Source: Thermococcus piezophilus (GTDB taxonomy: Archaea; Methanobacteriota_B; Thermococci; Thermococcales; Thermococcaceae). Taken from it: a DNA stretch of 64,000 bases. The notes beneath the pieces were generated by a model. It did no database searches. It had not been told where the DNA came from and saw only the letters and a list, made by a program, of their open reading frames with translations. Numbering within the stretch: the stretch's first letter is position 1; every line of letters begins with the position of its first letter. This document shows positions 1 through 64,000 of the stretch, one piece after another. Made by a program: the position numbers and the translations under genes. The stretch covers positions 620,001 through 684,000 of the forward strand of contig NZ_CP015520.1 in the NCBI RefSeq assembly GCF_001647085.1, written 5' to 3'.

Positions 1-28
1 GTTAAAGAGAAGTCTCAAAAGAGTTCCG

Positions 29-559
29 TTAGCTTTCCTTAGGGTAGGCTACTTTGAACGCTCCCCAGTCAGTTTCTTCTCCGTAGGTTACCGTGAAGTT
101 GACCAGCTCATAATTCTCCGGGGCCGAATCCCTTTTGTATGCAATCAGATGGTAGCCGCTCTCCACGTACCAGTAGAAGGCACTGCTTATCATGAACAGA
201 TATTTTGGTATGACCAGCTTCCTAACACACTCCTTGCTCCTCACGTATTTCTGTCCATCCCAGAAGAGGACGTCGAGGCACCAGTCAGGATTCTGGATAT
301 TCAGCACCACGGAGTTTCCATAATCCTCGCTTCCCTTCAGAATGAGGTGCTTCTGAAGGTCAACTGCGTTGCTCCAAGTGTAATTTCCGAGGGTTATGTT
401 CTCCAGCAGAATTATCCGGCCCTTGGGAGACGCAACACCGTAGGGAACGAGCTTGTGAGTGATTATCGGCACGAGGAGGTAGTAGAGAACTACTATCGCA
501 ATGATTGCGACGACAACAAGAATCTTAAGGACTGACTCAGTCTCATAAGAGATTCTCAT
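29..559 (-). CDS. Membrane-anchored hypothetical protein, paralogue of the next gene
   Basis: A 176-residue protein of unknown function. Residues 9-30 form one strongly hydrophobic segment, so it is probably anchored by its N-terminus with the rest outside the cell. The outer part contains the pattern NPDWCLDVLFWDG and ends in a beta-rich section with VNFTVTYGEETDWG. The neighbouring gene on the same strand (604-1179) has the same architecture and matching motifs (SPGWCLDLWVWGG, VNLTVTYGG), so the two are tandem duplicates. The ATG at 557-559 follows a GAGGTGATTGT-like ribosome binding site. No catalytic motif is visible, and I do not recognise the family. Confidence 0.75.
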   Translation of the reverse strand: MRISYETESVLKILVVVAIIAIVVLYYLLVPIITHKLVPYGVASPKGRIILLENITLGNYTWSNAVDLQKHLILKGSEDYGNSVVLNIQNPDWCLDVLFWDGQKYVRSKECVRKLVIPKYLFMISSAFYWYVESGYHLIAYKRDSAPENYELVNFTVTYGEETDWGAFKVAYPKES

Positions 560-603
560 ACAATCACCTCTCGGACTTACTAAGATTTTGAATAATAAAA
601 AGG

Positions 604-1179
604 TTATGACTTCTTTATCGCCACTTTCAGGGAGCCTTCTCCTGTAATTCCTCCGTAGGTAACGGTCAGGTTCACGAGTTCGTAGTTCTGAACGGGTTCA
701 GTTTTGTGGAGAACCAGCGCGTAGCCAGGCTCGAGGTACCAGTAAAGTATCTCCTTGGCATCATGGGTGGGCACTCTCCTGAAGGCGTACTGACTCATTT
801 GGATTTCATTGGAGCAGTTGTACTTCAACTGCCAGCCGTTGTTCGAACCGCCCCAGACCCAGAGATCGAGGCACCACCCCGGGCTTGTTACGCTTATTGT
901 CAAGCTATCACCCATGTTGTCATTGCCCTTCAGGACGAGAAGGTTGTTCTGAGAAGTTATAGGCACGGCGTTGGTGTAGTTGATGGAACCCATAGTGAAG
1001 TTCTGAGCGAGGACTATCTAGCCCTTAGGAGCCGCAACATCGAAGGGATTTGGGTTATGGGAGAGGATAGGATAAATAACCGCGAAAAGGACGACCACAC
1101 CTACTACGAAGACAATTAAGAGAACCTTGATTATGAATGAAGTCTCGTAGGAGAGACCCTTCTTGGATTCCTCTTTCAC
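604..1179 (-). pseudogene. Paralogue of the first gene, interrupted by an in-frame TAG
   Basis: The reading frame runs from a GTG at 1179 (preceded by GGTGA at good spacing) to the stop at 604, 191 residues plus stop. It starts KEESKKGLSYETSF and has a membrane segment at about residues 17-38, like its neighbour. A TAG lies in frame at 1018-1020, between APKG and IVLAQNF. The intact paralogue has Arg at this place (SPKGRIILLEN). Only the 129 residues downstream of the amber form an open frame starting at an internal ATG. Similarity to the paralogue on both sides of the stop shows that this is one gene with a nonsense change. Readthrough or an error in the sequence remains possible. Confidence 0.75.
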
Positions 1180-1248
1180 TCGGAATCACCTAACTAATCC
1201 CGAGGAGTAAGAAGTACTTAAGATTTACTGTCAGAAAAGTCGAGGAAC

Positions 1249-1263
1249 AAAAATTTTTAAATA
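1249..1263 (+). promoter_or_regulatory. TATA-like promoter facing an intergenic hairpin
   Basis: The A/T-only stretch AAAAATTTTTAAATA resembles a Thermococcales TATA box. It sits about 25-30 bases before 1285, where a GC-rich segment begins. It faces rightwards, into the 3' end of the oppositely oriented Elp3 gene, so it does not serve any annotated protein gene. Confidence 0.4.
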
Positions 1264-1284
1264 CAAAAAGTTATTTTAAGTGTC

Positions 1285-1350
1285 AGCGGAGGTGATGATA
1301 AAGGCGGCGAAATCCACCGGAGAAGGGGCCCCTACTTGAGGCCCTTCTCA
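1285..1350 (+). ncRNA. Candidate short transcript ending in a strong hairpin
   Basis: A GC-rich 65-base segment downstream of a TATA-like box. It contains GGAGGTGATGATAAAG, then a hairpin with GAGAAGGGGCC pairing to GGCCCTTCTC at 1320-1350. A 14-codon frame starts at the ATG at 1295, but the Shine-Dalgarno-like GGAGGTG touches that ATG, so translation is doubtful. There is a C-box-like GTGATGA but no clear D box, so I do not call it a C/D sRNA. It may be a small RNA, a leader or only a terminator. Confidence 0.3.
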
Positions 1351-3125
1351 TGTGTTTAAGTGGGCATCAAATTTCCCACTCTTTTCAAAGTTTGCATAAC
1401 CCCTATCGAGCCTCTTGGCAACATACGGACCGTTCTTGCGATAGTCAAACTTACGGTAATACTCCCTCACGCCGACGCCGCTTATGATGAGCATCTTCTT
1501 GACGTCAAACTCCTCGCGGGCTATCCTCTCGGCCTCCGCTAAAAGTTCCCTTCCATAGCCGCGATGCTGCCACTCATACTTCGGCTTCCCACCTATTGGC
1601 ACTAGAGGACCGTAGACATGGAGCTCCCTGACAATGGCCGAAGGACAGCAGTTTATCTCCTTCCGATGGGCTTTTTCGCTCGGAATCCTCAGGCGGAGAA
1701 AGCCTATGAGGATGTCATTCTTCGTGTCCTCGAAGCTGAGGAATATCTCCTTCCCACCGGCTGCGTCGTAGTCCTCTCTTAAGAGCTCGATGTGCTCTAT
1801 TTCAGGCTCTATTCCGAACTTCTGCATCATATGGCCGACTTCCCTAAAGCGAATCTCCCTCGGGCGAATTCCTCTTTTAATCAGCTCGTTGAAGACGAGC
1901 TGTCCAAGATTAGAGTGCTTGACGCCGTCGACGATGAGCTTCGCCGGGATGTCGCGCTGTATGCGCATAACGCGAACCCACTTGGGGAAGAGCTTGTATG
2001 CCTCAACCAGTAGTTTAACCGCCTCCTCCGTGCGGTATGGCCGGTATTTACCTTCCTTCCACCAGCGGTAGAGAGGAGCATCAGCGGTAACGAGCGTAGG
2101 GTATACCTTCAGCATGTCCGGCCTGAAGCAAGCATCCTCGAATATTGCTCTGAATGTGTACAAATCCCTCTCGAAGTTGCTCCCGGGCAGACCGGGCATT
2201 ATGTGGTAGTTTATCTTCAACCCAGCGTCGCGGAGGAGCTGGGTAGCCTTAACTATCTCCTCAACACCGTGGCCGCGCTTGGTCCTCTCGTGGATGAAGT
2301 TGAAAATCGTCTGAACACCGAGCTCAACGCGCGTCGTTCCCAGCTTGAGCATCCTGTCAATCTGCCTTTCGAAGGCCCAGTCCGGGCGGTCTCTATCGTT
2401 AATCCGACCATCCTCACATTAGCCTTCTCGTTCTTCCTCTGCTCCTCTTCGAGATAATAGTAGGGCTTTCTGTGCGTTTTCTCCCAGGCCTCCTTGAACT
2501 TCGTGTCCTCGTCAAGGACGGACTTATCTCCGTGGACTATCAGGCGGACAAGCTTCTCCTCGAGGTTTTCTATGTCCTTGAAGTGCGGGAAGTCGTTCAT
2601 GGCCTTGAAGGCGCACTTCACAAACCACTCCTGGTAGTCCAAATCGACCGCAGGGAAAGTTCCACCCTGGATTATGACCTCAACCTTGTCCACGTCGTGA
2701 CCTATATCAGTGAGTTGCTTTAGCCTGCGCATCATGATGATATATGGGTGGTAAGCGCTCTGGACGGCCCTCAGAGCGGAAGGTTCTTTTCCAGTATAGC
2801 TTTGAGGAGAGCCAACGCTCGGACCGCCCGGGCAGTAGATGCAGCGTCCGTGGGGACAGGGGAAAGGCTTGGTCATCATGGCAACTATGGCAACTCCGCT
2901 TATCGTCCTGGTCGGCTTCCTCTTGAGGAGCTCCCGGAAGCAGTCGCGCTCCCCCTCAGGGATGGCTTTGAGAATATAAGAATTACCGGGAATCTTGCTC
3001 AGATGATACTTCCGCGAGACGATTATCTTATACCTGTTCAGCTCGTTTCTATCTTTAATCTCGCCCGCCAAAACTGCCCGCGCTATCTCTTCAACCGCTC
3101 GCCTGAAGTTGTCACTCCCACCCAT
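1348..3125 (-). pseudogene. elp3: Elp3-type tRNA uridine-34 carboxymethyl synthase, split by a one-base frameshift
   Basis: Archaeal Elp3 joins a radical-SAM domain to a GNAT acetyltransferase domain and makes cm5U34 in tRNA. The upstream part has the iron-sulfur cluster motif CPHGRCIYCPGG (about residues 95-106) and ends its correct frame at VGLTIET. The downstream part starts RPDWAFERQIDRMLKLGTTR and carries the GNAT signature QHRGYGRELLAEAERIA near the C-terminus. The frames join if one C is added to the coding strand near 2388-2391 (GAGACCGCCC becoming GAGACCCGCCC). The restored protein has about 592 residues, normal for the family. Elp3 is almost universal in archaea, so a sequencing error is as likely as real loss. 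The start ATG at 3125 follows a GAGGTG ribosome binding site. Confidence 0.85.
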
Positions 3126-3256
3126 ACCAACACCTCTCGGAGCGAGTTGGGCAGGCCTTTTAAAAGGTTAGCTGGTCGAGATGTTGCTCGAGATATTTAG
3201 TATAGTGAATACGGAGACGTTAAAAGCTCTCGCGGGGATTAAGTTTGGTGGTCGAA

Positions 3257-4012
3257 ATGGTCGCGCGGGACGAGATAGTCACATTTCTCAACGAATACCT
3301 CAACATTAACGCCTTCCCGGACAAGTCAAATAACGGTCTCCAAGTGGAGGGAACGGAGGAAGTTGAGAGGATAGCCTTCACCGTCGACACGACACTCAAG
3401 ACGATAGAGAGAGCTGCCAAAGCCAGAGCCGACATGATGATAGTCCACCACGGCATGATATGGGGTGGCATAGACTACGTGACTGGAGTGACGTACCGCA
3501 GGCTTAAGGCGCTCTTCGATGCTGGCATAAGCCTCTACGTCGCCCACGTGCCTTTAGATGCCCACCCTGAGGTCGGAAACAACGTCCAACTACTCCAACT
3601 TCTCGGGCTTGAACCGAAGGAGCCCTTCGGCGAGTACGGAGGGGTCACGATAGGTTATATCGGGGAGTTTGAGGAGACAAAGCCGGTGGAGGAAGTGGCA
3701 CAGGTTCTCGCAGAGAAGCTGGACACGACAGTTAAGACCTACGAGTTCGGAGCGAGGGAGGTAAGGCGCGTCGGGGCGATAACAGGAGCCGGCGGCTTTG
3801 CCTTGGAGGAAGCAAAGAGGAAAAACCTCGACCTATTCGTTCTCGGAGAGTTTACACACGCCAACTATTTGACGGCGATGGACTTAGGGATAAGCATCGC
3901 GGTTGCGGGCCACTACAAGACCGAGACGCTCGGCGTTAAGGCGCTGATGGAGCTCATCAGAGAGCGCTTTGGGCTGGACGTTTTCTTCATAGACGAGCCA
4001 ACTGGACTTTGA
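3257..4012 (+). CDS. Nif3-like dinuclear metal-centre protein
   Basis: A 251-residue member of the Nif3/YbgI family (NGG1p-interacting factor 3), which forms toroidal hexamers with a two-metal site; its physiological role is not settled. Metal-ligand motifs are visible: MIVHHGMIWGG (about residues 58-68), HVPLDAHPEVGNN (about 95-107), and near the C-terminus GEFTHANYL and AVAGHYKTET. The ATG at 3257 is preferred because GGTGGTC lies just upstream; the frame also extends to a TTG at 3245. The gene stands alone, divergent from Elp3, and is followed by a T-rich tract. Confidence 0.88.
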   Translation: MVARDEIVTFLNEYLNINAFPDKSNNGLQVEGTEEVERIAFTVDTTLKTIERAAKARADMMIVHHGMIWGGIDYVTGVTYRRLKALFDAGISLYVAHVPLDAHPEVGNNVQLLQLLGLEPKEPFGEYGGVTIGYIGEFEETKPVEEVAQVLAEKLDTTVKTYEFGAREVRRVGAITGAGGFALEEAKRKNLDLFVLGEFTHANYLTAMDLGISIAVAGHYKTETLGVKALMELIRERFGLDVFFIDEPTGL

Positions 4013-4032
4013 GCCTGCCGGTTTTTTCTCTA
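4013..4032 (+). terminator. T-tract terminator after the Nif3-like gene
   Basis: Immediately after the stop codon the sequence GCCTGCCGG is followed by TTTTTTCTCT. T-rich stretches after genes commonly terminate transcription in Thermococcales. There is no strong stem, so this is a tract call only. Confidence 0.4.
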
Positions 4033-4092
4033 TTGTAAACACTTACACAAAAGGGTTAATAACGGCAGGGGAAAATATTTTGGGGTGATACC

Positions 4093-4560
4093 ATGGACAA
4101 GGCGCTCACAATAATGGCAATAATCACAATAGCGCTCGCGGCCTACGCCCTCAGTACGTCACAAATTCCCCCTGCGAGCATAGAGTACAGGGAAGTCTTC
4201 TACACCAACAACCAAAGCGTTACGTTCATCACAAAGGACGGCGTCGGGCTCTTTACTATGAAGATTAGTCCCCACGTGAACTCCTTCGAGCTGACAATAA
4301 AGTTCCCAGAGGGGACCTCATACCTCATCAGATACGGGAATGAAAACTACAAAGGCACCAACGAGTTCAAAGTCACCATACACAAAGACACCGTGCCCGA
4401 TGAAATCTACATCCAGTTTCAGCTCCCACAAGACGTAACAAAGAAACTCATCTATGAGAACGGGAAGGTGGAGATAATCATAAAGGGAGACAAGATACCA
4501 CTCTGGCACGCTGAAGACGTAATCTACGTCAAGTATTGGAAAGAAGAGAGAAAGCCCTGA
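4093..4560 (+). CDS. Hypothetical exported protein with N-terminal membrane segment
   Basis: A 155-residue protein of unknown function. Residues 5-20 (LTIMAIITIALAAYAL) form a hydrophobic signal or anchor; the rest is hydrophilic and rich in beta-strand patterns, consistent with a small extracytoplasmic domain. The ATG at 4093 follows GGGGTGATACC, a good ribosome binding site. The 3' end overlaps the tail of the convergent gene at 4529-4915 by about 30 bases. No conserved family is recognised. Confidence 0.65.
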   Translation: MDKALTIMAIITIALAAYALSTSQIPPASIEYREVFYTNNQSVTFITKDGVGLFTMKISPHVNSFELTIKFPEGTSYLIRYGNENYKGTNEFKVTIHKDTVPDEIYIQFQLPQDVTKKLIYENGKVEIIIKGDKIPLWHAEDVIYVKYWKEERKP

Positions 4561-4915
4561 TTCCAGCTATTTCCTTTTCCAGCTCTTCTGGAGGGAGCAC
4601 CTTAAGTCTCACACCTAACTCCTCAGCGTAGTTCAGAACCCAACCCGGCTTCACGTTTTTAAAAGGCGTTATAACCCAAAGCTCCGGAAACCCCGCCCTA
4701 TGGGCCTTGACGACGTCGTAGAGAACCCTCTGAGGAAACCACTTGAAGGAAGCCTCAAGCTCGATGGCGAGGAGCTTTTGTCCGCCATTCAGAATCGCCA
4801 CGTCTATCCTCGTCCCGTCTGGAGTCCTATACTCAGGAATAGTAGTTAGCCCGAGTTCAGAGCAGAACTCTACAATCTGCCTGGTCAGGGTCTTGACCTT
4901 GATTTTGACCACCAA
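4529..4915 (-). CDS. Small PD-(D/E)XK-like nuclease-fold protein, unknown role
   Basis: A 128-residue protein whose pattern TRIDVAIL followed by LLAIELEAS (about residues 48-70) resembles the D...ExE core of PD-(D/E)XK nuclease folds, followed by WFPQRVLYDVVKAHRAG and ELWVITPF, which fit the later helix and strand of that fold. The typical Lys after the second strand is replaced (IELEA), so catalysis is uncertain. The gene starts 15 bases after the end of alaS on the same strand and is probably cotranscribed with it. The function is unknown; the fold is my inference from pattern only. Confidence 0.65.
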   Translation of the reverse strand: MVVKIKVKTLTRQIVEFCSELGLTTIPEYRTPDGTRIDVAILNGGQKLLAIELEASFKWFPQRVLYDVVKAHRAGFPELWVITPFKNVKPGWVLNYAEELGVRLKVLPPEELEKEIAGIRAFSLLSNT

Positions 4916-4929
4916 GGAAAGTTTAAAAA

Positions 4930-7662
4930 TCAGCCGAGGCGCTTCTTCACCTCGGCTATAGCCTCCTCGGCCTTCAGGGGGTTCTTTATCCTGCCCTGGG
5001 CGAGCTCCTTTCTTCCACCCCCACCACCGCCGGCAACGCTTGTTATCACCTTCGCAAGCTCGCCGGCCTTAAGGTCGAGGCCATCGCCAACGGCAACGAC
5101 GAAGTGACCCTCCCTGCTGATGAGGAGGACAACTCTCTTATCCTTCCTGAGCTTGTTTGCCGTCTCGCGGAGGTCGTCCATGGTTCCCTCAACGACTGCG
5201 CCAATGAACTCAACTTCCCCGACCCTCTCGATTCTGTCCTCAAGTTCGTAAACGAGGAGCTTCGCCAGCTCCTTCCTGAGCTTCTCAACTTCCTTCCTTG
5301 CCTCCTTCCACTCGTTGAAGAATCTCCCGGCAGTCTCTGGCAACTTCTCGGGCGGGACGCGGAAGACCTCACTTGTTCTCTTGAGGATTCTCTCAGTTTC
5401 TTGCATCCAGTTTACGGCGGCCTCTCCCGCGGCGAAGATTATCCTCTCAACACCGTCCTGTATGCGCTCGGTTCTCAGGATTTTAATCGGACCTACAAGG
5501 CAGGTGTTCGGCAGGTGGGTTCCACCACAGGCCTGGACATCCCAGTCCTCTATCCTGAGCACCCTGATAATCCTGCCCGGCACAACTCCGCCCTGATAGA
5601 GCCTGAAGCCGTACTTCATCTCGGCTTCAGTCCTTGGAAGCCACTCCCAGGCTACCCTTCTGTTCTCCATAACTATCCTATTGGCGAGCCTCTCTATCTC
5701 CCTGAGCTCCTCCTCGGTTATGCGCTTGTAGTGGGATATGTCCAGCCTGGCCCAGTCGGTATGAAGCTGAGAACCAGCCTGCCAGACGTGCTTTCCGAGA
5801 ACCCTAACCAGGGCACCCATGAGGACGTGGGTTCCCGTGTGGTGGCGCATGTGCTGTATCCTCCTAGTCCAGTCGAGCTTTCCATGGACAGTCATGCCCT
5901 CCTTGAACTCCTCAGGCCTCTCAACGCGGTGAAGGATTACCTTGCCGACCTTCTGAACCTCAAGAACCTTAACGCCATTGAGCTCACCCGTATCGTAGGG
6001 CTGTCCGCCGCCCTCTGGATAGAATGCCGTCTGGTCCAAAATGACCCAATCGTTGATGACCTTCAGAACCTTTGCCTCGAACTCCCTCATGAAGGGATCC
6101 TCGTAGTAGAGTGTCCTCGTGTCCGGGAGGTCCTTAACGAGCTCGAAGTCGACTATCTCAACCTTCTTCTCCTCTTTCTTAGTCTGCCTCTCGGCCTCTT
6201 TGGCGACGAGGGTGTAGAAGTTGTCCGGAATGTGAACCTTGATGCCTTCTCTTTCGGCTATCTCGGCGACTATCTCTGGCGTAAGCCCGTGGCTTTCATA
6301 GAACAGTAAGAGCCTCTCCAGTGGGAGCTCCTCTATTCCCTTTTTCTTGAGCTTCTCTATCTCCCTCTTCACGAGGTCGCTTCCGCGCCTGAGGGTATCA
6401 AAGTAGCGCTTCTCCTCGACATTTATGATGTCGAGGATGACGTCCTCCATCTCTTTGAACTCGGGGTAGGTCGGGGAGAGCTCCTTTATGTGCATGGCGA
6501 CTATCTCCGTCAGCGGAACCTCTAGACCGAGCTCGCGGAGGTGCCTTATGCTCTTCCTTATGAGGAGTCTAACCAAATAGCCGGCCTTGACGTTCGAGGG
6601 AATAACCCCATCCGCCAGCATGAAGGTGAGAGCCTTGGTGTGATCAGCTATGGCGTAGATGAGCTCGTAGGGCCTTATTGATCTCTCGAGCTCTTCCATG
6701 CTTATTCCAACGCGCTTGGCGACTTCTTGACGAAGGGCCTTGAGGTCGCCCATATCCTCGATGTCGAACATTCCGGCTAAACGAGAGTTCTCTATCAGGA
6801 TTCTCTCGTCTATCCTCTCTATCCCCGCCATCCTCTTGAGAGGCTCGACGACGTAACCGAGGACAGCGTCATAAGCTGTAGGAGTACCGTGACTCATCCA
6901 GACTAAGCGCTCGAGGCCATAGCCGGTATCAACTACTCTCGTCTCCATGGGGACGTACTTGTCGCCCTTTATCTCGACCACCCGGCTCGGATCCGCGTTC
7001 TTTGGGGCCTTCTTGTACTGCATGAACACGAGGGTAGCAACCTCAAGGCCTCGGTAGAGGACCTCGAAAGCCGGTCCGGCGTTTCCACCGCCGGCCCAGG
7101 GGTTCTCCTTGAAGGTTATGTCCTCGGCCTTCATGCCGAGCTCCTTGGTGAAGAACTTAAAGGCCAGCTCAACGGTCTCGTCCATCCAGTATATCGGCTT
7201 GCCAGGATAGTTGAAGGCGTGGTGAGCCATCATTTCGAATATCGTGAAGTGCCTGCCGGTTATTCCGACGTTGTCTATGTCCGTAAACCTTATTGAGGGC
7301 TGTGAGATGGTGAGCGGATTGGCCGGAGGATCGGCTTCACCGCTTATGACCCAGGGCTGGAAGTCCATAATTGAAGCACCAACGAGGAGAACGTCGTCTC
7401 TCCATCTCGGCAGAATGGGATAGCGCTTCACCCTGCCGTGACCGTGCTTCTCAAAGAAGCTCAGGAACTTCTCTCGCATCTCGTCGAGGGTGTACTTCTT
7501 AGGAATACCAGGCTTTCCGATGAACTCATACTCATCACACGGCGGGTCCCCGCAGGTTTCTCTATCGGGGTCGAGCGTCCAGAAGGGTTTTCCGCAGACT
7601 TTACAGGTTTTCCTCATCCACCCCTCTTCCTTGAACATTCTCGTGGTCATGTCCATGCTCAT
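4930..7662 (-). CDS. alaS: Alanyl-tRNA synthetase
   Basis: Charges tRNA-Ala with alanine in the cytosol. About 910 residues, normal for the archaeal enzyme. An N-terminal Cys-rich segment has CKVCGKPFW and TCGDPPC. The class II catalytic core follows, then the editing domain with HHTGTHVL and CGGTHLPNT (Cys/His zinc ligands at about residues 600-720). The C-terminal domain has coiled coil and ends with the glycine-rich [13 protein letters not shown]. The frame runs to ATG 7671, but the third in-frame ATG at 7662 is preferred because AGAGGTGATG abuts the first. No disruption is seen over 2.7 kb, which matters given the frameshifts elsewhere. Confidence 0.97.
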
Positions 7663-7720
7663 GAGCATCACCTCTTTTTAAGTTGAAGTAAAAAGAGCCG
7701 GAGCCTAATTAAGGTTTTTG

Positions 7721-8017
7721 TTAGTCTTTCAAATCAGCCTCCAAATCAACGTCAACGTCCTCGAACTGTTCCTCATCCACTATGACAAGGGGCACCTTAA
7801 TCTTCCTGAGAAACTCCCAGAGGCGCTCCTCACGGCGCTCCATCATCTCAAGCTTGTGCCTCAGGCTGGCGTTCTCTACAGCCAGACGGTTGGCCTCGTC
7901 CACCTTCATGTTAAGCTGCATTCGGAGCTCTATTATCTGCTCCTCGAGCTCTTGAAGGGAGCACTCCAGCCTACATATCTCTTCGTAGAGGTCTTTACAC
8001 AGCCAGTGCTTTATCAT
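7721..8017 (-). CDS. Small coiled-coil protein
   Basis: A 98-residue hypothetical protein. Residues 10-70 carry a heptad-like run of Leu, Glu and Arg (LEEQIIELRMQL, LRHKLEMMERREERL) predicting a long coiled coil, followed by a short acidic C-terminal tail. Two Cys residues occur near the N-terminus (LCKDLYEEICRLEC). The start ATG at 8017 lies only a few bases after the D box of a box C/D sRNA on the same strand, so the two may share a transcript. The gene ends about 60 bases upstream of alaS on the same strand. Function unknown. Confidence 0.7.
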   Translation of the reverse strand: MIKHWLCKDLYEEICRLECSLQELEEQIIELRMQLNMKVDEANRLAVENASLRHKLEMMERREERLWEFLRKIKVPLVIVDEEQFEDVDVDLEADLKD

Positions 8018-8020
8018 GGC

Positions 8021-8076
8021 GGTCAGCCCCGCGAAACCTCCTCACCAATCAGGGGGCTCCAGACTCATCATCCCAA
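8021..8076 (-). ncRNA. Box C/D sRNA (2'-O-methylation guide)
   Basis: Read on the minus strand, this segment has a C box ATGATGA (8071-8065), a D' box CTGA (8052-8049), a C'-like box GGTGAGG (about 8046-8040) and a D box CTGA (8026-8023), the standard archaeal layout and length. The guide before D' is GTCTGGAGCCCC, complementary to GGGGCUCCAGAC; this resembles the anticodon stem-loop of tRNA-Trp, with position 32 at the fifth base pair from D' (inference from memory). The guide before D is AGGTTTCGCGGGG, target unknown. It directly precedes the start codon of the coiled-coil gene. Confidence 0.8.
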
Positions 8077-8163
8077 CAACTTTGGCCGTTCATGGTTTTA
8101 ACGGTTGCCCTACGTTAAGGTTAAATTCACAAGTTGGATGTACACCATTGGATGGTGGTACGC

Positions 8164-8916
8164 GTGAAGAAAGCTCTGGTATTTCTGCTCATCATAACTG
8201 TTCTATCAGCGGGCTGTCTTGGTGGAACTCAAACCGTGACAACCACCGTAACTGAAATCCAGAACCACACACTCACCGAAACCGTATCCGAAACCCATAC
8301 CGAGGTGAAAGTGATAGAACCTGAAATCAACGTCACCGAGCTGACCGAGAATCTTAGCTTGTGCGTCTCAAAGCTCTCCGAGCTCAACTCCACACTGGCC
8401 AAGAAGGAGGAAGAACTCAGCTCGTTGAAGGCCAAATACGAGAGCTGTCTGATTCAGCAGGCTCTTGGAAACGGGGCAGGTTTTGAAATACTCCTCGATA
8501 ATGAATACTACTATGAGGTTCTCAACGCCATAAACAACGCCGGTGAGAGCATCTACATAATGATGTTCTCCATGAAGTACGACCCCGCGGACAGCTTCGA
8601 CTGGGCAAACGACCTCATAAGAGCCCTGGCGGAGGCCGAAAAGAGGGGAGTCAGCGTTCATGTCCTTCTCGAGGACTCCTCGGACATCAACCGGGCCGCC
8701 TACGATTACCTGAAAGCCAACGGCGTAGACGTTTCTTTTGACTCGCCCGAAACGACGCTTCACGCTAAGGTGGTGGTGATAGACGGGAAAATAGTCTTCC
8801 TCGGGAGTCACAACTGGAGCGAGAGCGCCCTCTACTGGAACCACGAGGTCAGCATCAAGATAGTCTCCGAAGATCTCGCCAAGAGCCTGATTAACTACTT
8901 CCGGAGCATCCGCTAA
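8164..8916 (+). CDS. Phospholipase D-family lipoprotein with one HKD motif
   Basis: A secreted or surface-anchored member of the PLD superfamily. The N-terminus has a short signal peptide ending in a lipobox-like VLSAGCLGG, followed by a Thr-rich linker and a coiled-coil stretch (about residues 60-100). The PLD-like domain contains LHAKVVVIDGKIVFLGSHNW, which holds the HxKxxxxD and GSHN elements. Only one HKD motif is present, so the active form would be a dimer, as in Nuc-type endonucleases. GTG 8164 is preferred because GGTGGT lies five bases upstream; ATG 8152 in the same frame is the alternative. Substrate (nucleic acid or lipid) is not predictable. Confidence 0.85.
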   Translation: MKKALVFLLIITVLSAGCLGGTQTVTTTVTEIQNHTLTETVSETHTEVKVIEPEINVTELTENLSLCVSKLSELNSTLAKKEEELSSLKAKYESCLIQQALGNGAGFEILLDNEYYYEVLNAINNAGESIYIMMFSMKYDPADSFDWANDLIRALAEAEKRGVSVHVLLEDSSDINRAAYDYLKANGVDVSFDSPETTLHAKVVVIDGKIVFLGSHNWSESALYWNHEVSIKIVSEDLAKSLINYFRSIR

Positions 8917-8954
8917 GGCTTTAAACTCACTCCACCAGCATTTTCGGGGTGAAG

Positions 8955-9074
8955 ATGATGGAGTCGCTGAAGAGGGCCTACTGGAAGTGGCGCTCCCGCT
9001 GCCCCTTCGTCAGAAAGCTCGAAGAGTGGAGAATGAAGAGAACGGCGAATAAATTCAAGGTAAAGAGAAAGTAA
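8955..9074 (+). CDS. Small basic protein, 39 residues
   Basis: An open frame of 39 codons starting at ATG 8955, or the adjacent ATG 8958, preceded by GGGGTGAA at correct spacing and by a TTTAAA box about 30 bases upstream. The product is rich in Lys, Arg and Trp (RAYWKWRSRC, KFKVKRK), so it would be strongly positively charged and might bind nucleic acid; that is inference. It fills the gap between the PLD gene and convergent hisS. Coding is supported by the ribosome binding site and promoter, not by homology. Confidence 0.5.
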   Translation: MMESLKRAYWKWRSRCPFVRKLEEWRMKRTANKFKVKRK

Positions 9075-9078
9075 GGGT

Positions 9079-10386
9079 CTACCTCCTGAGAAGCCGTGAG
9101 AGCTCTTCCGGGACCCTTTCAATTTTAACAGCTATCTGCTCGCCCGTGACCATGTCCCTGACCGTTACCCTGCCCTCCGCGAGATCCTTCTTTCCAACGA
9201 GGACAACTATCGGCACATCGAGCCTTCCCGCATAGTCTAGAGCCTTCTTGAGCTTCCTGCCCATGAGGTCGTAGTCGGCCGTGATGCCTTTCTTCCTAAG
9301 GCTCTGAGTTATTTCAATGGCCTTCGCCCTGAGCTCAAGCTCTTTCCCGATTGGAATCACGTAGACGTCTGGCCGGAGCTTCGGCTCTGGAATCAGGCCC
9401 TTGCTTTCGAGGATTGGTATGAGGCGCTCTATTCCGATGGCAAAGCCCGTCGCTGGAGTTGGCTTTCCGCCGAAGACCTCTATAAGGTTGTCGTAGCGGC
9501 CGCCGCCACCTATCGAGCCTATCCCGAGGTCATTCGGCGCTATCGCCTCAAAGACGACGCTCGTGTAGTAGTCGAAGCCCCTGGCTATGCCGATATCTAT
9601 GAGTATGAAGTCGTAGACGCCGTAAGCCTTGAGGAGCTCCACAAGCTCGTAGAGGCGCTTTATTTCCTTCCCCGCCTTATCGCTCGTGAAGAGCTCCTCC
9701 GCGTTCGGGAGAACCTCATCAGGCTTTCCTTTTATCTCTATCAGCGCCAGAACCTTCTCAATACCTTCGTCGCTTAGACCGAACTCTCCCAGGGACCCTA
9801 TGAAGTCTTCCCTGCTCCTCTTGTCCTTCTTGTCGATAAGCCTCATCAGACCAACGTCATCGCTAACGCCAAGCATCTTCGCGAACTCGTCGAGCAGAAT
9901 GCGGTCGCCGATGTTGACGGTGAACTCCCTGAGGCCTGTCGCGAGGTAGCTCTCGACGAGGAGGGCTATGACCTCAGCGTCGGCCTCGACCTTGTCGCTA
10001 CCGATGAGCTCGACTCCAGCCTGCCAGAACTCCCTGTAGCGGCCGCTCTGAGGTTCTTCATACCTGAACATGTTGGCGATGTAGTACCACTTCACAGGCT
10101 TTGGTGCGTTCTGGAACTGGTTGACGAATAAGCGCGCTACGCTCGACGTCATGTCAGGCCTCAGTGAGAGGTTCCTACCGCCCTTGTCCTCGAAGGCGTA
10201 GAGCTGCTCCACAACCTCCTCACCGCTCCTCAGCTGAAAGAGAGCGGTGTATTCGAAGGTCGGTGTGAGTATCTCGTGAAAGTTGTAGCGCTCGAAGACT
10301 CCCCTTATCCTCTCAAAGACCCATCTCCTCTTCGCCATCTCCTCCGGCAAAAGATCTCGCGTTCCCTTTACCTTCTCAATTCTCAT
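9079..10386 (-). CDS. hisS: Histidyl-tRNA synthetase
   Basis: Class II synthetase that charges tRNA-His. 435 residues, typical length. It begins MRIEKVKGTRDLLPEE, has motif 2 in MFRYEEPQSGRYREFWQ (about residues 108-124), the HisRS signature GGGGRYDNLIEVFGG and the ATP-binding GFAIGIERL, followed by the alpha/beta anticodon-binding domain at the C-terminus. The frame is intact. The ATG at 10386 begins about 80 bases from the stop of MarC, which is transcribed in the same direction. Confidence 0.97.
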   Translation of the reverse strand: MRIEKVKGTRDLLPEEMAKRRWVFERIRGVFERYNFHEILTPTFEYTALFQLRSGEEVVEQLYAFEDKGGRNLSLRPDMTSSVARLFVNQFQNAPKPVKWYYIANMFRYEEPQSGRYREFWQAGVELIGSDKVEADAEVIALLVESYLATGLREFTVNIGDRILLDEFAKMLGVSDDVGLMRLIDKKDKRSREDFIGSLGEFGLSDEGIEKVLALIEIKGKPDEVLPNAEELFTSDKAGKEIKRLYELVELLKAYGVYDFILIDIGIARGFDYYTSVVFEAIAPNDLGIGSIGGGGRYDNLIEVFGGKPTPATGFAIGIERLIPILESKGLIPEPKLRPDVYVIPIGKELELRAKAIEITQSLRKKGITADYDLMGRKLKKALDYAGRLDVPIVVLVGKKDLAEGRVTVRDMVTGEQIAVKIERVPEELSRLLRR

Positions 10387-10464
10387 TTCAAACCCTCCCT
10401 CTTGGTTGAGAAAGTAGGAAGGGGGTTAAAATATTACCTACCAATTCCCCCTAAATGACAAACC

Positions 10465-11076
10465 TCAGGGGGCGGTCATCATGATGTATATCCCCACCAC
10501 ACCCTGAACCATCATCTGCGCTCCAATGGCCATCGTGAACATACCGATTGTCCTGATGAAGACACCGAGCGTTGTTTTGCTGATGTTCTTGATAACGTAT
10601 AGGGTAAGGCACATCACGAGGGCTGTAAAGAGTATAGCAATGAATATAGCAGCGGTGGCGTGGTAGATTCCCCTCTCGGCTGTGAGGGTTATTGCCGTTG
10701 TTATAGCCGCTGGGCCGGCTATCAACGGGGTGGCCACAGGTACGGCAGCCAGAGCAAGGATGTTTTTCTCCTTCTTGAGGGTTATCATTCCACCGCTCTC
10801 AAGGGCCTCAAGACCTATCTTGAAGAGAACAAAGCCTCCAGCGACACGGAGGGCGTTGAGGTCTATGTGGAAAATCTGCTGGAGGATTATCTGGCCGGAA
10901 ACCGCGAATAGGAAGAGGAGAAGAAATCCTATGAGGTTGGCCCTAATGATTAGGGCTCTTATATCCTCTATGTGGAAGTCTTCACGCAGCAGACTGACCA
11001 GGAGTACCTTATCGCTCGGGTCTATCATGATGAGCATGAAGAGGGCCGAACTCAGTATCGCCGTGAACTCACTCAT
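10465..11076 (-). CDS. MarC-family membrane protein
   Basis: A 203-residue protein with six hydrophobic segments in the pattern of the MarC/NAAT family (UPF0056), integral inner-membrane proteins that some reports link to neutral amino-acid transport. Typical elements are [13 protein letters not shown] near the N-terminus and [15 protein letters not shown] (about residues 112-126). The start at 11076 is followed on the other strand by a box C/D sRNA. The transported substrate cannot be judged from sequence. Confidence 0.85.
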
Positions 11077-11125
11077 AGCATTTCCTCCGGCAAGGATTTT
11101 ATAAACCTATGCCCTGAAGTGTGCA

Positions 11126-11181
11126 CGCGATGATGAGACCGGCACTGACGGATGGATGAAGAGCACTCGGTTGGCTGAGCT
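11126..11181 (+). ncRNA. Box C/D sRNA (2'-O-methylation guide)
   Basis: Canonical plus-strand layout: C box ATGATGA (11130-11136), D' box CTGA (11145-11148), C' box GGATGAA (about 11154-11160) and D box CTGA (11175-11178). The guide before D is GAGCACTCGGTTGG and the spacer before D' is GACCGGCA, which is short. It lies between MarC (divergent) and the antiporter remnant (convergent), whose stop codon it touches. I could not assign rRNA or tRNA targets from memory. Confidence 0.82.
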
Positions 11182-12301
11182 ACCTCGAATAGAGCCACTT
11201 TAGCAGGGGCGGAGTTATCATCGTCGTAACGAAGACCATCAGGATTGCAACGGTCAATGCATCGGGCCCTATAATCCCACTTGCCAGTGCAATCGCCAGC
11301 ATGGCCAGCTCGACACCTCGCCTGGGTATCATGCCGACGCCTATCCTGACAGAGGAATTCCAGTCAAAGCCGGCAAGTCTTACTCCCGCTCCGCATCCGA
11401 GCACCTTGCTCAATATGGCCGCAGCGGTGTACATAACCGCAAAGAGGCCTGCGTGGAGGATGTAGCCCAGCTCAATCCTCATCCCTACCTCGACGAAGAA
11501 CAGGGAGATGAAAAGGGAGTATCCGATAACGTTCACGTGCTCCATTACCGCCTTTTTCTTGGCACTCTGACCGAGGGCGAGGCCTGTAAGATATGACCCG
11601 AGAATGGATGCGAGGTTGAGGTGCTCGGCAAGGTATGCAAACGCTATCAGAAAAACTAGGGCAAAGGCTGTCTCTGATTCCGGCAGGTCTATCCTCGAGA
11701 TGAACATGAAAGCCCTATCCGCAGTCCAGGCCCGAAGTAAAGGAAGAAGAACAGAAGGAGGGACACAGATATCAAGACTTCCGCAAGGCTGGCGTAGTTC
11801 ACCTCACCGCCCTTTATCATCGAAATCGCGATCGTCAGGATAAGGATTCCCAGCACATCATCGACAACGGCAGCAGCGAGAATCGTCATCCCTTCCTTTG
11901 TGTTCAGTCTCCTTAGCTCCATGAGCACCTTGACGGTTATGCTGACGCTCGTGGGTGTCATCATCGCCCCGTAGAGAACCGCCTCGTGAGGAGGAACAAA
12001 CGGATAAGCAACGAGAAGCCAAAGACGAAGGCTATAAACACCCCAGGCCAGCAACCATAACGCTCTGCTTCCCGACGCGCTTGAACTCCTTGAGCTCGCT
12101 CTCGAGGCCGGCTATGAAGAGGAGGAGCAGGACTCCCAGATTTGAGAACTGCCCTATAACTGGGTTGGTATCGAAGAAGATGCCAATCAAAAGCCCACAG
12201 AATATCTGGCCCAGCACAACCGGCTGGCCAGCGCGCTCAAAGATGTAACCCATCAATTTAGCCGTTGCAAGCATCAGGGCTATGAGGAGCAGTATCTCCA
12301 T
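11180..12301 (-). pseudogene. CPA2-type Na+/H+ antiporter with three one-base frameshifts
   Basis: A membrane protein of the KefB/NapA-like antiporter family. The restored protein of about 374 residues begins MEILLLIALMLATAKLMGY and contains the VDD motif AAVVDDVLGIL and the later VGMIPRRGVELAMLAIALA. The frame is broken at about 12041-12044 (CTGGGGTG lacks a G), about 12012-12020 (TTCTCG for TTCCTCG) and about 11720-11723 (GGACTGCGGAT lacks a G). Each break is repaired by one added base, giving VAGLGVFIAFVFGF, LVAYPFVPP and YFGPGLADRAFMF. The start ATG at 12301 overlaps the restored end of the upstream antiporter, so the two were an operon. Either real decay or base-calling deletions. Confidence 0.8.
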
Positions 12302-12302
12302 A

Positions 12303-13168
12303 TCACTCCCTCGAAAATGCCCACTTCAGGAGGAAGGGATTACCAGCGTCGTTATGATGACCATACTTACGGGGATGGAGAAAGTCCCTCTGTCAAACAC
12401 TTCCTCGCGGAGGCCTATGTTGGCCATTATGAGCGCAACCTCCATCCTGGGAACCATGCCGACGCCTATCTGAAGAGCTTCCCGCGGCTTGAACTTCATA
12501 AGCAGACCGCCGATACCGCAGCCCACTACCTTACCTGCTATTGCGAGGAGTACATATCCTCCTGCAAAAAGCCCGATGTGGCCCAGAACGTGGATGTCAG
12601 TCTCAATGCCTATGCTCACAAGAAAAACGGGAATGAAGAGGGAATAGCCTATGGTCAGCGTTTTGCTCGTTATTTCTCTGGCCTCTGCACTCCCGGCTAT
12701 GAGGAAACCTGCGAGATAAGCGCCAGTTATACCCGCCAGCTAGAACTGCTCGGCGATGTAGGCAAAGAGGAGCATTATGGCCATCGCAAAGGCCGTGACC
12801 GTCTCGGGGAGGTTTATTCTCTCCGACGCGCGGAGAGCTTCCTTTATAGCGGGACTACCAAGGAGAAGGCCCAAAATAAAGGACAATGTAACCTCACCAA
12901 GGATTATGAGCACATCCATAGGATAAACGCTTCCCTTCGTGTTCATGGCCACGAGAACCGTCAGAATTATTATACCAAGCACGTCGTCAACTACGGCAGC
13001 GGCGAGAATAGTCGTTCCCACCCTGCTCCTCAGTGTCTTCATCTCCATGAGTATGCTGGTGATAAGGCCCATGCTGGTGGCGGTGAGAATTCCACCGAGG
13101 AAGAGGGCCTGTATGTTGGAGTACCCCCACGCCAGAGCGCCAACATAGCCGAGTACGAAGGTATAGTT
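12303..13168 (-). pseudogene. N-terminally truncated CPA2-type antiporter with internal stop
   Basis: A second antiporter of the same family. The first homologous residues are FVLGYVGALAWGYSNIQ; the usual N-terminal ~80-100 residues are missing and the frame is closed by a TAA at 13169-13171, only a few bases from the restored stop of the CBS gene. AAVVDDVLGIIIL is present. An in-frame TAG at 12740-12742 separates FAYIAEQF from LAGITGAYLAGFLIAG. Near the C-terminus one base is missing at about 12336-12338; adding it extends the protein to FLLKWAFSRE with a TGA at 12303. The missing N-terminus is a real deletion that sequencing error does not explain. Confidence 0.78.
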
Positions 13169-13178
13169 TTAAGTGATA

Positions 13179-13753
13179 TCAAGCCGAAACTATGCGGATG
13201 AGGCAGATTATGTCCTTAATTTCAAGCACGCCGTGAAGATGGCCGTTCTCGTCAACTACCGGGAGATGATGCTTCCCGGGTTCAATCATTATCTTTATGG
13301 CCTTTTCCCCAGGTTGTCATCGATGTGAATCGTTATAGGCTTCCTTACCATTATGTCTCTAACGCAGGATGCCCTGCTTATGGAGTACTTCTTCAGGAGG
13401 CCGGTTCCTACTATGGAATATCTCCTTGGGGGTTCGAAGAAATGAAGCAGGTCTTTCATCGTTACAAAGCCCATCAGCTTCCTCTCATCGTCAACGACAA
13501 CCGCAGAGCTCTCCTCGTCCCGAAGGTTCTGGATGAGCTCGAAGAGCGGATCGTCAGGATGAACAACAAGAAAGTCCCTATCCATGACTATCTCGACGGG
13601 GACTTTGGAGATGTAGCGAATGTTGTGGCTCAGCCCCTCCTTTCTCCGGAGCTGGAGAAGCTTTCTCTTGCTGTGGATTATCTTTATCTTATTTGCCTTG
13701 GCTTTATCAGATTTCTCTCCGGCCATACTCCCACTGAAAGTCGTACTACTCAA
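13179..13753 (-). pseudogene. CBS-domain pair protein with a one-base frameshift
   Basis: A protein of about 191 residues with a basic N-terminal segment and two CBS domains, modules that sense adenine nucleotides and often regulate transporters or channels. Visible elements: VEIVMDRDFLVVHPDDPLFE, AVVVDDERKLMGFVTMKDLL, and in the shifted frame KAIKIMIEPGKHHLPVVDEN and HLHGVLEIKDII. The frames join if one base is added near 13301-13310 (an A4/G4 run on the coding strand). It is followed at once by the truncated antiporter, suggesting it regulated that transporter; this is inference from position. Confidence 0.75.
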
Positions 13754-13883
13754 TTCTGTTTAAAGGTTTCGGGAAAGTATCTAAAATTTAAATGTCAAAA
13801 ATTGCCCGATAATTTGGCAGAATTAACCAGAAACTTGCCAAAAAGTTTTTAAGGAAATTGTCCCAAACCTCGACAAGGGAAAT

Positions 13884-15344
13884 ATGGTTTCTGGAAAGAT
13901 GTACGACGTTGTGATCATCGGAGCCGGTCCGGCAGGTCTTTTCGCAGCCTACGAACTGGCAGAGAAGAGCGATGTTAGGGTTCTGATAATAGACGAAGGC
14001 GGTGACATCGACCAGCGCGTCTGTCCTATGTACGAGCTCGGCTACTGCATTGGCTGCCAACCCTGCCACATAATGAGCGGTGTTGGCGGTGCGGGGGGAC
14101 TGAGCGACGGCACCATCAATCTCCGCCCGGACATAGGCGGCGACCTAAAGGAGCTCACAAACGACGAGAACTACGCCTGGCAGCTCGTCTGGGAGGTTGA
14201 CCAGATTTTTCTTAAACACAAAGCCCCAAAAAACCTGTTCAAAGGCGACCCCGAGCATGTAAAGTACTGGGAGCAGAGGGCCGCTCAGGCCGGCGTCAAG
14301 TTCATCCCCATCATCCAGAGGCACATCGGCTCGGACAGAACGCCCGAAGTTATCGGCGACATAAAAAAGCACCTCGAGGGCAAAGGCGTTGAGTTCCTTC
14401 TCTGGACGAAAGCGCTAGAGTTCGGCCAGGGACGGGTGAAGGTCAGGCGGGGAAAGAACATCTTCACTATAAACACCCGTTATATCATCGTCGCTCCCGG
14501 AAGGGGAGGAGCGGACTGGTTCCACGACGTGGCCAAGAAGATAGGCCTCAAAGCGAAGCATGGACCCATCGATGTAGGCGTTCGTGTCGAGGTTCCTGCC
14601 ATAGTGATGGAACCCATAACGAGCATAAACCACGACCCCAAGTTTCACATCTATACGGACACCTACGACGACTTCGTGAGAACCTTCTGCACCAACCCAA
14701 ACGGTTTCGTCGTCGAAGAGCGCTACGACGGATACGTTGGAGTAAACGGCCACTCTATGCACGAGAAGAAGAGCAACAACACTAACTTCGCCTTCCTGAG
14801 CAGGATTGAACTCACAGAGCCAGTCGAGGATACCACCGCCTACGGAAAGAGCATAGCGCAGTTAGCCACGACCATAGGCGGAGGAAAGCCCCTCCTCCAG
14901 AGGCTCGGCGATTTAAGGCGTGGAAGGAGAAGCACATGGGGTAGAATAAAGAGAAGCGACGTCGAGCCAACACTCAAACACGTTACTCCAGGAGACATCG
15001 CGATGGCACTACCGCACAGGGTCGTCACCAACATCTTAGAAGGCTTGGAGAAGCTCGACAAGGTTCTGCCCGGGGTTGCCAGTGACCATACTTTGCTCTA
15101 CGCACCTGAGATCAAGTACTACGCCATGCGCGCCGAGGTTAATGAGAACCTCGAGACGAGCATCGAGGGCATATTCGCCGCTGGAGATGGTGCGGGCCTG
15201 AGCAGGGACATCGTCAATGCCGCCGCGACGGGTCTTCTTGCCGCGAGGGGCATACTCAAGAAGGAGGGCCTCTACACGGAGAAGGACTTCAGGAAGCCCG
15301 GTAACTGGAGGACAAAAGTGGAATCTCTTAAGCCTGAGGAGTAA
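13884..15344 (+). CDS. FAD-dependent dehydrogenase (COG2509-like)
   Basis: A 486-residue flavoprotein. The N-terminus has the FAD-binding GxGxxG motif VVIIGAGPAGLFAAYEL, followed by a Cys-rich segment CPMYELGYCIGCQPC and GGAGGLSDGTINL that is characteristic of this family of uncharacterised FAD dehydrogenases. The C-terminal FAD contact is IFAAGDGAGLSRDI. ATG 13884 follows AAGGGAAAT and a TATA-like AAAAAGTTTTTAAGG lies at about 13842-13856; ATG 13899 is an alternative start. The 130 bases upstream are AT-rich and hold an imperfect inverted repeat AATTGCC/GGCAGAATT (13799-13823). Substrate unknown. Confidence 0.85.
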   Translation: MVSGKMYDVVIIGAGPAGLFAAYELAEKSDVRVLIIDEGGDIDQRVCPMYELGYCIGCQPCHIMSGVGGAGGLSDGTINLRPDIGGDLKELTNDENYAWQLVWEVDQIFLKHKAPKNLFKGDPEHVKYWEQRAAQAGVKFIPIIQRHIGSDRTPEVIGDIKKHLEGKGVEFLLWTKALEFGQGRVKVRRGKNIFTINTRYIIVAPGRGGADWFHDVAKKIGLKAKHGPIDVGVRVEVPAIVMEPITSINHDPKFHIYTDTYDDFVRTFCTNPNGFVVEERYDGYVGVNGHSMHEKKSNNTNFAFLSRIELTEPVEDTTAYGKSIAQLATTIGGGKPLLQRLGDLRRGRRSTWGRIKRSDVEPTLKHVTPGDIAMALPHRVVTNILEGLEKLDKVLPGVASDHTLLYAPEIKYYAMRAEVNENLETSIEGIFAAGDGAGLSRDIVNAAATGLLAARGILKKEGLYTEKDFRKPGNWRTKVESLKPEE

Positions 15345-15384
15345 GTTTTTAACCGTCCTTTCGTTTTTCTGTTAAGGTGAAAAG

Positions 15385-15579
15385 ATGGAGCTACTGAGAG
15401 AGGTGCGTACAAGAAATCGACCATCTAGGGAAGTTCGCATTCATTTCGCGCCCGAAGAGCGCATCCTACCAGCGAGCAATTTAGATGAACTCATCAGGTC
15501 GGCACCTGCTGGAAGATATGCCACCACAGTGGTAAAAGTTTTTCCGCCAGCGCTTGCCTTGCAAGGGCTGTGGAGGTGA
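15385..15579 (+). CDS. Small hypothetical protein upstream of the TtuA paralogue
   Basis: A 64-residue frame with ATG 15385 preceded by AAGGTGAAAAG, a good ribosome binding site. It is basic and contains FAPEERILPASNLDELIRS. The last codons are unusual: in a second frame the same DNA reads LPCKGCGGE, a Zn-binding-like or GG-ending tail that flows into the next gene. The C-terminus may therefore be misread because of an indel, and the real protein might end with a CxxCGG motif. It is probably cotranscribed with the downstream tRNA thiolase. Function unknown. Confidence 0.5.
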   Translation: MELLREVRTRNRPSREVRIHFAPEERILPASNLDELIRSAPAGRYATTVVKVFPPALALQGLWR

Positions 15580-15583
15580 GAGA

Positions 15584-16516
15584 ATGCCGATGAGATGCAA
15601 GTTCTGCGAGAAACCAGCTTTCATTAAGCTTCACTACCCAAAGATGTACCTCTGTCCTGAGCACTTCACCGAGTACTTCGAGAGAAAGATTAAGCGCACA
15701 ATAGAGAGATACAAGCTGCTGAAGCCCGACGAGAGAGTTCTAGTCGTTGTGAGCGGGGGAAAGGATTCAGCCGTTACCGCTTACGTGCTGAAAAAACTTG
15801 GCTACGATATAGAGTGCCTCCACATAAACCTCGGCATAGGGGAGTACTCGGAGAAGAGCGAAGAACATGCACAGAAGCAGTGCGAGGCTTTGGGAGTTCC
15901 TCTCCACATAGTCCGCGTTAAGGAGCTCCTGGGTCACGGAATTGGCGAAGTAAGGACGAGAAGACCCACATGCTCCTACTGCGGCTTAACGAAGCGCTAC
16001 ATCTTCAACAAGTTCGCCTACGACAACGGCTTCGATGCAGTCGCCACCGGGCACAACCTCGACGACGAGGCGAGCTTCATATTCTCCAACATGATGCACT
16101 GGAATACGCAGTATCTGGCCAAACAGGGACCGCTAACCCCCGGTGAGGGCAAATTCGTGAAGAAAATTAAGCCCCTTTACGAGCTCACCGAGAGAGAAGT
16201 TGTTGCCTATGCACTTGCCAACGGCATAGAGTACCACAGCGAGGAGTGCCCGCACGCTCACGGAGCCACAACACTTGAGTTCAAGGAAGTCCTCAACGAT
16301 ATGGAGGAGAAGAGACCGGGAACCAAGATAAACTTCGTGAAGGGCTACCTGAGGAAGAAGCACATCTTCGAGGCCGAGCTTGAAGAGGTAGAGCTGAGAG
16401 AGTGCAAGATCTGCGGCATGCCGTCGAGCGGTGAGGTGTGTTCATTCTGCCGCTTCTGGCGCCTTGAGGAGCCGCTGGATTTCAGAGTAAAAAAGATTAA
16501 CGGAAAGGGCCGATGA
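15584..16516 (+). CDS. TtuA/Ncs6-family tRNA thiolation protein (paralogue 1)
   Basis: An adenylating enzyme of the PP-loop superfamily that activates a tRNA base for sulfur transfer. 310 residues. An N-terminal zinc finger (CKFCEKPAF, YLCPEHF), the PP-loop SGGKDSAVTA (about residues 60-69), the Cys pair CSYCG and ATGHNLDDEA, and a C-terminal zinc ribbon CKICGMPSSGEVCSFC are visible. GGAGGTG at 15572-15578 supports the ATG at 15584. A second copy lies at 47114-48085; that one resembles the characterised TtuA (s2U54) more closely in the linker, so this copy may act on another tRNA position. Confidence 0.85.
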   Translation: MPMRCKFCEKPAFIKLHYPKMYLCPEHFTEYFERKIKRTIERYKLLKPDERVLVVVSGGKDSAVTAYVLKKLGYDIECLHINLGIGEYSEKSEEHAQKQCEALGVPLHIVRVKELLGHGIGEVRTRRPTCSYCGLTKRYIFNKFAYDNGFDAVATGHNLDDEASFIFSNMMHWNTQYLAKQGPLTPGEGKFVKKIKPLYELTEREVVAYALANGIEYHSEECPHAHGATTLEFKEVLNDMEEKRPGTKINFVKGYLRKKHIFEAELEEVELRECKICGMPSSGEVCSFCRFWRLEEPLDFRVKKINGKGR

Positions 16517-16570
16517 GGTGAGCCTTTCGGGCCCTGAGGGATGATGAGGGCCCCCCTAGCTTAGGCCCCC

Positions 16571-18525
16571 TCACAACTCCTCAAAGCGGAGCCTGAACTT
16601 CAGCTCTCCATCACCTGGGAAGAGCACAGTATAGCTGACGCCCTGCTGGATGAAGTCCCAGCCGGCCTCGCTCTGGGAAAGGGTCTTTATCGGGAACTTC
16701 CAGACTTTAGTTTTTCTGTCTAGCTTTATTTCCACCTTTCCGATGCCGTATGGGTCGTTCAATTCTATCTTCCTGGCATCGAATTCATCCGGCTCCTCCA
16801 TGACACTGTGGACGGCCAAGTTCAGCTCGACGCCAAACAGCGCTCTGGCCTCGCTCTTCACGGAGTAATCGGCAACAAAGCCGTCCTCGGCCAGCTTTGC
16901 CGTTTTCTCGACCCTCATGGGGCTCCCGGCAACGTTTCCGTCGCGCCAGAGCTTTACTGCGCCATCCATAAGCTCGAACTCATAGAAATTATCAATGAAG
17001 TCTCCAAGCTCAGTGTAGCGCACAAGCCTGTAGTCATCGAGGCTCGTTTCAGCGGAGAGGAAGTGGTCCTGCAGGATAGCCCTTAAGTGACTGCCGTAGG
17101 CAAGCTCGCGCTTTATCTCATCAGGTATCTTCTTTCTGACCTCGTGTATGCTAGCAACTCCTTCGTCACCCCCTTCCTCCAGCGTAGCTGCCTCTGGAAC
17201 CTCATGGTAGTGCTCCCATCTCCTCGCCAAAACGTCGTTGTAGTTCACCGCTTTTTTCTTGGAGCTGAGCTCAAAGAGTGCCCCACCGTAGAAGGGCTTG
17301 AAGACGGCGAAGAAGTTCTCACTCTCAATGAAGACCTCCTCACTGCCATCGAAATCTATATCCTTCACGAGGTTTCCAGTGGAAACGTAGCTCTGGGCCC
17401 TTATTATGCTCTCCCAGACTGTCCTCCTCAGGGAGGAAGGTAAACACCGCCAAAGATGCCGTGCCAGTAGGCATCGTTGCACTGAGCTTTGAAGATAAAC
17501 TTCCTCGCCTCCGGATTGTCCCTAACGAGCTTACTCACTATGAGCCTCCTCTTGTGCATGTAGTTGCTCTCCGGGTACTTGAAGAAGTTCTTCCAGATGC
17601 CGCCCCTGACGAAGACGCGGTACTTCTCGAACTGGCCGCGCTCCTTCAGCCCCTCTACAAACTCGACGAAGAGCTTGGCCTGCTTCGCTGGAAGTGACCA
17701 CTCGCTCATCTCAAAGTATGAAGCGATTGGTATGTATACCAGACCTTTTGGCTTGAAACGCTGGAGATACTCTGAATAGAGCATCAGGTTTATCCTCTCG
17801 TCGCTCAAAACCCTGTCGAAGAATTCCCTGAGCCAGCCCTTCTTGTAAACCCACTCGTAGGTTCCAGGCCCGACGCCGAACTTCTCGCCGTCGTCGTGGA
17901 AGACCGCAACCTTGCTCTCGTCTCCGTCCTCAAGGCTGTGGAGGTACTCCAGAGTTTTCTCCACCGGCCTGAAGGGGATGAGGTAGCGGAGCTTCTCGTC
18001 TATCGGGAAGACTGCTATGACCTCACCACAGTCCTCTGTGTAATACGGCCAAAAGAGTTCCTCCTTTGACAGACCCGCGCTCATGAAGTGGTAGTCGTCA
18101 ACTATGACGTAATCTATCCCCTCCTCACGGAGGCTCTTAACCAGCTCCGGCTGCCAGACACGCTCGGTGAGCCAGACCCCCTTGGCATCGTAGCCCAGCT
18201 TTTTGGCAAAGTCCTTGAGAAGCCTAATCTGCTCTATACGGTCTTCTTTCGGGATGGCAGCAAGGACTGGTTCGTAAAAACCTGCCACGACTATCTCAAG
18301 CTGACCCTTCCTCACCAGCGAGCGGAGGAAGTCAATGTACTCCGGCTTGTTCTTATCAAGCCACTCCAGCAAGGGGCCGCTTATGTGGACTGCGACTTTC
18401 ATTCCTGGATACTCCTCGAGAATTTTCATAAACGGGCGATAGGAGCGATCGTAAGCACTCTCAAACACCCATCCGAAGTTGCCGAGAGGCTGATGGTTGT
18501 GTATTCCAAAGATGAAATTGACCAT
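16571..18525 (-). pseudogene. GH57 4-alpha-glucanotransferase, split by a one-base frameshift
   Basis: Transfers maltooligosaccharide units between alpha-1,4-glucans in the cytosol. The first 365 residues are the GH57 barrel, starting MVNFIFGIHNHQPLGNFGW and including GVWLTERVWQPEL, which holds the catalytic Glu, and VAVFHDDGEKFG, which holds the catalytic Asp by analogy with the T. litoralis enzyme. The frame ends wrongly at GGVYLPP. The next frame continues RRTVWESIIRAQSYV into the beta-sandwich domain. One extra C on the coding strand at about 17431-17433 restores a protein of about 650 residues. The promoter carries a TGM operator, so TrmBL1/Tgr control is expected. Confidence 0.88.
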
Positions 18526-18544
18526 CGATGCACCCCAAAACCAT

Positions 18545-18561
18545 TATCACTACCGGTGATA
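18545..18561. promoter_or_regulatory. TGM operator for a TrmBL1/Tgr-type regulator
   Basis: TATCACTACCGGTGATA is a perfect TATCAC-N5-GTGATA, the Thermococcales glycolytic motif. It lies 20 bases before the GH57 start codon, between the TATA box and that gene, a position associated with repression. For the rightward gene it lies upstream of the TATA box, a position associated with activation. Confidence 0.88.
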
Positions 18562-18570
18562 TCGGAAAAG

Positions 18571-18581
18571 GTATATAAATA
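18571..18581. promoter_or_regulatory. Shared TATA element of a divergent promoter
   Basis: GTATATAAATA is A/T-rich and reads as a TATA box on both strands. It is about 45 bases from the leftward GH57 start and about 55 bases from the rightward start at 18635. With the TGM on one side and a TGM-like site on the other it forms a compact divergent promoter. Confidence 0.6.
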
Positions 18582-18614
18582 TTCTATGCACAGGTATCAT
18601 CAATGGTGAACAGA

Positions 18615-18631
18615 TATCACCCGAGGTGAAT
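18615..18631. promoter_or_regulatory. Degenerate second TGM site
   Basis: TATCACCCGAGGTGAAT matches TATCAC-N5-GTGATA except for the last two bases. It overlaps the ribosome binding site (GAGGTGAAT) of the gene starting at 18635, so binding would block that transcript. The match may be partly due to the Shine-Dalgarno sequence. Confidence 0.45.
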
Positions 18632-18634
18632 CCT

Positions 18635-21447
18635 ATGAGGAAAGGCCTTGGAATTTTGATGAGGGTTTTGCTTTTTTAAGTTTAGTTCCGGCAACTAAAA
18701 TGGTAAGCGCCAGATACGGGGAGAAGATAATCGACGGAAGCTTTTTTGATTGGACCTCAGCCGATTTGATAGCCACCGAAAGGAAAATGGTATCGCGGGA
18801 GGAAACCTCGACCAGCTTTACGTTGCATGAGATGACCAGTACCTCTACATAGCCATAAAAACCAACAACACCGCCAACTGGGGACTTAGCTATGGAGTCG
18901 GTATTGACGTTGACCCAGGAACTGAAAACGGTTATACCGGAACAAGCGACGCTTGGGGCAAAAACATAGGTTTTAGATGCGTTATGCCATAGACTACGAG
19001 CTTTATGGATGGTGGAACGACGGGGCTGGAAGGCTGGAGTTCAACTTTGGAGCAAATGAGGGCATGCAGCTAATAAAATACGAAAACGGTGCATGGTTAT
19101 ATGACTGGCAGAATAGCTTCCCAGGGTATTTAATTAACTACACTGGTGATACCTCAGTTAGTCTTCAGACCATTGAAATTAGAATACCATGGGATGCCCT
19201 CGGAGGCAAGAAGGGGAACTTCGCAGTTATAACCTGGATAACTGGTGGAAGTGGAAGTGCAGTTTCCTCCGTACCGTGGATTCAGCACTCGAGGACAACA
19301 CAGACGAATGGAACGACGCCGATACGTTCACAAGCCTTGCCTCCCTTGAGATGTTTATCCCCATGCCAGAACTAACTGTTGCCCCCCACGGCCCGAGTGT
19401 TGTGGGCCTCAACAGGCTCGCTGAGTACAAAGTCACCGTCGAGAACAAAGGCTCCGTCTCCGCGAGCAATGTTACAATCAAAGTCTACATCAACGGAAAC
19501 CTCTACGCCAACTGGACGACCGACCTAGGAGCAGGAGAGGAGAATTGGTTCCTCTTCAACTGGATGCCCAACGCTACCGGAACCTATATCATAAGGGCCG
19601 TCGTTGACGAGGAGAACGCCATAGCCGAGGCAAACGAGGACAACAACGAGTTCACCATGAGCGTTGACGTTGTATGGGTCGGCAACATCGACGTTGACGG
19701 AAACCCCGATGACTGGCTGACAGTTACCTTTGAGTCCAACTCCTACACCGTCCAGAACGGCTTCTTCATCTGGAAAGACACCCTTGACGATCAGAGGCAT
19801 GACAAGGATCCATATCTGCCAGGCGGCAAATCCTCCCACGCAGACCTCACCGAAGTCGGCGTAACCAAAGACGACAGGTACGTTTACTTCCTCTTCACGT
19901 TCGCGGACATGAGCAACATAAAGATAGGAGACAACGGCGCGACTTTCATAGCGGTCCCGATAGACTACAAGGACGGCGATGCATACCTGTTTGCCGGTAA
20001 AATGGACACCGACACTGTTATAGCATGGGACATTCAGATGGCGATAAACCTTGGCGGAAGCCAGTATGTTGGCCAAGAGCAGGCCGTGACTTCAGCAGGC
20101 AACAGCGTTACTTCGCTACTCTACTTCGTTGACCCTGAAGGAAACGTTATCTCCGTGGACGGGGCTCTCGTTGGAGTTGACCTCACCCAGAACACCATCG
20201 AAGTTAGGGTTCCCCTAAGCGTCTTCGAGGGAGCAAGGAGCTTCAACTTCCAGGTTGCCACCGGCTTCAGCTACGGCCCAGTTGTCTGGAACTTCGGAGA
20301 CTCGTTCGCCAACGACGGCAACAGCGATATCGTTGACACCATTACCCTCGAGCCAACTACCACCCAGGAGCTGGTGGACAATATCCCGGACTACTTCGTC
20401 CGCATAACCATGGATAACATCATCGAGAGCGCTGGCCTTGTTAGTGTCAAGGTGCAGAGGCTCATCCAGTACCAGAACACCTTCGTCATGATCAACAGGT
20501 TCTATGGCATAAGGAATTTCGAGAGGGACTACACCCTCTATCAGGAACTTGCCACCGGGCTCAGGAACATGCCCCTCACCGATGAGATGGCTAAGAAGCT
20601 TGAGCAGTACGATTCCGAGCTGATGGATCTGCTGAAGCTCTACAACGAGGGCAAGTCCATGATAGACCTGCCGAACTACGCTTTCAGCGCCTCGCTCAAG
20701 ATATACCTCTCCTACACGGGCCTCAAGAAAATGGTAAGAGACCTCGAGGCCATGATCGAGAGGGCCAAGAGCGGTGAGCTGGAGAAGCAGAAAGAGATGG
20801 AAGAGCTCGCCAAGAACCTCACTAAGAAAATAGACGGCAGCCTTGACGACTGGAGCGTTGAGCCAGTTGCGGAGGACACTACCGGCTTCGGCCAGGACGG
20901 TGCGAACCTCAAGGCGCTCTACGTGGACTACGACGGCCAGTTTTTCTACATAGCGCTCACCACGGAGAACAAGGCCTCCTGGAGGATTGCCTACGGTATT
21001 TCCCTCGACTATAAGGAGGACGGCTACACCACTAGCCAGGACAGCTGGGCCAGGAAGGTCAGCTTCAGCAGGGGCATCAACGCCCAGCTCTACTTCTACT
21101 GGAATGGGCCGTTCGACCAAGACAAGGGAACAAATAATATCTCCAGCGCCCAGCTCGTGCTCTGGAACAGAAGCTCCTGGATATACAACGACCTCAAGTG
21201 GACGGGCTTCTACGCTTATACTGGCGGAGAGAACGGACGACGGACTCTCGAGATAGCTATTCCGTGGAAGGCCCTTGGAGGAAAGCCCTCTGAGATATAC
21301 ATTGTAGCCTATGTGACAGGTCAGGGGACTGGGGACTCAGCAGTTGACAGCCTCCCAGAAGACCCGAGCATTCACGACAGAGCACCTGGAGAGGAGTGGA
21401 CCGACGCAGATAACTTCACCACCTTCGCGAAGGTTGCGATAGAGTGA
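18635..21447 (+). pseudogene. Large secreted carbohydrate-binding-like protein, multiply disrupted
   Basis: The restored product is about 938 residues: a signal peptide (MRKGLGILMRVLLF...), an N-terminal beta domain with IIDGSFFDWT, a CARDB-like domain (PELTVAPHGPSVV... at 19369-19670), a central domain resembling the C-terminal binding module of glucodextranase (NGFFIWKDTLDDQRHDKDP), a helical region, and a C-terminal repeat of the first domain (KIDGSLDDWSV...SWARKVSFSRG). Frame breaks of one missing base occur at about 18672-18677, 18784-18787, 18971-18976 and 19271-19280, and TGG has become TGA at 18828-18830. The last 700 codons are intact. The divergent TGM promoter and glucanotransferase neighbour suggest starch binding at the cell surface; this is inference. 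Confidence 0.72.
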
Positions 21448-21486
21448 ACCTTTCCCCTTTTCTGTTCTTCTTTATCTATTGGAGCT

Positions 21487-22110
21487 TCAAAGGACAAGAG
21501 CGTTCGCGAGATAGAGCACCACAGCTATCGCCAGCTGGTTCGAGAAGTTGTCATCGGGCAACAGGTTATAGAACTCAGCAACCATCCCCGCGAGCGAACC
21601 AACAACTGCCAGAGGGAGACCAACGAGCGGCCAAAGGATGAACACACCGGAGAGGAAGTAGGCGAGGCTTCCCTCAACGCTCTTACCGTTTTTAAAGCGG
21701 TGTCTTCCGAAGGACTTCCCAATTATAGCTGCAAGGGCATCGCCGATGGTGGCCACGGTTATAGCTCCGATGGCTATGTTTTTTGGGAAGAAATAAACCA
21801 CTATAAATGCGGCCGCCGCGAAGTATATGTGAGCCGCGACGCGGTATCGCTCGTGCTCACGCGTTATCTCGTCTATCTGCCTCTCAAGCTTCTCCACGCG
21901 CTCAATGACATCGTCGTAGACATAGAGCCTGAGCCGCTCTTTGATTCTGTCCCTGAGCGCCTCGATTATCCTGAATGGCTCAAGGACGACGAATACGAAA
22001 AAGGCTACCCCAATCAAAGTGAGTGTCGCGTCCTTTCCAAAAAGCAGATACGAAACCGGAACCAACACGCCAGTGAGGTGAAGGGACTTACGCTTCAGCT
22101 CGCTTTTCAT
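21487..22110 (-). CDS. Diacylglycerol/dolichol kinase-family membrane protein
   Basis: A polytopic protein of about 207 residues resembling CTP-dependent dolichol kinase (Sec59/DGK1) and phosphatidate cytidylyltransferase-like proteins, which phosphorylate isoprenoid alcohols in the membrane. It starts MKSELKRKSLHLTGVLVPVS, has a charged coiled-coil insertion at about residues 55-90, and the conserved TIGDALAAIIGKSFGRHRF (about residues 122-140) plus KSVEGSLAYF. Its 5' end overlaps the 3' end of the HAD gene by over 20 bases, so the two are translationally coupled. A role in recycling glycan lipid carriers is plausible but not shown. Confidence 0.82.
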   Translation of the reverse strand: MKSELKRKSLHLTGVLVPVSYLLFGKDATLTLIGVAFFVFVVLEPFRIIEALRDRIKERLRLYVYDDVIERVEKLERQIDEITREHERYRVAAHIYFAAAAFIVVYFFPKNIAIGAITVATIGDALAAIIGKSFGRHRFKNGKSVEGSLAYFLSGVFILWPLVGLPLAVVGSLAGMVAEFYNLLPDDNFSNQLAIAVVLYLANALVL

Positions 22111-22786
22111 GCTCATCCTTGATCACCCTTAGAGCCTCGATCAGGTCGTTAACAACGTAATCTGCGTGTTTGTGATGTCTTCCCTTGAAGTAGCCTCTCT
22201 TTACGAGTATAGTAACTGCACCAATGTCCTCACCGCCCCTCATGTCGGTGTCGTCCCTGTCGCCGACCATGTAGACCTCCTCTTCGCGGGGGAACTTGCT
22301 CCTAGCCAAACGGAAGTTGTGGGGATCGAGCTTGCTGTGGCCGGTCTCGCCGCTGATTATGATGGCATCGAAGTAGTCCTTTATGCCGAGGTACTCGAGC
22401 TTCTTTCTTTGCCAGTAGCTCGAGGAGTCCGTTATGAGCACTATTTTGGCTCCCATATCCCTGAGCCCCTGAAGAAAGGGGAGGGCATCGGGATAGAGCT
22501 TAAGATTCGAAAAGAAGACTCTATCAACGAGGCTCATTATCTCCTCGAACTCTTCGGGGGTTATGCTCGCGTAGACCTTTCCGAGGAGCTTCTCCAGAAT
22601 TTTATCGAGGTCCATCATGTGAAACTCCCGCGACTGCTCGAGCTCCCTATAGCGGGCGGTGATTATGTAGAAGAAAGACTTGAACTTCCCCCGTTTGAGA
22701 AGGAAAGGTATCAAGCGAATGAGCGTGTACTTTCCAGCATCCCAGGTGTTGCAGAGAGTATCGTCGAGGTCAACAAGCACGAGCAT
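22088..22786 (-). CDS. HAD-superfamily phosphatase
   Basis: A 232-residue haloacid dehalogenase-type hydrolase. Motif I is MLVLVDLDDTLCNTWD (catalytic Asp pair near residues 6-8), motif II is IVLITDSSSYW, the motif III Lys is in GHSKLDPHNF, and motif IV is MVGDRDDTDMRGGEDIG. A helical cap domain sits between motifs I and II. It overlaps the lipid kinase downstream. Substrate unknown; small phosphorylated metabolites are typical. Confidence 0.85.
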   Translation of the reverse strand: MLVLVDLDDTLCNTWDAGKYTLIRLIPFLLKRGKFKSFFYIITARYRELEQSREFHMMDLDKILEKLLGKVYASITPEEFEEIMSLVDRVFFSNLKLYPDALPFLQGLRDMGAKIVLITDSSSYWQRKKLEYLGIKDYFDAIIISGETGHSKLDPHNFRLARSKFPREEEVYMVGDRDDTDMRGGEDIGAVTILVKRGYFKGRHHKHADYVVNDLIEALRVIKDEHEKRAEA

Positions 22787-22862
22787 GTTAAATGATTGGA
22801 GAGCTCCATTTTAATTCTTTGGGTTAAAGCTTTAAAAAGCCAAAAGGAGAAACCCTTGATGT

Positions 22863-23108
22863 ATGGAGAAGGGGACCCTGCTCATAGCTCTTGGAATGGG
22901 TATGATATTCCTAGGCTTCTTCCTAGTCTTTATTGGAACCCTGCTGAGCGCAGGTGGAGAGGCCGAGGTTGAGGGCGGCGGAGTTATAATGATAGGCCCG
23001 ATTCCGATAGTCTTCGGTACTAGTAGGGGGGCAACACTTGTGATGGTTCTCTCAGTAGTCCTGATGGTTCTCTGGATAATAGGCGCTCTGATTGCAAGGA
23101 GGGGATGA
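22863..23108 (+). CDS. TIGR00304-family small membrane protein
   Basis: An 81-residue protein with two membrane segments (about residues 6-28 and 56-78) separated by GGGVIMIGPIPIVFGTS, the signature of the archaeal TIGR00304/DUF131 family of unknown function. A TATA-like CTTTAAAAAG lies upstream at about 22831-22840. Its stop is one base before the GTG start of the antiporter, so the two form an operon. Confidence 0.82.
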   Translation: MEKGTLLIALGMGMIFLGFFLVFIGTLLSAGGEAEVEGGGVIMIGPIPIVFGTSRGATLVMVLSVVLMVLWIIGALIARRG

Positions 23109-23109
23109 T

Positions 23110-24285
23110 GTGGACTTTCTGGCGGCCCTTGCCATTCTACTCGTCACAGCAAAGAGCATCGAGTGGCTCGTTGAGAGGGTAGAGATACATCCCATCATAG
23201 CCCACGTCCTGACCGGAATAACGCTGGGGCCATTCGTCCTCGGACTCATAGAGCCGACTTCCGAGCTCAGCGTTCTGGCGGAGTTCGGCCTGATAATGAT
23301 GATGCTTTACATGGGTCTCACCAGCAACTTCTCGGCAATAGCCCAGAACACCAAAAAAGCTGTAATGGTTGCAGTCCTTGGCGTGGCTTTCTCCTTTATC
23401 CTTGGTTTCGCTACAGTAGAGTTCTTCGGGAAGAGCACCTCAGCGGCAATTTTTGTTGGGGTAACTCTCGGAAACACTGCTATAGAAGTCACGAGCAGTA
23501 TCCTCGTCAAAGAGCGCGTTAAACGGGAGATCTCGTCCATCCTCATGGGTGCAGCCTTCGTCGATGACATACTCGCGGTTTACCTCATAGGCATCATCAC
23601 AGCAATGACTAAGGGTAGCTTGGATGCCCGTTCCCTTGGGATACTGACCATCAAGATATTCCTGTTCATAGCAATAATACTCCTAATCTCCGAACTCGTT
23701 TTCAAACGCTCCCACTGGTTCTACTCGATAGTCAAGAACCTCAACGTATTTTTCACATTCACACTCATACTGACGTTCTCTCTGGCGATAATAGCTGAGA
23801 AGGTCGGTCTTAACCAAATAATAGGAGCATACCTGGCAGGACTCACGATAAGCAGACTTCGCGAGAGGAAGGACCCCCTTGTCGTTACGAGGATAAAGCT
23901 CAATGAGCTGATAGAGGACCTGCAAGTTGTCCTCACGGAGTTTTTCATACCGCTGTTCTTTATCTACGTCGGACTGATGTTCAACCCGCCGTTAGCGAGC
24001 ATCAGCCTGGCCTTGATAGGAACGCTTTACCTGGCGGCGGTTCTTGGAAAACTCATCGGCTGTGGGCTGGGGAGCAGGCTCTTCGGCCTGAGCTGGAAGG
24101 ACTCAATCCTCGTTGGCATAGGCATGGGGGGCAGGGGAAGCCTGGATCTGGCGATACTCACCTTCGGCCTCAACACAGGGCTCATCGATCAGACCATTTT
24201 TGCGAGCGTCATAGTCGTCTCCATGATGACAGCCTTAACAACACCCTTGTTCTTTAAGACCTACATCAAAAGGGCAAAAGCTTAA
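23110..24285 (+). CDS. CPA2-type Na+/H+ antiporter, intact
   Basis: A 391-residue polytopic membrane protein of the monovalent cation:proton antiporter-2 family. GTG 23110 is chosen as the start because it directly follows the stop of the upstream small protein and GGAGGGGATGAT lies before it. Visible motifs: AHVLTGITLGPFVLGLI, GAAFVDDILAVYLIG (the conserved Asp pair expected in ion binding), and VGIGMGGRGSLDLAIL near the C-terminus. It is a paralogue of the two broken antiporters at 11-13 kb and is the only intact copy in the window. Confidence 0.87.
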   Translation: MDFLAALAILLVTAKSIEWLVERVEIHPIIAHVLTGITLGPFVLGLIEPTSELSVLAEFGLIMMMLYMGLTSNFSAIAQNTKKAVMVAVLGVAFSFILGFATVEFFGKSTSAAIFVGVTLGNTAIEVTSSILVKERVKREISSILMGAAFVDDILAVYLIGIITAMTKGSLDARSLGILTIKIFLFIAIILLISELVFKRSHWFYSIVKNLNVFFTFTLILTFSLAIIAEKVGLNQIIGAYLAGLTISRLRERKDPLVVTRIKLNELIEDLQVVLTEFFIPLFFIYVGLMFNPPLASISLALIGTLYLAAVLGKLIGCGLGSRLFGLSWKDSILVGIGMGGRGSLDLAILTFGLNTGLIDQTIFASVIVVSMMTALTTPLFFKTYIKRAKA

Positions 24286-24322
24286 ATTGAGGAGTGTGGA
24301 GTAGTGCCAGGCTGGTGAGACC

Positions 24323-25486
24323 ATGTTCTCGAGGAAAGGCGCGAGCGAGGAAGAAGTTTTAGCAGAGCTGGAGGAGAAAACGGCAGAGGATTTAACCTTT
24401 GGTTCTGGGCGGATTCTCGGCTCAATGTGCACGTATCCCCATCCCTTCGCTCAGAAAATTGTCATGAAGTACATCGACAGGAACCTCGGCGACCCGGGCC
24501 TTCACGTCGGAAGCCAGAAAATAGAAGAAGAAGCCGTGGAGATGCTCTCTAGTCTCCTGGGGCTCGAGAAGGGCTACGGGAACATCGTCTCTGGAGGAAC
24601 AGAGGCAAACATCCTGGCCGTGAGGGCCTTCCGCAACCTAGCCGACGTTGAAAAGCCGGAGCTTATCCTCCCAAAGAGCGCCCACTTCTCCTTCCTCAAG
24701 GCAAGCGAGATGCTCGGCGTCAAGCTTGTCTGGGCCGAGTTGAAGGATGATTACTCGGTTGATGTTAAGGACGTCGAAGCTAAAATAACCGAGGGCACTA
24801 TCGGGATAGTCGGGATAGCAGGAACCACCGGACTGGGTGTTGTTGATGACATCCCAGCTTTGAGCGACCTGGCCCTCGATTACGGAATCCCCCTCCACGT
24901 TGATGCTGCCTTCGGAGGCTTCGTGATTCCCTTCGCCAAGGCCCTGGGTTATGATCTCCCCGACTTCGACTTCAGGCTTAAAGGTGTGCAGAGCATAACC
25001 ATAGATCCCCACAAGATGGGAATGGCCCCGATTCCCGCAGGTGGAATAATCTTCAGAAAAAAGAAGTTCCTAGAGGCGATAAGCGTGCCCGCGCCCTATC
25101 TGGCCGGGGGAAAGGTGTGGCAGGCGACGATAACAGGGACACGGCCTGGAGCAAATGCTCTGGCAGTGTGGGCCCTGATAAAGCACCTCGGCTTTGAGGG
25201 CTACAAGGAGGTAGTGAAGCGCGCAATGGAGCTGAGCAGGTGGTTTGCAAAGCAGATAAAGAAGATACCAGGGGTTTACCTGATAAGGGAACCTATGCTC
25301 AACATAGTCTCCTTCGGAACGAAGAACCTCGAAGATGTCGAGAAGGAGCTGAAGAGACGTGGCTGGGGAATCAGCGCCCATCGCGGTTACATAAGAATAG
25401 TCATGATGCCCCACGTCAAGAGGGAGCATTTGGAGAAGTTCTTGGGAGATTTGAGGGAGGTAACGGTTCATTCTATCAAGCTATGA
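24323..25486 (+). CDS. mfnA: L-aspartate/L-tyrosine decarboxylase MfnA
   Basis: A PLP-dependent group II decarboxylase, 387 residues. In methanogens MfnA makes tyramine for methanofuran; the T. kodakarensis homologue acts as aspartate decarboxylase, giving beta-alanine for coenzyme A, and that role is the likelier here. Visible features: GSMCTYPHPFAQ, SGGTEANILAVRA (substrate binding), HVDAAFGGFVIPF and the PLP lysine in ITIDPHKMGMAPIP (about residues 226-239). The ATG at 24323 follows GGTGAGACC. Monocistronic by spacing. Confidence 0.93.
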   Translation: MFSRKGASEEEVLAELEEKTAEDLTFGSGRILGSMCTYPHPFAQKIVMKYIDRNLGDPGLHVGSQKIEEEAVEMLSSLLGLEKGYGNIVSGGTEANILAVRAFRNLADVEKPELILPKSAHFSFLKASEMLGVKLVWAELKDDYSVDVKDVEAKITEGTIGIVGIAGTTGLGVVDDIPALSDLALDYGIPLHVDAAFGGFVIPFAKALGYDLPDFDFRLKGVQSITIDPHKMGMAPIPAGGIIFRKKKFLEAISVPAPYLAGGKVWQATITGTRPGANALAVWALIKHLGFEGYKEVVKRAMELSRWFAKQIKKIPGVYLIREPMLNIVSFGTKNLEDVEKELKRRGWGISAHRGYIRIVMMPHVKREHLEKFLGDLREVTVHSIKL

Positions 25487-25659
25487 TTTAGTGTAAACAT
25501 TAATCTTAGACACAAGGATACAAGAAGACCACAAGAGGATTGACGTTGTAGTGGAAGTACTAAAATCGGAAGTTATTGTTTTCGTATTAGGCACTTCTCT
25601 TTTTATAGTATCAAAAAGTTTTTAAGAACGATTCCGAATTGTAATATTGAGAGGGTGTT

Positions 25660-27240
25660 ATGAAAAAAACTATTATAGTACTGATAGTAGTTTTATTCTT
25701 GGGAAGCATAGCCTCGGGAGCTGCAGTATATAACATCCCAATAGACTCCAAGGAGTATCTTGGAGCAAAGGTTGAATACAAGCGGAACTTCATACTCAAC
25801 CCCAGCCTTGAGATTGAGCTTCCGGAGAAGGGATACGGGATAGTTACGGCGTCAATCCTTCTTCCAAATGGTTCTCTGATGGAACTTGGAACTTTCTCAG
25901 GACAGGATAAGATAAAAATAAGCTACAGCCAGCTCACTAAAGCAATGAAACTCTGGGGTTCTTACTTGAAAAGTGCCAAGCTCGATTCCAGAGCGGTGTC
26001 GGCATCACTTCTGCTCTTGGGAACCCTCCGAGATGAAAACAACAACGTGCAATACTTCATAAAAGCGGTGCCGATTAATGTGGGGGAAGTACTTGACAAG
26101 AGGAGCATTCAGGTGAAGCTACCCAGAGGGAGCTCTAAAATTCTCTACACCAAAAATCAGATAGAGGGGAAGCTAAAATCAATAGAACTCCAAAAGATTA
26201 AGGGCAACAGTATTTCAGCAACCACAGAAAACTGGCCGCCAAGCTTTGACTATGATCAGTGCTACTGGAAATGTGATCGGTGGACTGGGTCATGCTACCA
26301 AGTTTGCCTTGTATGGAAACTAGAGCAGGTCATAGTCTCAAAATCCAACACGATAATACCCCTGGTTGCCCTCCAAGTCACTGGTGACACAAGCAAGATA
26401 AACGGGATTACCGTAACTACAATGTATCGGCAGAGGACCACCCAGAGTCTGGAACTGATCTTCTCTGCAGCCGCGGCCGTACAAAAAGGAGGTAGCAGCT
26501 CCTCTACAGAAGCGGAGATAATAGGAACTTCTTATAGTATCAACACAGAAGACCTCACGATTCCGGAATCCCACATCACAATTTGGGGCTCGGAGATTTC
26601 CAACCCCTCTGTAATAGGGGCGGGCATCAAGGGCACCGTCGTGCTGGCAAAATACAGGCTTTACTGGTGGGACGGTCTCGTTTATCAAAAACTCAACGAC
26701 GTTGCCTACGTAATCCTTGGGAAGCCCGATGAAGAGGACATGAGCCTACAGAAGTTCGTGGAGCATGGGTGGCCAAGCCAATATGGGGGTATTGGAGAGA
26801 GGACAATGTGGTTCATCCACAGCTATTGGGAGCCAACTATCCACGAGAGCCAGCAGGGGGGATTGACAAAACTCGACGTGGATTTCGTGTCGTCCACCAA
26901 CACGATTCCCCTCTTCTCAGCGTCGGCGGCGGTACTCGGAACCCTTGACTACAACAACATTGAAATTGCACCGTTCATCATGGCGATGGGAGTAGGATTC
27001 AACACGGACAGCACACAGTTCTCGTTAATTCATCTTAACTTGCAACTAAAAGAGGAGTACAAAAACCAGTATGTGGACGGAACTTTCTATTCAAGTAAAG
27101 TCAAGTTCCCATATAAGGACAACAAGTACAGTCTGGCAGGTATGTACGGAGATGTTTATATCCATAGCAGTGGAAGCCTTCCACCATGCGACCCAAGAAC
27201 GGGGATATGCCCCACTTCAGACGATTTAACAGGGCAATAA
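25660..27240 (+). CDS. Large secreted hypothetical protein with a Cys cluster
   Basis: A 526-residue protein of unknown function. Residues 1-22 (KKTIIVLIVVLFLGSIASGA) are a signal peptide. The middle holds CYWKCDRWTGSCYQVC (about residues 205-220), four Cys that could form disulfides or bind metal, and a second pair occurs near the C-terminus (CDPRTGICP). Most of the rest is beta-rich, without recognisable repeats. GAGAGGGTGTT precedes the ATG at 25660, and the upstream 170 bases are AT-rich with a TATA-like AGTTTTTAAG at about 25617-25626. Probably a Thermococcales-specific surface protein. Confidence 0.75.
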   Translation: MKKTIIVLIVVLFLGSIASGAAVYNIPIDSKEYLGAKVEYKRNFILNPSLEIELPEKGYGIVTASILLPNGSLMELGTFSGQDKIKISYSQLTKAMKLWGSYLKSAKLDSRAVSASLLLLGTLRDENNNVQYFIKAVPINVGEVLDKRSIQVKLPRGSSKILYTKNQIEGKLKSIELQKIKGNSISATTENWPPSFDYDQCYWKCDRWTGSCYQVCLVWKLEQVIVSKSNTIIPLVALQVTGDTSKINGITVTTMYRQRTTQSLELIFSAAAAVQKGGSSSSTEAEIIGTSYSINTEDLTIPESHITIWGSEISNPSVIGAGIKGTVVLAKYRLYWWDGLVYQKLNDVAYVILGKPDEEDMSLQKFVEHGWPSQYGGIGERTMWFIHSYWEPTIHESQQGGLTKLDVDFVSSTNTIPLFSASAAVLGTLDYNNIEIAPFIMAMGVGFNTDSTQFSLIHLNLQLKEEYKNQYVDGTFYSSKVKFPYKDNKYSLAGMYGDVYIHSSGSLPPCDPRTGICPTSDDLTGQ

Positions 27241-27273
27241 TCCACTAATCCTTTTCTCTTTCTTATTTGTCAG

Positions 27274-28137
27274 CTATTTTGTAACCCCCTTTATGTCCAC
27301 ATGCACGAAGACCCTATCCACCTCGGGAATTTCCTCTATGCGCCTCTTCACATCTTCACTTATGTCGTGGGCTTCCTTTAGTGTCAACTCGGGTGGAACT
27401 TCTATGTGCAGCTCGACGTGGAGCCTGCTCCCAACGTAGTGCGCCCTCAAATCGTGAACACCAAGGACATTAGGAACGCTCAGAGCTCTGCGCTTTATCT
27501 CTTCGCAGAGCTCGAAGGGAGGCGCCTGACCGGTGAGGTAGCCAATATTCTCAAGGATGATATCAAAGGAAACCTTAACCAGGAAAACCGCAACCACCAG
27601 ACCAGCCAGGGCATCACCATATTCAAAGCCCAGCTTTTGAGTTCCCAGCCCAATGAAGACTGCGACGCTGCTCAGCGCGTCGCTCCTGTGGTGGTAGGCA
27701 TCGGCTATTAAAATCTGGCTGTTGAGCTTCTTGCCGACGTGGATGGAATAGCGCGCCATGGCCTCCTTCGCAAGGATTGAAAGAATCGTGATGGCAAGCA
27801 TAATAGAATTTACCTCCACAATGCTTCCGTAAAGCATTCTAAAAAAAGCCTCCCTACCAATCTCATAGGCAACTATAACAAGGCCTTCACCGATGAGAAA
27901 CGCCACCAAGGGTTCAAAGCGGGAATGACCAAAAGGGTGATCTTTATCTGGTGGCTTGGAGGCGAGCTTTATGCCGAAGTAGCCAATAACGCTCGTCACA
28001 ACATCCGAGAGCGAGTGAACGCCGTCCGAGATGATTGCTATGCTCGAGTACCAGAGACCCACGATAATTTTGATAAGCGCTAACAGGACGTTGCCGACGA
28101 TGCTAACCCAGATGGGCTTATAGACATCCCTCATCAT
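27274..28137 (-). CDS. Cation diffusion facilitator (CDF) metal exporter
   Basis: Exports divalent metals (Zn, Fe, Mn or Co) in exchange for protons. 287 residues from ATG 28137, which follows ATAGGTGAT. Six membrane segments, with the metal-binding HxxxD motifs in DGVHSLSDVVTS (TM2) and DAYHHRSDALSS (TM5), and a C-terminal ferredoxin-like cytoplasmic domain (LHVELHIEVPPE, RVFVHVDIKG). The open frame also extends to a GTG at 28164, but that would start inside a palindromic operator. Regulation by a metal-sensing repressor at that palindrome is likely. Confidence 0.9.
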   Translation of the reverse strand: MMRDVYKPIWVSIVGNVLLALIKIIVGLWYSSIAIISDGVHSLSDVVTSVIGYFGIKLASKPPDKDHPFGHSRFEPLVAFLIGEGLVIVAYEIGREAFFRMLYGSIVEVNSIMLAITILSILAKEAMARYSIHVGKKLNSQILIADAYHHRSDALSSVAVFIGLGTQKLGFEYGDALAGLVVAVFLVKVSFDIILENIGYLTGQAPPFELCEEIKRRALSVPNVLGVHDLRAHYVGSRLHVELHIEVPPELTLKEAHDISEDVKRRIEEIPEVDRVFVHVDIKGVTK

Positions 28138-28149
28138 ATCACCTATTTT

Positions 28150-28163
28150 TGTGCATATGCACA
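28150..28163. promoter_or_regulatory. Palindromic operator upstream of the CDF gene
   Basis: TGTGCATATGCACA is a perfect 14-base palindrome 13 bases before the CDF start codon. On the minus strand it lies just downstream of a TATA-like GTTTAAGTA (about 28169-28177), where a bound repressor would block transcription start. The cognate regulator is not in the window. Confidence 0.6.
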
Positions 28164-28265
28164 CAATACTTAAACGTTACCATGCATAGAATTTTCGCCA
28201 AACTTTATTAGGTTTTCCAATTTTATTTGAGCCTCCTAATTAAACTGCCATAAAAATAAGGTCAA

Positions 28266-28322
28266 AGGTCAGTCCGTCACTCCCTCATCACAGCTCGGAC
28301 AAGGCTGAAATCATCATCCCAG
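28266..28322 (-). ncRNA. Box C/D sRNA, first of a tandem pair
   Basis: On the minus strand: C box ATGATGA (28317-28311), C' box GTGATGA (28291-28285), D box CTGA (28272-28269) and a degenerate D' (CTGT, about 28293-28290). The guide before D reads GGAGTGACGGA, complementary to UCCGUCACUCC; CCGUCACUCC resembles the decoding-site region of archaeal 16S rRNA, with the fifth pair at about E. coli U1406. The target is recalled from memory and needs checking against this organism's rRNA. The D' guide region is TTTCAGCCTTGTCCGAG. Confidence 0.8.
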
Positions 28323-28353
28323 AAAAAGTGGGAGAATGGGCCTTAAAAAGGTA

Positions 28354-28412
28354 TGCTCAGCGATCACCTTTCCTTCCTCACAACTCGGTTCGCCCATCAA
28401 TCATCATCGCAG
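28354..28412 (-). ncRNA. Box C/D sRNA, second of a tandem pair
   Basis: On the minus strand: C box ATGATGA (28407-28401), C'-like TGTGAGGA (28382-28375) and D box CTGA (28360-28357). D' is degenerate (GAGTTG region). The segment TTGATGGGCGAAC after box C is complementary to GUUCGCCCAUCAA, close to the 23S rRNA A-loop sequence as I recall it, allowing a G-U pair. The guide before D is GGAAAGGTGATCG, target not assigned. Only about 31 bases separate it from the first sRNA, so both may come from one precursor. Confidence 0.72.
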
Positions 28413-28468
28413 CATAACATACGTCCGGAGGGTTTTAAAGATACCCCCTCACCGAAAGCCTTATACGC

Positions 28469-28508
28469 ATTAATGAAATTTAATTAAATGTCATTAAATA
28501 TCATTAAA
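28469..28508. promoter_or_regulatory. Four 10-base repeats, probable RHH operator of the sat operon
   Basis: Four consecutive 10-base units, ATTAATGAAA, TTTAATTAAA, TGTCATTAAA and TATCATTAAA, put an ATTAA core on one face of the helix every turn. They span the expected start of transcription, after TTATAC at 28461-28466, and end 17 bases before the ATG of a ribbon-helix-helix gene. RHH dimers typically bind such arrays cooperatively, so autoregulation is likely. Confidence 0.6.
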
Positions 28509-28525
28509 GACTGGAGGTGTATCGG

Positions 28526-28753
28526 ATGGCTGACGAAAAGAAGTACACAACCGTTTCCATACCAAAACCCCTCTACGACAAGATTAAGAAGAGGATAGAG
28601 GGCACTGGATTCACTTCCGTCTCAGACTACGTTACCTACGTCCTCCGCGAGGTTCTTGCGAGCCTCGAAGAGGAGGAGAAAGAGGAAGTCTTCACCGAAG
28701 AGGAAGAGGAAAAGGTCAAGGAGCGCCTCAGGGCCCTTGGCTACCTCGACTGA
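28526..28753 (+). CDS. Ribbon-helix-helix DNA-binding protein, first gene of the sulfate operon
   Basis: A 75-residue protein. Residues 6-45 (TTVSIPKPLYDKIKKRIEGT, then SVSDYVTYVLRE) match the ribbon-helix-helix fold (CopG/MetJ type); the C-terminal part is a Glu-rich coiled coil. ATG 28526 is chosen because GGAGGTG at 28513-28519 is ideally spaced; the frame also opens at 28517. It begins the operon leading to Sat, DHH, phosphodiesterase and APS kinase and sits next to a repeat array that looks like its own operator. An autorepressor sensing a sulfur metabolite is my inference. Confidence 0.82.
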   Translation: MADEKKYTTVSIPKPLYDKIKKRIEGTGFTSVSDYVTYVLREVLASLEEEEKEEVFTEEEEEKVKERLRALGYLD

Positions 28754-28778
28754 TTCCCCAAATTTTTGAGGTGGTAAC

Positions 28779-29918
28779 ATGGTCTCGAAGCCCCATGGAG
28801 GCAAGTTAGTTAGAAGGCTCGTCGCAGAGAGAACCCGCGAGAGAATTCTGAGCGAGCAGAAGGAGTATCCCTCCGTTAAGATCGACCACGGAAGGGCGAT
28901 AGACCTCGAGAACATCGCCCATGGTGTCTATTCTCCCCTGAAAGGCTTTCTCACAAGTGATGATTTCCAAAGTGTACTCAACCACATGCGTCTGAGCGAT
29001 GATACCCCCTGGACTATTCCGATAGTGATCGACATTGTGGAAAAGACCTTTGATGTGGGAGACGCGGTTCTGCTCTACTACGAGGATATACCCATTGCAA
29101 GGATGCACGTTGAGGAGATATATACCTATGATAAGAAAGAGTTCGCCCAGAAAGTCTTCAAAACCACTGATCCAAATCATCCGGGCGTTGCCAAGGTTTA
29201 TTCCCTAGGTAAATACCTAGTCGGCGGCGAGATTGAGCTCCTCAATGAAGTTCCAAATCCCTTCGCCAAATACACCCTCAGACCCGTCGAGACGAGGATC
29301 CTCTTCAAGGAGCGCGGCTGGAGGACCATCGTTGCCTTCCAGACGAGGAACGCCCCCCACGTCGGGCACGAGTACGTCCAGAAGGCGGCGCTAACCTTTG
29401 TAGACGGCATCTTCATCAACCCCGTCCTCGGTAAAAAGAAGAAGGGCGATTATAAAGATGATGTCATAATCAAGGCCTACGAGACGCTATTTGAGCACTA
29501 CTACCCAAAGAACGCCGCGACCTTAGCGACCGTCCGCTATGAAATGAGGTATGCTGGCCCGAGGGAAGCCATCCACCACGCCATCATGAGGAAGAACTTT
29601 GGAGCAACGCACTTCATCGTGGGAAGAGACCACGCTGGAGTCAGCGACTACTACGGGCCCTACGAGGCCTGGGATATGTTCGAGAACTTCCCTGACCTCG
29701 GCATAACACCGATGTTCATCAGAGAGGCCTTCTACTGCAGGAAGTGCGGCGGCATGGTCAACGCCAAGATATGCCCTCATCCAAAGGAGTTCCACGTCCA
29801 CATAAGCGGCACCAAGCTCAGGAAGATGATAATGGCCGGCGAGCAGCCGCCGGAATACATGATGAGGCCCGAGGTTTACAAAGTCATAAGGAGCTTTGAG
29901 AAGCCCTTCGTGGAGTGA
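28779..29918 (+). CDS. sat: Sulfate adenylyltransferase (ATP sulfurylase)
   Basis: Makes adenosine 5'-phosphosulfate (APS) from ATP and sulfate in the cytosol. 379 residues, the normal length of the monofunctional enzyme. The nucleotide-binding motif is AFQTRNAPHVGHEYVQK (about residues 187-203), followed by FIVGRDHAGVSDYYGPYEA. A zinc-binding Cys/His cluster is visible in CRKCGGMVNAKICPH near the C-terminus. GAGGTGGTAAC precedes the ATG. It lies 25 bases after the RHH gene and 29 bases before the DHH gene in one operon. Confidence 0.95.
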   Translation: MVSKPHGGKLVRRLVAERTRERILSEQKEYPSVKIDHGRAIDLENIAHGVYSPLKGFLTSDDFQSVLNHMRLSDDTPWTIPIVIDIVEKTFDVGDAVLLYYEDIPIARMHVEEIYTYDKKEFAQKVFKTTDPNHPGVAKVYSLGKYLVGGEIELLNEVPNPFAKYTLRPVETRILFKERGWRTIVAFQTRNAPHVGHEYVQKAALTFVDGIFINPVLGKKKKGDYKDDVIIKAYETLFEHYYPKNAATLATVRYEMRYAGPREAIHHAIMRKNFGATHFIVGRDHAGVSDYYGPYEAWDMFENFPDLGITPMFIREAFYCRKCGGMVNAKICPHPKEFHVHISGTKLRKMIMAGEQPPEYMMRPEVYKVIRSFEKPFVE

Positions 29919-29947
29919 GCCCCTTTTATTTTTGCGGGGTGAGTTAG

Positions 29948-30883
29948 GTGCATCTAATAGTTCATCACTGGGACACGGACGGAATAACTTCAGCGGCTTT
30001 GCTCGTCAGAGCACTCTGTTTAGAAGACTTCACAAATATGACAGCACAAATAGGCGAGTTCCGCTTCGATGAGAGGATCCGGAAAGCAATAGAAGGGGCT
30101 GAAAAGCTCTACGTGATGGACTTCAACGTTCCGGGTGAGGTGGAGAATGTAGATATCGAAACACTCTTCATAGACCATCACACGCAGCCGAGGATAAGGA
30201 ACCCAAAGGTCAAACAGATTAACCCCTCACTCGACGGTGAATATTATCCATCGGCCTCGCTGGTAGTTTCCGAGTACTTCGGCCTCTGGAACGCCTGGAG
30301 CGCCCTTGGCGTAGTCGGCGACATCGGGGAGAGGGCTTTTGAGGTTCCTCGCGTTAATGAGCTCCTCGATAGGGAAGGCCTATCAAGGGAGGAGGCTTTA
30401 AGGCTCGTCGAGCTGATGGACTCGAACTACATAGCCGTGGACAGAGAAGCCGTTGAAGATGCCGTTGCAGTTCTGCTCAGTCAAGAAACTAAAGAGCTCC
30501 TTGAATATGAGCCGTGGGTGAAGCGAGCAGATGAGATAAGACGCATAATAGAGGAAGCCCTCTCAAGCGTGGCTGAGAGGAATGGCTTCGCGATAGTCGA
30601 GTTCGAGAGTCCGTTCAACATAATCTCCAAGGTTGCAAGGAGGCTCGTCTGGGAAATGGGCTTTAGAGGTGCCGTCGTTGTCAATAAAAACTTCCACGGA
30701 AAGGCTCAGCTCTACTTCAGGGTCTCGAAGGAGGAAGCCGAAAGGATAAACATGGCAGAGGTCATTGAGAGGCTCCGCATCCTCGGAACAAACACAGGCG
30801 GCAAGAGGGAAGTTTTGGGATGCGTCTGTAATAGGAAGAAGGTTGAGGAGGCATTCAAGATTGTTGAGAAATACCTGGGGTGA
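29948..30883 (+). CDS. DHH-family phosphoesterase, candidate pAp phosphatase
   Basis: A 311-residue DHH/DHHA1 protein. The N-terminal domain has HHWDTDGITSAALL (metal ligands DxD) and LFIDHHTQPR (the DHH motif, about residues 75-84). The C-terminal DHHA1 domain ends in TNTGGKREVLGCVC, where the usual GGH is GGK, so substrate recognition may differ. The start is GTG 29948, preceded by GGGGTGAGTTAG. NrnA-type members hydrolyse short oligoribonucleotides and pAp, the by-product of PAPS use; its place between sat and APS kinase makes pAp recycling the favoured role. That assignment is contextual. Confidence 0.82.
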   Translation: MHLIVHHWDTDGITSAALLVRALCLEDFTNMTAQIGEFRFDERIRKAIEGAEKLYVMDFNVPGEVENVDIETLFIDHHTQPRIRNPKVKQINPSLDGEYYPSASLVVSEYFGLWNAWSALGVVGDIGERAFEVPRVNELLDREGLSREEALRLVELMDSNYIAVDREAVEDAVAVLLSQETKELLEYEPWVKRADEIRRIIEEALSSVAERNGFAIVEFESPFNIISKVARRLVWEMGFRGAVVVNKNFHGKAQLYFRVSKEEAERINMAEVIERLRILGTNTGGKREVLGCVCNRKKVEEAFKIVEKYLG

Positions 30884-30887
30884 TGTT

Positions 30888-32309
30888 ATGAGCTTTGATG
30901 AGAAGGTTAAGAGAGGGTTGGAGAACGTTAAGAAGGTCTTTGTCATTGGCCTCGACTCCGCTCCACCCGAGCTTTTGTTCAGTCGCTTTTTGGATGACCA
31001 GCCAAACATAAAGTGGCTCGTAGAGCGCTCCATTTATGGTCCAATGCAGAGCACCATTCCAGCCATTACCATTCCAGCCTGGATGGTGATGGCGACTGGA
31101 AAAACGCCAGGAGAGCTGGGTCTGTACGGCTTCAGGCACAGGAAGAAGGGCACCTACAATGACATCTGGATTGCTCACAGCCTTATGGTAAAAGAGAAGG
31201 CTGTGTGGCATCACATAGCCGAGAAGGGCAAGAAGTCGGTTCTCGTTGGAATTCCACCGAGCTACCCGCCAAAGCCGATAAACGGCTGGCTCGTGTCGTG
31301 TTTCATAACCCCCGACGCGAGCGTAGACTACACCTATCCAAAGGAGCTCAAGGGCGAGATTGAGAGTCTCGTCGGTGAATACATCTTCGACGTTGTCTTC
31401 AGAAAGGAGAACCGCGACGAAGTCAAAGAGCAACTCTGGGAGATGACAGAGAAGAGGTTCGAAGTGATAAGGTACCTAATCGAGGAGAAGAATTGGGACT
31501 ACTTCCAGTTCGTGGAGATAGGCCTCGACAGGGTTCACCATGCATTCTGGAAGTACTTCGACGAGAATCACCACCTTTATCCTGGCGACGACAACCCCTA
31601 CCGGAACGTCATCCCCGATTACTATAAGCTCCTAGATAAAGAGATAGGCAAGACCCTGAAGCTCCTCGACCTCGACGAGACGGCTGTGCTCATAGTTTCA
31701 GACCACGGAATAAAGGCCATGAAGGGAGCTTTCGCCATAAACCAGTGGCTCATCGAGGAGGGCCTTCTCAAGATCAAGAACCCTGAGATACTGAAAGAAG
31801 GCAGACAGGTTAGATTCAACGAGCTCAAGGTTGACTGGAGCAAAACTACGGCCTGGGCCTGGGGCGGCTACTACTCGAGGATCTTTCTCAACGTGAAGGG
31901 AAGGGAGCCCCAGGGAATAATCCCGCCCGAAAAGTTCCACCAGGTTAGAGACGATGTCGCGGAGCTTATAAAGAACATACGCGGCCCGAACGGCGAGAAG
32001 TGGAACACCAAGGTGTTCTATCCAGAGGACATCTATCCCACCGCCAAGGGAGACAAGCCGGACATGATGGTTTATCTGGATGACTTGAACTGGAGAGCAG
32101 CGGGAACCCTTGGATACAAGACACCATACCTCCTCGAGAACGACTTGGGCCCAGACGATGCAGTTCACGCAGAATACGGCGTGTTCTCGCTGTATCTCCC
32201 AGGCATGGACGAGTCGAAACAGACCCAGCTCACAATCTACGACTTTGCCCCAACCGTGCTCAGGCTCTTCGGGATGATAAAGTTGCTCAACGGAAAGAGC
32301 ATCGTTTGA
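30888..32309 (+). CDS. Alkaline phosphatase-superfamily phosphodiesterase/nucleotide pyrophosphatase
   Basis: A 473-residue metal-dependent hydrolase. FVIGLDSAPPELLF gives the first metal-binding Asp (about residues 18-31), TIPAITIPAWMVMATG holds the Thr nucleophile region, and LIVSDHGIKAMKG is the typical later metal site. A His near ENDLGPDDAVHAEYG could be the last ligand. ATG 30888 follows GGGGTGATGTT. It is embedded in the PAPS operon, so the substrate could be a nucleotide, a sulfate ester or a phosphodiester on a glycan; the sequence does not decide. Confidence 0.87.
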   Translation: MSFDEKVKRGLENVKKVFVIGLDSAPPELLFSRFLDDQPNIKWLVERSIYGPMQSTIPAITIPAWMVMATGKTPGELGLYGFRHRKKGTYNDIWIAHSLMVKEKAVWHHIAEKGKKSVLVGIPPSYPPKPINGWLVSCFITPDASVDYTYPKELKGEIESLVGEYIFDVVFRKENRDEVKEQLWEMTEKRFEVIRYLIEEKNWDYFQFVEIGLDRVHHAFWKYFDENHHLYPGDDNPYRNVIPDYYKLLDKEIGKTLKLLDLDETAVLIVSDHGIKAMKGAFAINQWLIEEGLLKIKNPEILKEGRQVRFNELKVDWSKTTAWAWGGYYSRIFLNVKGREPQGIIPPEKFHQVRDDVAELIKNIRGPNGEKWNTKVFYPEDIYPTAKGDKPDMMVYLDDLNWRAAGTLGYKTPYLLENDLGPDDAVHAEYGVFSLYLPGMDESKQTQLTIYDFAPTVLRLFGMIKLLNGKSIV

Positions 32310-32321
32310 CGGGTGGTGAGC

Positions 32322-32864
32322 ATGGAGCAGAGAAACCTTGAGAAGGGCTTTACGGTGTGGCTTACAGGGCCGAGCGGTGCCGGAAAGACTACTCTAGCTG
32401 TCAAACTTGCCAAGAAACTCAGAGAAATGGGCTACCGCGTGGAGATACTCGACGGCGATACGATAAGGAAGACGCTCTATCCTGAGCTCGGCTTTTCTAA
32501 GGAAGCGAGGGAAATGCATAACAGAATCGTCATCCATATGGCCAAACTCCTCAGCAAGAACGGGGTTATAGCCATAGTCTCGCTGATTTCCCCCTACAGG
32601 GCAGTCAGGGAGTACGCTAGGAAAGAAATAGGGGACTTCATCGAGGTCTACGTCTACGCCCCCCTCGAAGTGAGGATTCAGCGCGACCCGAAGGGGCTCT
32701 ACAAGAAGGCCATGCGCGGAGAGATAAAGGGCCTCACCGGCTACGATGGCGTTTACGAAGAGCCAGAAAATCCGGAGGTTAAAGTGGACAGCTCGAAGAT
32801 GACGCCTGAGGAAGAAGCTGAACTCGTCATTCAGAAAGCCAAGGAGCTTGGGTACCTACCGTAA
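32322..32864 (+). CDS. cysC: Adenylyl-sulfate kinase
   Basis: Phosphorylates APS to PAPS. 180 residues, normal length. Walker A motif GPSGAGKTTLA (about residues 16-26), EILDGDTIRKTLYPELGFS, and the APS-kinase lid KGLYKKAMRGEIKGLTGYDG are all present. ATG 32322 follows GGGTGGTGAGC. It completes PAPS synthesis with Sat, encoded in the same operon. Confidence 0.95.
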   Translation: MEQRNLEKGFTVWLTGPSGAGKTTLAVKLAKKLREMGYRVEILDGDTIRKTLYPELGFSKEAREMHNRIVIHMAKLLSKNGVIAIVSLISPYRAVREYARKEIGDFIEVYVYAPLEVRIQRDPKGLYKKAMRGEIKGLTGYDGVYEEPENPEVKVDSSKMTPEEEAELVIQKAKELGYLP

Positions 32865-32885
32865 CGATAACGGAGGAGGTGGTCA

Positions 32886-33347
32886 ATGGAAGAAGCATTG
32901 GTTTTTATCAGTCTTGGCTTCTTCGTGGGGTTCCTCGTCGGTCTTACCGGTGTGGGTGGAGGAGCCCTAATGACCCCCTCCCTTATCTTCCTCGGCGTCG
33001 AGCCACTGATAGCGGTCGGAACCGATCTGCTCTACGCCACTATAACGAGGGTTTTTGGGGTGTTCTTCCACCGCAGGAAGGGTAGAATACGCTATGACCT
33101 CGCCCTCAGGCTCTTTGCAGGCAGCCTGCCGGCGATAGTCCTCGGTGGACTGATCCTAAGGGAAATAAACAGGGAGGTACTCAACGACTACCTGACCCTC
33201 CTCCTCGGGCTCATTCTGGTGCTCAGTGCAGCCCTTGGCCTCCTGAAGGGGGAGTTCCATGTCCCAATAAAACCGCGGATGGCCTACGTGTACCTCCTCG
33301 GCTTCGAGCCAGATGATGAGCTTACTATCTTCATTATTTCTTTTTAG
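32886..33347 (+). pseudogene. TauE/SafE-family permease, C-terminally truncated
   Basis: An anion exporter or permease of the TauE/SafE (DUF81) type, often found with sulfur metabolism genes. It starts MEEALVFISLGFFVGFLVGL, with GLTGVGGGALMTPSLIFLG, GTDLLYATITRVFG and four visible membrane segments. Homology ends at about residue 138 (MAYVYLLGF, near 33302), where EPDDELTIFIISF and a stop follow; the family is usually about 250 residues. The break coincides with the start of an AT-rich island, so the gene was probably cut by recombination. A shortened but functional half-size protein is a less likely reading. Confidence 0.78.
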
Positions 33348-34182
33348 CAATTACAAATATTAAAGACGAATTTTCAGGCTTTTGATTTAGCTTATATGTG
33401 TCTAATTTTTTCAACAAATAACTGCTGTAATTAGTTTGTTTTAGTATTGAGAGGTAAAACTCACTGGGCTCAAATATTGTGCGTAATAATTTTCTTAAAA
33501 ATTTCTTATATCTGGGCATCGACACTTTCTTGTTCTTCTGTCTCGCAACAAGACCAAGGTTCCAAAATAGAGAAATCATCAATTTGGGATGTAAATCGGA
33601 ACCATACACCTCAAGAATATTAAAATACTCTCTGAGAGCATCAAGAAATTTATCTAATGTAACCTCGTTAATATGGTCTTTAGTGAAGGCAAATACATCG
33701 TACACAACCTGATTTGGTGTGGATATAAAAAGAAATCCTGAATCCTTAAGAAGGAGGTTGAGATTTTTAAGCAGCATTCTGGACTTATTTGGGAGTATAT
33801 GTTCAAAAACTTCAAAACATGTTATTGCGTCAAATTTCCCGTATTTTTTGATAAATTGCAAAACTTGTTTCGTGTCTACCATATCCACAACCTCAAAGCT
33901 TGTATTTTCTGATTTTAAGACATCCGTAGCCACAGAAACTGCTGTTTTACTGATATCTACACCAGTGAGGATACAGCTCGGACATAATTTAGACATGGTG
34001 TAGACACCATATCCATAAGAACTTCCAACATCCAATACTCTAACTTTAGTTCTATCTAAAGAAAAAGAGTTGAGATACTCAGCTGCTACTGAGTAAAACA
34101 CAATACTAGGCAATATATATTCAATAGTCGTATATTTTCCAAATTTCTGTTCTAGTTCTTGGAGCAGAACTTGTAGATTCAT
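33334..34182 (-). CDS. SAM-dependent methyltransferase
   Basis: A 282-residue class I methyltransferase. Motif I is VRVLDVGSSYGYGVYTM (about residues 48-64); ILTGVDISKTAVSVA is motif post-I, and FDAITCFEVFEHI is motif II. The gene is AT-rich, unlike its neighbours outside the island. Its ATG overlaps the stop of the upstream glycosyltransferase (ATGA), so the two are coupled. O-methylation of a sugar in a surface glycan is the likely role by context. Its 3' end overlaps the convergent truncated permease by 14 bases. Confidence 0.8.
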   Translation of the reverse strand: MNLQVLLQELEQKFGKYTTIEYILPSIVFYSVAAEYLNSFSLDRTKVRVLDVGSSYGYGVYTMSKLCPSCILTGVDISKTAVSVATDVLKSENTSFEVVDMVDTKQVLQFIKKYGKFDAITCFEVFEHILPNKSRMLLKNLNLLLKDSGFLFISTPNQVVYDVFAFTKDHINEVTLDKFLDALREYFNILEVYGSDLHPKLMISLFWNLGLVARQKNKKVSMPRYKKFLRKLLRTIFEPSEFYLSILKQTNYSSYLLKKLDTYKLNQKPENSSLIFVIAKKK

Positions 34183-35330
34183 CTTGAATCACCATTAATG
34201 TTATTGGCTCTAGTGTTTAATAAATCATAGATTTTTAGGAGCTTTTGTTCCTCTAACTCCCAATTATACTTTCTTCCAATTGAATAAGCTCTTTTTCCAA
34301 ATTTTACTATATACTTCGGATTCTCAATGAGGTACTCTAAAGCCCTTTTTATCTCTTCTTCAGCACATGTAACAACAATTCCAATTTTGTACTCTTCAAC
34401 AAATCTCCCACTATCTGTGTTCTTTCCAGCGATAGATGCTCTTCCAGTTGTTATTGCTTCAAACAGTTTATTGGGCATACCTATCTGGTATAATGGGGAT
34501 TTGGGATTAAACACGTAATAAACCACGCTGGAATTTAGGGTTAAAGAAATGACTTGGGACTTTGGGACATACCCGATATACTTTACTCCACATTCCTTAG
34601 TCCGCTCAAAGAGTACTTTGTAATCTGCATATTCAGGCCCTGCAATAATCGCAACTACAGGATATTTAATTTTACATAAGGATCTCGCCAGTTCTTTTAT
34701 ACATCTGAAATTATTAAAACCTCCAATATATACAATAACTAGGGGAAAGATTTTAGGACGTTTCCACGAACTCACTGGATGTTTGGCATTCATAATGATT
34801 TTAACATCATCTACATATCTGAGAAAGTATTTTTTATAACCTCTACCTACGGTTATAAGAACATCTACACTTTTTAACATGCTTCTTTCTCTCCACAACA
34901 CTTCTCCTATAAATTCTGGAAATTTGTTGGTGAAAACCATGTAATTCCACACCTCATGGGAATCATAAATTAAAATCCCTTTGATTTTCTGTTTCAGTTT
35001 AACACCTATTAGGAGATCGGGGCAGTCATGGACATGGATAATTTTAAATTTCCAGTTTTTGTATATATCAAGCGCCTTTTTATATGCCAATGTCTGCCAT
35101 ATTGGTAACTTCAGTATTTCAAAAGGCAGAATTTTATCCAAAAGATAGGGTATTCTAATTCGAATTACCTCAACCCCATTGATAATATCATGAGAGGAAT
35201 ACTGCCTTTTCCTATCCCATGCTATGACCCTAACTTTGTAACCATGCCTGACTAAACTCTCGGCTTCGGCGGTAACTCTGGGATCATTGATATATCCATT
35301 GTTAAGTATCATAAGTACTCTTCGTTCCAT
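34179..35330 (-). CDS. Family 4 glycosyltransferase
   Basis: A 383-residue GT-B fold retaining glycosyltransferase. The N-terminal domain has NNGYINDPRVTAEAESLVRHGY (shared with the GT4 at 37.5 kb) and IIHVHDCPDLL; the C-terminal domain has the nucleotide-sugar region MPNKLFEAITTGRASIAG. The ATG overlaps the AsnB stop by one base (TGATG), and the stop overlaps the methyltransferase ATG. Sugar donor and acceptor are unknown. AT-rich island gene. Confidence 0.85.
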   Translation of the reverse strand: MERRVLMILNNGYINDPRVTAEAESLVRHGYKVRVIAWDRKRQYSSHDIINGVEVIRIRIPYLLDKILPFEILKLPIWQTLAYKKALDIYKNWKFKIIHVHDCPDLLIGVKLKQKIKGILIYDSHEVWNYMVFTNKFPEFIGEVLWRERSMLKSVDVLITVGRGYKKYFLRYVDDVKIIMNAKHPVSSWKRPKIFPLVIVYIGGFNNFRCIKELARSLCKIKYPVVAIIAGPEYADYKVLFERTKECGVKYIGYVPKSQVISLTLNSSVVYYVFNPKSPLYQIGMPNKLFEAITTGRASIAGKNTDSGRFVEEYKIGIVVTCAEEEIKRALEYLIENPKYIVKFGKRAYSIGRKYNWELEEQKLLKIYDLLNTRANNINGDSR

Positions 35331-37162
35331 CAAACCACCCCCTGAGCCAAAGTTCTAAAGATTATAACTTTCCACAGTTCTTGAGAATGATCTTCCTTTC
35401 CCCTATAATGTTCCTCCAGCATTTTCTTTATTACATCGGCTTTCCAATATTTTCGCTTTTTAAATCTATCAGATTCAATTATAGATTTGGCAAATCTATA
35501 ACCCCGTTCTGTTCGGAGTAAGCCCTTGTCAGGAGTAGCAAATCCTATCTTACTGATCCTATTTCTTATATCTTCCGGTAGTATATCTTTTAAGGCCTCT
35601 CTGAGGACTCTCTTAGTAATTCCTTTTTTTAGTATTTCCTGAGACGGAAGGGAAAGAACGTATTCAACTAACTCATAATCGCAGAAGGGGACTCTACTCT
35701 CTATACTCCATCTCATAGAGTTCTTATCCTCAAATCTTAGAAGGTGGGGAAGGGAATAGTATGTCTCCGCAAGTATTAACGCCTCTCTTAGAGTTTTAAT
35801 GCTCCACACAAGATCTTTAGAGTTTCTGTGTTTATACCTTTCAACAAAACTCTCAGAAATATATTTAAATCTCCTTTTCCACAGTAGATGTTTAATAAAT
35901 TTAGGAAAAAGATGGAAAATCATGCTTATAAGGGGACTAGTTGATTTATGAACAGTGTAATATGCAATTATTTCTCTGAATAACTCTCTCCACTGGAGTT
36001 TCCTGAATAGTTCTGCAAAATAATAACCAAAGAAATAATGATAACCAGCGAGTATTTCATCACTCCCCTGACCATCAAGGAGAACCTTTATACCTTTTTC
36101 ATGTGCAAGTTTCATTACCATATATTGTCCATAAATGCTGAGGGTAGGGAAGGGTTCTTCCTGAATGTATATTAGGTCATCAATATCCCTAATGATATCA
36201 TCTACTGTAAAAGTTGTAGTGAATCTTTTAACCGAGCACTTTTGAACGACACTACTTTGGTATTTGCTCTCATCGAATTTTGATCGAGGAAAAACCAGGG
36301 AAAAAGTCATTATTTCAGATTCTGGATTTAAATGTCTCATAGCACATACTATACTCGAACTATCGAGCCCTCCACTGAGGCAAGACCCAACTGGGACATC
36401 GGCTATAAGTCTTCGTTTTACAGCCTTAAAGAATATTTCTCTAAACCTCTCTGGAATATTGTCTTTGATAACTTTACTCGTGGAAATTCTCGTCTTCAGG
36501 TCGTAATAGCGCCATATCCTCAGGTTCCTCGATTCTAAATCAAATACGCAATTATGACCTGGCATCAACTTTTTTATACCATCAAAAAAAGTATCCTCCG
36601 TATGGTCAAGCAGATTGTAGTATAGAAAATCAAAAACAATCGCATCGTTTGGTTTCCTTTCAATGTTGTGGGTCAATATGGCTTTAATTTCAGAGCTGAA
36701 GATTATATTCTGACCATTATAATAGTAATATAATGGTTTTATTCCAAACCTGTCCCTGCTTAAGAACAGTATGTTCCTACTTTTATCGTAGATTGCAAAG
36801 GCCCACATACCGTTAAATTTTTTAACACAGTCAAAACCCCATTCCAGATAAGCGGCGAGAATAACTTCTGTATCAGTATTTGAATTGAAGGTGTAACCTT
36901 TTTTCTTCAGTTCCTTACGAAGCTCCATGAAATTATAGATCTCACCATTGTAAACGATCCACACTTCTTTCCCATCTTTTTCATATCTCATAGGCTGATG
37001 GCCTCTTGGTGAGAGATCAATAATGGCGAGCCTAACATGACCAAGGCTAACATTATCATCCACATAAACACCCTCATCATCAGGTCCACGATGACGAATT
37101 GAGGCATTCATCTTATTAATAAGAGACTCATCACTCCAAGAAAATCCGTTAATTCCACACAT
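35330..37162 (-). CDS. Asparagine synthase-like glutamine amidotransferase in a glycan cluster
   Basis: A 610-residue protein of the AsnB family. It starts MCGINGFSW, so Cys2 is available as the glutaminase nucleophile after Met removal, and the synthetase domain has the PP-loop SGGLDSSSIVCAM (about residue 265). ATG 37162 is chosen over the TTG at 37165 because Cys must be residue 2; GGAGGTGGATTG precedes it. The gene lies between glycosyltransferases. AsnB-like proteins in polysaccharide clusters, for example WbpS in Pseudomonas O-antigen loci, amidate the carboxyl group of uronic acids, and that role is inferred here, since the cluster makes an amino-uronic acid. Confidence 0.88.
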   Translation of the reverse strand: MCGINGFSWSDESLINKMNASIRHRGPDDEGVYVDDNVSLGHVRLAIIDLSPRGHQPMRYEKDGKEVWIVYNGEIYNFMELRKELKKKGYTFNSNTDTEVILAAYLEWGFDCVKKFNGMWAFAIYDKSRNILFLSRDRFGIKPLYYYYNGQNIIFSSEIKAILTHNIERKPNDAIVFDFLYYNLLDHTEDTFFDGIKKLMPGHNCVFDLESRNLRIWRYYDLKTRISTSKVIKDNIPERFREIFFKAVKRRLIADVPVGSCLSGGLDSSSIVCAMRHLNPESEIMTFSLVFPRSKFDESKYQSSVVQKCSVKRFTTTFTVDDIIRDIDDLIYIQEEPFPTLSIYGQYMVMKLAHEKGIKVLLDGQGSDEILAGYHYFFGYYFAELFRKLQWRELFREIIAYYTVHKSTSPLISMIFHLFPKFIKHLLWKRRFKYISESFVERYKHRNSKDLVWSIKTLREALILAETYYSLPHLLRFEDKNSMRWSIESRVPFCDYELVEYVLSLPSQEILKKGITKRVLREALKDILPEDIRNRISKIGFATPDKGLLRTERGYRFAKSIIESDRFKKRKYWKADVIKKMLEEHYRGKEDHSQELWKVIIFRTLAQGVV

Positions 37163-37222
37163 CAATCCACCTCCAGCCTACTTGTTAGCAAAGGTTGAGC
37201 CAGCTTTTCAATGAGGAGATTA

Positions 37223-37460
37223 TTACTTCTCGTTGGTTTTAAGCAGCGCCACAATTTCTTCTTTGATTATTTTGCTATCCTTTTTCTTGCCTTTCCGTTG
37301 CCGAATTTGTATGAGCATGTTTCTCCGTTTGATTTAATTCTTTAATGGCTTTTAATATTTTTTCTTTGTTGGCTCCGACCAGGACGTTCCAGCCGTCTTC
37401 AATCGTCTCAACCCACTCCGTCCTATCTCTTAATGTAATACAGGGAACTTTTAGGAAATT
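37223..37460 (-). pseudogene. wecB: C-terminal remnant of a UDP-GlcNAc 2-epimerase
   Basis: No protein was predicted here, but the minus strand encodes LKVPCITLRDRTEWVETIED and GWNVLVGANKEKILKAI, the conserved C-terminal region of WecB/MnaA-type UDP-N-acetylglucosamine 2-epimerases. After one missing base near 37300 the frame continues FGNGKARKRIAKIIKEE to a stop at 37223. The first ~300 residues are absent, and the remnant begins about 20 bases after the stop of the upstream glycosyltransferase. The gene has been deleted except for its end, so the 2-epimerase step must come from elsewhere if it is needed. Confidence 0.78.
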
Positions 37461-37478
37461 ATGTCAACTCTCACCTTT

Positions 37479-38615
37479 TCACTTCTTTTGCGTATCCCTA
37501 ACAATTGATTCGTATATTTTTATAAGTTTCCTCTCTTCTCTTTGCCAGTTCCATCTTTTCCGAATGATCTCTGGATTGAACTTAATTTTTTTGATTTTGA
37601 CTATGTTCTCTCTAAGATTCTCAATTTCTTCTTTGATGGCTATCCCACATCGATATTCTTTTACAAAATCTTCCATCAAGGTTCCAGCAGGTACTATGCA
37701 AGGTATACCCAAAACTGCGGATTCAAAAACCTTTATTGCTATTGCCCTGCTTACATTTTCTTGCGGGGGATACAGTGCAAGTATAAGGTCGCAGAGTTTG
37801 TAATAGTTTGGTATCAACCTATAACTAATATGGCCGATAAACTCTACGTCGAGCTGGGAGTAGTTATTTTCAACAATCTTTCTTAGTTTTTTTAAATATT
37901 TACCATTACCTACAAAAATAACCTTATACAAGTGTGGATCATGTTTGATAGCTTCAAACAGTGAGACAAAATTTGTGAGTGTTCTAATGGATCCAATAAA
38001 TCCTATTGTAATTTTTTTGGATTTTTTGAGATCTAATTTCTCATAGTTAAGGAATTCTTTAAGACAGGGAACGTTCCAGATTGTCACTATTTTTTCAGAG
38101 TGAATACCATTCTCGATATAAAATTCTCTAAGTCCTTGATATCGCTTTCCTAAGGATTGAGTTGCTACCAAGACAATATCAGAATATCCAGCAAACAAAA
38201 TATCAAAAGTTTTTATAATCCTTCTAAGTGCCTTATTTGAAAAATATGTAAAGTACAGATCATGTACATCGTATATCCATCTCCTTCCTTTTAGAATCTT
38301 CATAAAGAGCCCTAAAAGAGCGGTGTCAAAATCATGAGTATGAATCACGTCAAAGTCCTCCTCTAGGAGAATCACTAAAGCCTTAATGTAAAACAGTGGA
38401 AGTTTAAGGCCAAAATCTAAAAAGTTCCCATATCTTGATTTTAGTTTGATCCTCTTTATTTTAATTCCTTCAAATAATTCCTCCTTGGAATACTTTCCTT
38501 CCCTATCCCACGCTATTATGGTGACTTCATACCCATGTTTAACCAAGCTTCTGGCCTCTTTGTAGACTCTGGGATCGGGCTTGAAAGGATTGCTCACTGT
38601 CATCACCACTTTCAT
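37479..38615 (-). CDS. Family 4 glycosyltransferase
   Basis: A 378-residue GT-B glycosyltransferase. ATG 38615 is chosen because GGTGAGGGTA lies before it and MKVVMTVSNPFKPDPRVYKE is the conserved start; the open frame runs further upstream into the previous gene. Other features are DVIHTHDFDTALLG, the C-terminal IAIKVFESAVLGIPCIVP nucleotide-sugar region and WNWQREERKLIKIYES at the end. It resembles the GT4 at 34-35 kb in its N-terminal motif. Its AT-rich codon use marks it as an island gene. Specificity unknown. Confidence 0.85.
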   Translation of the reverse strand: MKVVMTVSNPFKPDPRVYKEARSLVKHGYEVTIIAWDREGKYSKEELFEGIKIKRIKLKSRYGNFLDFGLKLPLFYIKALVILLEEDFDVIHTHDFDTALLGLFMKILKGRRWIYDVHDLYFTYFSNKALRRIIKTFDILFAGYSDIVLVATQSLGKRYQGLREFYIENGIHSEKIVTIWNVPCLKEFLNYEKLDLKKSKKITIGFIGSIRTLTNFVSLFEAIKHDPHLYKVIFVGNGKYLKKLRKIVENNYSQLDVEFIGHISYRLIPNYYKLCDLILALYPPQENVSRAIAIKVFESAVLGIPCIVPAGTLMEDFVKEYRCGIAIKEEIENLRENIVKIKKIKFNPEIIRKRWNWQREERKLIKIYESIVRDTQKK

Positions 38616-38620
38616 TACCC

Positions 38621-39616
38621 TCACCGAAATGATTTCTTTCCAAGTACCAGCCCAGAAACAAAACCAATTGAGATTAGATTGTGAAAAATGAACATCATGA
38701 GCGGCATGATAACAGCATTCCAATTTCTCATTTTAACTCCTAACCTTATAGCTTCCTCCAAGAGAGCTAGCCAATAAAGCATAAAAATCCAAATTAAGGA
38801 ACGCAAGACAATCATACTTATCTCAAAGCCCAAAAACGCTAGAGGAAACAGCCACATTGGTGAGAAATAACCCTTTTTGATAGCCACAGCTTTAACGGCC
38901 CCGTAGTTGAACGTCTGCTTTAAGAAGCCCTTCCATGTAGATCTAGCATAATAGTAGCTCTTGATTTCTGGATTAAAGAACAACTTATATCCCTGCTTGT
39001 TTATCCTAAGGTTGAACTCAAAGTCGTTTCCGGTGAGCATATCTTCATCAAACCCCCCAATCTCTTCTACTATCTTTTTATCATACAACGCAAACGCAAT
39101 GGTTTTAGCAAAGTGGGGCCCCTCCTCATACCAAAATGTACTTGCTCCAGAAAGAGGAGAGGAATAGATTAATGCCACAAGTTTTGCCAAACGATTCTCA
39201 AAGAGCTTTATTATCTTCCCTCCAACTCCAGCCAGCTTAGGTTCACTTTTTTTAACTTCCAAGAATGTTTCAACACTCTTTTTCAAAAAATCCCTCTCAG
39301 GGTATGCATGTGCACCAAAGATTATAAAAAACTCCCCTCTCGCTTCCCGTATTCCCATGTTAAAAGCAAACACCTGCTTTCGCTTTGGATTAAGTTTATA
39401 GTACACAAGTCTAGAATAATGCTCTTCAAAATTCTTCACTATCTTCGCTGTTCTATCCGTGCTCATCCCATCATAGACCAGTATCTCATAGCGATCCTTT
39501 GGATAGTTCTGATTAACCCACTCCTCTAGACATTTAGCTATGTATCTCTCTTCATTATATGCTGGGATGATTACAGTGACAAAGGGAAACCTATCGTTTT
39601 CAACCATCAAGTCCAC
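38621..39616 (-). CDS. Family 2 glycosyltransferase with C-terminal membrane segments
   Basis: A 331-residue GT-A fold inverting glycosyltransferase. It has VTVIIPAYNEERYIAKCLEE at the N-terminus, ILVYDGMSTDRTA for the nucleotide site, GAHAYPERDFL in place of the usual DxD surroundings, and GGFDEDMLTGNDFEFNLR for the catalytic region. Two or three hydrophobic segments at the C-terminus suggest membrane attachment. It is divergent from the WbpD-like gene, with only 50 bases between them, and begins the leftward AT-rich operon. Confidence 0.87.
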   Translation of the reverse strand: MDLMVENDRFPFVTVIIPAYNEERYIAKCLEEWVNQNYPKDRYEILVYDGMSTDRTAKIVKNFEEHYSRLVYYKLNPKRKQVFAFNMGIREARGEFFIIFGAHAYPERDFLKKSVETFLEVKKSEPKLAGVGGKIIKLFENRLAKLVALIYSSPLSGASTFWYEEGPHFAKTIAFALYDKKIVEEIGGFDEDMLTGNDFEFNLRINKQGYKLFFNPEIKSYYYARSTWKGFLKQTFNYGAVKAVAIKKGYFSPMWLFPLAFLGFEISMIVLRSLIWIFMLYWLALLEEAIRLGVKMRNWNAVIMPLMMFIFHNLISIGFVSGLVLGKKSFR

Positions 39617-39666
39617 CGGGATAACGTTTATATTCAGCCTTGGGAAATCTCTGCCGGGTGTTCCTA

Positions 39667-40281
39667 ATGCCAGAGGAAGTTAAAAAATATTTCGTTCACC
39701 CTCTCGCTGTTGTCGAGGAAGGGGTAAAGATCGGAGAAGGAACGAGGATCTGGCACTTCGCCCATATCAGGAAGGGTTCCAAGATAGGAAAGAACTGCAA
39801 CATAGGAAAGGACGTTTACATCGACGTGGATGTTGAGATAGGCAACAACGTAAAAATCCAGAATGGAGTAAGCGTTTATCACGGCGTCAAGGTTGAAAAC
39901 GACGTTTTTCTCGGTCCGCACATGACATTCACCAACGATCTCTACCCGAGAGCATTCAATGAGGACTGGGAGGTAGTCCCCACCCTCGTCAAGAAGGGCG
40001 CGAGCATAGGGGCCCACGCCACGATAGTCTGCGGTGTCACCATAGGTGAGTACGCGATGGTGGGAGCTGGGGCAGTCGTTACAAAGGACGTTCCACCCTT
40101 CGGACTCGTCTACGGGAATCCCGCTCGTTTGAAGGGCTTCGTCTGCTACTGCGGAAGGAAGCTGGGGGAAAAAATCGGCGAGGGGGGGGAGCACGTGATA
40201 TTCAGATGCTCCCACTGCGGAAGGGAGGTTAAAATCAGGAGGGAGGATTATGAGCTCTATCTCAAAGAAAAAGATCTGTGA
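39667..40281 (+). CDS. wbpD: WbpD-like sugar N-acetyltransferase
   Basis: A left-handed beta-helix acyltransferase (hexapeptide repeats) of 204 residues. It starts [20 protein letters not shown], followed by repeats such as [20 protein letters not shown] and [20 protein letters not shown]. The C-terminus adds a zinc-ribbon-like tail, VCYCGRKLG and [10 protein letters not shown]. WbpD acetylates the 3-amino group of UDP-GlcNAc3NA in the Pseudomonas B-band O-antigen pathway; homologues of the other enzymes follow directly, so this role is well supported. ATG 39667 is the start, from the conserved N-terminus. Confidence 0.85.
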
Positions 40282-40291
40282 GGCGGTGAAA

Positions 40292-41395
40292 ATGAGAAAT
40301 ATACCCATTGCCAAGCCCCTGATAGGGGATGAGGAGATAAACGCCGTCGTTGCAGTTTTGAGGAGTGGAATGCTGGCCCACGGAAAGGAGGTCGAAGCCT
40401 TCGAGAGGGAGTTTGCCGATTACCTCGGCGCCAAGCACGGAATAGCAGTCGCCAATGGAACCGCTGCATTGGACGTTGCCCTCAAGGCTCTCAGAATAGG
40501 ACCTGGAGATGAAGTCATAACGACGCCCTTCACCTTCATAGCCTCTGCCACTTCGATCCTCTTCCAGAACGCAAAACCGGTTTTTGCTGATATCGATCCG
40601 AAAACCTACAACCTCGATCCAAATGAAGTTCTTGAGAGGATAACGGACAAAACCAAAGCCATCCTCGTCGTCCACCTCTACGGTCAGCCTGCGGACATTA
40701 AGGCCTTCCAAGAAATAGCCGAGGATCATAACCTCTACCTCATCGAAGACTGTGCCCAGGCACATGGTGCAGAATTCAACAGCCAGAAGGTTGGAACCTT
40801 CGGCCACGTTGCAGCCTTCAGCTTCTACCCAACGAAGAACATGACCACCGGTGAGGGCGGGATGGTTGTTACGAACGACGACGAGCTCGCAAAAAGGGCA
40901 AAGCTCATTAGAAGCCACGGGCAGGCCGAGAAGTATCTCCACGTTGAGCTCGGCTACAACCTAAGGATGACAAACATCGGCGGAGCACTCGGTAGGGTTC
41001 AGCTCAAGAAGCTCGATAAATGGAACGAAATTAGGAACGAGAACGCAAGAAGGCTTAGTGCTGGTATTGAGAAAATCCCCGGACTTACGCCACCGTACGT
41101 CGATCCAAGGGTTTATCACGTTTTCCACCAGTACGTGATCAGGGTTGAAGAGGACTTTCCGCTTAGCAGGGACGAGCTTATGGCAAAACTGAGGGAGAGA
41201 GGTGTAGGCACTGCCGTCCACTATCCCATGCCCGTCCACTGGCAGCCTCTCTTCCAGAAGCTCGGCTATGAAAAAGATTGTTGTCCGAAGGCGATAGAGG
41301 CAAGTAAGAGAGTCCTCAGCCTGCCAATTCATCCCGCGGTGAGCGAAGAGGACATCGAATACATTGTGAAAACGCTGGAAGGGCTCTCAGGGTGA
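40292..41395 (+). CDS. wbpE: WbpE-like sugar aminotransferase (DegT/DnrJ/EryC1 family)
   Basis: A PLP-dependent aminotransferase of 367 residues. It begins MRNIPIAKPLIGDEEINAV; ANGTAALDVALKAL and VHLYGQPADIKAF are typical, AFSFYPTKNMTTGEGG holds the PLP lysine (about residue 185), and AVHYPMPVHWQPLFQKLGY is the substrate region. It converts UDP-3-keto-GlcNAcA to UDP-GlcNAc3NA with glutamate in the inferred pathway. ATG 40292 follows GAGGCGGTGAAA, only 10 bases after the WbpD-like gene. Confidence 0.9.
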   Translation: MRNIPIAKPLIGDEEINAVVAVLRSGMLAHGKEVEAFEREFADYLGAKHGIAVANGTAALDVALKALRIGPGDEVITTPFTFIASATSILFQNAKPVFADIDPKTYNLDPNEVLERITDKTKAILVVHLYGQPADIKAFQEIAEDHNLYLIEDCAQAHGAEFNSQKVGTFGHVAAFSFYPTKNMTTGEGGMVVTNDDELAKRAKLIRSHGQAEKYLHVELGYNLRMTNIGGALGRVQLKKLDKWNEIRNENARRLSAGIEKIPGLTPPYVDPRVYHVFHQYVIRVEEDFPLSRDELMAKLRERGVGTAVHYPMPVHWQPLFQKLGYEKDCCPKAIEASKRVLSLPIHPAVSEEDIEYIVKTLEGLSG

Positions 41396-41416
41396 TGGTT
41401 TTTGGGGAGGGTTGGA

Positions 41417-41587
41417 GTGGGTTACAGAAACGGCGTGTTCGTGCTGCTGAGGAAACTTCACATTAGGGAAGGAACCAGGGGAATAGTAATTCTAACTGCT
41501 GGTAGGAAACTCGTGGAATTCGCCAGAAAGCACAGGAAGAAGGTTCAAGAGGATGTCCGGGCGGCGTTCCTGGAGGAGAGACGATGA
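41417..41587 (+). CDS. AF2212-like antitoxin (VapB type)
   Basis: A short protein of 56 residues resembling the AF2212/DUF104 antitoxin family: VGYRNGVFVLLRKLHIREGT is the typical beta-barrel part, followed by a helical C-terminus that would contact a PIN toxin. GTG 41417 is preferred; the open frame starts at 41402. Its stop overlaps the ATG of the adjacent PIN-domain gene (ATGA), as in VapBC operons. The pair sits inside the wbp operon. Confidence 0.65.
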   Translation: MGYRNGVFVLLRKLHIREGTRGIVILTAGRKLVEFARKHRKKVQEDVRAAFLEERR

Positions 41588-41863
41588 TCGTGGTTGATAT
41601 CCCGGTTTTCGTTGATTTATTTTTTGAATACGACAGGAACAGAACGAGATTATCAGAGCAGTTTTTTGAGAATGTAAACAGTGTTTCCCCCTTTGAACCC
41701 GAACTTTTTAATATGAAGTCAACTTTTAAAGTTCTGAATTTCATAGAAACCCGGGAGCTCTTTGAGCTGGTATTTCCCATCGCCCTTGAAACGGGATGTA
41801 AAGTAGCATCTCCTGGAAGGTGAAAAGGTTATTGAGGAGGTAACAAAATTGCTTGGGAGATGA
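41584..41863 (+). pseudogene. vapC: VapC-type PIN-domain toxin remnant
   Basis: The N-terminus MIVVDIPVFVDLFFEYDRNR has the first catalytic Asp of PIN-domain RNases, and FEPELF is present, but the central part is shorter than usual. The frame stops at 41823 after ALETGCKVAS, before the conserved DAYF segment that supplies further acidic residues. A short tail in another frame (LLEGEKVIEEVTKLLGR, to 41863) resembles a PIN C-terminus, suggesting an internal deletion. The toxin is therefore probably inactive, while the antitoxin is intact. Confidence 0.6.
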
Positions 41864-41868
41864 TGACA

Positions 41869-42819
41869 ATGCTCCGCGTTGGTGTTGTTGGCGTTGGAAT
41901 GATGGGCCAGCACCATGCGAGGGTTTACTCGGAGCTGGCCAAAGAGGAAAAAGTCGAGCTCGTTGGGGTTGCTGATGCCAACTTCGAGAGAGCCAGGGGG
42001 ATAGCGAGGAAGTTTGGCACGATTCCATACGCAGACTATCGGGAGCTCGCAAGGGAAAACCTGGACGCAGTTAGCGTTGCTGTTCCAACTTCTCTCCACA
42101 AAGACGTCGCTCTGGAATTTATAAAGGGGGGGGCGAGCGTTCTCGTTGAGAAGCCGATAGCGGACACCATAGAAAACGCCAAAGCAATCATTATTGCTGC
42201 GGAGGAGATGGGGGTTACTCTGATGGTGGGCCACATCGAGAGATTCAACCCCGCTGTAATGAGGCTCAAGGAGCTGATATCTCAGGGAGAGCTGGGTAAA
42301 TTGGTAACGATTAGCGCCAAACGGGTTGGCCCAATGGCGGCCCGTATACGCGACGTCGGGATAATAATAGACCTCGGAGTCCACGACATAGACGTGATAA
42401 GCTACCTCTTCGGCGAGCCGGTTAGAACGGTCTATGCGAGGGCCGGGAACGTTGTTCACCCAGCGGGAGTTGAAGACCACGCCCTAATAACGCTCGGCTT
42501 TGACGAGGGCACCGGAATAGTGGAAACCAACTGGCTCACACCTCACAAAACCAGAACGCTCACTGTCGTCGGAACAGTGGGGATAGCGTACCTCGACTAC
42601 ATTGAGCAGAACCTCAAGCTCTACAATAGCGACTGGGTCAAGGAGGCTAAGATACGGAGGAGGGAGCCTCTTAGAAACGAAATCGAACACTTTCTCGAGT
42701 GTGTGGAAGAAGGGAAAAATCCGATAGTTGACGGGAAAGGTGGCCTCCATGCCCTCAAGGTAGCACTCCTCGCCCAGCAGAGCGCCAGAACTGGGGAAGT
42801 TACGGAGGTGGAGGTATGA
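41869..42819 (+). CDS. wbpB: WbpB-like UDP-GlcNAcA 3-dehydrogenase (Gfo/Idh/MocA family)
   Basis: An NAD-dependent oxidoreductase of 316 residues. The Rossmann motif is VGVVGVGMMGQHHARVYSEL, and the family EKP motif is VLVEKPIADTIENA (about residues 88-101); GHIERFNPAVMRLKEL and DLGVHDIDVISYLFG follow. It would oxidise C3 of UDP-GlcNAc uronic acid to give the keto sugar for WbpE. Its stop overlaps the ATG of the next gene (ATGA), so it is coupled to the WbpA-like dehydrogenase. Confidence 0.87.
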   Translation: MLRVGVVGVGMMGQHHARVYSELAKEEKVELVGVADANFERARGIARKFGTIPYADYRELARENLDAVSVAVPTSLHKDVALEFIKGGASVLVEKPIADTIENAKAIIIAAEEMGVTLMVGHIERFNPAVMRLKELISQGELGKLVTISAKRVGPMAARIRDVGIIIDLGVHDIDVISYLFGEPVRTVYARAGNVVHPAGVEDHALITLGFDEGTGIVETNWLTPHKTRTLTVVGTVGIAYLDYIEQNLKLYNSDWVKEAKIRRREPLRNEIEHFLECVEEGKNPIVDGKGGLHALKVALLAQQSARTGEVTEVEV

Positions 42820-44174
42820 GGCTAATCGGGTTGAATAGAGAAGAGATTAAGACAGCAATCAAAGAAGGAAAGGTCACCATAGCAGTCTACGGGATAGGGA
42901 AGATGGGCCTTCCTCTCGCGGCGGTTTTCGCGGATCACGGTGCCAAGGTTATAGGTGTTGACATCAACGAAAAAGTCGTTGAGATGATAAACAGGGGCGA
43001 GAACCATGTAAAGGAAGAGCTCGGCCTTGATGAACTCGTCAGAAGAAACGTTGAAGCTGGAAGGCTGAAGGCAACGACTGACGGAGTTTGGGCCGCAAAG
43101 CAGGCTGACGTTATGATAATCCTAGTCCCAACGCTCACCGATGAGAGGGGCAACCTCAAGTTCGGCCCGGTCTATGACGTCGCTGAAAAGATTTCCCAAG
43201 GGCTGGAAAAGGGGAACATCGTGATAACCGAAGCAACAATGCCGCCAGGAACCACAGAGAGCTTAGCCCAGACCCTTGAGAAAAGTGGCCTCAAGCTCGG
43301 AGAATTTGGCCTTGCTCACGCCCCAGAGAGAACAATGACGGGAACCGCCATCAGAGATATAACCGGCCAGTATCCCAAGGTAGTTGGGGCAAGCGATGAA
43401 AGAACCCTTGAGGCCGTCATCGGGATCTACGAGACGATAAACAGGAAGGGCGTTATTCCAATGAGCTCCATAAAGGCGGCCGAGGCAGTCAAGGTCTTTG
43501 AAGGAGTATACAGGGATGTTAACATTGCTCTCGCAAACGAACTGGCAATGTGGTGTGAGGAGTACGGTTTAGATGCCCTCGAAGTGTTCCAGGCGGCCAA
43601 CACCCAACCTTACTGTCACCTCCACATGCCTGGGGCGGGTGTGGGGGGTCACTGTATTCCGGTGTACCCCTGGTTCGTGATAAATCTCGCCAAAAAGACC
43701 AACCCTCGCCTGATCAAGACTGCAAGGGAAATAAACGATTCAATGCCCCACCACGTTGTTGGGCTCGCCGTAAAGGCCCTCAATGAAATCGGTAGACCTC
43801 TAAAGGGAAGCAACATTCTCGTGCTCGGTCTAACTTTCAGGGGCGGCGTCAGGGGATTCATAAAGGCCGCGGCGAAGCCGATCATTGATGAGCTCAAAGA
43901 GTGGGGAGCCAACGTCTACGCCTACGACCCACTCTGCACTCCAAAGGATGCAGAACGCTTTGGGGCAGAATGGAAGGAGGACTTCAAGAATATCGATGCT
44001 ATTATCATAACCGCTGACCATAGGGAGTTTGAGGACCTTGACCTGAAGGAGCTCGCTAGAGAAATGAGAAGTAAGGTTATAATCGACGGGAGAAACGTCC
44101 TAGATCTTCAGAAAGCTGAGGAGCATGGTTTTGTATACCTAAGGGTGGGTACGCTCAATCTCCGCCAGCCATAA
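42816..44174 (+). CDS. wbpA: UDP-sugar 6-dehydrogenase (WbpA/WecC type)
   Basis: Oxidises C6 of a UDP-N-acetylhexosamine to the uronic acid. 452 residues. The NAD-binding segment is VYGIGKMGLPLAAVFADHG, followed by VDINEKVVEMINRGENH; the catalytic Cys is in MPGAGVGGHCIPVYPWF (about residue 276), and the C-terminal domain has ILVLGLTFRGGVRGF and VYAYDPLC. Whether the substrate is UDP-GlcNAc (WbpA) or UDP-ManNAc (WecC) cannot be read from the motifs; the adjacent WbpB, WbpE and WbpD homologues favour UDP-GlcNAc. The 3' end overlaps the convergent glycosyltransferase pseudogene. Confidence 0.9.
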   Translation: MRLIGLNREEIKTAIKEGKVTIAVYGIGKMGLPLAAVFADHGAKVIGVDINEKVVEMINRGENHVKEELGLDELVRRNVEAGRLKATTDGVWAAKQADVMIILVPTLTDERGNLKFGPVYDVAEKISQGLEKGNIVITEATMPPGTTESLAQTLEKSGLKLGEFGLAHAPERTMTGTAIRDITGQYPKVVGASDERTLEAVIGIYETINRKGVIPMSSIKAAEAVKVFEGVYRDVNIALANELAMWCEEYGLDALEVFQAANTQPYCHLHMPGAGVGGHCIPVYPWFVINLAKKTNPRLIKTAREINDSMPHHVVGLAVKALNEIGRPLKGSNILVLGLTFRGGVRGFIKAAAKPIIDELKEWGANVYAYDPLCTPKDAERFGAEWKEDFKNIDAIIITADHREFEDLDLKELAREMRSKVIIDGRNVLDLQKAEEHGFVYLRVGTLNLRQP

Positions 44175-45256
44175 GTCGGCTGTCCTCTCCCATCCGCAAC
44201 TGACCGAGACCCCTTTGTCCTTTTTCCCATCTTTCGTCTTAAAGCCTCTCCAACAAGAAGGGACATCAAAGCCCTCCCAAACTTATTTTCCTCCACAACA
44301 ACCCCGCCCCTCCCGTTCTCTACCAAAAACCTCGCGGCATTCATGGGGGTATTGAGCGTAACCACCGGCAGGCCAGAAGCCATGGCCTCCAAAACAACCA
44401 TCCCAAAACCCTCCCTCCTCGATGGAAGGACGAAGACCTTCGAGGCCTTCATAAGGGCTATCACGCGCTCATAGGGAAGGAACCCCGTAAAGACCACGTT
44501 TTTCTTAAGGTTCAGGGCCTTTGCCATCATCATTAATCTCTCACGTTCGGGCCCGTCTCCAACTACAATGGCCCTAACGTCTGGGATTTCCTTTTTTACC
44601 CCCACCAGCGCCCTTAATAGCAAGTCAACGCCCTTTTAAGGAATAAGTCTGCCAACGAATATAACATCGGACTCAAGCTCAGCGGGAGGAATTGACCTTA
44701 TCAGTTCAACGTCAATGCCGTTAGGTACTACTGTGATAGGTTTTCTCAGGCTAGCTTCCAGAAGGTCGAGTTTTGTCTTCCAAGAGACCGCAATGTGTCG
44801 ATCAAAGGAAAAGAGGGTCCTCTCAACGGCTTTTCCCACCATTCCCGCAGGGCCCCAGTACCTCAACCAGTAATCCCCCCAGAACTCGTGCCACGTGATG
44901 ATGGCGTTCGAAAGATCCCTCAGCGCAAAGGCACCGGGATAGAAGAGGTTCTGGACGTCAACGACATCGTATCGCCGGAGCTCATCAATGCGCCTGCGGA
45001 GAAGAGCGGCAAGGCGTAGCATCGGCAGAGGATTCCGCTTTCCAAAAACATAGATCTTCTCCCGATTCCCGAGCCCATGATAATAAACCCCATTTCGCTC
45101 CATGTCCTTCGGCCCCTTCCAGTGCTTGTAACCGTAAACGTGAACTTCGTGACTCCTAGCCAACCTGATGACCAACTCGTAAATCCTCTTCTCAACGCCG
45201 CCCTTCACCCCGGGATAGATAACGTCGTAGACGAAGGCTATCTTTAGGATCTCCAT
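44139..45256 (-). pseudogene. Family 4 glycosyltransferase with a nonsense codon and a frameshift
   Basis: The restored protein begins MEILKIAFVYDVIYPGVKGG (ATG 45256) and has the GT4 C-terminal features GRLIP-x-KGVDLLLRAL, IVVGDGPERERL and LPSRREGFGMVVLEAMASG. An in-frame TAA at 44636-44638 replaces the conserved Glu of GRLIPEKG. Near 44225-44245 one base is missing; restoring it gives the end WERTADLWLAEIERTHP with a TAG at 44139. So there are two independent lesions. The 170 bases upstream are open in one frame but resemble nothing I know. Confidence 0.8.
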
Positions 45257-45424
45257 AACAGATAAAGATAAAAGATGCGAGGCTAAAAGAGTTCCCTCAC
45301 TCGCCTCTTTGTATCTTGGCGTGTCCGCCAACAAGGCTCTTCCAGAGCTCAAGTTCATTATCTCACATTTTTCATCGATTATGGAACGCCATATCGTCGA
45401 GTTCCTTATCACAGTCCTCCTAAA

Positions 45425-45708
45425 GATTATCGAGTGTTTATGGTGATGCTTTGCTTATTCCGACTTCAGAGGACTATGCTCCACTCGAGCCGATAAGCGT
45501 CTACGGGGGAGCGAAGCTCGCGGCTGAAGCCCTGATAAGCGGCTACGCCCACACCTTCGACTTCAGAGCTCTCGTCTTCAGGCTGGCCAACATAATAGGC
45601 GAGCGCTCCAACCACGGCGTCATCTACGACTTCATCAACAAGCTCAGGAAGAACCCCGATGAGATGGAAATCCTGGGCGACGGAACCCAGAGGAAGAGCT
45701 ACTTCTTC
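45425..45708 (+). pseudogene. Internal fragment of a UDP-glucose 4-epimerase-like gene
   Basis: Encodes only the central part of an NAD-dependent nucleotide-sugar epimerase: SVYGDALLIPTSEDYAPLEP, then ISVYGGAKLAAEALISGYAH, which holds the YxxxK catalytic pair, and VFRLANIIGERSNHGVIYDF. Homology starts abruptly at about 45425 and ends at about 45707 (GTQRKSYF), immediately before the promoter of the site-2 protease gene. The N-terminal Rossmann part and the C-terminal third are missing. It is a leftover of an older gene at the right edge of the glycan island. Confidence 0.78.
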
Positions 45709-45774
45709 CGGCTGAGGATTAACTTTTATAAAGTACCGCCGAGTAGTTAGGATAGCGGGGAGGAGGTGTTGATA

Positions 45775-46911
45775 ATGGTCAGCACACTCATTATGGTCAT
45801 CGTTGGGATAATAGCCTTCTGGGCGCTCGTGTATGCCGCATTTGGCAGGAAAGAGGAGGAAACAGAAGAGGGCCTGGCAGTTGATCTTTTTATTGCAATG
45901 TGGCGGACAAAAAAGCTGCTGGGCCTCATCGACAATCTCGCCCATAGATGGAAGCGCTTCTGGAGGATTTATGGAGACGTTGGTATAGTTCTCGGATTCC
46001 TTGGTATGGCATATGTCTTCTATGCCCTTCTAAGGACCGCGATGAATACGATACAGAACGGAGGCGAGCAGGCCGGAGTCCAGCTTGTGATACCAGGCAT
46101 CACAATCCCTCTCTCATATGGCCTGATAGCCCTTGTAGTTGTTATGGTCGTCCACGAGCTGAGCCATGGTATAGTTGCGAGAGCCGACGGATTGCCCCTC
46201 AAGTCTGTCGGCCTAGTCCTTCTTGCAGTAATCCCCGGTGCCTTCGTTGAACCCGACGAAGAAGCCCTCAAGAAAGCTTCCTTACGTTCGAGACTGAGAG
46301 TCTACGGCGCCGGTTCGCTCGCCAACATAGTGACGGCGCTGATAGCGGTTCTCATAATCAACTTCGCCATAACGCCAGTTCTCCAGTCCTCTGGAATACT
46401 CGTGACAGGGGTTCTAGATGACGGCCCAGCCTACGGCGTCCTCCACCAAGGAGACGTAATAATCGCGATGGACGGCCAGCAGATAAAGGACATGGAGAAG
46501 TTCATCAGCTTCATGAACACCACCAAGCCCGGCCAAGTCGTAACGCTGACGATACTGAGGGACGGGAATAAGATGAACGTCCAGCTGAAGCTCGGAGCGC
46601 ATCCAGAGAACCCAGAGAAGGGATACATCGGAATCTACCCAGCCCCATACTACGTCTCAAAGGTAGGACACAACAACATAATCTTTCCGCTGTTCTTCAC
46701 GTTCTACTGGATATACGCTCTCAACCTCGGAATAGGTTTGATGAACCTTTTCCCATTGATCCCCCTCGATGGCGGCAGAATGCTTGATGACATAGTTAAT
46801 GCCTACCTGCCGGAGAATGTTGCTAAACCTGTAAGGCATTTCACAATCGGAGTAGGGCTGTTCCTGCTGGCTTTGAACCTGTGGCCAGCTTTGAGGAGCC
46901 TTGTTGGATGA
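45775..46911 (+). CDS. Site-2 protease-type zinc metalloprotease with PDZ domain (M50)
   Basis: An intramembrane protease of 378 residues. The zinc motif is VVHELSHGIVARADG (HExxH, about residues 122-126), and the third ligand is in LFPLIPLDGGRMLDD near residue 330. A PDZ domain lies between (VLDDGPAYGVLHQGDVIIAM). At least five membrane segments are visible. ATG 45775 is chosen because GGAGGTG at 45762-45768 is ideally spaced; the TTG at 45766 is rejected. TTTATAAAG just upstream provides a TATA-like box. Family members cleave membrane-bound regulators; the substrate here is unknown. Confidence 0.9.
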   Translation: MVSTLIMVIVGIIAFWALVYAAFGRKEEETEEGLAVDLFIAMWRTKKLLGLIDNLAHRWKRFWRIYGDVGIVLGFLGMAYVFYALLRTAMNTIQNGGEQAGVQLVIPGITIPLSYGLIALVVVMVVHELSHGIVARADGLPLKSVGLVLLAVIPGAFVEPDEEALKKASLRSRLRVYGAGSLANIVTALIAVLIINFAITPVLQSSGILVTGVLDDGPAYGVLHQGDVIIAMDGQQIKDMEKFISFMNTTKPGQVVTLTILRDGNKMNVQLKLGAHPENPEKGYIGIYPAPYYVSKVGHNNIIFPLFFTFYWIYALNLGIGLMNLFPLIPLDGGRMLDDIVNAYLPENVAKPVRHFTIGVGLFLLALNLWPALRSLVG

Positions 46912-47113
46912 CCAGTTTAACCTCACACGCTCCCAATATTATCTTTTCTCCCCCCACGAAAGTCTAGACAGCCCAAACTTTGAAAGCCGTCAATAACCTT
47001 CGGAGCTGAAGGGAGGTTAAAAAAATGAGATACCAGACCAACTTCAAAACTTCATGACCCTGTCGTGAACTAATCTTTTTAAATGGTATTACATTTGCTC
47101 CACCGGTGAGGAC

Positions 47114-48085
47114 ATGAAGTGCTCCAAGTGCAACCGCGAGGCGGTCTATCATGCACGCTACACTGGGAGATACTACTGTAGGAAACACTTCAACGAGATT
47201 GTGGAGAAGAAGTTCAAGGAGACCGTTAAGAAGTACAGGCTCATAGAAAAGGGTGAGAGGGTAGCCGTTGGTGTGAGCGGCGGAAAGGACAGCGTCGTTC
47301 TGCTCCACCTCCTTGCTAAGCTCCAGAAAAAGTTTCCCTTCGAGCTGGTGGCGGTAACGATAGACGAAGGAATAGCCGGCTACCGTCCACCGAGCGTGGA
47401 GATAGCCAAGAGAAACGCCAAAGAGCTCGGCATAGAGCACAGAATCTATTCCTTCAAAGAGTACATAGGCTTCACCCTCGATGAGACCGTTGAGATAATG
47501 GGAAGCTTTGAGAAAGGTGAAAGAGTAGGTGCCTGCTCCTACTGCGGCGTCTGGAGAAGATGGCTCCTCAACTACGCGGCCAAAGATGTGGAGGCCGATA
47601 AGCTGGCTGTAGGCCACAACCTCGACGATGAGGTTCAGATGTTCATAATGAACATATTGAGGGGAGACATTGCCCGCTTGGGCAGGACCGGGCCTTACTA
47701 CGAGGAGATTCACCCCGAACTGGTTCCAAGGATAAAGCCCCTCCGCGAGATTCCCGAGAAGGAGATAATACTCTACGCGGTGCTGAACCATATTGAAGTC
47801 GATTTGAGCGAGTGCCCCTACGCCGTCGAAGCCTTCCGCGCCGAGATAAGGGACTGGCTTAACGAGATGGAGGAAAAGCATCCGGGAACGAAGTACCAGA
47901 TTCTCAGGAGCTACGACAAGCTCTTCCCGCTCATAGCGAAGACCTACACGAAGAAGACGAGCGAGCTTAACCGCTGCAAGATATGTGGCCAACCGACGAC
48001 GGGCGAGATATGCAAGGCCTGCCAGTTCAGGTTACAGGTGGAGAAGAAAGATAGGGAGAGGGGCTTAACCTTTAGGGTGGGATGA
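47114..48085 (+). CDS. ttuA: tRNA 2-thiouridine synthetase TtuA (paralogue 2)
   Basis: 323 residues. N-terminal zinc finger MKCSKCNREAVYHARYTGRY with YYCRKHF, PP-loop GVSGGKDSVVLLHLLAKL (about residue 55), iron-sulfur ligands in GACSYCGVWRR plus a later Cys (DLSECPYAVE), AVGHNLDDEVQMF, and a C-terminal zinc ribbon CKICGQPTTGEICKAC. This matches the structurally studied Pyrococcus TtuA, which with ThiS-like TtuB thiolates U54 of tRNA and raises heat stability. A TATA-like CTTTTTAAATGG lies at about 47071-47082. A 43-codon frame overlaps its stop. Confidence 0.9.
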   Translation: MKCSKCNREAVYHARYTGRYYCRKHFNEIVEKKFKETVKKYRLIEKGERVAVGVSGGKDSVVLLHLLAKLQKKFPFELVAVTIDEGIAGYRPPSVEIAKRNAKELGIEHRIYSFKEYIGFTLDETVEIMGSFEKGERVGACSYCGVWRRWLLNYAAKDVEADKLAVGHNLDDEVQMFIMNILRGDIARLGRTGPYYEEIHPELVPRIKPLREIPEKEIILYAVLNHIEVDLSECPYAVEAFRAEIRDWLNEMEEKHPGTKYQILRSYDKLFPLIAKTYTKKTSELNRCKICGQPTTGEICKACQFRLQVEKKDRERGLTFRVG

Positions 48086-48213
48086 AAGCTCATCACCACA
48101 GCCACTTCTCAAGGGACTGGAGTAACTTCTACGGCATCCCCCGAGGGAGGTATCGAAATATAGAAGTCGAGAAGTTCATTGAGAGGCCCAGACTCACGAG
48201 AGCCGGCAACTGA
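48082..48213 (+). CDS. Small open frame overlapping the ttuA stop (43 residues)
   Basis: Its ATG overlaps the ttuA stop codon (ATGA), an arrangement typical of coupled translation in this genome. The product starts MKAHHHSHFSRDWSNFYGIP and is His- and Arg-rich at its ends. The next gene's TATA-like TATAAATA follows at about 48247-48254. I know no homologue. The overlap and absence of stops in 43 codons give weak support; it could be chance. Confidence 0.35.
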   Translation: MKAHHHSHFSRDWSNFYGIPRGRYRNIEVEKFIERPRLTRAGN

Positions 48214-48287
48214 AATTTTTTCTGCATTCCAGAATTTCACACGGGTTATAAATAGCTTTACCGCGTATATTTAATTGAGGTGAAAGC

Positions 48288-48886
48288 ATGGAGGAAGTTA
48301 GGGAGCTTAAGAGCGTGTTGAGAGAAAACTTATCGCTGCCGGCAAGCTCTATGAGGCCTTGAACTTCGCGATATGGCTGGCAATAATTTTCCTCTACTAC
48401 GACACCCCGGCACTCCTTAATATACCGTGGCAGTTCAATCTCGTCTACTGGCCGATTGCCTTTATCGTGGCGATAACGTTCGCAGGAAGGGTGTGGAAGA
48501 GGTTCGTCGAGATAGCAAAGGCAACTGGCAGAAAGGTGGAGTCCTCAAAAAGGGAAGGAATGCTCATTGCTCTCTCGTGGATTCTCGGAATCGTGATAGG
48601 AGGAGTGATCCTCCAGACCTCAATAGCAGTTAACGCAGAAGCGAAGCTCGCGGTCGGCTCCCTGAGCTTCATAACGCTCTCCATACTCGGCATGTTCCTA
48701 GTCATAGCCAAGTTCAGCGGAACTGGGAAGGAGATAATTCCCGCGTTCCTCATTCCAGGAATACACATTCCTGTAGTCTGGAACATGGAGAATGGAGCCA
48801 TGATTCTGGCCGGCTTCGTCGTGGCCTTGGGCTTCGCGGTCACGATACTCCTCTACATCCACAACGCCTTCAAGGCCATCGAGTAG
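48288..48886 (+). pseudogene. Four-helix membrane protein with a one-base frameshift near its start
   Basis: Begins MEEVRELKSVLRE at ATG 48288 after GAGGTGAAAGC, then must shift frame to continue KLIAAGKLYEALNFAIW. Adding one A to the A4 run at about 48321-48324 joins the frames and gives about 199 residues. The remaining 170 residues have four to five membrane segments and no recognisable motif. It is followed by a winged-helix regulator gene, also broken, 10 bases after its stop. Such membrane protein plus regulator pairs are frequent in Thermococcales; function unknown. Confidence 0.72.
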
Positions 48887-48895
48887 GGTGATAGA

Positions 48896-49191
48896 ATGGA
48901 GCCCCTGAGGGAGCTGACGAAGAACCACGTCCTCGGAAATCCGATTCGGTTGGGCATTATGCTCTTTCTTCTGCCCAGAGAAAAGGTCCTGTTCTGAGAT
49001 CTGCTCGAAGTCCTCGAGGTAACGCCCGGAAACCTTGACTCCCATTTAAAGGCCCTTGAAAAAGCCAGCTACGTTGAGATCTACAAGGTAATCGCCTACA
49101 GACTAGGACTGCAGTTAAAATAACGGAGAGAGGAGCAAAGGAAATGGCAGAGTACCTGGCGACGCTGAAGAAGATCCTCAGTGAGATTTAG
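48896..49191 (+). pseudogene. Winged-helix transcriptional regulator, two lesions
   Basis: Encodes an ArsR/PadR-like winged-helix protein: MEPLRELTKNHVLGNPIRLG, then a TGA in frame at 48995-48997 (probably CGA originally, in LFRDLLEVLEV), TPGNLDSHLKALEKASYVEI (the recognition helix region), then a missing base at about 49095-49105, after which ITERGAKEMAEYLATLKKIL runs to TAG 49189. The overall length of about 98 residues is normal for the family. The last 14 bases overlap the convergent DUF460 gene. With the broken partner upstream, the whole module looks lost. Confidence 0.78.
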
Positions 49192-51172
49192 ACTCGTCCT
49201 CAGCTTTTCTCATCAGCTCCTTAACACGCTCGATGCGGTACTCCTCGATAAGGCGGAGGAACTTTTCAGTTTCCCTCTCGCGGTCTTCCTCCGCCCACTT
49301 CGCCAAGAGTTCCCCGATGGCCTTCTCCAGTGTTTCCCTCTCCACAACGGCAAACTCGTCAACCCTCTTGACGTCGAGCTCCTGAGAGGTGAAGAAGGGC
49401 ACGTGAGCCTCCTTGAGAACCTCGACAACGGCTAAAGGCAGGGGCTTCTCAGTTATCAGCGCTCGGATTTTCTTTTCGACTAGAGACTCCGCTATGGCTT
49501 TTCCGGCGCCGGCCGGGTTGATCACGAAGAGGACGTCACCCTTCCTGATTCCTATCTCCCGCTCAAGCCTCTCAAGCTCGCGCCAGCTGAGAACCTCCAT
49601 GACCTTGAGAGGAACTGCACTTCCCCGTATCTCAATGACGTTCATCCGCTTAACTTGAGCCAGATCTCTGCTCAAACGCTCGATTATCGCCTTCGCCTCT
49701 CTAAGTTCTCTCTCAAGCCTCTCTATGCGCTTGACCTTGGCCTCAAGCTCCCTCTCGCGGAGAATCTTCTTCCTGACCTCCTCGTCGTAATCCACGAGCC
49801 TCCTCTCAAACCTTCCTATCGTCTTCCTCTGCTCCCTTATGATTCCCCTCAGCTCTTCGTTTTCCCTCTCGAGGAGCTCAATCCTCTTCTCAAGCTCACG
49901 GATTCTCCTGAGATATGGCCCAAGATCAACGCTCGGCTTTTCCTCAGGCTTCTCCTCTTCCCTCTTTGGCCTCTCACGGAGGGTTACACGCTGCATGGCC
50001 TCGCCGAGGTTGTAGCCCTGAATCACAAGGGCCTTGACCTCATCTGCCCTTTTGGTCAGCCCTGCCTCCCGGAGCTTCGCCTCCACGTGATCCAGCTTCG
50101 GCTTTAGCCTCAAGTAGGCCTTGTAGGCTGCAGCCAAGGCGTCGCGCTGGTGATCGTCCTCAACGCTTACACCAAGGTTTCTCAAAAGCTCGTTTTTCTC
50201 CTCCACGCGGAGGCTCTCCCTCGGGACGAAGAGCTGGGCCTTGAAGGAACGGGCTATCTTCTCGACGAAACCAGGGGCGGGATTAACGTCGGTTGCCACC
50301 ATTACCGGATGACCGACGTCGCTTATGAAGCGGAAGACCTCACCGACGGGCATGTTCCTCTCACTGTGGAGCGCCACTATGTTTCCGCTTAAATCAATAG
50401 CCGCTATTCCAACGGTTATTCCCGGATCTATGCCGACTATTATGCTCCTGCGCTCCTTTATGGCCCTCTCGCTTTTCAGCGGAGCAAAACCCATCTCGGC
50501 CCTCTCGACTGGGTAAATCCTGACCTCAACGTCGCCGCCGCGCATGGGTCTTATTAAGCCAGCCAGCTCTTCCCTGCTCGCGTAGACCTTAAACTCGCCC
50601 TTCGCCAGGCCGTAGTCCTTTTCTTCAACTTCTAAATCGAAGGGAACGTCGGCCCTCTTCAGCCTGTCCTCTATCTCCCTAACCTTGTCTCTAACCAGGT
50701 TGTGGACGCGCTTCCTATAGCGGTCCTGGCTCCAGCCACCTTTCCCATGGCTCCTACCGCGTGTTACCTTGATTACGACCTCATCCTCGAAGGCCAGAAC
50801 TTCATAACCAACTCCCCTGGCAGCGAGGAGGGCGCATACCTTGGCCTCCTCGTAGGGATCGAACTTATCGCCAGCCCTTATCCCATGCTCTTTAGCCAAG
50901 CTCCAGAGGGAGCGCTGCTCGCCAGGTCTTCCGGTTACCTGAACGAGCTTTGTCTCATTGGGTAGCGCCCGGAGGAACTTTCTCAGATCATCACCCAGCT
51001 CGGTTACGCTGTCCATGGCGACTATATCCGGCCTCTTGCTCTGGATGAAACGGATTAAGCGGTATAGAGTGAACTCACCCTTTCTCTCGAGTTTGCCGTT
51101 GAACCAGCTCACGACGGCAAACCTCTTAGGGTGCTCGCTTATTATGTCAATTCCGAGGATTAGAATAGGCAT
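49178..51172 (-). CDS. DUF460-family protein with RNase H-like fold and coiled coil
   Basis: A 664-residue archaeal protein. The N-terminal part (ILILGIDIISEHPKRFAVVS) and the central part (IIVGIDPGITVGIAAIDLSG, then EDDHQRDALAAAYKAYLRLK at about residues 340-360) resemble RuvC/RNase H-like folds with acidic residues at the right places. Residues 410-540 form a long coiled coil, and the C-terminal 120 residues form a separate domain (VLFVINPAGAGKAIAESLV). ATG 51172 follows GAGGGTG. The cellular function is not established; nucleic-acid processing is suggested by the fold. Confidence 0.85.
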   Translation of the reverse strand: MPILILGIDIISEHPKRFAVVSWFNGKLERKGEFTLYRLIRFIQSKRPDIVAMDSVTELGDDLRKFLRALPNETKLVQVTGRPGEQRSLWSLAKEHGIRAGDKFDPYEEAKVCALLAARGVGYEVLAFEDEVVIKVTRGRSHGKGGWSQDRYRKRVHNLVRDKVREIEDRLKRADVPFDLEVEEKDYGLAKGEFKVYASREELAGLIRPMRGGDVEVRIYPVERAEMGFAPLKSERAIKERRSIIVGIDPGITVGIAAIDLSGNIVALHSERNMPVGEVFRFISDVGHPVMVATDVNPAPGFVEKIARSFKAQLFVPRESLRVEEKNELLRNLGVSVEDDHQRDALAAAYKAYLRLKPKLDHVEAKLREAGLTKRADEVKALVIQGYNLGEAMQRVTLRERPKREEEKPEEKPSVDLGPYLRRIRELEKRIELLERENEELRGIIREQRKTIGRFERRLVDYDEEVRKKILRERELEAKVKRIERLERELREAKAIIERLSRDLAQVKRMNVIEIRGSAVPLKVMEVLSWRELERLEREIGIRKGDVLFVINPAGAGKAIAESLVEKKIRALITEKPLPLAVVEVLKEAHVPFFTSQELDVKRVDEFAVVERETLEKAIGELLAKWAEEDRERETEKFLRLIEEYRIERVKELMRKAEDESKSH

Positions 51173-51221
51173 CACCCTCAGGGGGATTTATAAAAAGTTG
51201 GGAAAGAGCTTTAAAAAGGTT

Positions 51222-51824
51222 TTAGTCCTTCAGCGAGGTTCTAATAGCAACCTCGTAGGCCCTCACTATCGTTTCTAAGGCCATTGAGGGCCCAGGTTTG
51301 TCGAGGGCCTGCTCGTAGACGAAAGGAACATGGATGAAGCCGGCTTTGGTTTCCATTCCGGCGACGGCTATCGTATGGAGGGCAGTGTACATAGCCGTGT
51401 TGCAGACGTAGGTTCCGGCGGTGTTTGAAACGGCCGCGGGTATCTTTGCTTCCCTCAATGCCTTAACGATGGATTTTACCGGCAAGGTGGCGAAGTATGC
51501 ATCCGGTGCCCTCTCGAAAATCGGCTCGTCCTCCGGAACAAAACCCTCATTATCGGGCATCGTTGAGTCCATTACGTTTATGGCAACACGCTCCACTGTG
51601 ATGTTCGGTCTCCCGCCGGCCTGCCCAGTCAGAATGACCAGATCCGGCTTTGTCTCCACTATGAGCCTCGGCAAGAGCTCTCTAACGCCCCTGAAAGTAA
51701 CTGGAAGCTGGCGCTTTATCAGCTCTGCACCGGCGATCTCGTCCGGCAACCTCCTGACTGCCTCCCACGAGGGATTTATCTTCTCCCCACCGAAGGGCTC
51801 GAAACCAGTAATCAGCACCTTCAT
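51222..51824 (-). CDS. pcp: Pyrrolidone-carboxylate peptidase
   Basis: A cysteine peptidase (C15) that removes N-terminal pyroglutamate. 200 residues, the usual length. MKVLITGFEPFGGEKINPSW starts the protein; the catalytic Glu lies in GGRPNITVERVAINV, the Cys in GTYVCNTAMYTALH (about residue 142) and the His in AGFIHVPFVYEQ. ATG 51824 is chosen from the conserved N-terminus; the open frame extends 35 codons upstream. Divergent from the reductase gene at 51880. Confidence 0.95.
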   Translation of the reverse strand: MKVLITGFEPFGGEKINPSWEAVRRLPDEIAGAELIKRQLPVTFRGVRELLPRLIVETKPDLVILTGQAGGRPNITVERVAINVMDSTMPDNEGFVPEDEPIFERAPDAYFATLPVKSIVKALREAKIPAAVSNTAGTYVCNTAMYTALHTIAVAGMETKAGFIHVPFVYEQALDKPGPSMALETIVRAYEVAIRTSLKD

Positions 51825-51879
51825 GATGACCACCAAAAAGGTTAGGTTTTTAGGTTTAAAAACGCACCCAGTGTGAGGG

Positions 51880-53001
51880 ATGAGGATGAAGTACGACGTT
51901 CTTATAATCGGTGGTGGACCCGTTGGCAATTATCTCGCTAACCTGCTCGCGAGGGACTTCAGCGTCGCGGTGGTGGAGAAGAAGGGCTCCTTCGGAGGAA
52001 AAGCCTGCACTGGCATAATAGGAGCCGAGAACTTCGAGAGGCTCGGTCTTCCGGAGGAGGCCATCCTCAACAAGCTTAGGGGAGCAGTCTTCTACTCCAG
52101 AATACAGAGCTTCGAGATTGAGAGAAAATCACCGCAAGCTTACCTTGTCGACAGAAAAATCCTTGAGAAAAGCCTCGCTGAGAAGGCCGCTAAGCGTGGA
52201 GTGGACTATTACATGGGCACGACTTTCCTAGGCTTCAAGAACGGAAGGGCCGTTCTTCAGAGGTTCGGCGAGAGGTTTGAGATTGAAGCTGGCTTCTATG
52301 TCGGCGCCGACGGCGTGAGCAGCACCGTGGCGAAGGCCATTGGAGCTCAGACAAACGCCGAGTTCCTGAGTGGCTACGAGGTTGAAGTAGTCGGTGACTT
52401 CCCGAGGAAGGACTTCGTTGAGGTGTGGGTGAACAAGGACATAAACAAGGAGTTCTTCTTCTGGGTTGCGCCGGTTAACGAAGGTCTAGCAAGGGTCGGA
52501 ACCTTCGGAAGCCTCGATGCACTCTACAGGTTCCTCAAGATCAGGATGCTCAAGCCGAACGCTGTGGTCGAGTTCAAGGCAGGAAGCGTCGGTTTTGGTG
52601 TGAGAAAGCCCTGGATAAGGGGGAATGTGGCGCTTATAGGCGATGCGGCACTTCAGATAAAGCCCACCACGGCGGGGGGAATAGTGTACGGGATGATCTG
52701 CGCCCACGCCCTCAGAAGCGCCCTTATCGAAGGCAGGCCCAAGGAATACGAAAAGCTGTGCAAGAGCATAAAAAGACAGATATCCTTTGGGCTCCGCTTC
52801 AGGAAAGTCTTCAAAGGCCTGAGTCAGGATGACATCGAAAAGGTTTTTGAGGTTCTCGGAAGTGAGGAGGCAAAGGAAGTAATAGAGAGCCAGGCCGACT
52901 TCGACGACCATGTTAAGACCGCCAAAGCCATAATTAGAAGGCCGAAGCTCCTCGCGAAGCTCCTGAGGATAAGCCCGAGCATCGTCAGGTACCTTGTGTG
53001 A
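51880..53001 (+). CDS. Geranylgeranyl reductase-family FAD oxidoreductase
   Basis: A 373-residue flavoprotein. The FAD-binding GxGxxG motif is VLIIGGGPVGNYLANLLAR, followed by GGKACTGIIG and GADGVSSTVAKAIGA; the second FAD contact is VALIGDAALQIKPTTAGGIVYG, characteristic of geranylgeranyl/digeranylgeranylglycerophospholipid reductases. It may reduce double bonds of archaeal lipid chains; related flavoproteins of other specificity exist. The start could also be ATG 51886. The ASCH gene follows 9 bases after its stop. Confidence 0.87.
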   Translation: MRMKYDVLIIGGGPVGNYLANLLARDFSVAVVEKKGSFGGKACTGIIGAENFERLGLPEEAILNKLRGAVFYSRIQSFEIERKSPQAYLVDRKILEKSLAEKAAKRGVDYYMGTTFLGFKNGRAVLQRFGERFEIEAGFYVGADGVSSTVAKAIGAQTNAEFLSGYEVEVVGDFPRKDFVEVWVNKDINKEFFFWVAPVNEGLARVGTFGSLDALYRFLKIRMLKPNAVVEFKAGSVGFGVRKPWIRGNVALIGDAALQIKPTTAGGIVYGMICAHALRSALIEGRPKEYEKLCKSIKRQISFGLRFRKVFKGLSQDDIEKVFEVLGSEEAKEVIESQADFDDHVKTAKAIIRRPKLLAKLLRISPSIVRYLV

Positions 53002-53010
53002 GGCGATAGT

Positions 53011-53361
53011 ATGGCAACGTGGAGAATGGGTCTTCAGGAGGAGTACCTCAAGGCGATAGCCGAGGGCAGGAAGAAGGTCGAGGGAAGACTCTACGACGAG
53101 AAGAGGCAGGGAATAAAGCCAGGCGATACGATAATCTTCGAGAACAAGCTCATGGTGGTCGTGAAGGACATCAGAGTTTACTCCTCCTTCAGAGAGATGC
53201 TTGAGAAAGAGGGCCTTGAGAACGTCCTGCCTGGAGTAGATAGCATCGAAGGAGGCGTGAAGGTTTACAGAAAGTTCTACAGCGAGGATAAGGAGAAGAA
53301 GTACGGTGTCGCGGCCCTGGAGGTAGAGCCTATTGGGTGGGTTGGGGAGCCGCTGGAGTGA
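53011..53361 (+). CDS. ASCH-domain protein
   Basis: A 116-residue protein with the ASCH fold, a PUA-like beta-barrel expected to bind RNA. The signature region is EEYLKAIAEGRKKVEGRLYD followed by IKPGDTIIFENKLMVVVKDI; YSSFREMLEKEGLENVLPG is also typical. It follows the reductase gene with GAGGCGATAGT before its ATG, so the two are probably cotranscribed. The RNA target is unknown. Confidence 0.85.
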   Translation: MATWRMGLQEEYLKAIAEGRKKVEGRLYDEKRQGIKPGDTIIFENKLMVVVKDIRVYSSFREMLEKEGLENVLPGVDSIEGGVKVYRKFYSEDKEKKYGVAALEVEPIGWVGEPLE

Positions 53362-53418
53362 GCTCCGGACTACCAAAAAGTTAAAATCATTCCCTTCCTT
53401 TTTAACACGGTGTGGTGT

Positions 53419-54920
53419 ATGAAAAGACCGTCCACGATTCTCGTGATACTCCTGATGCTTTCTTCCCCAGTCCTCGCGCCATTAATATCGGCGGGACTTC
53501 CAGTCCCGGAGCATTACATTGAGGAGTATCAACTCAGAACGCTCCACTCCTACACCTGGGACAGCATCGAGAGCGTCTCAGGATGGGGAGCCTTCCGGGA
53601 GAACGAGTCCTTCTACCTGACCTGTCTCAAGTAATAGCCCTCGCGAGGAGCGGTTATCCAAGGAACTCGACGGAGTTATTGAGGCTGGTTGAGGAGATAA
53701 AATCGAAGCAAAACTCCGACGGATCTTTTCCGGCGATAATCATCGACGACTATCCTAAGCAGGAGGGGGAGCTGTTCTACTGGGAATTTTCAAAGGCAGC
53801 CGAAACCGGGCTTGCAATAATCGCTCTCCTCGAAGCTGGTGAGAGCCCGGACTCAGATGTCATAGCTAAAGCCACAGAATTCCTCCGGAAGAACGAGACT
53901 GAAGACCACTGGACGAGCACCGTCTATCTTTACTGGGAGGAAACGAGAATCAACTTGGTCAAGGAGTCGCCGAGCATTGTGGCGACGGCTTACGCCGTTG
54001 TGGCGCTCTCAAGGCTGGATACGACGTCTCCCGGGAATAGGAATGGATAGGGGGAGACTCACCCCGGAGAATCTTGTAACTCCCTACCTGAACAACTTTT
54101 TCACGGGCTTTCTATTTCTGATGCCCTACCGCGACATAAGGGCTCCATACGAGAGCCTGGTTCTGCCCCTGTTCTTTCTGAGGGAGAAGAACATGACGCC
54201 GCCCAGGGAGACACTTGAGTTCATGGCTTCCCTCCTCAAAAGGACTCAGTACCGCGGAAACGCGACGCTGAGACTGAGCTTTACAGGAGTTACGAACTAC
54301 ACTGTGGAGAAGATGATGTACACCATACCGGGCTGGACGGCGGTAGAAACCCGGAACGGGACCAGAAGAAAGGCTGCAATAAACGTCAGCCTGGGAATCT
54401 CGGAGTGGGGGAACAAATTTTTGATACGCTCAAACAAAGCCCTCCTGAGCAACGAATCCGGCTTCTTCAGAGGGAGCATAAGGCTATTTCCAGAGCTTCC
54501 AGAGAACTACATCAGCTTCATCGGGTGCGGATACGCCGAAAGGAGCGTTTTCCAGTTCAGGGACGAAAAGACCTACGCGGTAATAGAAGACCCCCACCTC
54601 GACGGCTCTTGGAACCACGATGTTTATTCAACGGCGATAGCGCCGATATGGCTTCATCTTGCCGGCAGGAACGATGGAAGTACGGAAGATGTCCTGAGGT
54701 TCCTTAAACTTGTGAGTTCCAGGGAGGGCATGGCCTTTGACGGCGAGGCCTACGCGCTGATGGCACTGAGCCTATACGAAGGAAAATGTGAGAGCAACAA
54801 ACCAGGCCAGTGGAAGAGAAACCAAGCTCTCAATCCGGACTTTCATGGAAGCTGCCGGCGATTTTCGCTGCTGGACTCCTACTCGGTGTGCTCATCGGCG
54901 CCAAAGTGAGTAGAAAATGA
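53419..54920 (+). pseudogene. Secreted alpha-toroid-like membrane-anchored protein, four frameshifts
   Basis: The restored protein of about 500 residues has a signal peptide (MKRPSTILVILLMLSSPVLA), a prenyltransferase/terpene-cyclase-like repeat (IKSKQNSDGSFPAI, later AIAPIWLHLAGRNDGSTE), and a C-terminal anchor in a shifted frame (LPAIFAAGLLLGVLIGAKVS). Frame breaks needing one added base are at about 53632 (CAAGTAATA), about 54013-54016, about 54030-54040 and about 54802-54806. The two in the middle are only about 20 bases apart and their exact sites are uncertain. The catalytic residues of cyclases are not evident, so a binding role is as likely. Confidence 0.68.
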
Positions 54921-54940
54921 AGGTGTAGAGGGAAAAGAAA

Positions 54941-56440
54941 TCACAGATACCTCTCCTTCACCCAGCGGACGAAGTAGTCCGGGTTCAGCTCCTCGCCGAT
55001 GGCCTTCTTTAAGAGCTCCTTCGGTGGGTAGATACTACCCCAGCGGTGTATCTTCTCCCTCAGCCAGGCATTGATGGGCTCGAACTCGGCTCTAGCAACC
55101 TTCTCCTCGAAGTCCGGAATGTCCCTCTTCATGTGGTAGTATATCTGCGCTGAAAGGAGCGTTCCGATGCTGTAGGTCGGGAAGTAGCCGACAGTACCAT
55201 GGGCCCAGTGGATGTCCTGGAGTATTCCCTCGGTGTAATTCTTGGGCCTTATGCCGAGGAGCCTCTCCATCTCCTCGTTCCAGAGCTCGGGGAGGTCTTT
55301 CGCCTTGACACCCTCGTTGAGCATCATCCTCTCGAGCTTGAAGCGAAGGAGTATGTGGAAGTTGTAGGTTACAACGTCGGACTCGGTCCTGATGAAGTCC
55401 GGCCTGACCATGTTGAAGTAGAGGTAAACATCCTTGGGCGTGTAGTTGGCCATGAAGGGCAGGTTCTCCTTGAGCACGGGATGAATCAGCTCGGCAAACT
55501 CCCTGCTCCTTCCGATTATGTTCTCCCAGAACCTGCTCTGGCTCTCGTGGATTCCAAGGGAGACGCCTCCAGCGATTGGGCTGAACATGAAGCGCTCATC
55601 CTGCTGGAGCTCGTAGAGGGCATGACCGAACTCGTGGACGGTGCTCAGTATGGTCCTCCTGAAGTCGTAGCCCTCGTATCTGGTCGTTATCCTGACGTCC
55701 CTTATGCCAAACTCTGTGGTAAACGGATGGGCCGAGACGTCAAGCCTCGAGCGGACGCCGAGCGGGAAGCCGAACTTCTCCAGAATCCAGAGGTTAACGC
55801 GCTCCATCTGCTCCCTCTCGTACTTTTCCTTTTCGAGCGGATGGCTCTGCGGGACCTTTCCCTCCTCCATTATTTTTTCGAGGAGCGGCTTGAGCTCCTT
55901 CTCCAGCTTTTTGAACATCCTTTCGACGTCTCTGGTGGTTGTCCCCTCCTCAAAGAGGTCGAGCAGGGCATCGTAGGGCTCGTCCTCGTAGCCGAGGTAG
56001 TCAGCAGCCCTCTTGGCGAGGTCTATGATTCTGTCGAGCCAGGACTCGAACTTGGAGTAGTCGTTGGTTCTTTTAGCATTTTCCCATGCTTTTGTTGCCT
56101 GGCTCGTTACCTCACTCATCTCCCGGAGGAACTCGGGTGGGAAAGACTTGCTTATCCTGATTGAGCGGTCGAGGACGCGAACGACGCCGCGCTCGTACTC
56201 GTTGAGGTCTTCGATTCCCTTCGCCTTCTCGACGAGCTCGACAAAGTCAGGCCTTAGAAGGAACTCCTGGCTAAGGACGGAAAGCTCGCCCTGGGCAACA
56301 GAGCGCTCTAGTATGCCCTCTCTAGGCATGTTAACCTCCATGTCCCAGCCGAGAACGCTCTGGGCGTGGCTAATGGCCCAGATGCGCCTGTACTTGGCGA
56401 GAATCTGCTTGATGGTTTCGTTCTGGAAGACTTCCTCCAT
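54941..56440 (-). CDS. Thermostable metallocarboxypeptidase (M32)
   Basis: A zinc or cobalt carboxypeptidase of the Taq/Pfu type, 499 residues, removing C-terminal amino acids with broad specificity in the cytosol. The metal site is LSTVHEFGHALYELQQ (HExxH variant HEFGH, about residues 265-280), followed by GVSLGIHESQSRFWENIIG, which supplies the third ligand and conserved residues of the family. ATG 56440 is taken as the start, after GGTGGTTGCC; the open frame starts at 56449. Intact. Confidence 0.93.
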   Translation of the reverse strand: MEEVFQNETIKQILAKYRRIWAISHAQSVLGWDMEVNMPREGILERSVAQGELSVLSQEFLLRPDFVELVEKAKGIEDLNEYERGVVRVLDRSIRISKSFPPEFLREMSEVTSQATKAWENAKRTNDYSKFESWLDRIIDLAKRAADYLGYEDEPYDALLDLFEEGTTTRDVERMFKKLEKELKPLLEKIMEEGKVPQSHPLEKEKYEREQMERVNLWILEKFGFPLGVRSRLDVSAHPFTTEFGIRDVRITTRYEGYDFRRTILSTVHEFGHALYELQQDERFMFSPIAGGVSLGIHESQSRFWENIIGRSREFAELIHPVLKENLPFMANYTPKDVYLYFNMVRPDFIRTESDVVTYNFHILLRFKLERMMLNEGVKAKDLPELWNEEMERLLGIRPKNYTEGILQDIHWAHGTVGYFPTYSIGTLLSAQIYYHMKRDIPDFEEKVARAEFEPINAWLREKIHRWGSIYPPKELLKKAIGEELNPDYFVRWVKERYL

Positions 56441-56602
56441 GGCAACCACCCCACTGTCTTTAATTCAGCATTGGAATTAGGCTCTTTTAATCTTTTCGAT
56501 GAGCATCTGAACGGAGGGTAGAAATCGATTACTCAACCGGAAATCGCTTAAAGATCGGTTCATAATGATGGCCAAAATAAAACAGAGAAAATGGTGATGA
56601 GG

Positions 56603-57436
56603 ATGGATCTCGTCGTGCTCGGTCATGTCTCAATAGACCACCTCAGGTTTCCAGGCAGGGAGGAGATACTCCTTTCGGGAGGAGCTGCAGCGGCAGTAGC
56701 GACTTCCGCGGCCCTAGCAGGGGCTAAGGTGGGCCTCGTTACCAAGGTGGGGGAGGATTTCCCGAAGGAGTGGCTGGAGAAGCTCTCATTGGTCCTCGAC
56801 GTTAGAGGCGTTCAGGTTCTCCCGGGAAGGACGATACACATCTACATGATATACCACGAGGACGGAAGCGTGGATGCACCCGTTGACATGGGAGTTGCCC
56901 AGGCCATGGGGGAAACGCCCATTCCCGAGGAATACCTCAAAGCCGAACTCTTCCACATAGCCCCAATTCCCCCAGAGGAGCAGCTGAAAGCCATCAAAAG
57001 GCTCGAAGGGAAAAGGATAAGCCTCGACTTCAACCCGACCTACATGGAAGACTACGAGAGGAAAACCGAACTTATGAAGGAGATAGTCTCGCGCGTTGAG
57101 GTTATCTTCCCCAACGAGAAGGAGGCGTTAACGATAACGAAAGCCGAGACCGTGGAGGAAGCCGCGAGGATTCTCCACGACTGGAGCGCAAAGCTGGTGG
57201 TCATCACAAGGAGCGAGAGGGGAGTTTTAATCTACGATGGAACCTTTAAAGAGTTCCCGGCACTCCCAATAAACCCCGAGGAGATCGTGGATCCGACCGG
57301 GGCTGGAGATGCATTCGCGGGCGGCTTCCTGGCGGGATACTCGAAGGGAGCACCTCTTGAGGAATGCGTTAGAACGGGTCTTGAAAGAGCCCGCGAGATC
57401 CTCAAAAAGATGGGGAGCTGGAGCATAGAGGTTTAG
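56603..57436 (+). CDS. PfkB-family carbohydrate or nucleoside kinase
   Basis: A 277-residue ribokinase-like enzyme. It begins MDLVVLGHVSIDHLRFPG, has LLSGGAAAAVATSAALAG for substrate binding, and the anion-hole/catalytic-base motif DPTGAGDAFAGGFLAGY (about residues 225-241), where the Asp is the base. GGTGATGAGG precedes ATG 56603. The phosphoryl acceptor, a sugar or nucleoside, cannot be named. The stop overlaps the end of the convergent membrane gene by four bases. Confidence 0.9.
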   Translation: MDLVVLGHVSIDHLRFPGREEILLSGGAAAAVATSAALAGAKVGLVTKVGEDFPKEWLEKLSLVLDVRGVQVLPGRTIHIYMIYHEDGSVDAPVDMGVAQAMGETPIPEEYLKAELFHIAPIPPEEQLKAIKRLEGKRISLDFNPTYMEDYERKTELMKEIVSRVEVIFPNEKEALTITKAETVEEAARILHDWSAKLVVITRSERGVLIYDGTFKEFPALPINPEEIVDPTGAGDAFAGGFLAGYSKGAPLEECVRTGLERAREILKKMGSWSIEV

Positions 57437-57858
57437 CTCTCAGCAACGGCCTTCGCAAAGACGTACAGGGCTATGAGCAGGAAAGAGGCTAAGGTAGTAA
57501 CCTCGAGCCTCGGAAGAGCAGGGGAGATACTCTCCATAAGGAGGTAAATTGGAAAAGCCAGCACTACCACAGCTAAGACGACGAAGTAGTGCTCCTTTGG
57601 AGCCCTCTCCCTGTCGAGGTAGCCCATCTCGATGGCCAGAAGAGTTAGGACTATTATCGCGAGGCCGTAAAGTCCTCCGGTGCGTGTGTAGATGAGGAAA
57701 GCGCCCACAGTAACGAGGAAGAGGGAGCCAATGAAGTACCACTGGATTCCCATAAGTCCAAGGGGGATTAGGAAGAGGGTCCTACCGTCAATCCTCACCA
57801 GCAGCGCAAAGAGGAGAGCCAATGGAATCACTGAAAAGAGCCGTCTCTTTATCCTCAT
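57433..57858 (-). CDS. Hypothetical membrane protein of the MoxR-DUF58 cluster
   Basis: A 141-residue protein with about five hydrophobic segments (LFSVIPLALLFALLV, LFLVTVGAFLIYT and others) and no soluble domain. Its ATG overlaps the stop of the DUF58 gene (4 bases), so it is the last gene of that leftward operon. No function known. Confidence 0.75.
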   Translation of the reverse strand: MRIKRRLFSVIPLALLFALLVRIDGRTLFLIPLGLMGIQWYFIGSLFLVTVGAFLIYTRTGGLYGLAIIVLTLLAIEMGYLDRERAPKEHYFVVLAVVVLAFPIYLLMESISPALPRLEVTTLASFLLIALYVFAKAVAES

Positions 57859-59162
57859 ATCCCAATCACCTCGGCGATGGCGGATTTAAGGGGCTTCCTG
57901 ACATCCCAGTCGATTATTATTCCATAAGCTGCCATCTTCCTCAGTATGGCCTTTCTCTGAAGGCTGAGAAGCTTCAATGCGAGCTCCTCTTCCCTGCTCT
58001 TCGGCTCGAGGGCCGTGTATGAGTTGGGACTTATGACAACGACGTTGTAGCCGTACCTCGCCATGGTTTTAAGCGCCTCCCTGCTCTCTTCCGTCAGAAG
58101 GGGCGAGAAGTACAGCAGCTGAGCCCTCGCTGGGAAGCGGGACTTTATGAGGTGCTCAACCTGATAGCCAATCAGGTTGTTCTTGTCCGGCTTTGCGGTG
58201 CTGAGAAAGTCAACGCACTTGAAGAAGTGCCTCTTTCCGTAGTCCACCCTGATCCAGAGGGGGACTTCTTCAGCCAGTAGCAAACCGAAGCTCGTGCCGT
58301 TGTTAAGGGCGTCGAGCATGAGCGAGGCAGCAGCGCGGACAAGATAGTCAAAGACGAGCTCTCCCGTATAGGAGGAATCGACGATGAAGACGACGTCCAC
58401 CTTCCTCTCGCTCTCGTACTCGTTGGCCATTATCTTCCCAGTCCTCGCGGTGGCCTTCCAGTTGATTATCTTGAGCGGGTCACCGGGCTGGTAATCCCTT
58501 ATCGCGTGGAACTCGACACCTTCGCCGACCCTTGGCGACGGCAGTGGACCGACGGTTATCTTTGTTCCTCTTGTGGAGTATGGGGTGGGGACGCCCTCGA
58601 TTATGGGAACGCCCACGATTTCCGTGTAGAGCTCAATCTTCTTATCAACCTTGAAGAAGCCAAAGGGGTCACGGTAGCTGAGCTCGACCCAGTTGAACTC
58701 GTGGATTCCACGCTTTATACGGACCTTATATCTAAGCGTCCTCTCCTCGCCCGTCTTCAGGGAGAGCACGTGTTCCCTGCTCCCTTCGACGAGCTCAAGG
58801 CCGGGCGGTATGTCCTCCACAAGCTTAAGGCTCGGGATCCTCTCATGGGACTTTATCCTGAGCCGGATCTCGACTTCGGTGTCCTCTAGAAAGCGATCAT
58901 GGGGAATGATACGCTCTATCTCAACGTTCAAGCTGGGCTTGAAGAAGAAAACGGCTATGAAGAGCAGCCAGAGAACTGGAAGAACGAGGTAAACCATCTC
59001 CCAGCGGAGCAAGAGAAAGGCAAAGAGGACGATAAGCCACAGGGCTATCAGTATCTGCTCGGCCTTCTCGGTGATCATCATTCTCCCAGCTAGTCCTGCA
59101 GGCTCTTCCCTGCCCTCGACGTCCGTTGGGGTCCGGAGTATGACCTCACTGCTCTCGGCCAC
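57855..59162 (-). CDS. DUF58-domain protein
   Basis: A 435-residue membrane-anchored protein. Two hydrophobic segments near residues 35-75 precede a beta-rich part and the DUF58 core, with the signature VEFHAIRDYQPGDPLKIINW and TARTGKIMANEYESERKVDV, followed by a von Willebrand A-like metal site (VVFIVDSSYTGEL). DUF58 proteins pair with MoxR ATPases in complexes thought to assist metal insertion or assembly of other proteins. It lies 10 bases downstream of moxR. Confidence 0.88.
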   Translation of the reverse strand: MAESSEVILRTPTDVEGREEPAGLAGRMMITEKAEQILIALWLIVLFAFLLLRWEMVYLVLPVLWLLFIAVFFFKPSLNVEIERIIPHDRFLEDTEVEIRLRIKSHERIPSLKLVEDIPPGLELVEGSREHVLSLKTGEERTLRYKVRIKRGIHEFNWVELSYRDPFGFFKVDKKIELYTEIVGVPIIEGVPTPYSTRGTKITVGPLPSPRVGEGVEFHAIRDYQPGDPLKIINWKATARTGKIMANEYESERKVDVVFIVDSSYTGELVFDYLVRAAASLMLDALNNGTSFGLLLAEEVPLWIRVDYGKRHFFKCVDFLSTAKPDKNNLIGYQVEHLIKSRFPARAQLLYFSPLLTEESREALKTMARYGYNVVVISPNSYTALEPKSREEELALKLLSLQRKAILRKMAAYGIIIDWDVRKPLKSAIAEVIGI

Positions 59163-59171
59163 TCTTCCACC

Positions 59172-60125
59172 TCACTCAAATTTGGGAACGGGAACGCGCT
59201 CAATGAGCTTCTCCATGATGCTCTCCTGGCTGACCTTGGTGTACCAGAGCTCGCGCTTGAGGATGAACCTGTGGCTCAGGGCAGGAACGGCTATCTCTTT
59301 AACATCGTCGGGAATCACGTAGTCCCTGCCCCCGAGTGCGGCATAGGCGCGGGAGAGCTTGAGGAGAGCAAGGCTTCCCCTCGGAGAGGCACCGACCTCT
59401 ATCTCCTTTCTGTCCTCTCGGGTGGCGATGACGATGTCCGTTATGTACTCAAGGATGGCGTCGCTGACGTAGACATCCTCGATTGCCCTCTGCATCTCCA
59501 CGACTTCCTCAGGAGTAAGGATGGAGTTTATATCCACCTCCTCCTTCTTTCTGGCCATCCTCCTGCGGAGTATCTCTATCTCCTCACCCTTGCTAGGGTA
59601 ACCGACGCGGAGCCTGACCAGAAACCTGTCGAGCTGGGCCTCTGGCAGGGGATAGGTTCCCTCCTGCTCTATTGGGTTCTGGGTGGCTATAACTATGAAG
59701 GGCTTGGGCAGCTCGTAGGTCTTACCCTCCACTGTGACCTGTCTCTCCTGCATTGCCTCGAGGAGAGCGCTCTGGGTCTTCGGAGGGGCACGGTTTATCT
59801 CGTCAGCGAGGAGGATGTTGGTGAATATCGGCCCCTTCTTGAACTCGAACTCGAGCGTTTTCTGGTTGAAGACGCTCACGCCAAGAATGTCACTCGGAAG
59901 CAGGTCTGGAGTGAACTGAACGCGCTTGAAGTCAACACCCAAAGCCTTGGCGAAGCTCTTCGCCATCAGGGTCTTTGCGAGACCCGGAAGATCCTCGAGC
60001 AGTATGTGACCGTCGGCTAATATGGTCGTCAGGATTAGCTTGAGCACCTCGTCCTTTCCTACTATGGCCTTTTTGACCTCTTCCAAGACCAGATTACCCT
60101 TCAGGCTTACCTCTTCTACCTTCAT
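59172..60125 (-). CDS. MoxR-family AAA+ ATPase
   Basis: A 317-residue chaperone-like ATPase. Walker A is atypical for the superfamily but normal for Mox[21 protein letters not shown]; Walker B is [20 protein letters not shown]; sensor 1 is [20 protein letters not shown]; and the C-terminal lid has [21 protein letters not shown]. It overlaps the gene before it by 32 bases and precedes DUF58, the standard MoxR-DUF58 order. Confidence 0.93.
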
Positions 60126-60546
60126 TTAGATCCGCCTCCACAATAGTTAGGGCCTTCTCAAGATTATCAAGAAAGTCACCCTCAGAGCGGAGAACCCTAA
60201 GAGCCTCGTTGGGGTCAGAGTTAAGATTCAGATAGGTCTGATTGTATTCCTCTGAGAGGGTGGCGTATATCTCGATTATCTTCTCCTCTATGAGGGTTCG
60301 CGCCACCTTCCCGCTCCTGGCCTTCTCTATCAGGGCAACGGTTCTCTCGACGTCCGTTTTCCTCTCAACTTTCTTGGCCCTCTTGAACTCCGGTCTTACA
60401 ACCTGAAGCTCAACGCCAAAGAGGAAAAGCGCCAGCAATACCCCAAGGAAAAGCACAGATAGCCATCTTACCATATAAGAGCCAGCAGTTACTGCCACAA
60501 GCGCTGGAACCGCCGCGAGGAGAAGAAGGTATTTATTGAGCCTCAC
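60094..60546 (-). CDS. Small membrane protein of the MoxR cluster
   Basis: A 150-residue protein with two hydrophobic segments at residues 5-45 and a charged helical cytoplasmic part ([40 protein letters not shown]). It overlaps the DUF4129 gene upstream by 14 bases and moxR downstream by 32 bases, so coupling is strong. It belongs to the uncharacterised accessory proteins of such clusters. Confidence 0.8.
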
Positions 60547-61375
60547 TCAGCCCGCCCCTCATCTTCCTGTAAACATCAAGCGCCCTTTTTGCATCGTCCC
60601 AGGTTACCTTCTCCGGAGCGTACTTGGCCTTTTCGAAGAGTCTCGTGAGATCGACGAAGGCGTCGTGCATGTACCTAACGCGCTCGGCGTGCTCCCAGTG
60701 AGTCCAGCTCTCCCTGTAGGGAATACCCAGAACCTCAAGCCAGAGAACGGCGTTCTTGTATATACCAACAACAGCCTCTCTAGGGTCGCTGAACATGTCA
60801 AGGCCGAGCTCGTCGAGCTTTTTATCGAACAGCTCCGCTCTGAGCTTCATCTCTTTCCTTTTCCTCTTCTTGAGAGCCTCACGGTAGTAAACCAGGGTGA
60901 AGTAGAGAAAGCCAGCGAGGGCAGCCAGCAGTGCAAGATAGAGAGCAAACGTAGTGGGAAACATCTCGTTTCCGGGGGTAAGGGTTGAGTTGTGGTAAAC
61001 CGGTGTCGGAGCGGTGACTGTTCCTACTGAGGAGGTGTTGTTGGATGCGTTGATTGGAAGGGGCTGAATCCTCATGTTTTTGATGCCGTAGGATATAAAG
61101 ACGACCCCAACCGCGCTCAGTGCCCAGAGGATATAATAAAGAGCTTCATTAAAGCGGTACAGGTTCTTTCTCTTCTGGGGAATATCCCTCCAGCTCAGGA
61201 AAACCTCAATGATAATTATAAGACCCACCAGTGCAAGAAGAACGAGGAGAATGCCTGTAAATTTGGCCTCATTTCCCTTAGAAACCTCAGAGGTTGTAGC
61301 GCCGTAGTTGAGCATAAGGGTCATCAATGAAAACAGCAGTCCAAAGAAAGCTAGAAATTTTACCCTGGTGGACAT
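60533..61375 (-). CDS. DUF4129-domain membrane protein, first gene of the MoxR cluster
   Basis: A 280-residue protein with four membrane segments (residues 7-24, 35-55, 85-105, 145-165) and a C-terminal DUF4129-like cytoplasmic domain with EAVVGIYKNAVLWLEVLGIP, RESWTHWEHAERV and FEKAKYAPEKVTWDDAKRAL. DUF4129 proteins, often with a transglutaminase-like part absent here, accompany MoxR-DUF58 systems. It begins the leftward five-gene operon ending at 57433. Confidence 0.85.
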   Translation of the reverse strand: MSTRVKFLAFFGLLFSLMTLMLNYGATTSEVSKGNEAKFTGILLVLLALVGLIIIIEVFLSWRDIPQKRKNLYRFNEALYYILWALSAVGVVFISYGIKNMRIQPLPINASNNTSSVGTVTAPTPVYHNSTLTPGNEMFPTTFALYLALLAALAGFLYFTLVYYREALKKRKRKEMKLRAELFDKKLDELGLDMFSDPREAVVGIYKNAVLWLEVLGIPYRESWTHWEHAERVRYMHDAFVDLTRLFEKAKYAPEKVTWDDAKRALDVYRKMRGGLSEAQ

Positions 61376-61444
61376 TTTTATCGGGGGCAGTATGGAAGGC
61401 AGGTTTAAAAACTTTTACCCCTAGGTAAAGGTCAGGTGATATGT

Positions 61445-61939
61445 ATGGAGAGGATGCCAAAGCTTTACGTTGAAGTCCCCAAGGAGGGGTGTATCGAAAA
61501 CAACAAGGCTTCGAGGGACTGCCTCATCATCATGGACAATGTTGAGGTCTGGCTGAGGAAGGGTGAGAGCGTTCCAGAGTTCGTCGACATCGAGAAGGCC
61601 AAGTTCCTCGCCAAGGAAGTCTACGACAGGTTCTACCTTTACGTGGACAGGCTCGAGGGCAGGATGGAGGTGGATGCCGTTCTCGCCCTTCCCGATGGCA
61701 GGACGAGGATATATCTGAAGAAAGGTGACGAGCTACTTCTACTTCCCGTTGAGGGGTTCAGCAAAACGCTGATAGCCAACGTGGGCAATCGTGTTAGAAC
61801 GGGAGATGCCTTCGCAGCGGTAACGACAAAGAAGGGCGAAGTCCACTACCTCAAGCCTCCTAAGACAGGGACGGTCGTCTTTATCGATGAGATAACCAAT
61901 AGACCGCACTACGTCTACTACATTCTGCCCGAGGAGTAG
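61445..61939 (+). CDS. DUF2118-family protein
   Basis: A 164-residue conserved archaeal protein. The N-terminal half (PKLYVEVPKEGCIENNKASR) is family-specific, and the C-terminal half (LIANVGNRVRTGDAFAAVTT, GEVHYLKPPKTGTVVFIDEI) resembles the biotinyl/lipoyl hammerhead fold but lacks a modified Lys in the usual MKM context. ATG 61445 is chosen because AGGTGA lies five bases before it. Function unknown. It is divergent from the MoxR cluster. Confidence 0.85.
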   Translation: MERMPKLYVEVPKEGCIENNKASRDCLIIMDNVEVWLRKGESVPEFVDIEKAKFLAKEVYDRFYLYVDRLEGRMEVDAVLALPDGRTRIYLKKGDELLLLPVEGFSKTLIANVGNRVRTGDAFAAVTTKKGEVHYLKPPKTGTVVFIDEITNRPHYVYYILPEE

Positions 61940-61976
61940 CCCCTATTTGTCTAAATTTTTAGACGTTGATAGAGGT

Positions 61977-62270
61977 TCACTCTTTCATCCCAGCTATCAT
62001 GGCGTCTATGCTCGACTTAAGGGCAAGTTTTATGCCGTCCGTTGGATCCAGACCTTTAATGGTTCTCGTATTGTTTGCGCTTGTTATTATGAGAGACCAC
62101 TGGAAGATACCATCTTTGAGAAGTCGGCTCTGAAACATAGCTATAAACTTCTGCTCATCCTTCGAGACCTCAAGGATCTCAATGTCTGTGCCTCCAAGCT
62201 TTGTGGCGTAAACCTCCTTGATCTGGAGATCCCTATACTCCTCCTGGAGTCTATCTGAGAGATGTCCCAT
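61977..62270 (-). CDS. Small hypothetical protein, 97 residues
   Basis: A soluble protein of unknown function starting MGHLSDRLQEEYRDLQIKEV. It has mixed alpha/beta character (DIEILEVSKDEQKFIAMFQS, GIKLALKSSIDAMIAGMKE) and no known motif. The minus-strand reading is supported by GAGGTATAGGAA before the ATG and a TATA-like GTATATATGG at about 62304-62313. A plus-strand frame covers the same DNA but lacks such signals. Confidence 0.65.
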   Translation of the reverse strand: MGHLSDRLQEEYRDLQIKEVYATKLGGTDIEILEVSKDEQKFIAMFQSRLLKDGIFQWSLIITSANNTRTIKGLDPTDGIKLALKSSIDAMIAGMKE

Positions 62271-62404
62271 TTCCTATACCTCATTAGAATTAACTCGCTT
62301 ATTCCATATATACATTATCTCGCTTCTTTACTAAAATTACAACCAAAACCATTATAAAGGATGTAAGTCCACTCCCCCTGAAGGCACTTTTGGAGTTGAA
62401 AGAA

Positions 62405-62896
62405 ATGAAAGTAGAAGTTGGAGATTTTGTAGTGTTTAATTATATCGGAAGGTTTGAGGCTGGAGAGATTTTTGACACGAGTTACGAGGACGTTGCAAAG
62501 GAAAATGGAATATATGTCGAGGATAGGGAATATGGACCCCTCGGCGTTAATGTCGGCGTCGGTGAGATAATTCCCGGCCTCGATGAGGCCCTTATTGGAA
62601 TGGAAATCGGAGAAAAGAAAACCATCACGATACCGCCTGAGAAGGGCTACGGGATGCCGAACCCTGAACTTATCATAGAGGTGCCGATAACCGAGTTCTC
62701 AAACGTGGGCATAGAACCAATTCAGGGAATGTATGTTATGACCGACTCGGGGATCGCCAAGATAACAAAGGTCAGCGAAGAAAACGTTACACTCGACTTC
62801 AACCACCCGCTCGCGGGCAAAACCCTCATCTTTGAGGTCAAGATCGTGGACATACAAAAGGCAGAGGAATCAGAAACCTCCGAGCTGGAAGCTTGA
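62405..62896 (+). CDS. FKBP-type peptidyl-prolyl isomerase, short archaeal form
   Basis: A 163-residue folding helper. VEVGDFVVFNYIGRFEAGEI starts the FKBP core, EIIPGLDEALIGMEIGEKKT is its conserved centre, and PEKGYGMPNPELIIEVPITE corresponds to the flap (IF domain), inserted as usual in archaeal SlyD-like proteins. The start is ATG 62405 after TTGGAGTTGAAAGAA. Its end overlaps the convergent secretion gene by 27 bases. Confidence 0.92.
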   Translation: MKVEVGDFVVFNYIGRFEAGEIFDTSYEDVAKENGIYVEDREYGPLGVNVGVGEIIPGLDEALIGMEIGEKKTITIPPEKGYGMPNPELIIEVPITEFSNVGIEPIQGMYVMTDSGIAKITKVSEENVTLDFNHPLAGKTLIFEVKIVDIQKAEESETSELEA

Positions 62897-63784
62897 AGCT
62901 CCCTTGAAGACCACAACACCCATGACCACGAGCAGCAGGCTGTACTTCAGGCCTGCTGAAAACGTTCCTTCTCGTATGACGCCTATTCCCAGGCCGGAAA
63001 CTATCGCCTGAAGGATAACAAATCCAAGCAGTATCGTTTGTATAGTATCTATCGGAAATGTGACCTCCCCAATGCTCATGGCTTTCATTACCTGCGAGAC
63101 TATTCCGAGGATCAGCGGGCCTATCGCTCCGCTGGTAATTATGAAAAACATCACCTGCATGCCAGTTGATGCCTTGCGCTCTTGCTTGATTCTGAGTATT
63201 TCCCTGACGTCGTTTCCAACAAAGACCAAGACATCGCTCATCGGGGCACCCCTTTCAAGGGCCTCAATTATAATCATTATGGATCTGTATATAACCGTGG
63301 ACTTCCTGTTCCTTACGGCAAAGGCCCTGAGGGCGTCGGCCGTGGAGCGGCCCTTCTTTATTTCTGCCACTGTCTTTTTGAATTCCTCAGTTAGTGCCCC
63401 GAGTTTGGTAGTAGTAAGCTCTTCAAGGGCCTCAGAGAAGGATATACCAGCCTTCAGAGAGCTGGCAAGATAGAAGAAGGCATCTGGAAGCATCCTCTCC
63501 ATTTCTTCAATGCGCTTGTTTATCTTCCAGTGGGGATAGCCAAACGCCATTCCAAAAAACAGCGCCAAAAACGCAACGGCCGCGTATGCTGCGGTGAAGA
63601 ACATGTCAACTATGAGGGCAACGATTATCCCAACAAGAAACGAAACAACGAGGTACTCAGCAGCTAGGAAGTTTATTCCAGCGGAGTATACGAGCACCTC
63701 ATAACGCTTCAGCCACTTCTCTGGAAGAAGCTTTTCAACGAGTTTAGTTGAAATTGAAGATATACCTCGGGGCATTGCTTTCAC
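62870..63784 (-). CDS. Type II secretion/archaeal pilus platform protein (T2SSF, TadC-like)
   Basis: A 304-residue polytopic membrane protein with the type II secretion system F domain. Membrane pairs lie at about residues 45-95 and at the C-terminus; the T2SSF core includes MERMLPDAFFYLASSLKAGI and ALERGAPMSDVLVFVGNDVR. Such proteins form the membrane platform for archaeal pili or the archaellum. The start GTG 63784 overlaps the stop of the preceding gene (GTGA); ATG 63775 is the alternative. It is the second of two related genes. Confidence 0.88.
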   Translation of the reverse strand: MKAMPRGISSISTKLVEKLLPEKWLKRYEVLVYSAGINFLAAEYLVVSFLVGIIVALIVDMFFTAAYAAVAFLALFFGMAFGYPHWKINKRIEEMERMLPDAFFYLASSLKAGISFSEALEELTTTKLGALTEEFKKTVAEIKKGRSTADALRAFAVRNRKSTVIYRSIMIIIEALERGAPMSDVLVFVGNDVREILRIKQERKASTGMQVMFFIITSGAIGPLILGIVSQVMKAMSIGEVTFPIDTIQTILLGFVILQAIVSGLGIGVIREGTFSAGLKYSLLLVVMGVVVFKGASSFQLGGF

Positions 63785-64000
63785 CTCGGCTCGCCCTTCT
63801 TAATCATGTTGACTATTATGAAAGACAGTGTTGGGAAGGCGAACAGCAGAATCACCGCAAGGGTTTCTATCGGCATTATGAGAGCCTGAGCCATCACCGA
63901 ACCCGCCAGTATTCCAACAACGAACATCGTCGGCATAACTATCGTCATGAACATGTAAATGAACGCTATACCATTGACCTTCTGGACGTACTCTACCAGC
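63781..64000 (-). CDS. Partial gene: C-terminus of a second T2SSF-like platform protein
   Basis: The frame enters from beyond the window edge and ends at the TGA at 63781-63783. The visible 72 residues read LVEYVQKVNGIAFIYMFMTI, then hydrophobic segments (MPTMFVVGILAGSVMAQALI, ETLAVILLFAFPTLSFIIVN) and a short basic tail. The pattern matches the last membrane pair of TadB-like T2SSF proteins. It overlaps the next gene, so both belong to one pilus or secretion operon that continues outside the window. Confidence 0.75.
   Translation of the reverse strand, partial: LVEYVQKVNGIAFIYMFMTIVMPTMFVVGILAGSVMAQALIMPIETLAVILLFAFPTLSFIIVNMIKKGEPR

Follow-up and report, generated by a model that had tools for sequence, protein, structure and literature searches.

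Introduction

MetJ, the methionine repressor of Enterobacteria, is a ribbon-helix-helix (RHH) protein that controls sulfur metabolism via tandem operator boxes of 8 bp and uses SAM as corepressor. Similar modes of lining up dimers along DNA are known from Arc, in which neighboring dimers are placed about one helical turn apart, and from ParR-type partition proteins, RHH dimers of which occupy arrays of direct repeats of approximately 10–11 bp, while the site of NikR is a widely spaced palindrome. In Thermococcales sulfur metabolism is served by the transcription factor SurR, a winged-helix redox sensor with the recognition site GTTnnnAAC.

The 64-kb stretch of the Thermococcus piezophilus genome analyzed here (hereafter the window) contains a sulfate activation operon, the first gene of which codes for a predicted RHH protein of 75 amino acids and is preceded by an array of four 10-bp units. 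NikR is the nearest sequence neighbor of the DNA-binding part of this protein; however, the C-terminal ACT-like nickel-binding domain of NikR is replaced here by a short tail helix, a direct 10-bp array stands in place of the spaced palindrome, and the target genes are different. Repressors of the CopG/Arc type are alike in small size, RHH pattern, position of their gene at the head of its own operon and location of the site over the promoter, whereas the present system belongs to a chromosomal metabolic operon, uses two to six strict 10-bp units, and its protein possesses an extra conserved tail helix (F...LRALGYLD) and has no Pfam match at threshold. If compared to MetJ, units of 10 bp at sulfate activation genes take the place of 8-bp boxes (spacing of 8 does not score), and no match between MetJ and the RHH protein was revealed by Pfam, NCBIfam, and PDB searches. 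ParR-type proteins participate in plasmid partition with far longer arrays and no metabolic operon, and SurR is unlike the protein and the array in both fold and motif.

As for the operon itself, in the sections of the T. onnurineus proteomic study dealing with it, sat operon TON_1704-1707 is classed as sulfate assimilation and the homologue of DHH phosphoesterase is named PAP phosphatase, with no regulator named alongside (PMC4463584). The open-access literature searched yielded no description of this system, nor of any transcriptional regulator of sulfate activation in Archaea.

Results and Discussion

Promoter of the Sulfate Activation Operon and Its Putative Operator Array

The initial annotation of this DNA, made from the sequence alone, described an RHH gene leading a sulfate operon, and profile matches bore out both the operon and the first position of this gene, the order being RHH-sat-dhh-pde-cysC-tauE (Table 1). 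The truncated TauE/SafE permease gene, coding for 153 aa, borders on a glycan-type gene cluster of opposite orientation, the insertion of which may have cut it. Immediately upstream of the RHH promoter, the minus strand carries two neighboring C/D-box sRNA genes (28267-28321 and 28355-28411), matching Rfam sR60 and sR1 with 78.2 and 54.4 bits, both above the gathering score.

Table 1. Positions of the elements discussed (window coordinates, except for the last line).
Feature	Position	Strand	Basis or remark
BRE-like CGAAAG (28453-28458) and TATA-like CCTTATAC (28459-28466)	28453..28466	+	Read from sequence
Operator unit 1, TTAATGAAAT	28470..28479	+	Imperfect; found only in four-unit arrays
Operator unit 2, TTAATTAAAT	28480..28489	+	Sequence reading, Tandem Repeats Finder, promoter alignment
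Operator unit 3, GTCATTAAAT	28490..28499	+	Transcription probably starts at its first G, judged by TATA distance
Operator unit 4, ATCATTAAAG	28500..28509	+	Sequence reading, Tandem Repeats Finder, promoter alignment
Shine-Dalgarno GGAGGTG	28513..28519	+	Read from sequence
Predicted RHH gene, 75 aa, proposed repressor	28526..28753	+	ORF, profile matches, AlphaFold2
sat, ATP sulfurylase	28779..29918	+	NF003166, E=1e-162; PF01747
dhh, DHH-family phosphoesterase	29948..30883	+	PF01368
pde, type I phosphodiesterase/nucleotide pyrophosphatase	30888..32309	+	PF01663, E=4.6e-46
cysC, APS kinase	32313..32864	+	TIGR00455, E=1.2e-68
tauE, TauE/SafE permease, C-terminally truncated	32886..33347	+	PF01925, profile positions 2-113 of 237
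Enzymes with the tail motif	L137 (cysC after RHH); L264; L285:242-1912; L286:163-1467

Four ATTAA repeats of 10 bases had been marked at 28469-28508. The array as such stands, while its position has to be shifted to 28470-28509: ATTAA is exact and in register, at 10-bp spacing, at 28483, 28493, and 28503; its copy at 28469 falls out of register (14 bp off), and the in-register unit 1 has ATGAA instead. Tandem Repeats Finder reports period 10 and 3.9 copies over 28470-28508, and the same segment may also be read as an imperfect palindrome with 15-nt arms, 93% complementary. The supposed overlap of the array with the transcription start agrees with TATA geometry, from which transcription is expected to start near 28490, within the array; in T. 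onnurineus TATA is located at −30 to −20 (PMC5316973).

As promoters of this kind are AT-rich, a chance or compositional repeat was weighed as the source of the array. When the 64-kb window was dinucleotide-shuffled 100 times, the pattern never matched, and shuffled promoters (n = 3000) never exceeded 19/25, the score of the real site being 25/25. Together with the spacing controls, the base-specific conservation above the level of the TATA box and the absence of the array at the same locus in relatives with another putative DNA-contacting strand, all given below, these shuffles rule out a compositional origin, which retains practically no probability.

The Product of the First Gene

The 75-aa protein is predicted to consist of the strand KYTTVSIP, helices 14-24 and 32-53, and the tail helix 58-71 with the end LRALGYLD, and has no separate ligand-binding domain. 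Pfam RHH_1 matches it at E=0.005 (17.2 bits, below the cut-off of 20.5) and reaches E=0.00026 with the best family member; the NCBIfam model of NikR, PRK00630, gives sub-threshold E=0.0027, and NikR from PDB (2bj1) matches the family profile at E=0.009. AlphaFold2 prediction (40 family members, mean pLDDT 82) places the helices at 14-24, 32-53, and 58-71 and leaves KYTTVSIP extended without a sheet, as pairing of strands between two molecules is beyond the reach of a monomer model; the pattern of helices after this extended segment fits RHH. Foldseek with the same model listed NikR 3od2 (rmsd 1.1 over 40 residues), ParD-type RHH proteins, and ParB of pCXC100, all of them at E>1, and nothing at E<1. 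From the sub-threshold profile matches and the fitting helix pattern, the protein is predicted to be a member of the RHH (MetJ/Arc/CopG) superfamily, so that the earlier statement on the class of the first gene product is kept as a prediction. Invariant in 40 diverse members are T8, S11, and P13 of the strand and F56, K65, L68, L71, G72, and Y73 of the tail.

Conservation Within Thermococcales

Among 94 Thermococcales genomes, matches to the RHH protein were found in 60 and to sat in 62, the gap between the two genes being 16–37 nt in nearly all loci with both readable (the value of 234 for L051 is due to a frame cut at a stop). Incomplete copies of sat where the genome gave no RHH match, together with one disrupted RHH copy (G069:C1:864784-865368, G021:C1:713414-713500, G039:C5:169845-170043), suggest that the whole operon was repeatedly gained and lost within the order.

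Conservation of the repeats, the failure of which had been named as a reason to abandon the idea of an operator, is complete where the protein keeps its strand: all 49 Thermococcales loci with KYTTVSIP carry the array, scoring at least 20/25, between TATA and the start codon of their own RHH gene. Information content was estimated for the 38 array-aligned promoters that remained after those sharing 70% or more identity in their upstream flanks had been dropped. Over its 28 bp, the core contains on average 1.60 bits per base, compared to 0.05 in the upstream flank and 0.06 in the stretch from TATA to the array, and exceeds even the top TATA column (1.09 bits); the columns of the BRE/TATA region are conserved at equal distance across these promoters. 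The TATA box precedes the core by approximately 22 bp, and the distance from the core to ATG is mostly 17 nt. With up to three mismatches allowed, 47 of the 94 genomes have its 25-base pattern, and its place is almost invariably the RHH promoter; the exceptions are G083 and G084, considered below, and a trace where a contig of G082 ends. One two-unit match in G026 (C1:281711), situated at the end of a coding region, was treated as chance.

Distribution in Other Archaea

Scanning of the species-genome collection revealed 310 relatives. The best 80 of the 310 are all archaeal records, their labels including Thermoplasmatota, Geoglobus, Altiarchaeales, Diapherotrites, Theionarchaea, Asgard, Hermodarchaeota, Bathyarchaeota, Nitrososphaeria, and others, although most of them are MAGs, the taxon labels of which may err. 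Most directly precede sat or cysC. For 56 dereplicated promoters outside Thermococcales, the mean best three-unit match amounts to 21.2/27 at spacing 10, compared with 16.5–18.0/27 at spacings 6–9 and 11–15 and at most 16.4 in shuffles, and in some of these arrays there are five or six units, strictly in register at 10 bp. Restriction of the protein and the array to Thermococcales is thereby ruled out. The initial annotation proposed an undescribed autorepressor of this order; the autorepressor with its array over the start is retained as the proposed reading, while its confinement is not, the protein and the array being found also in Thermoplasmatota, Archaeoglobi, Altiarchaeales, Asgard, and further archaea.

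Covariation of the Array With the Strand of the RHH Protein

Pairing of this protein with this array is deduced from sequences, which leaves room for another, unlinked regulator of sulfur metabolism as the owner of the operator, the RHH protein being then a bystander. The distribution of the array within the family bears on this directly. In Thermococcales, 12 loci with other strands (ELVEIKIP-like, KFVTIEIP, NYVTISIP) also precede sat, and all of them score at most 15/25, which is the shuffle level. In the class of Geoglobus, 17 of 17 KYTTVSIP loci reach at least 20/27 at spacing 10, whereas 19 loci with other strands remain at or below 18/27, not above wrong-spacing controls. When 162 loci are pooled, 107 combine the canonical strand with the array, 24 canonical ones score 17–19/27 in the three-unit test, several of them being two-unit arrays, and none of the 31 with non-canonical strands has the array; the strand consensus accompanying it is [TS][TS][VI]SIP. 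No alternative 10-bp array was detected at the RHH variants (ELVEIKIP and others) either by eye or by unit score. Relatives with changed strands (for instance, EVKIP; L050-L060, L245-L263) occupy the same locus before sat, dhh, or pde without the 10-bp array.

The array also stays with the RHH gene where dhh or pde comes next, as in several operons of the class of Geoglobus that begin with these genes, and hence follows the RHH gene rather than sat. Tracking of the RHH strand across lineages is not expected for the operator of an unlinked factor, which thus appears improbable. Independent strand changes number four on the sat tree and two on the tree of the RHH body; a sign test over them is not significant because they are too few, and formal phylogenetic significance of the covariation is therefore not claimed.

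Second Arrays at Sulfate Uptake Genes

Two Thermococcales genomes, G083 and G084, possess upstream of the sat operon a separate tauE gene, the promoter of which has a second array, of about four units. Between this array and tauE lies an ORF of approximately 33–36 codons (L097:4027-4125 in G084, L096:3128-3235 in G083), in which a partly conserved CxGLKxR motif is seen by eye, and which codes perhaps for a sulfur-carrier-like protein. A MAG labelled Methanocaldococcaceae has a second array between RHH and sat. In three related Thermoplasmatota genomes (L208, L215, L217) the only other array found is placed directly 5′ of the ATG of a solute-binding protein, assigned in L208 to the sulfate ABC transporter family (TIGR00971, E=5.8e-43), its counterparts in L215 and L217 being homologues by reading; a gene for a CysT/W-type permease comes next. 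Arrays of the transporter genes retain ATTA steps at 10 bp with different intervening bases. Occurrence of second arrays at separate tauE and sulfate ABC transporter genes argues for regulation in trans and for a small regulon in some lineages.

The same genes bear on whether the repeats might work in the RNA leader, as an RNA element or by translational control, which is conceivable insofar as units 3 and 4 would be transcribed from a start near 28490. A TATA-like element precedes the transporter genes by approximately 25–30 bp from ATG, with the array ending at ATG; this spacing implies a leaderless transcript, so that the array, located upstream of ATG and after the TATA-like element, is probably outside the transcript and would act on DNA, not RNA. 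At the operon itself, folding of the leader is at shuffle level (z=0.11), with no stable fold, and Rfam has no match over the array, which leaves the RNA-based explanation very improbable.

The C-Terminal Tail

The tail of the RHH proteins approximates F[ST]xEDEExIKxRLRALGYLD, and its shared form, xDEExIKxRLxALGYxD, recurs at the ends of enzymes: APS kinase and a phosphodiesterase-like protein of one Theionarchaea genome, in which cysC follows RHH, as well as a Bathyarchaeota phosphodiesterase and a Thermoplasmata sulfatase. Since the motif is common to the RHH protein and to enzymes, it may, speculatively, represent a portable docking motif with a possible protein-based input. A further extension, according to which an Archaea-wide sulfate regulator would sense through docking, with the repressor and the enzymes competing for one partner that reports the pathway state instead of a small ligand, is tentative and on balance unlikely.

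Proposed Mode of Regulation

The reading that we favor, and regard as quite probable, is that several RHH dimers line up over the start site and thereby repress their own gene, sulfate activation, and, in some lineages, sulfate uptake. Each 10-bp unit, centered on TTAA, would accept one dimer, the two-stranded KYTTVSIP sheet of which would read the major groove, and adjacent dimers, one helical turn apart on one face of DNA, would bind together. Two to six dimers would cover the start site over 30–40 bp and block either assembly of the pre-initiation complex or opening of the start site. Repression would then extend to the RHH gene itself, to sat and cysC with the genes of the accessory phosphoesterases, and in certain lineages, acting in trans, to tauE and the sulfate ABC transporter. 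As the signal that would cause or relieve binding, PAPS, APS, pAp, sulfate, sulfide, and a protein partner are all candidates; the response to sulfate or PAPS put forward in the initial annotation draws no support from the sequence and is one candidate among these.

The direction of regulation is not fixed by sequence, and the protein might instead be an activator or an architectural component on the array. Archaeal activators usually bind 5′ of BRE, whereas the array lies 3′ of TATA and overlaps the presumable start, where a bound protein should hinder RNA polymerase. Position downstream of TATA thus favors repression, and activating or architectural roles seem improbable to us.

With repression as the preferred reading, the finding amounts to a candidate regulatory protein with a sharply defined operator in several archaeal groups and second targets in sulfate transport. 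The candidate can be tested in genetically tractable Thermococcales. Canonical and changed strands constitute a natural set of protein-DNA covariation for the study of DNA reading by small RHH proteins, and the operator gives a means of predicting sulfate uptake genes in uncultured archaea.
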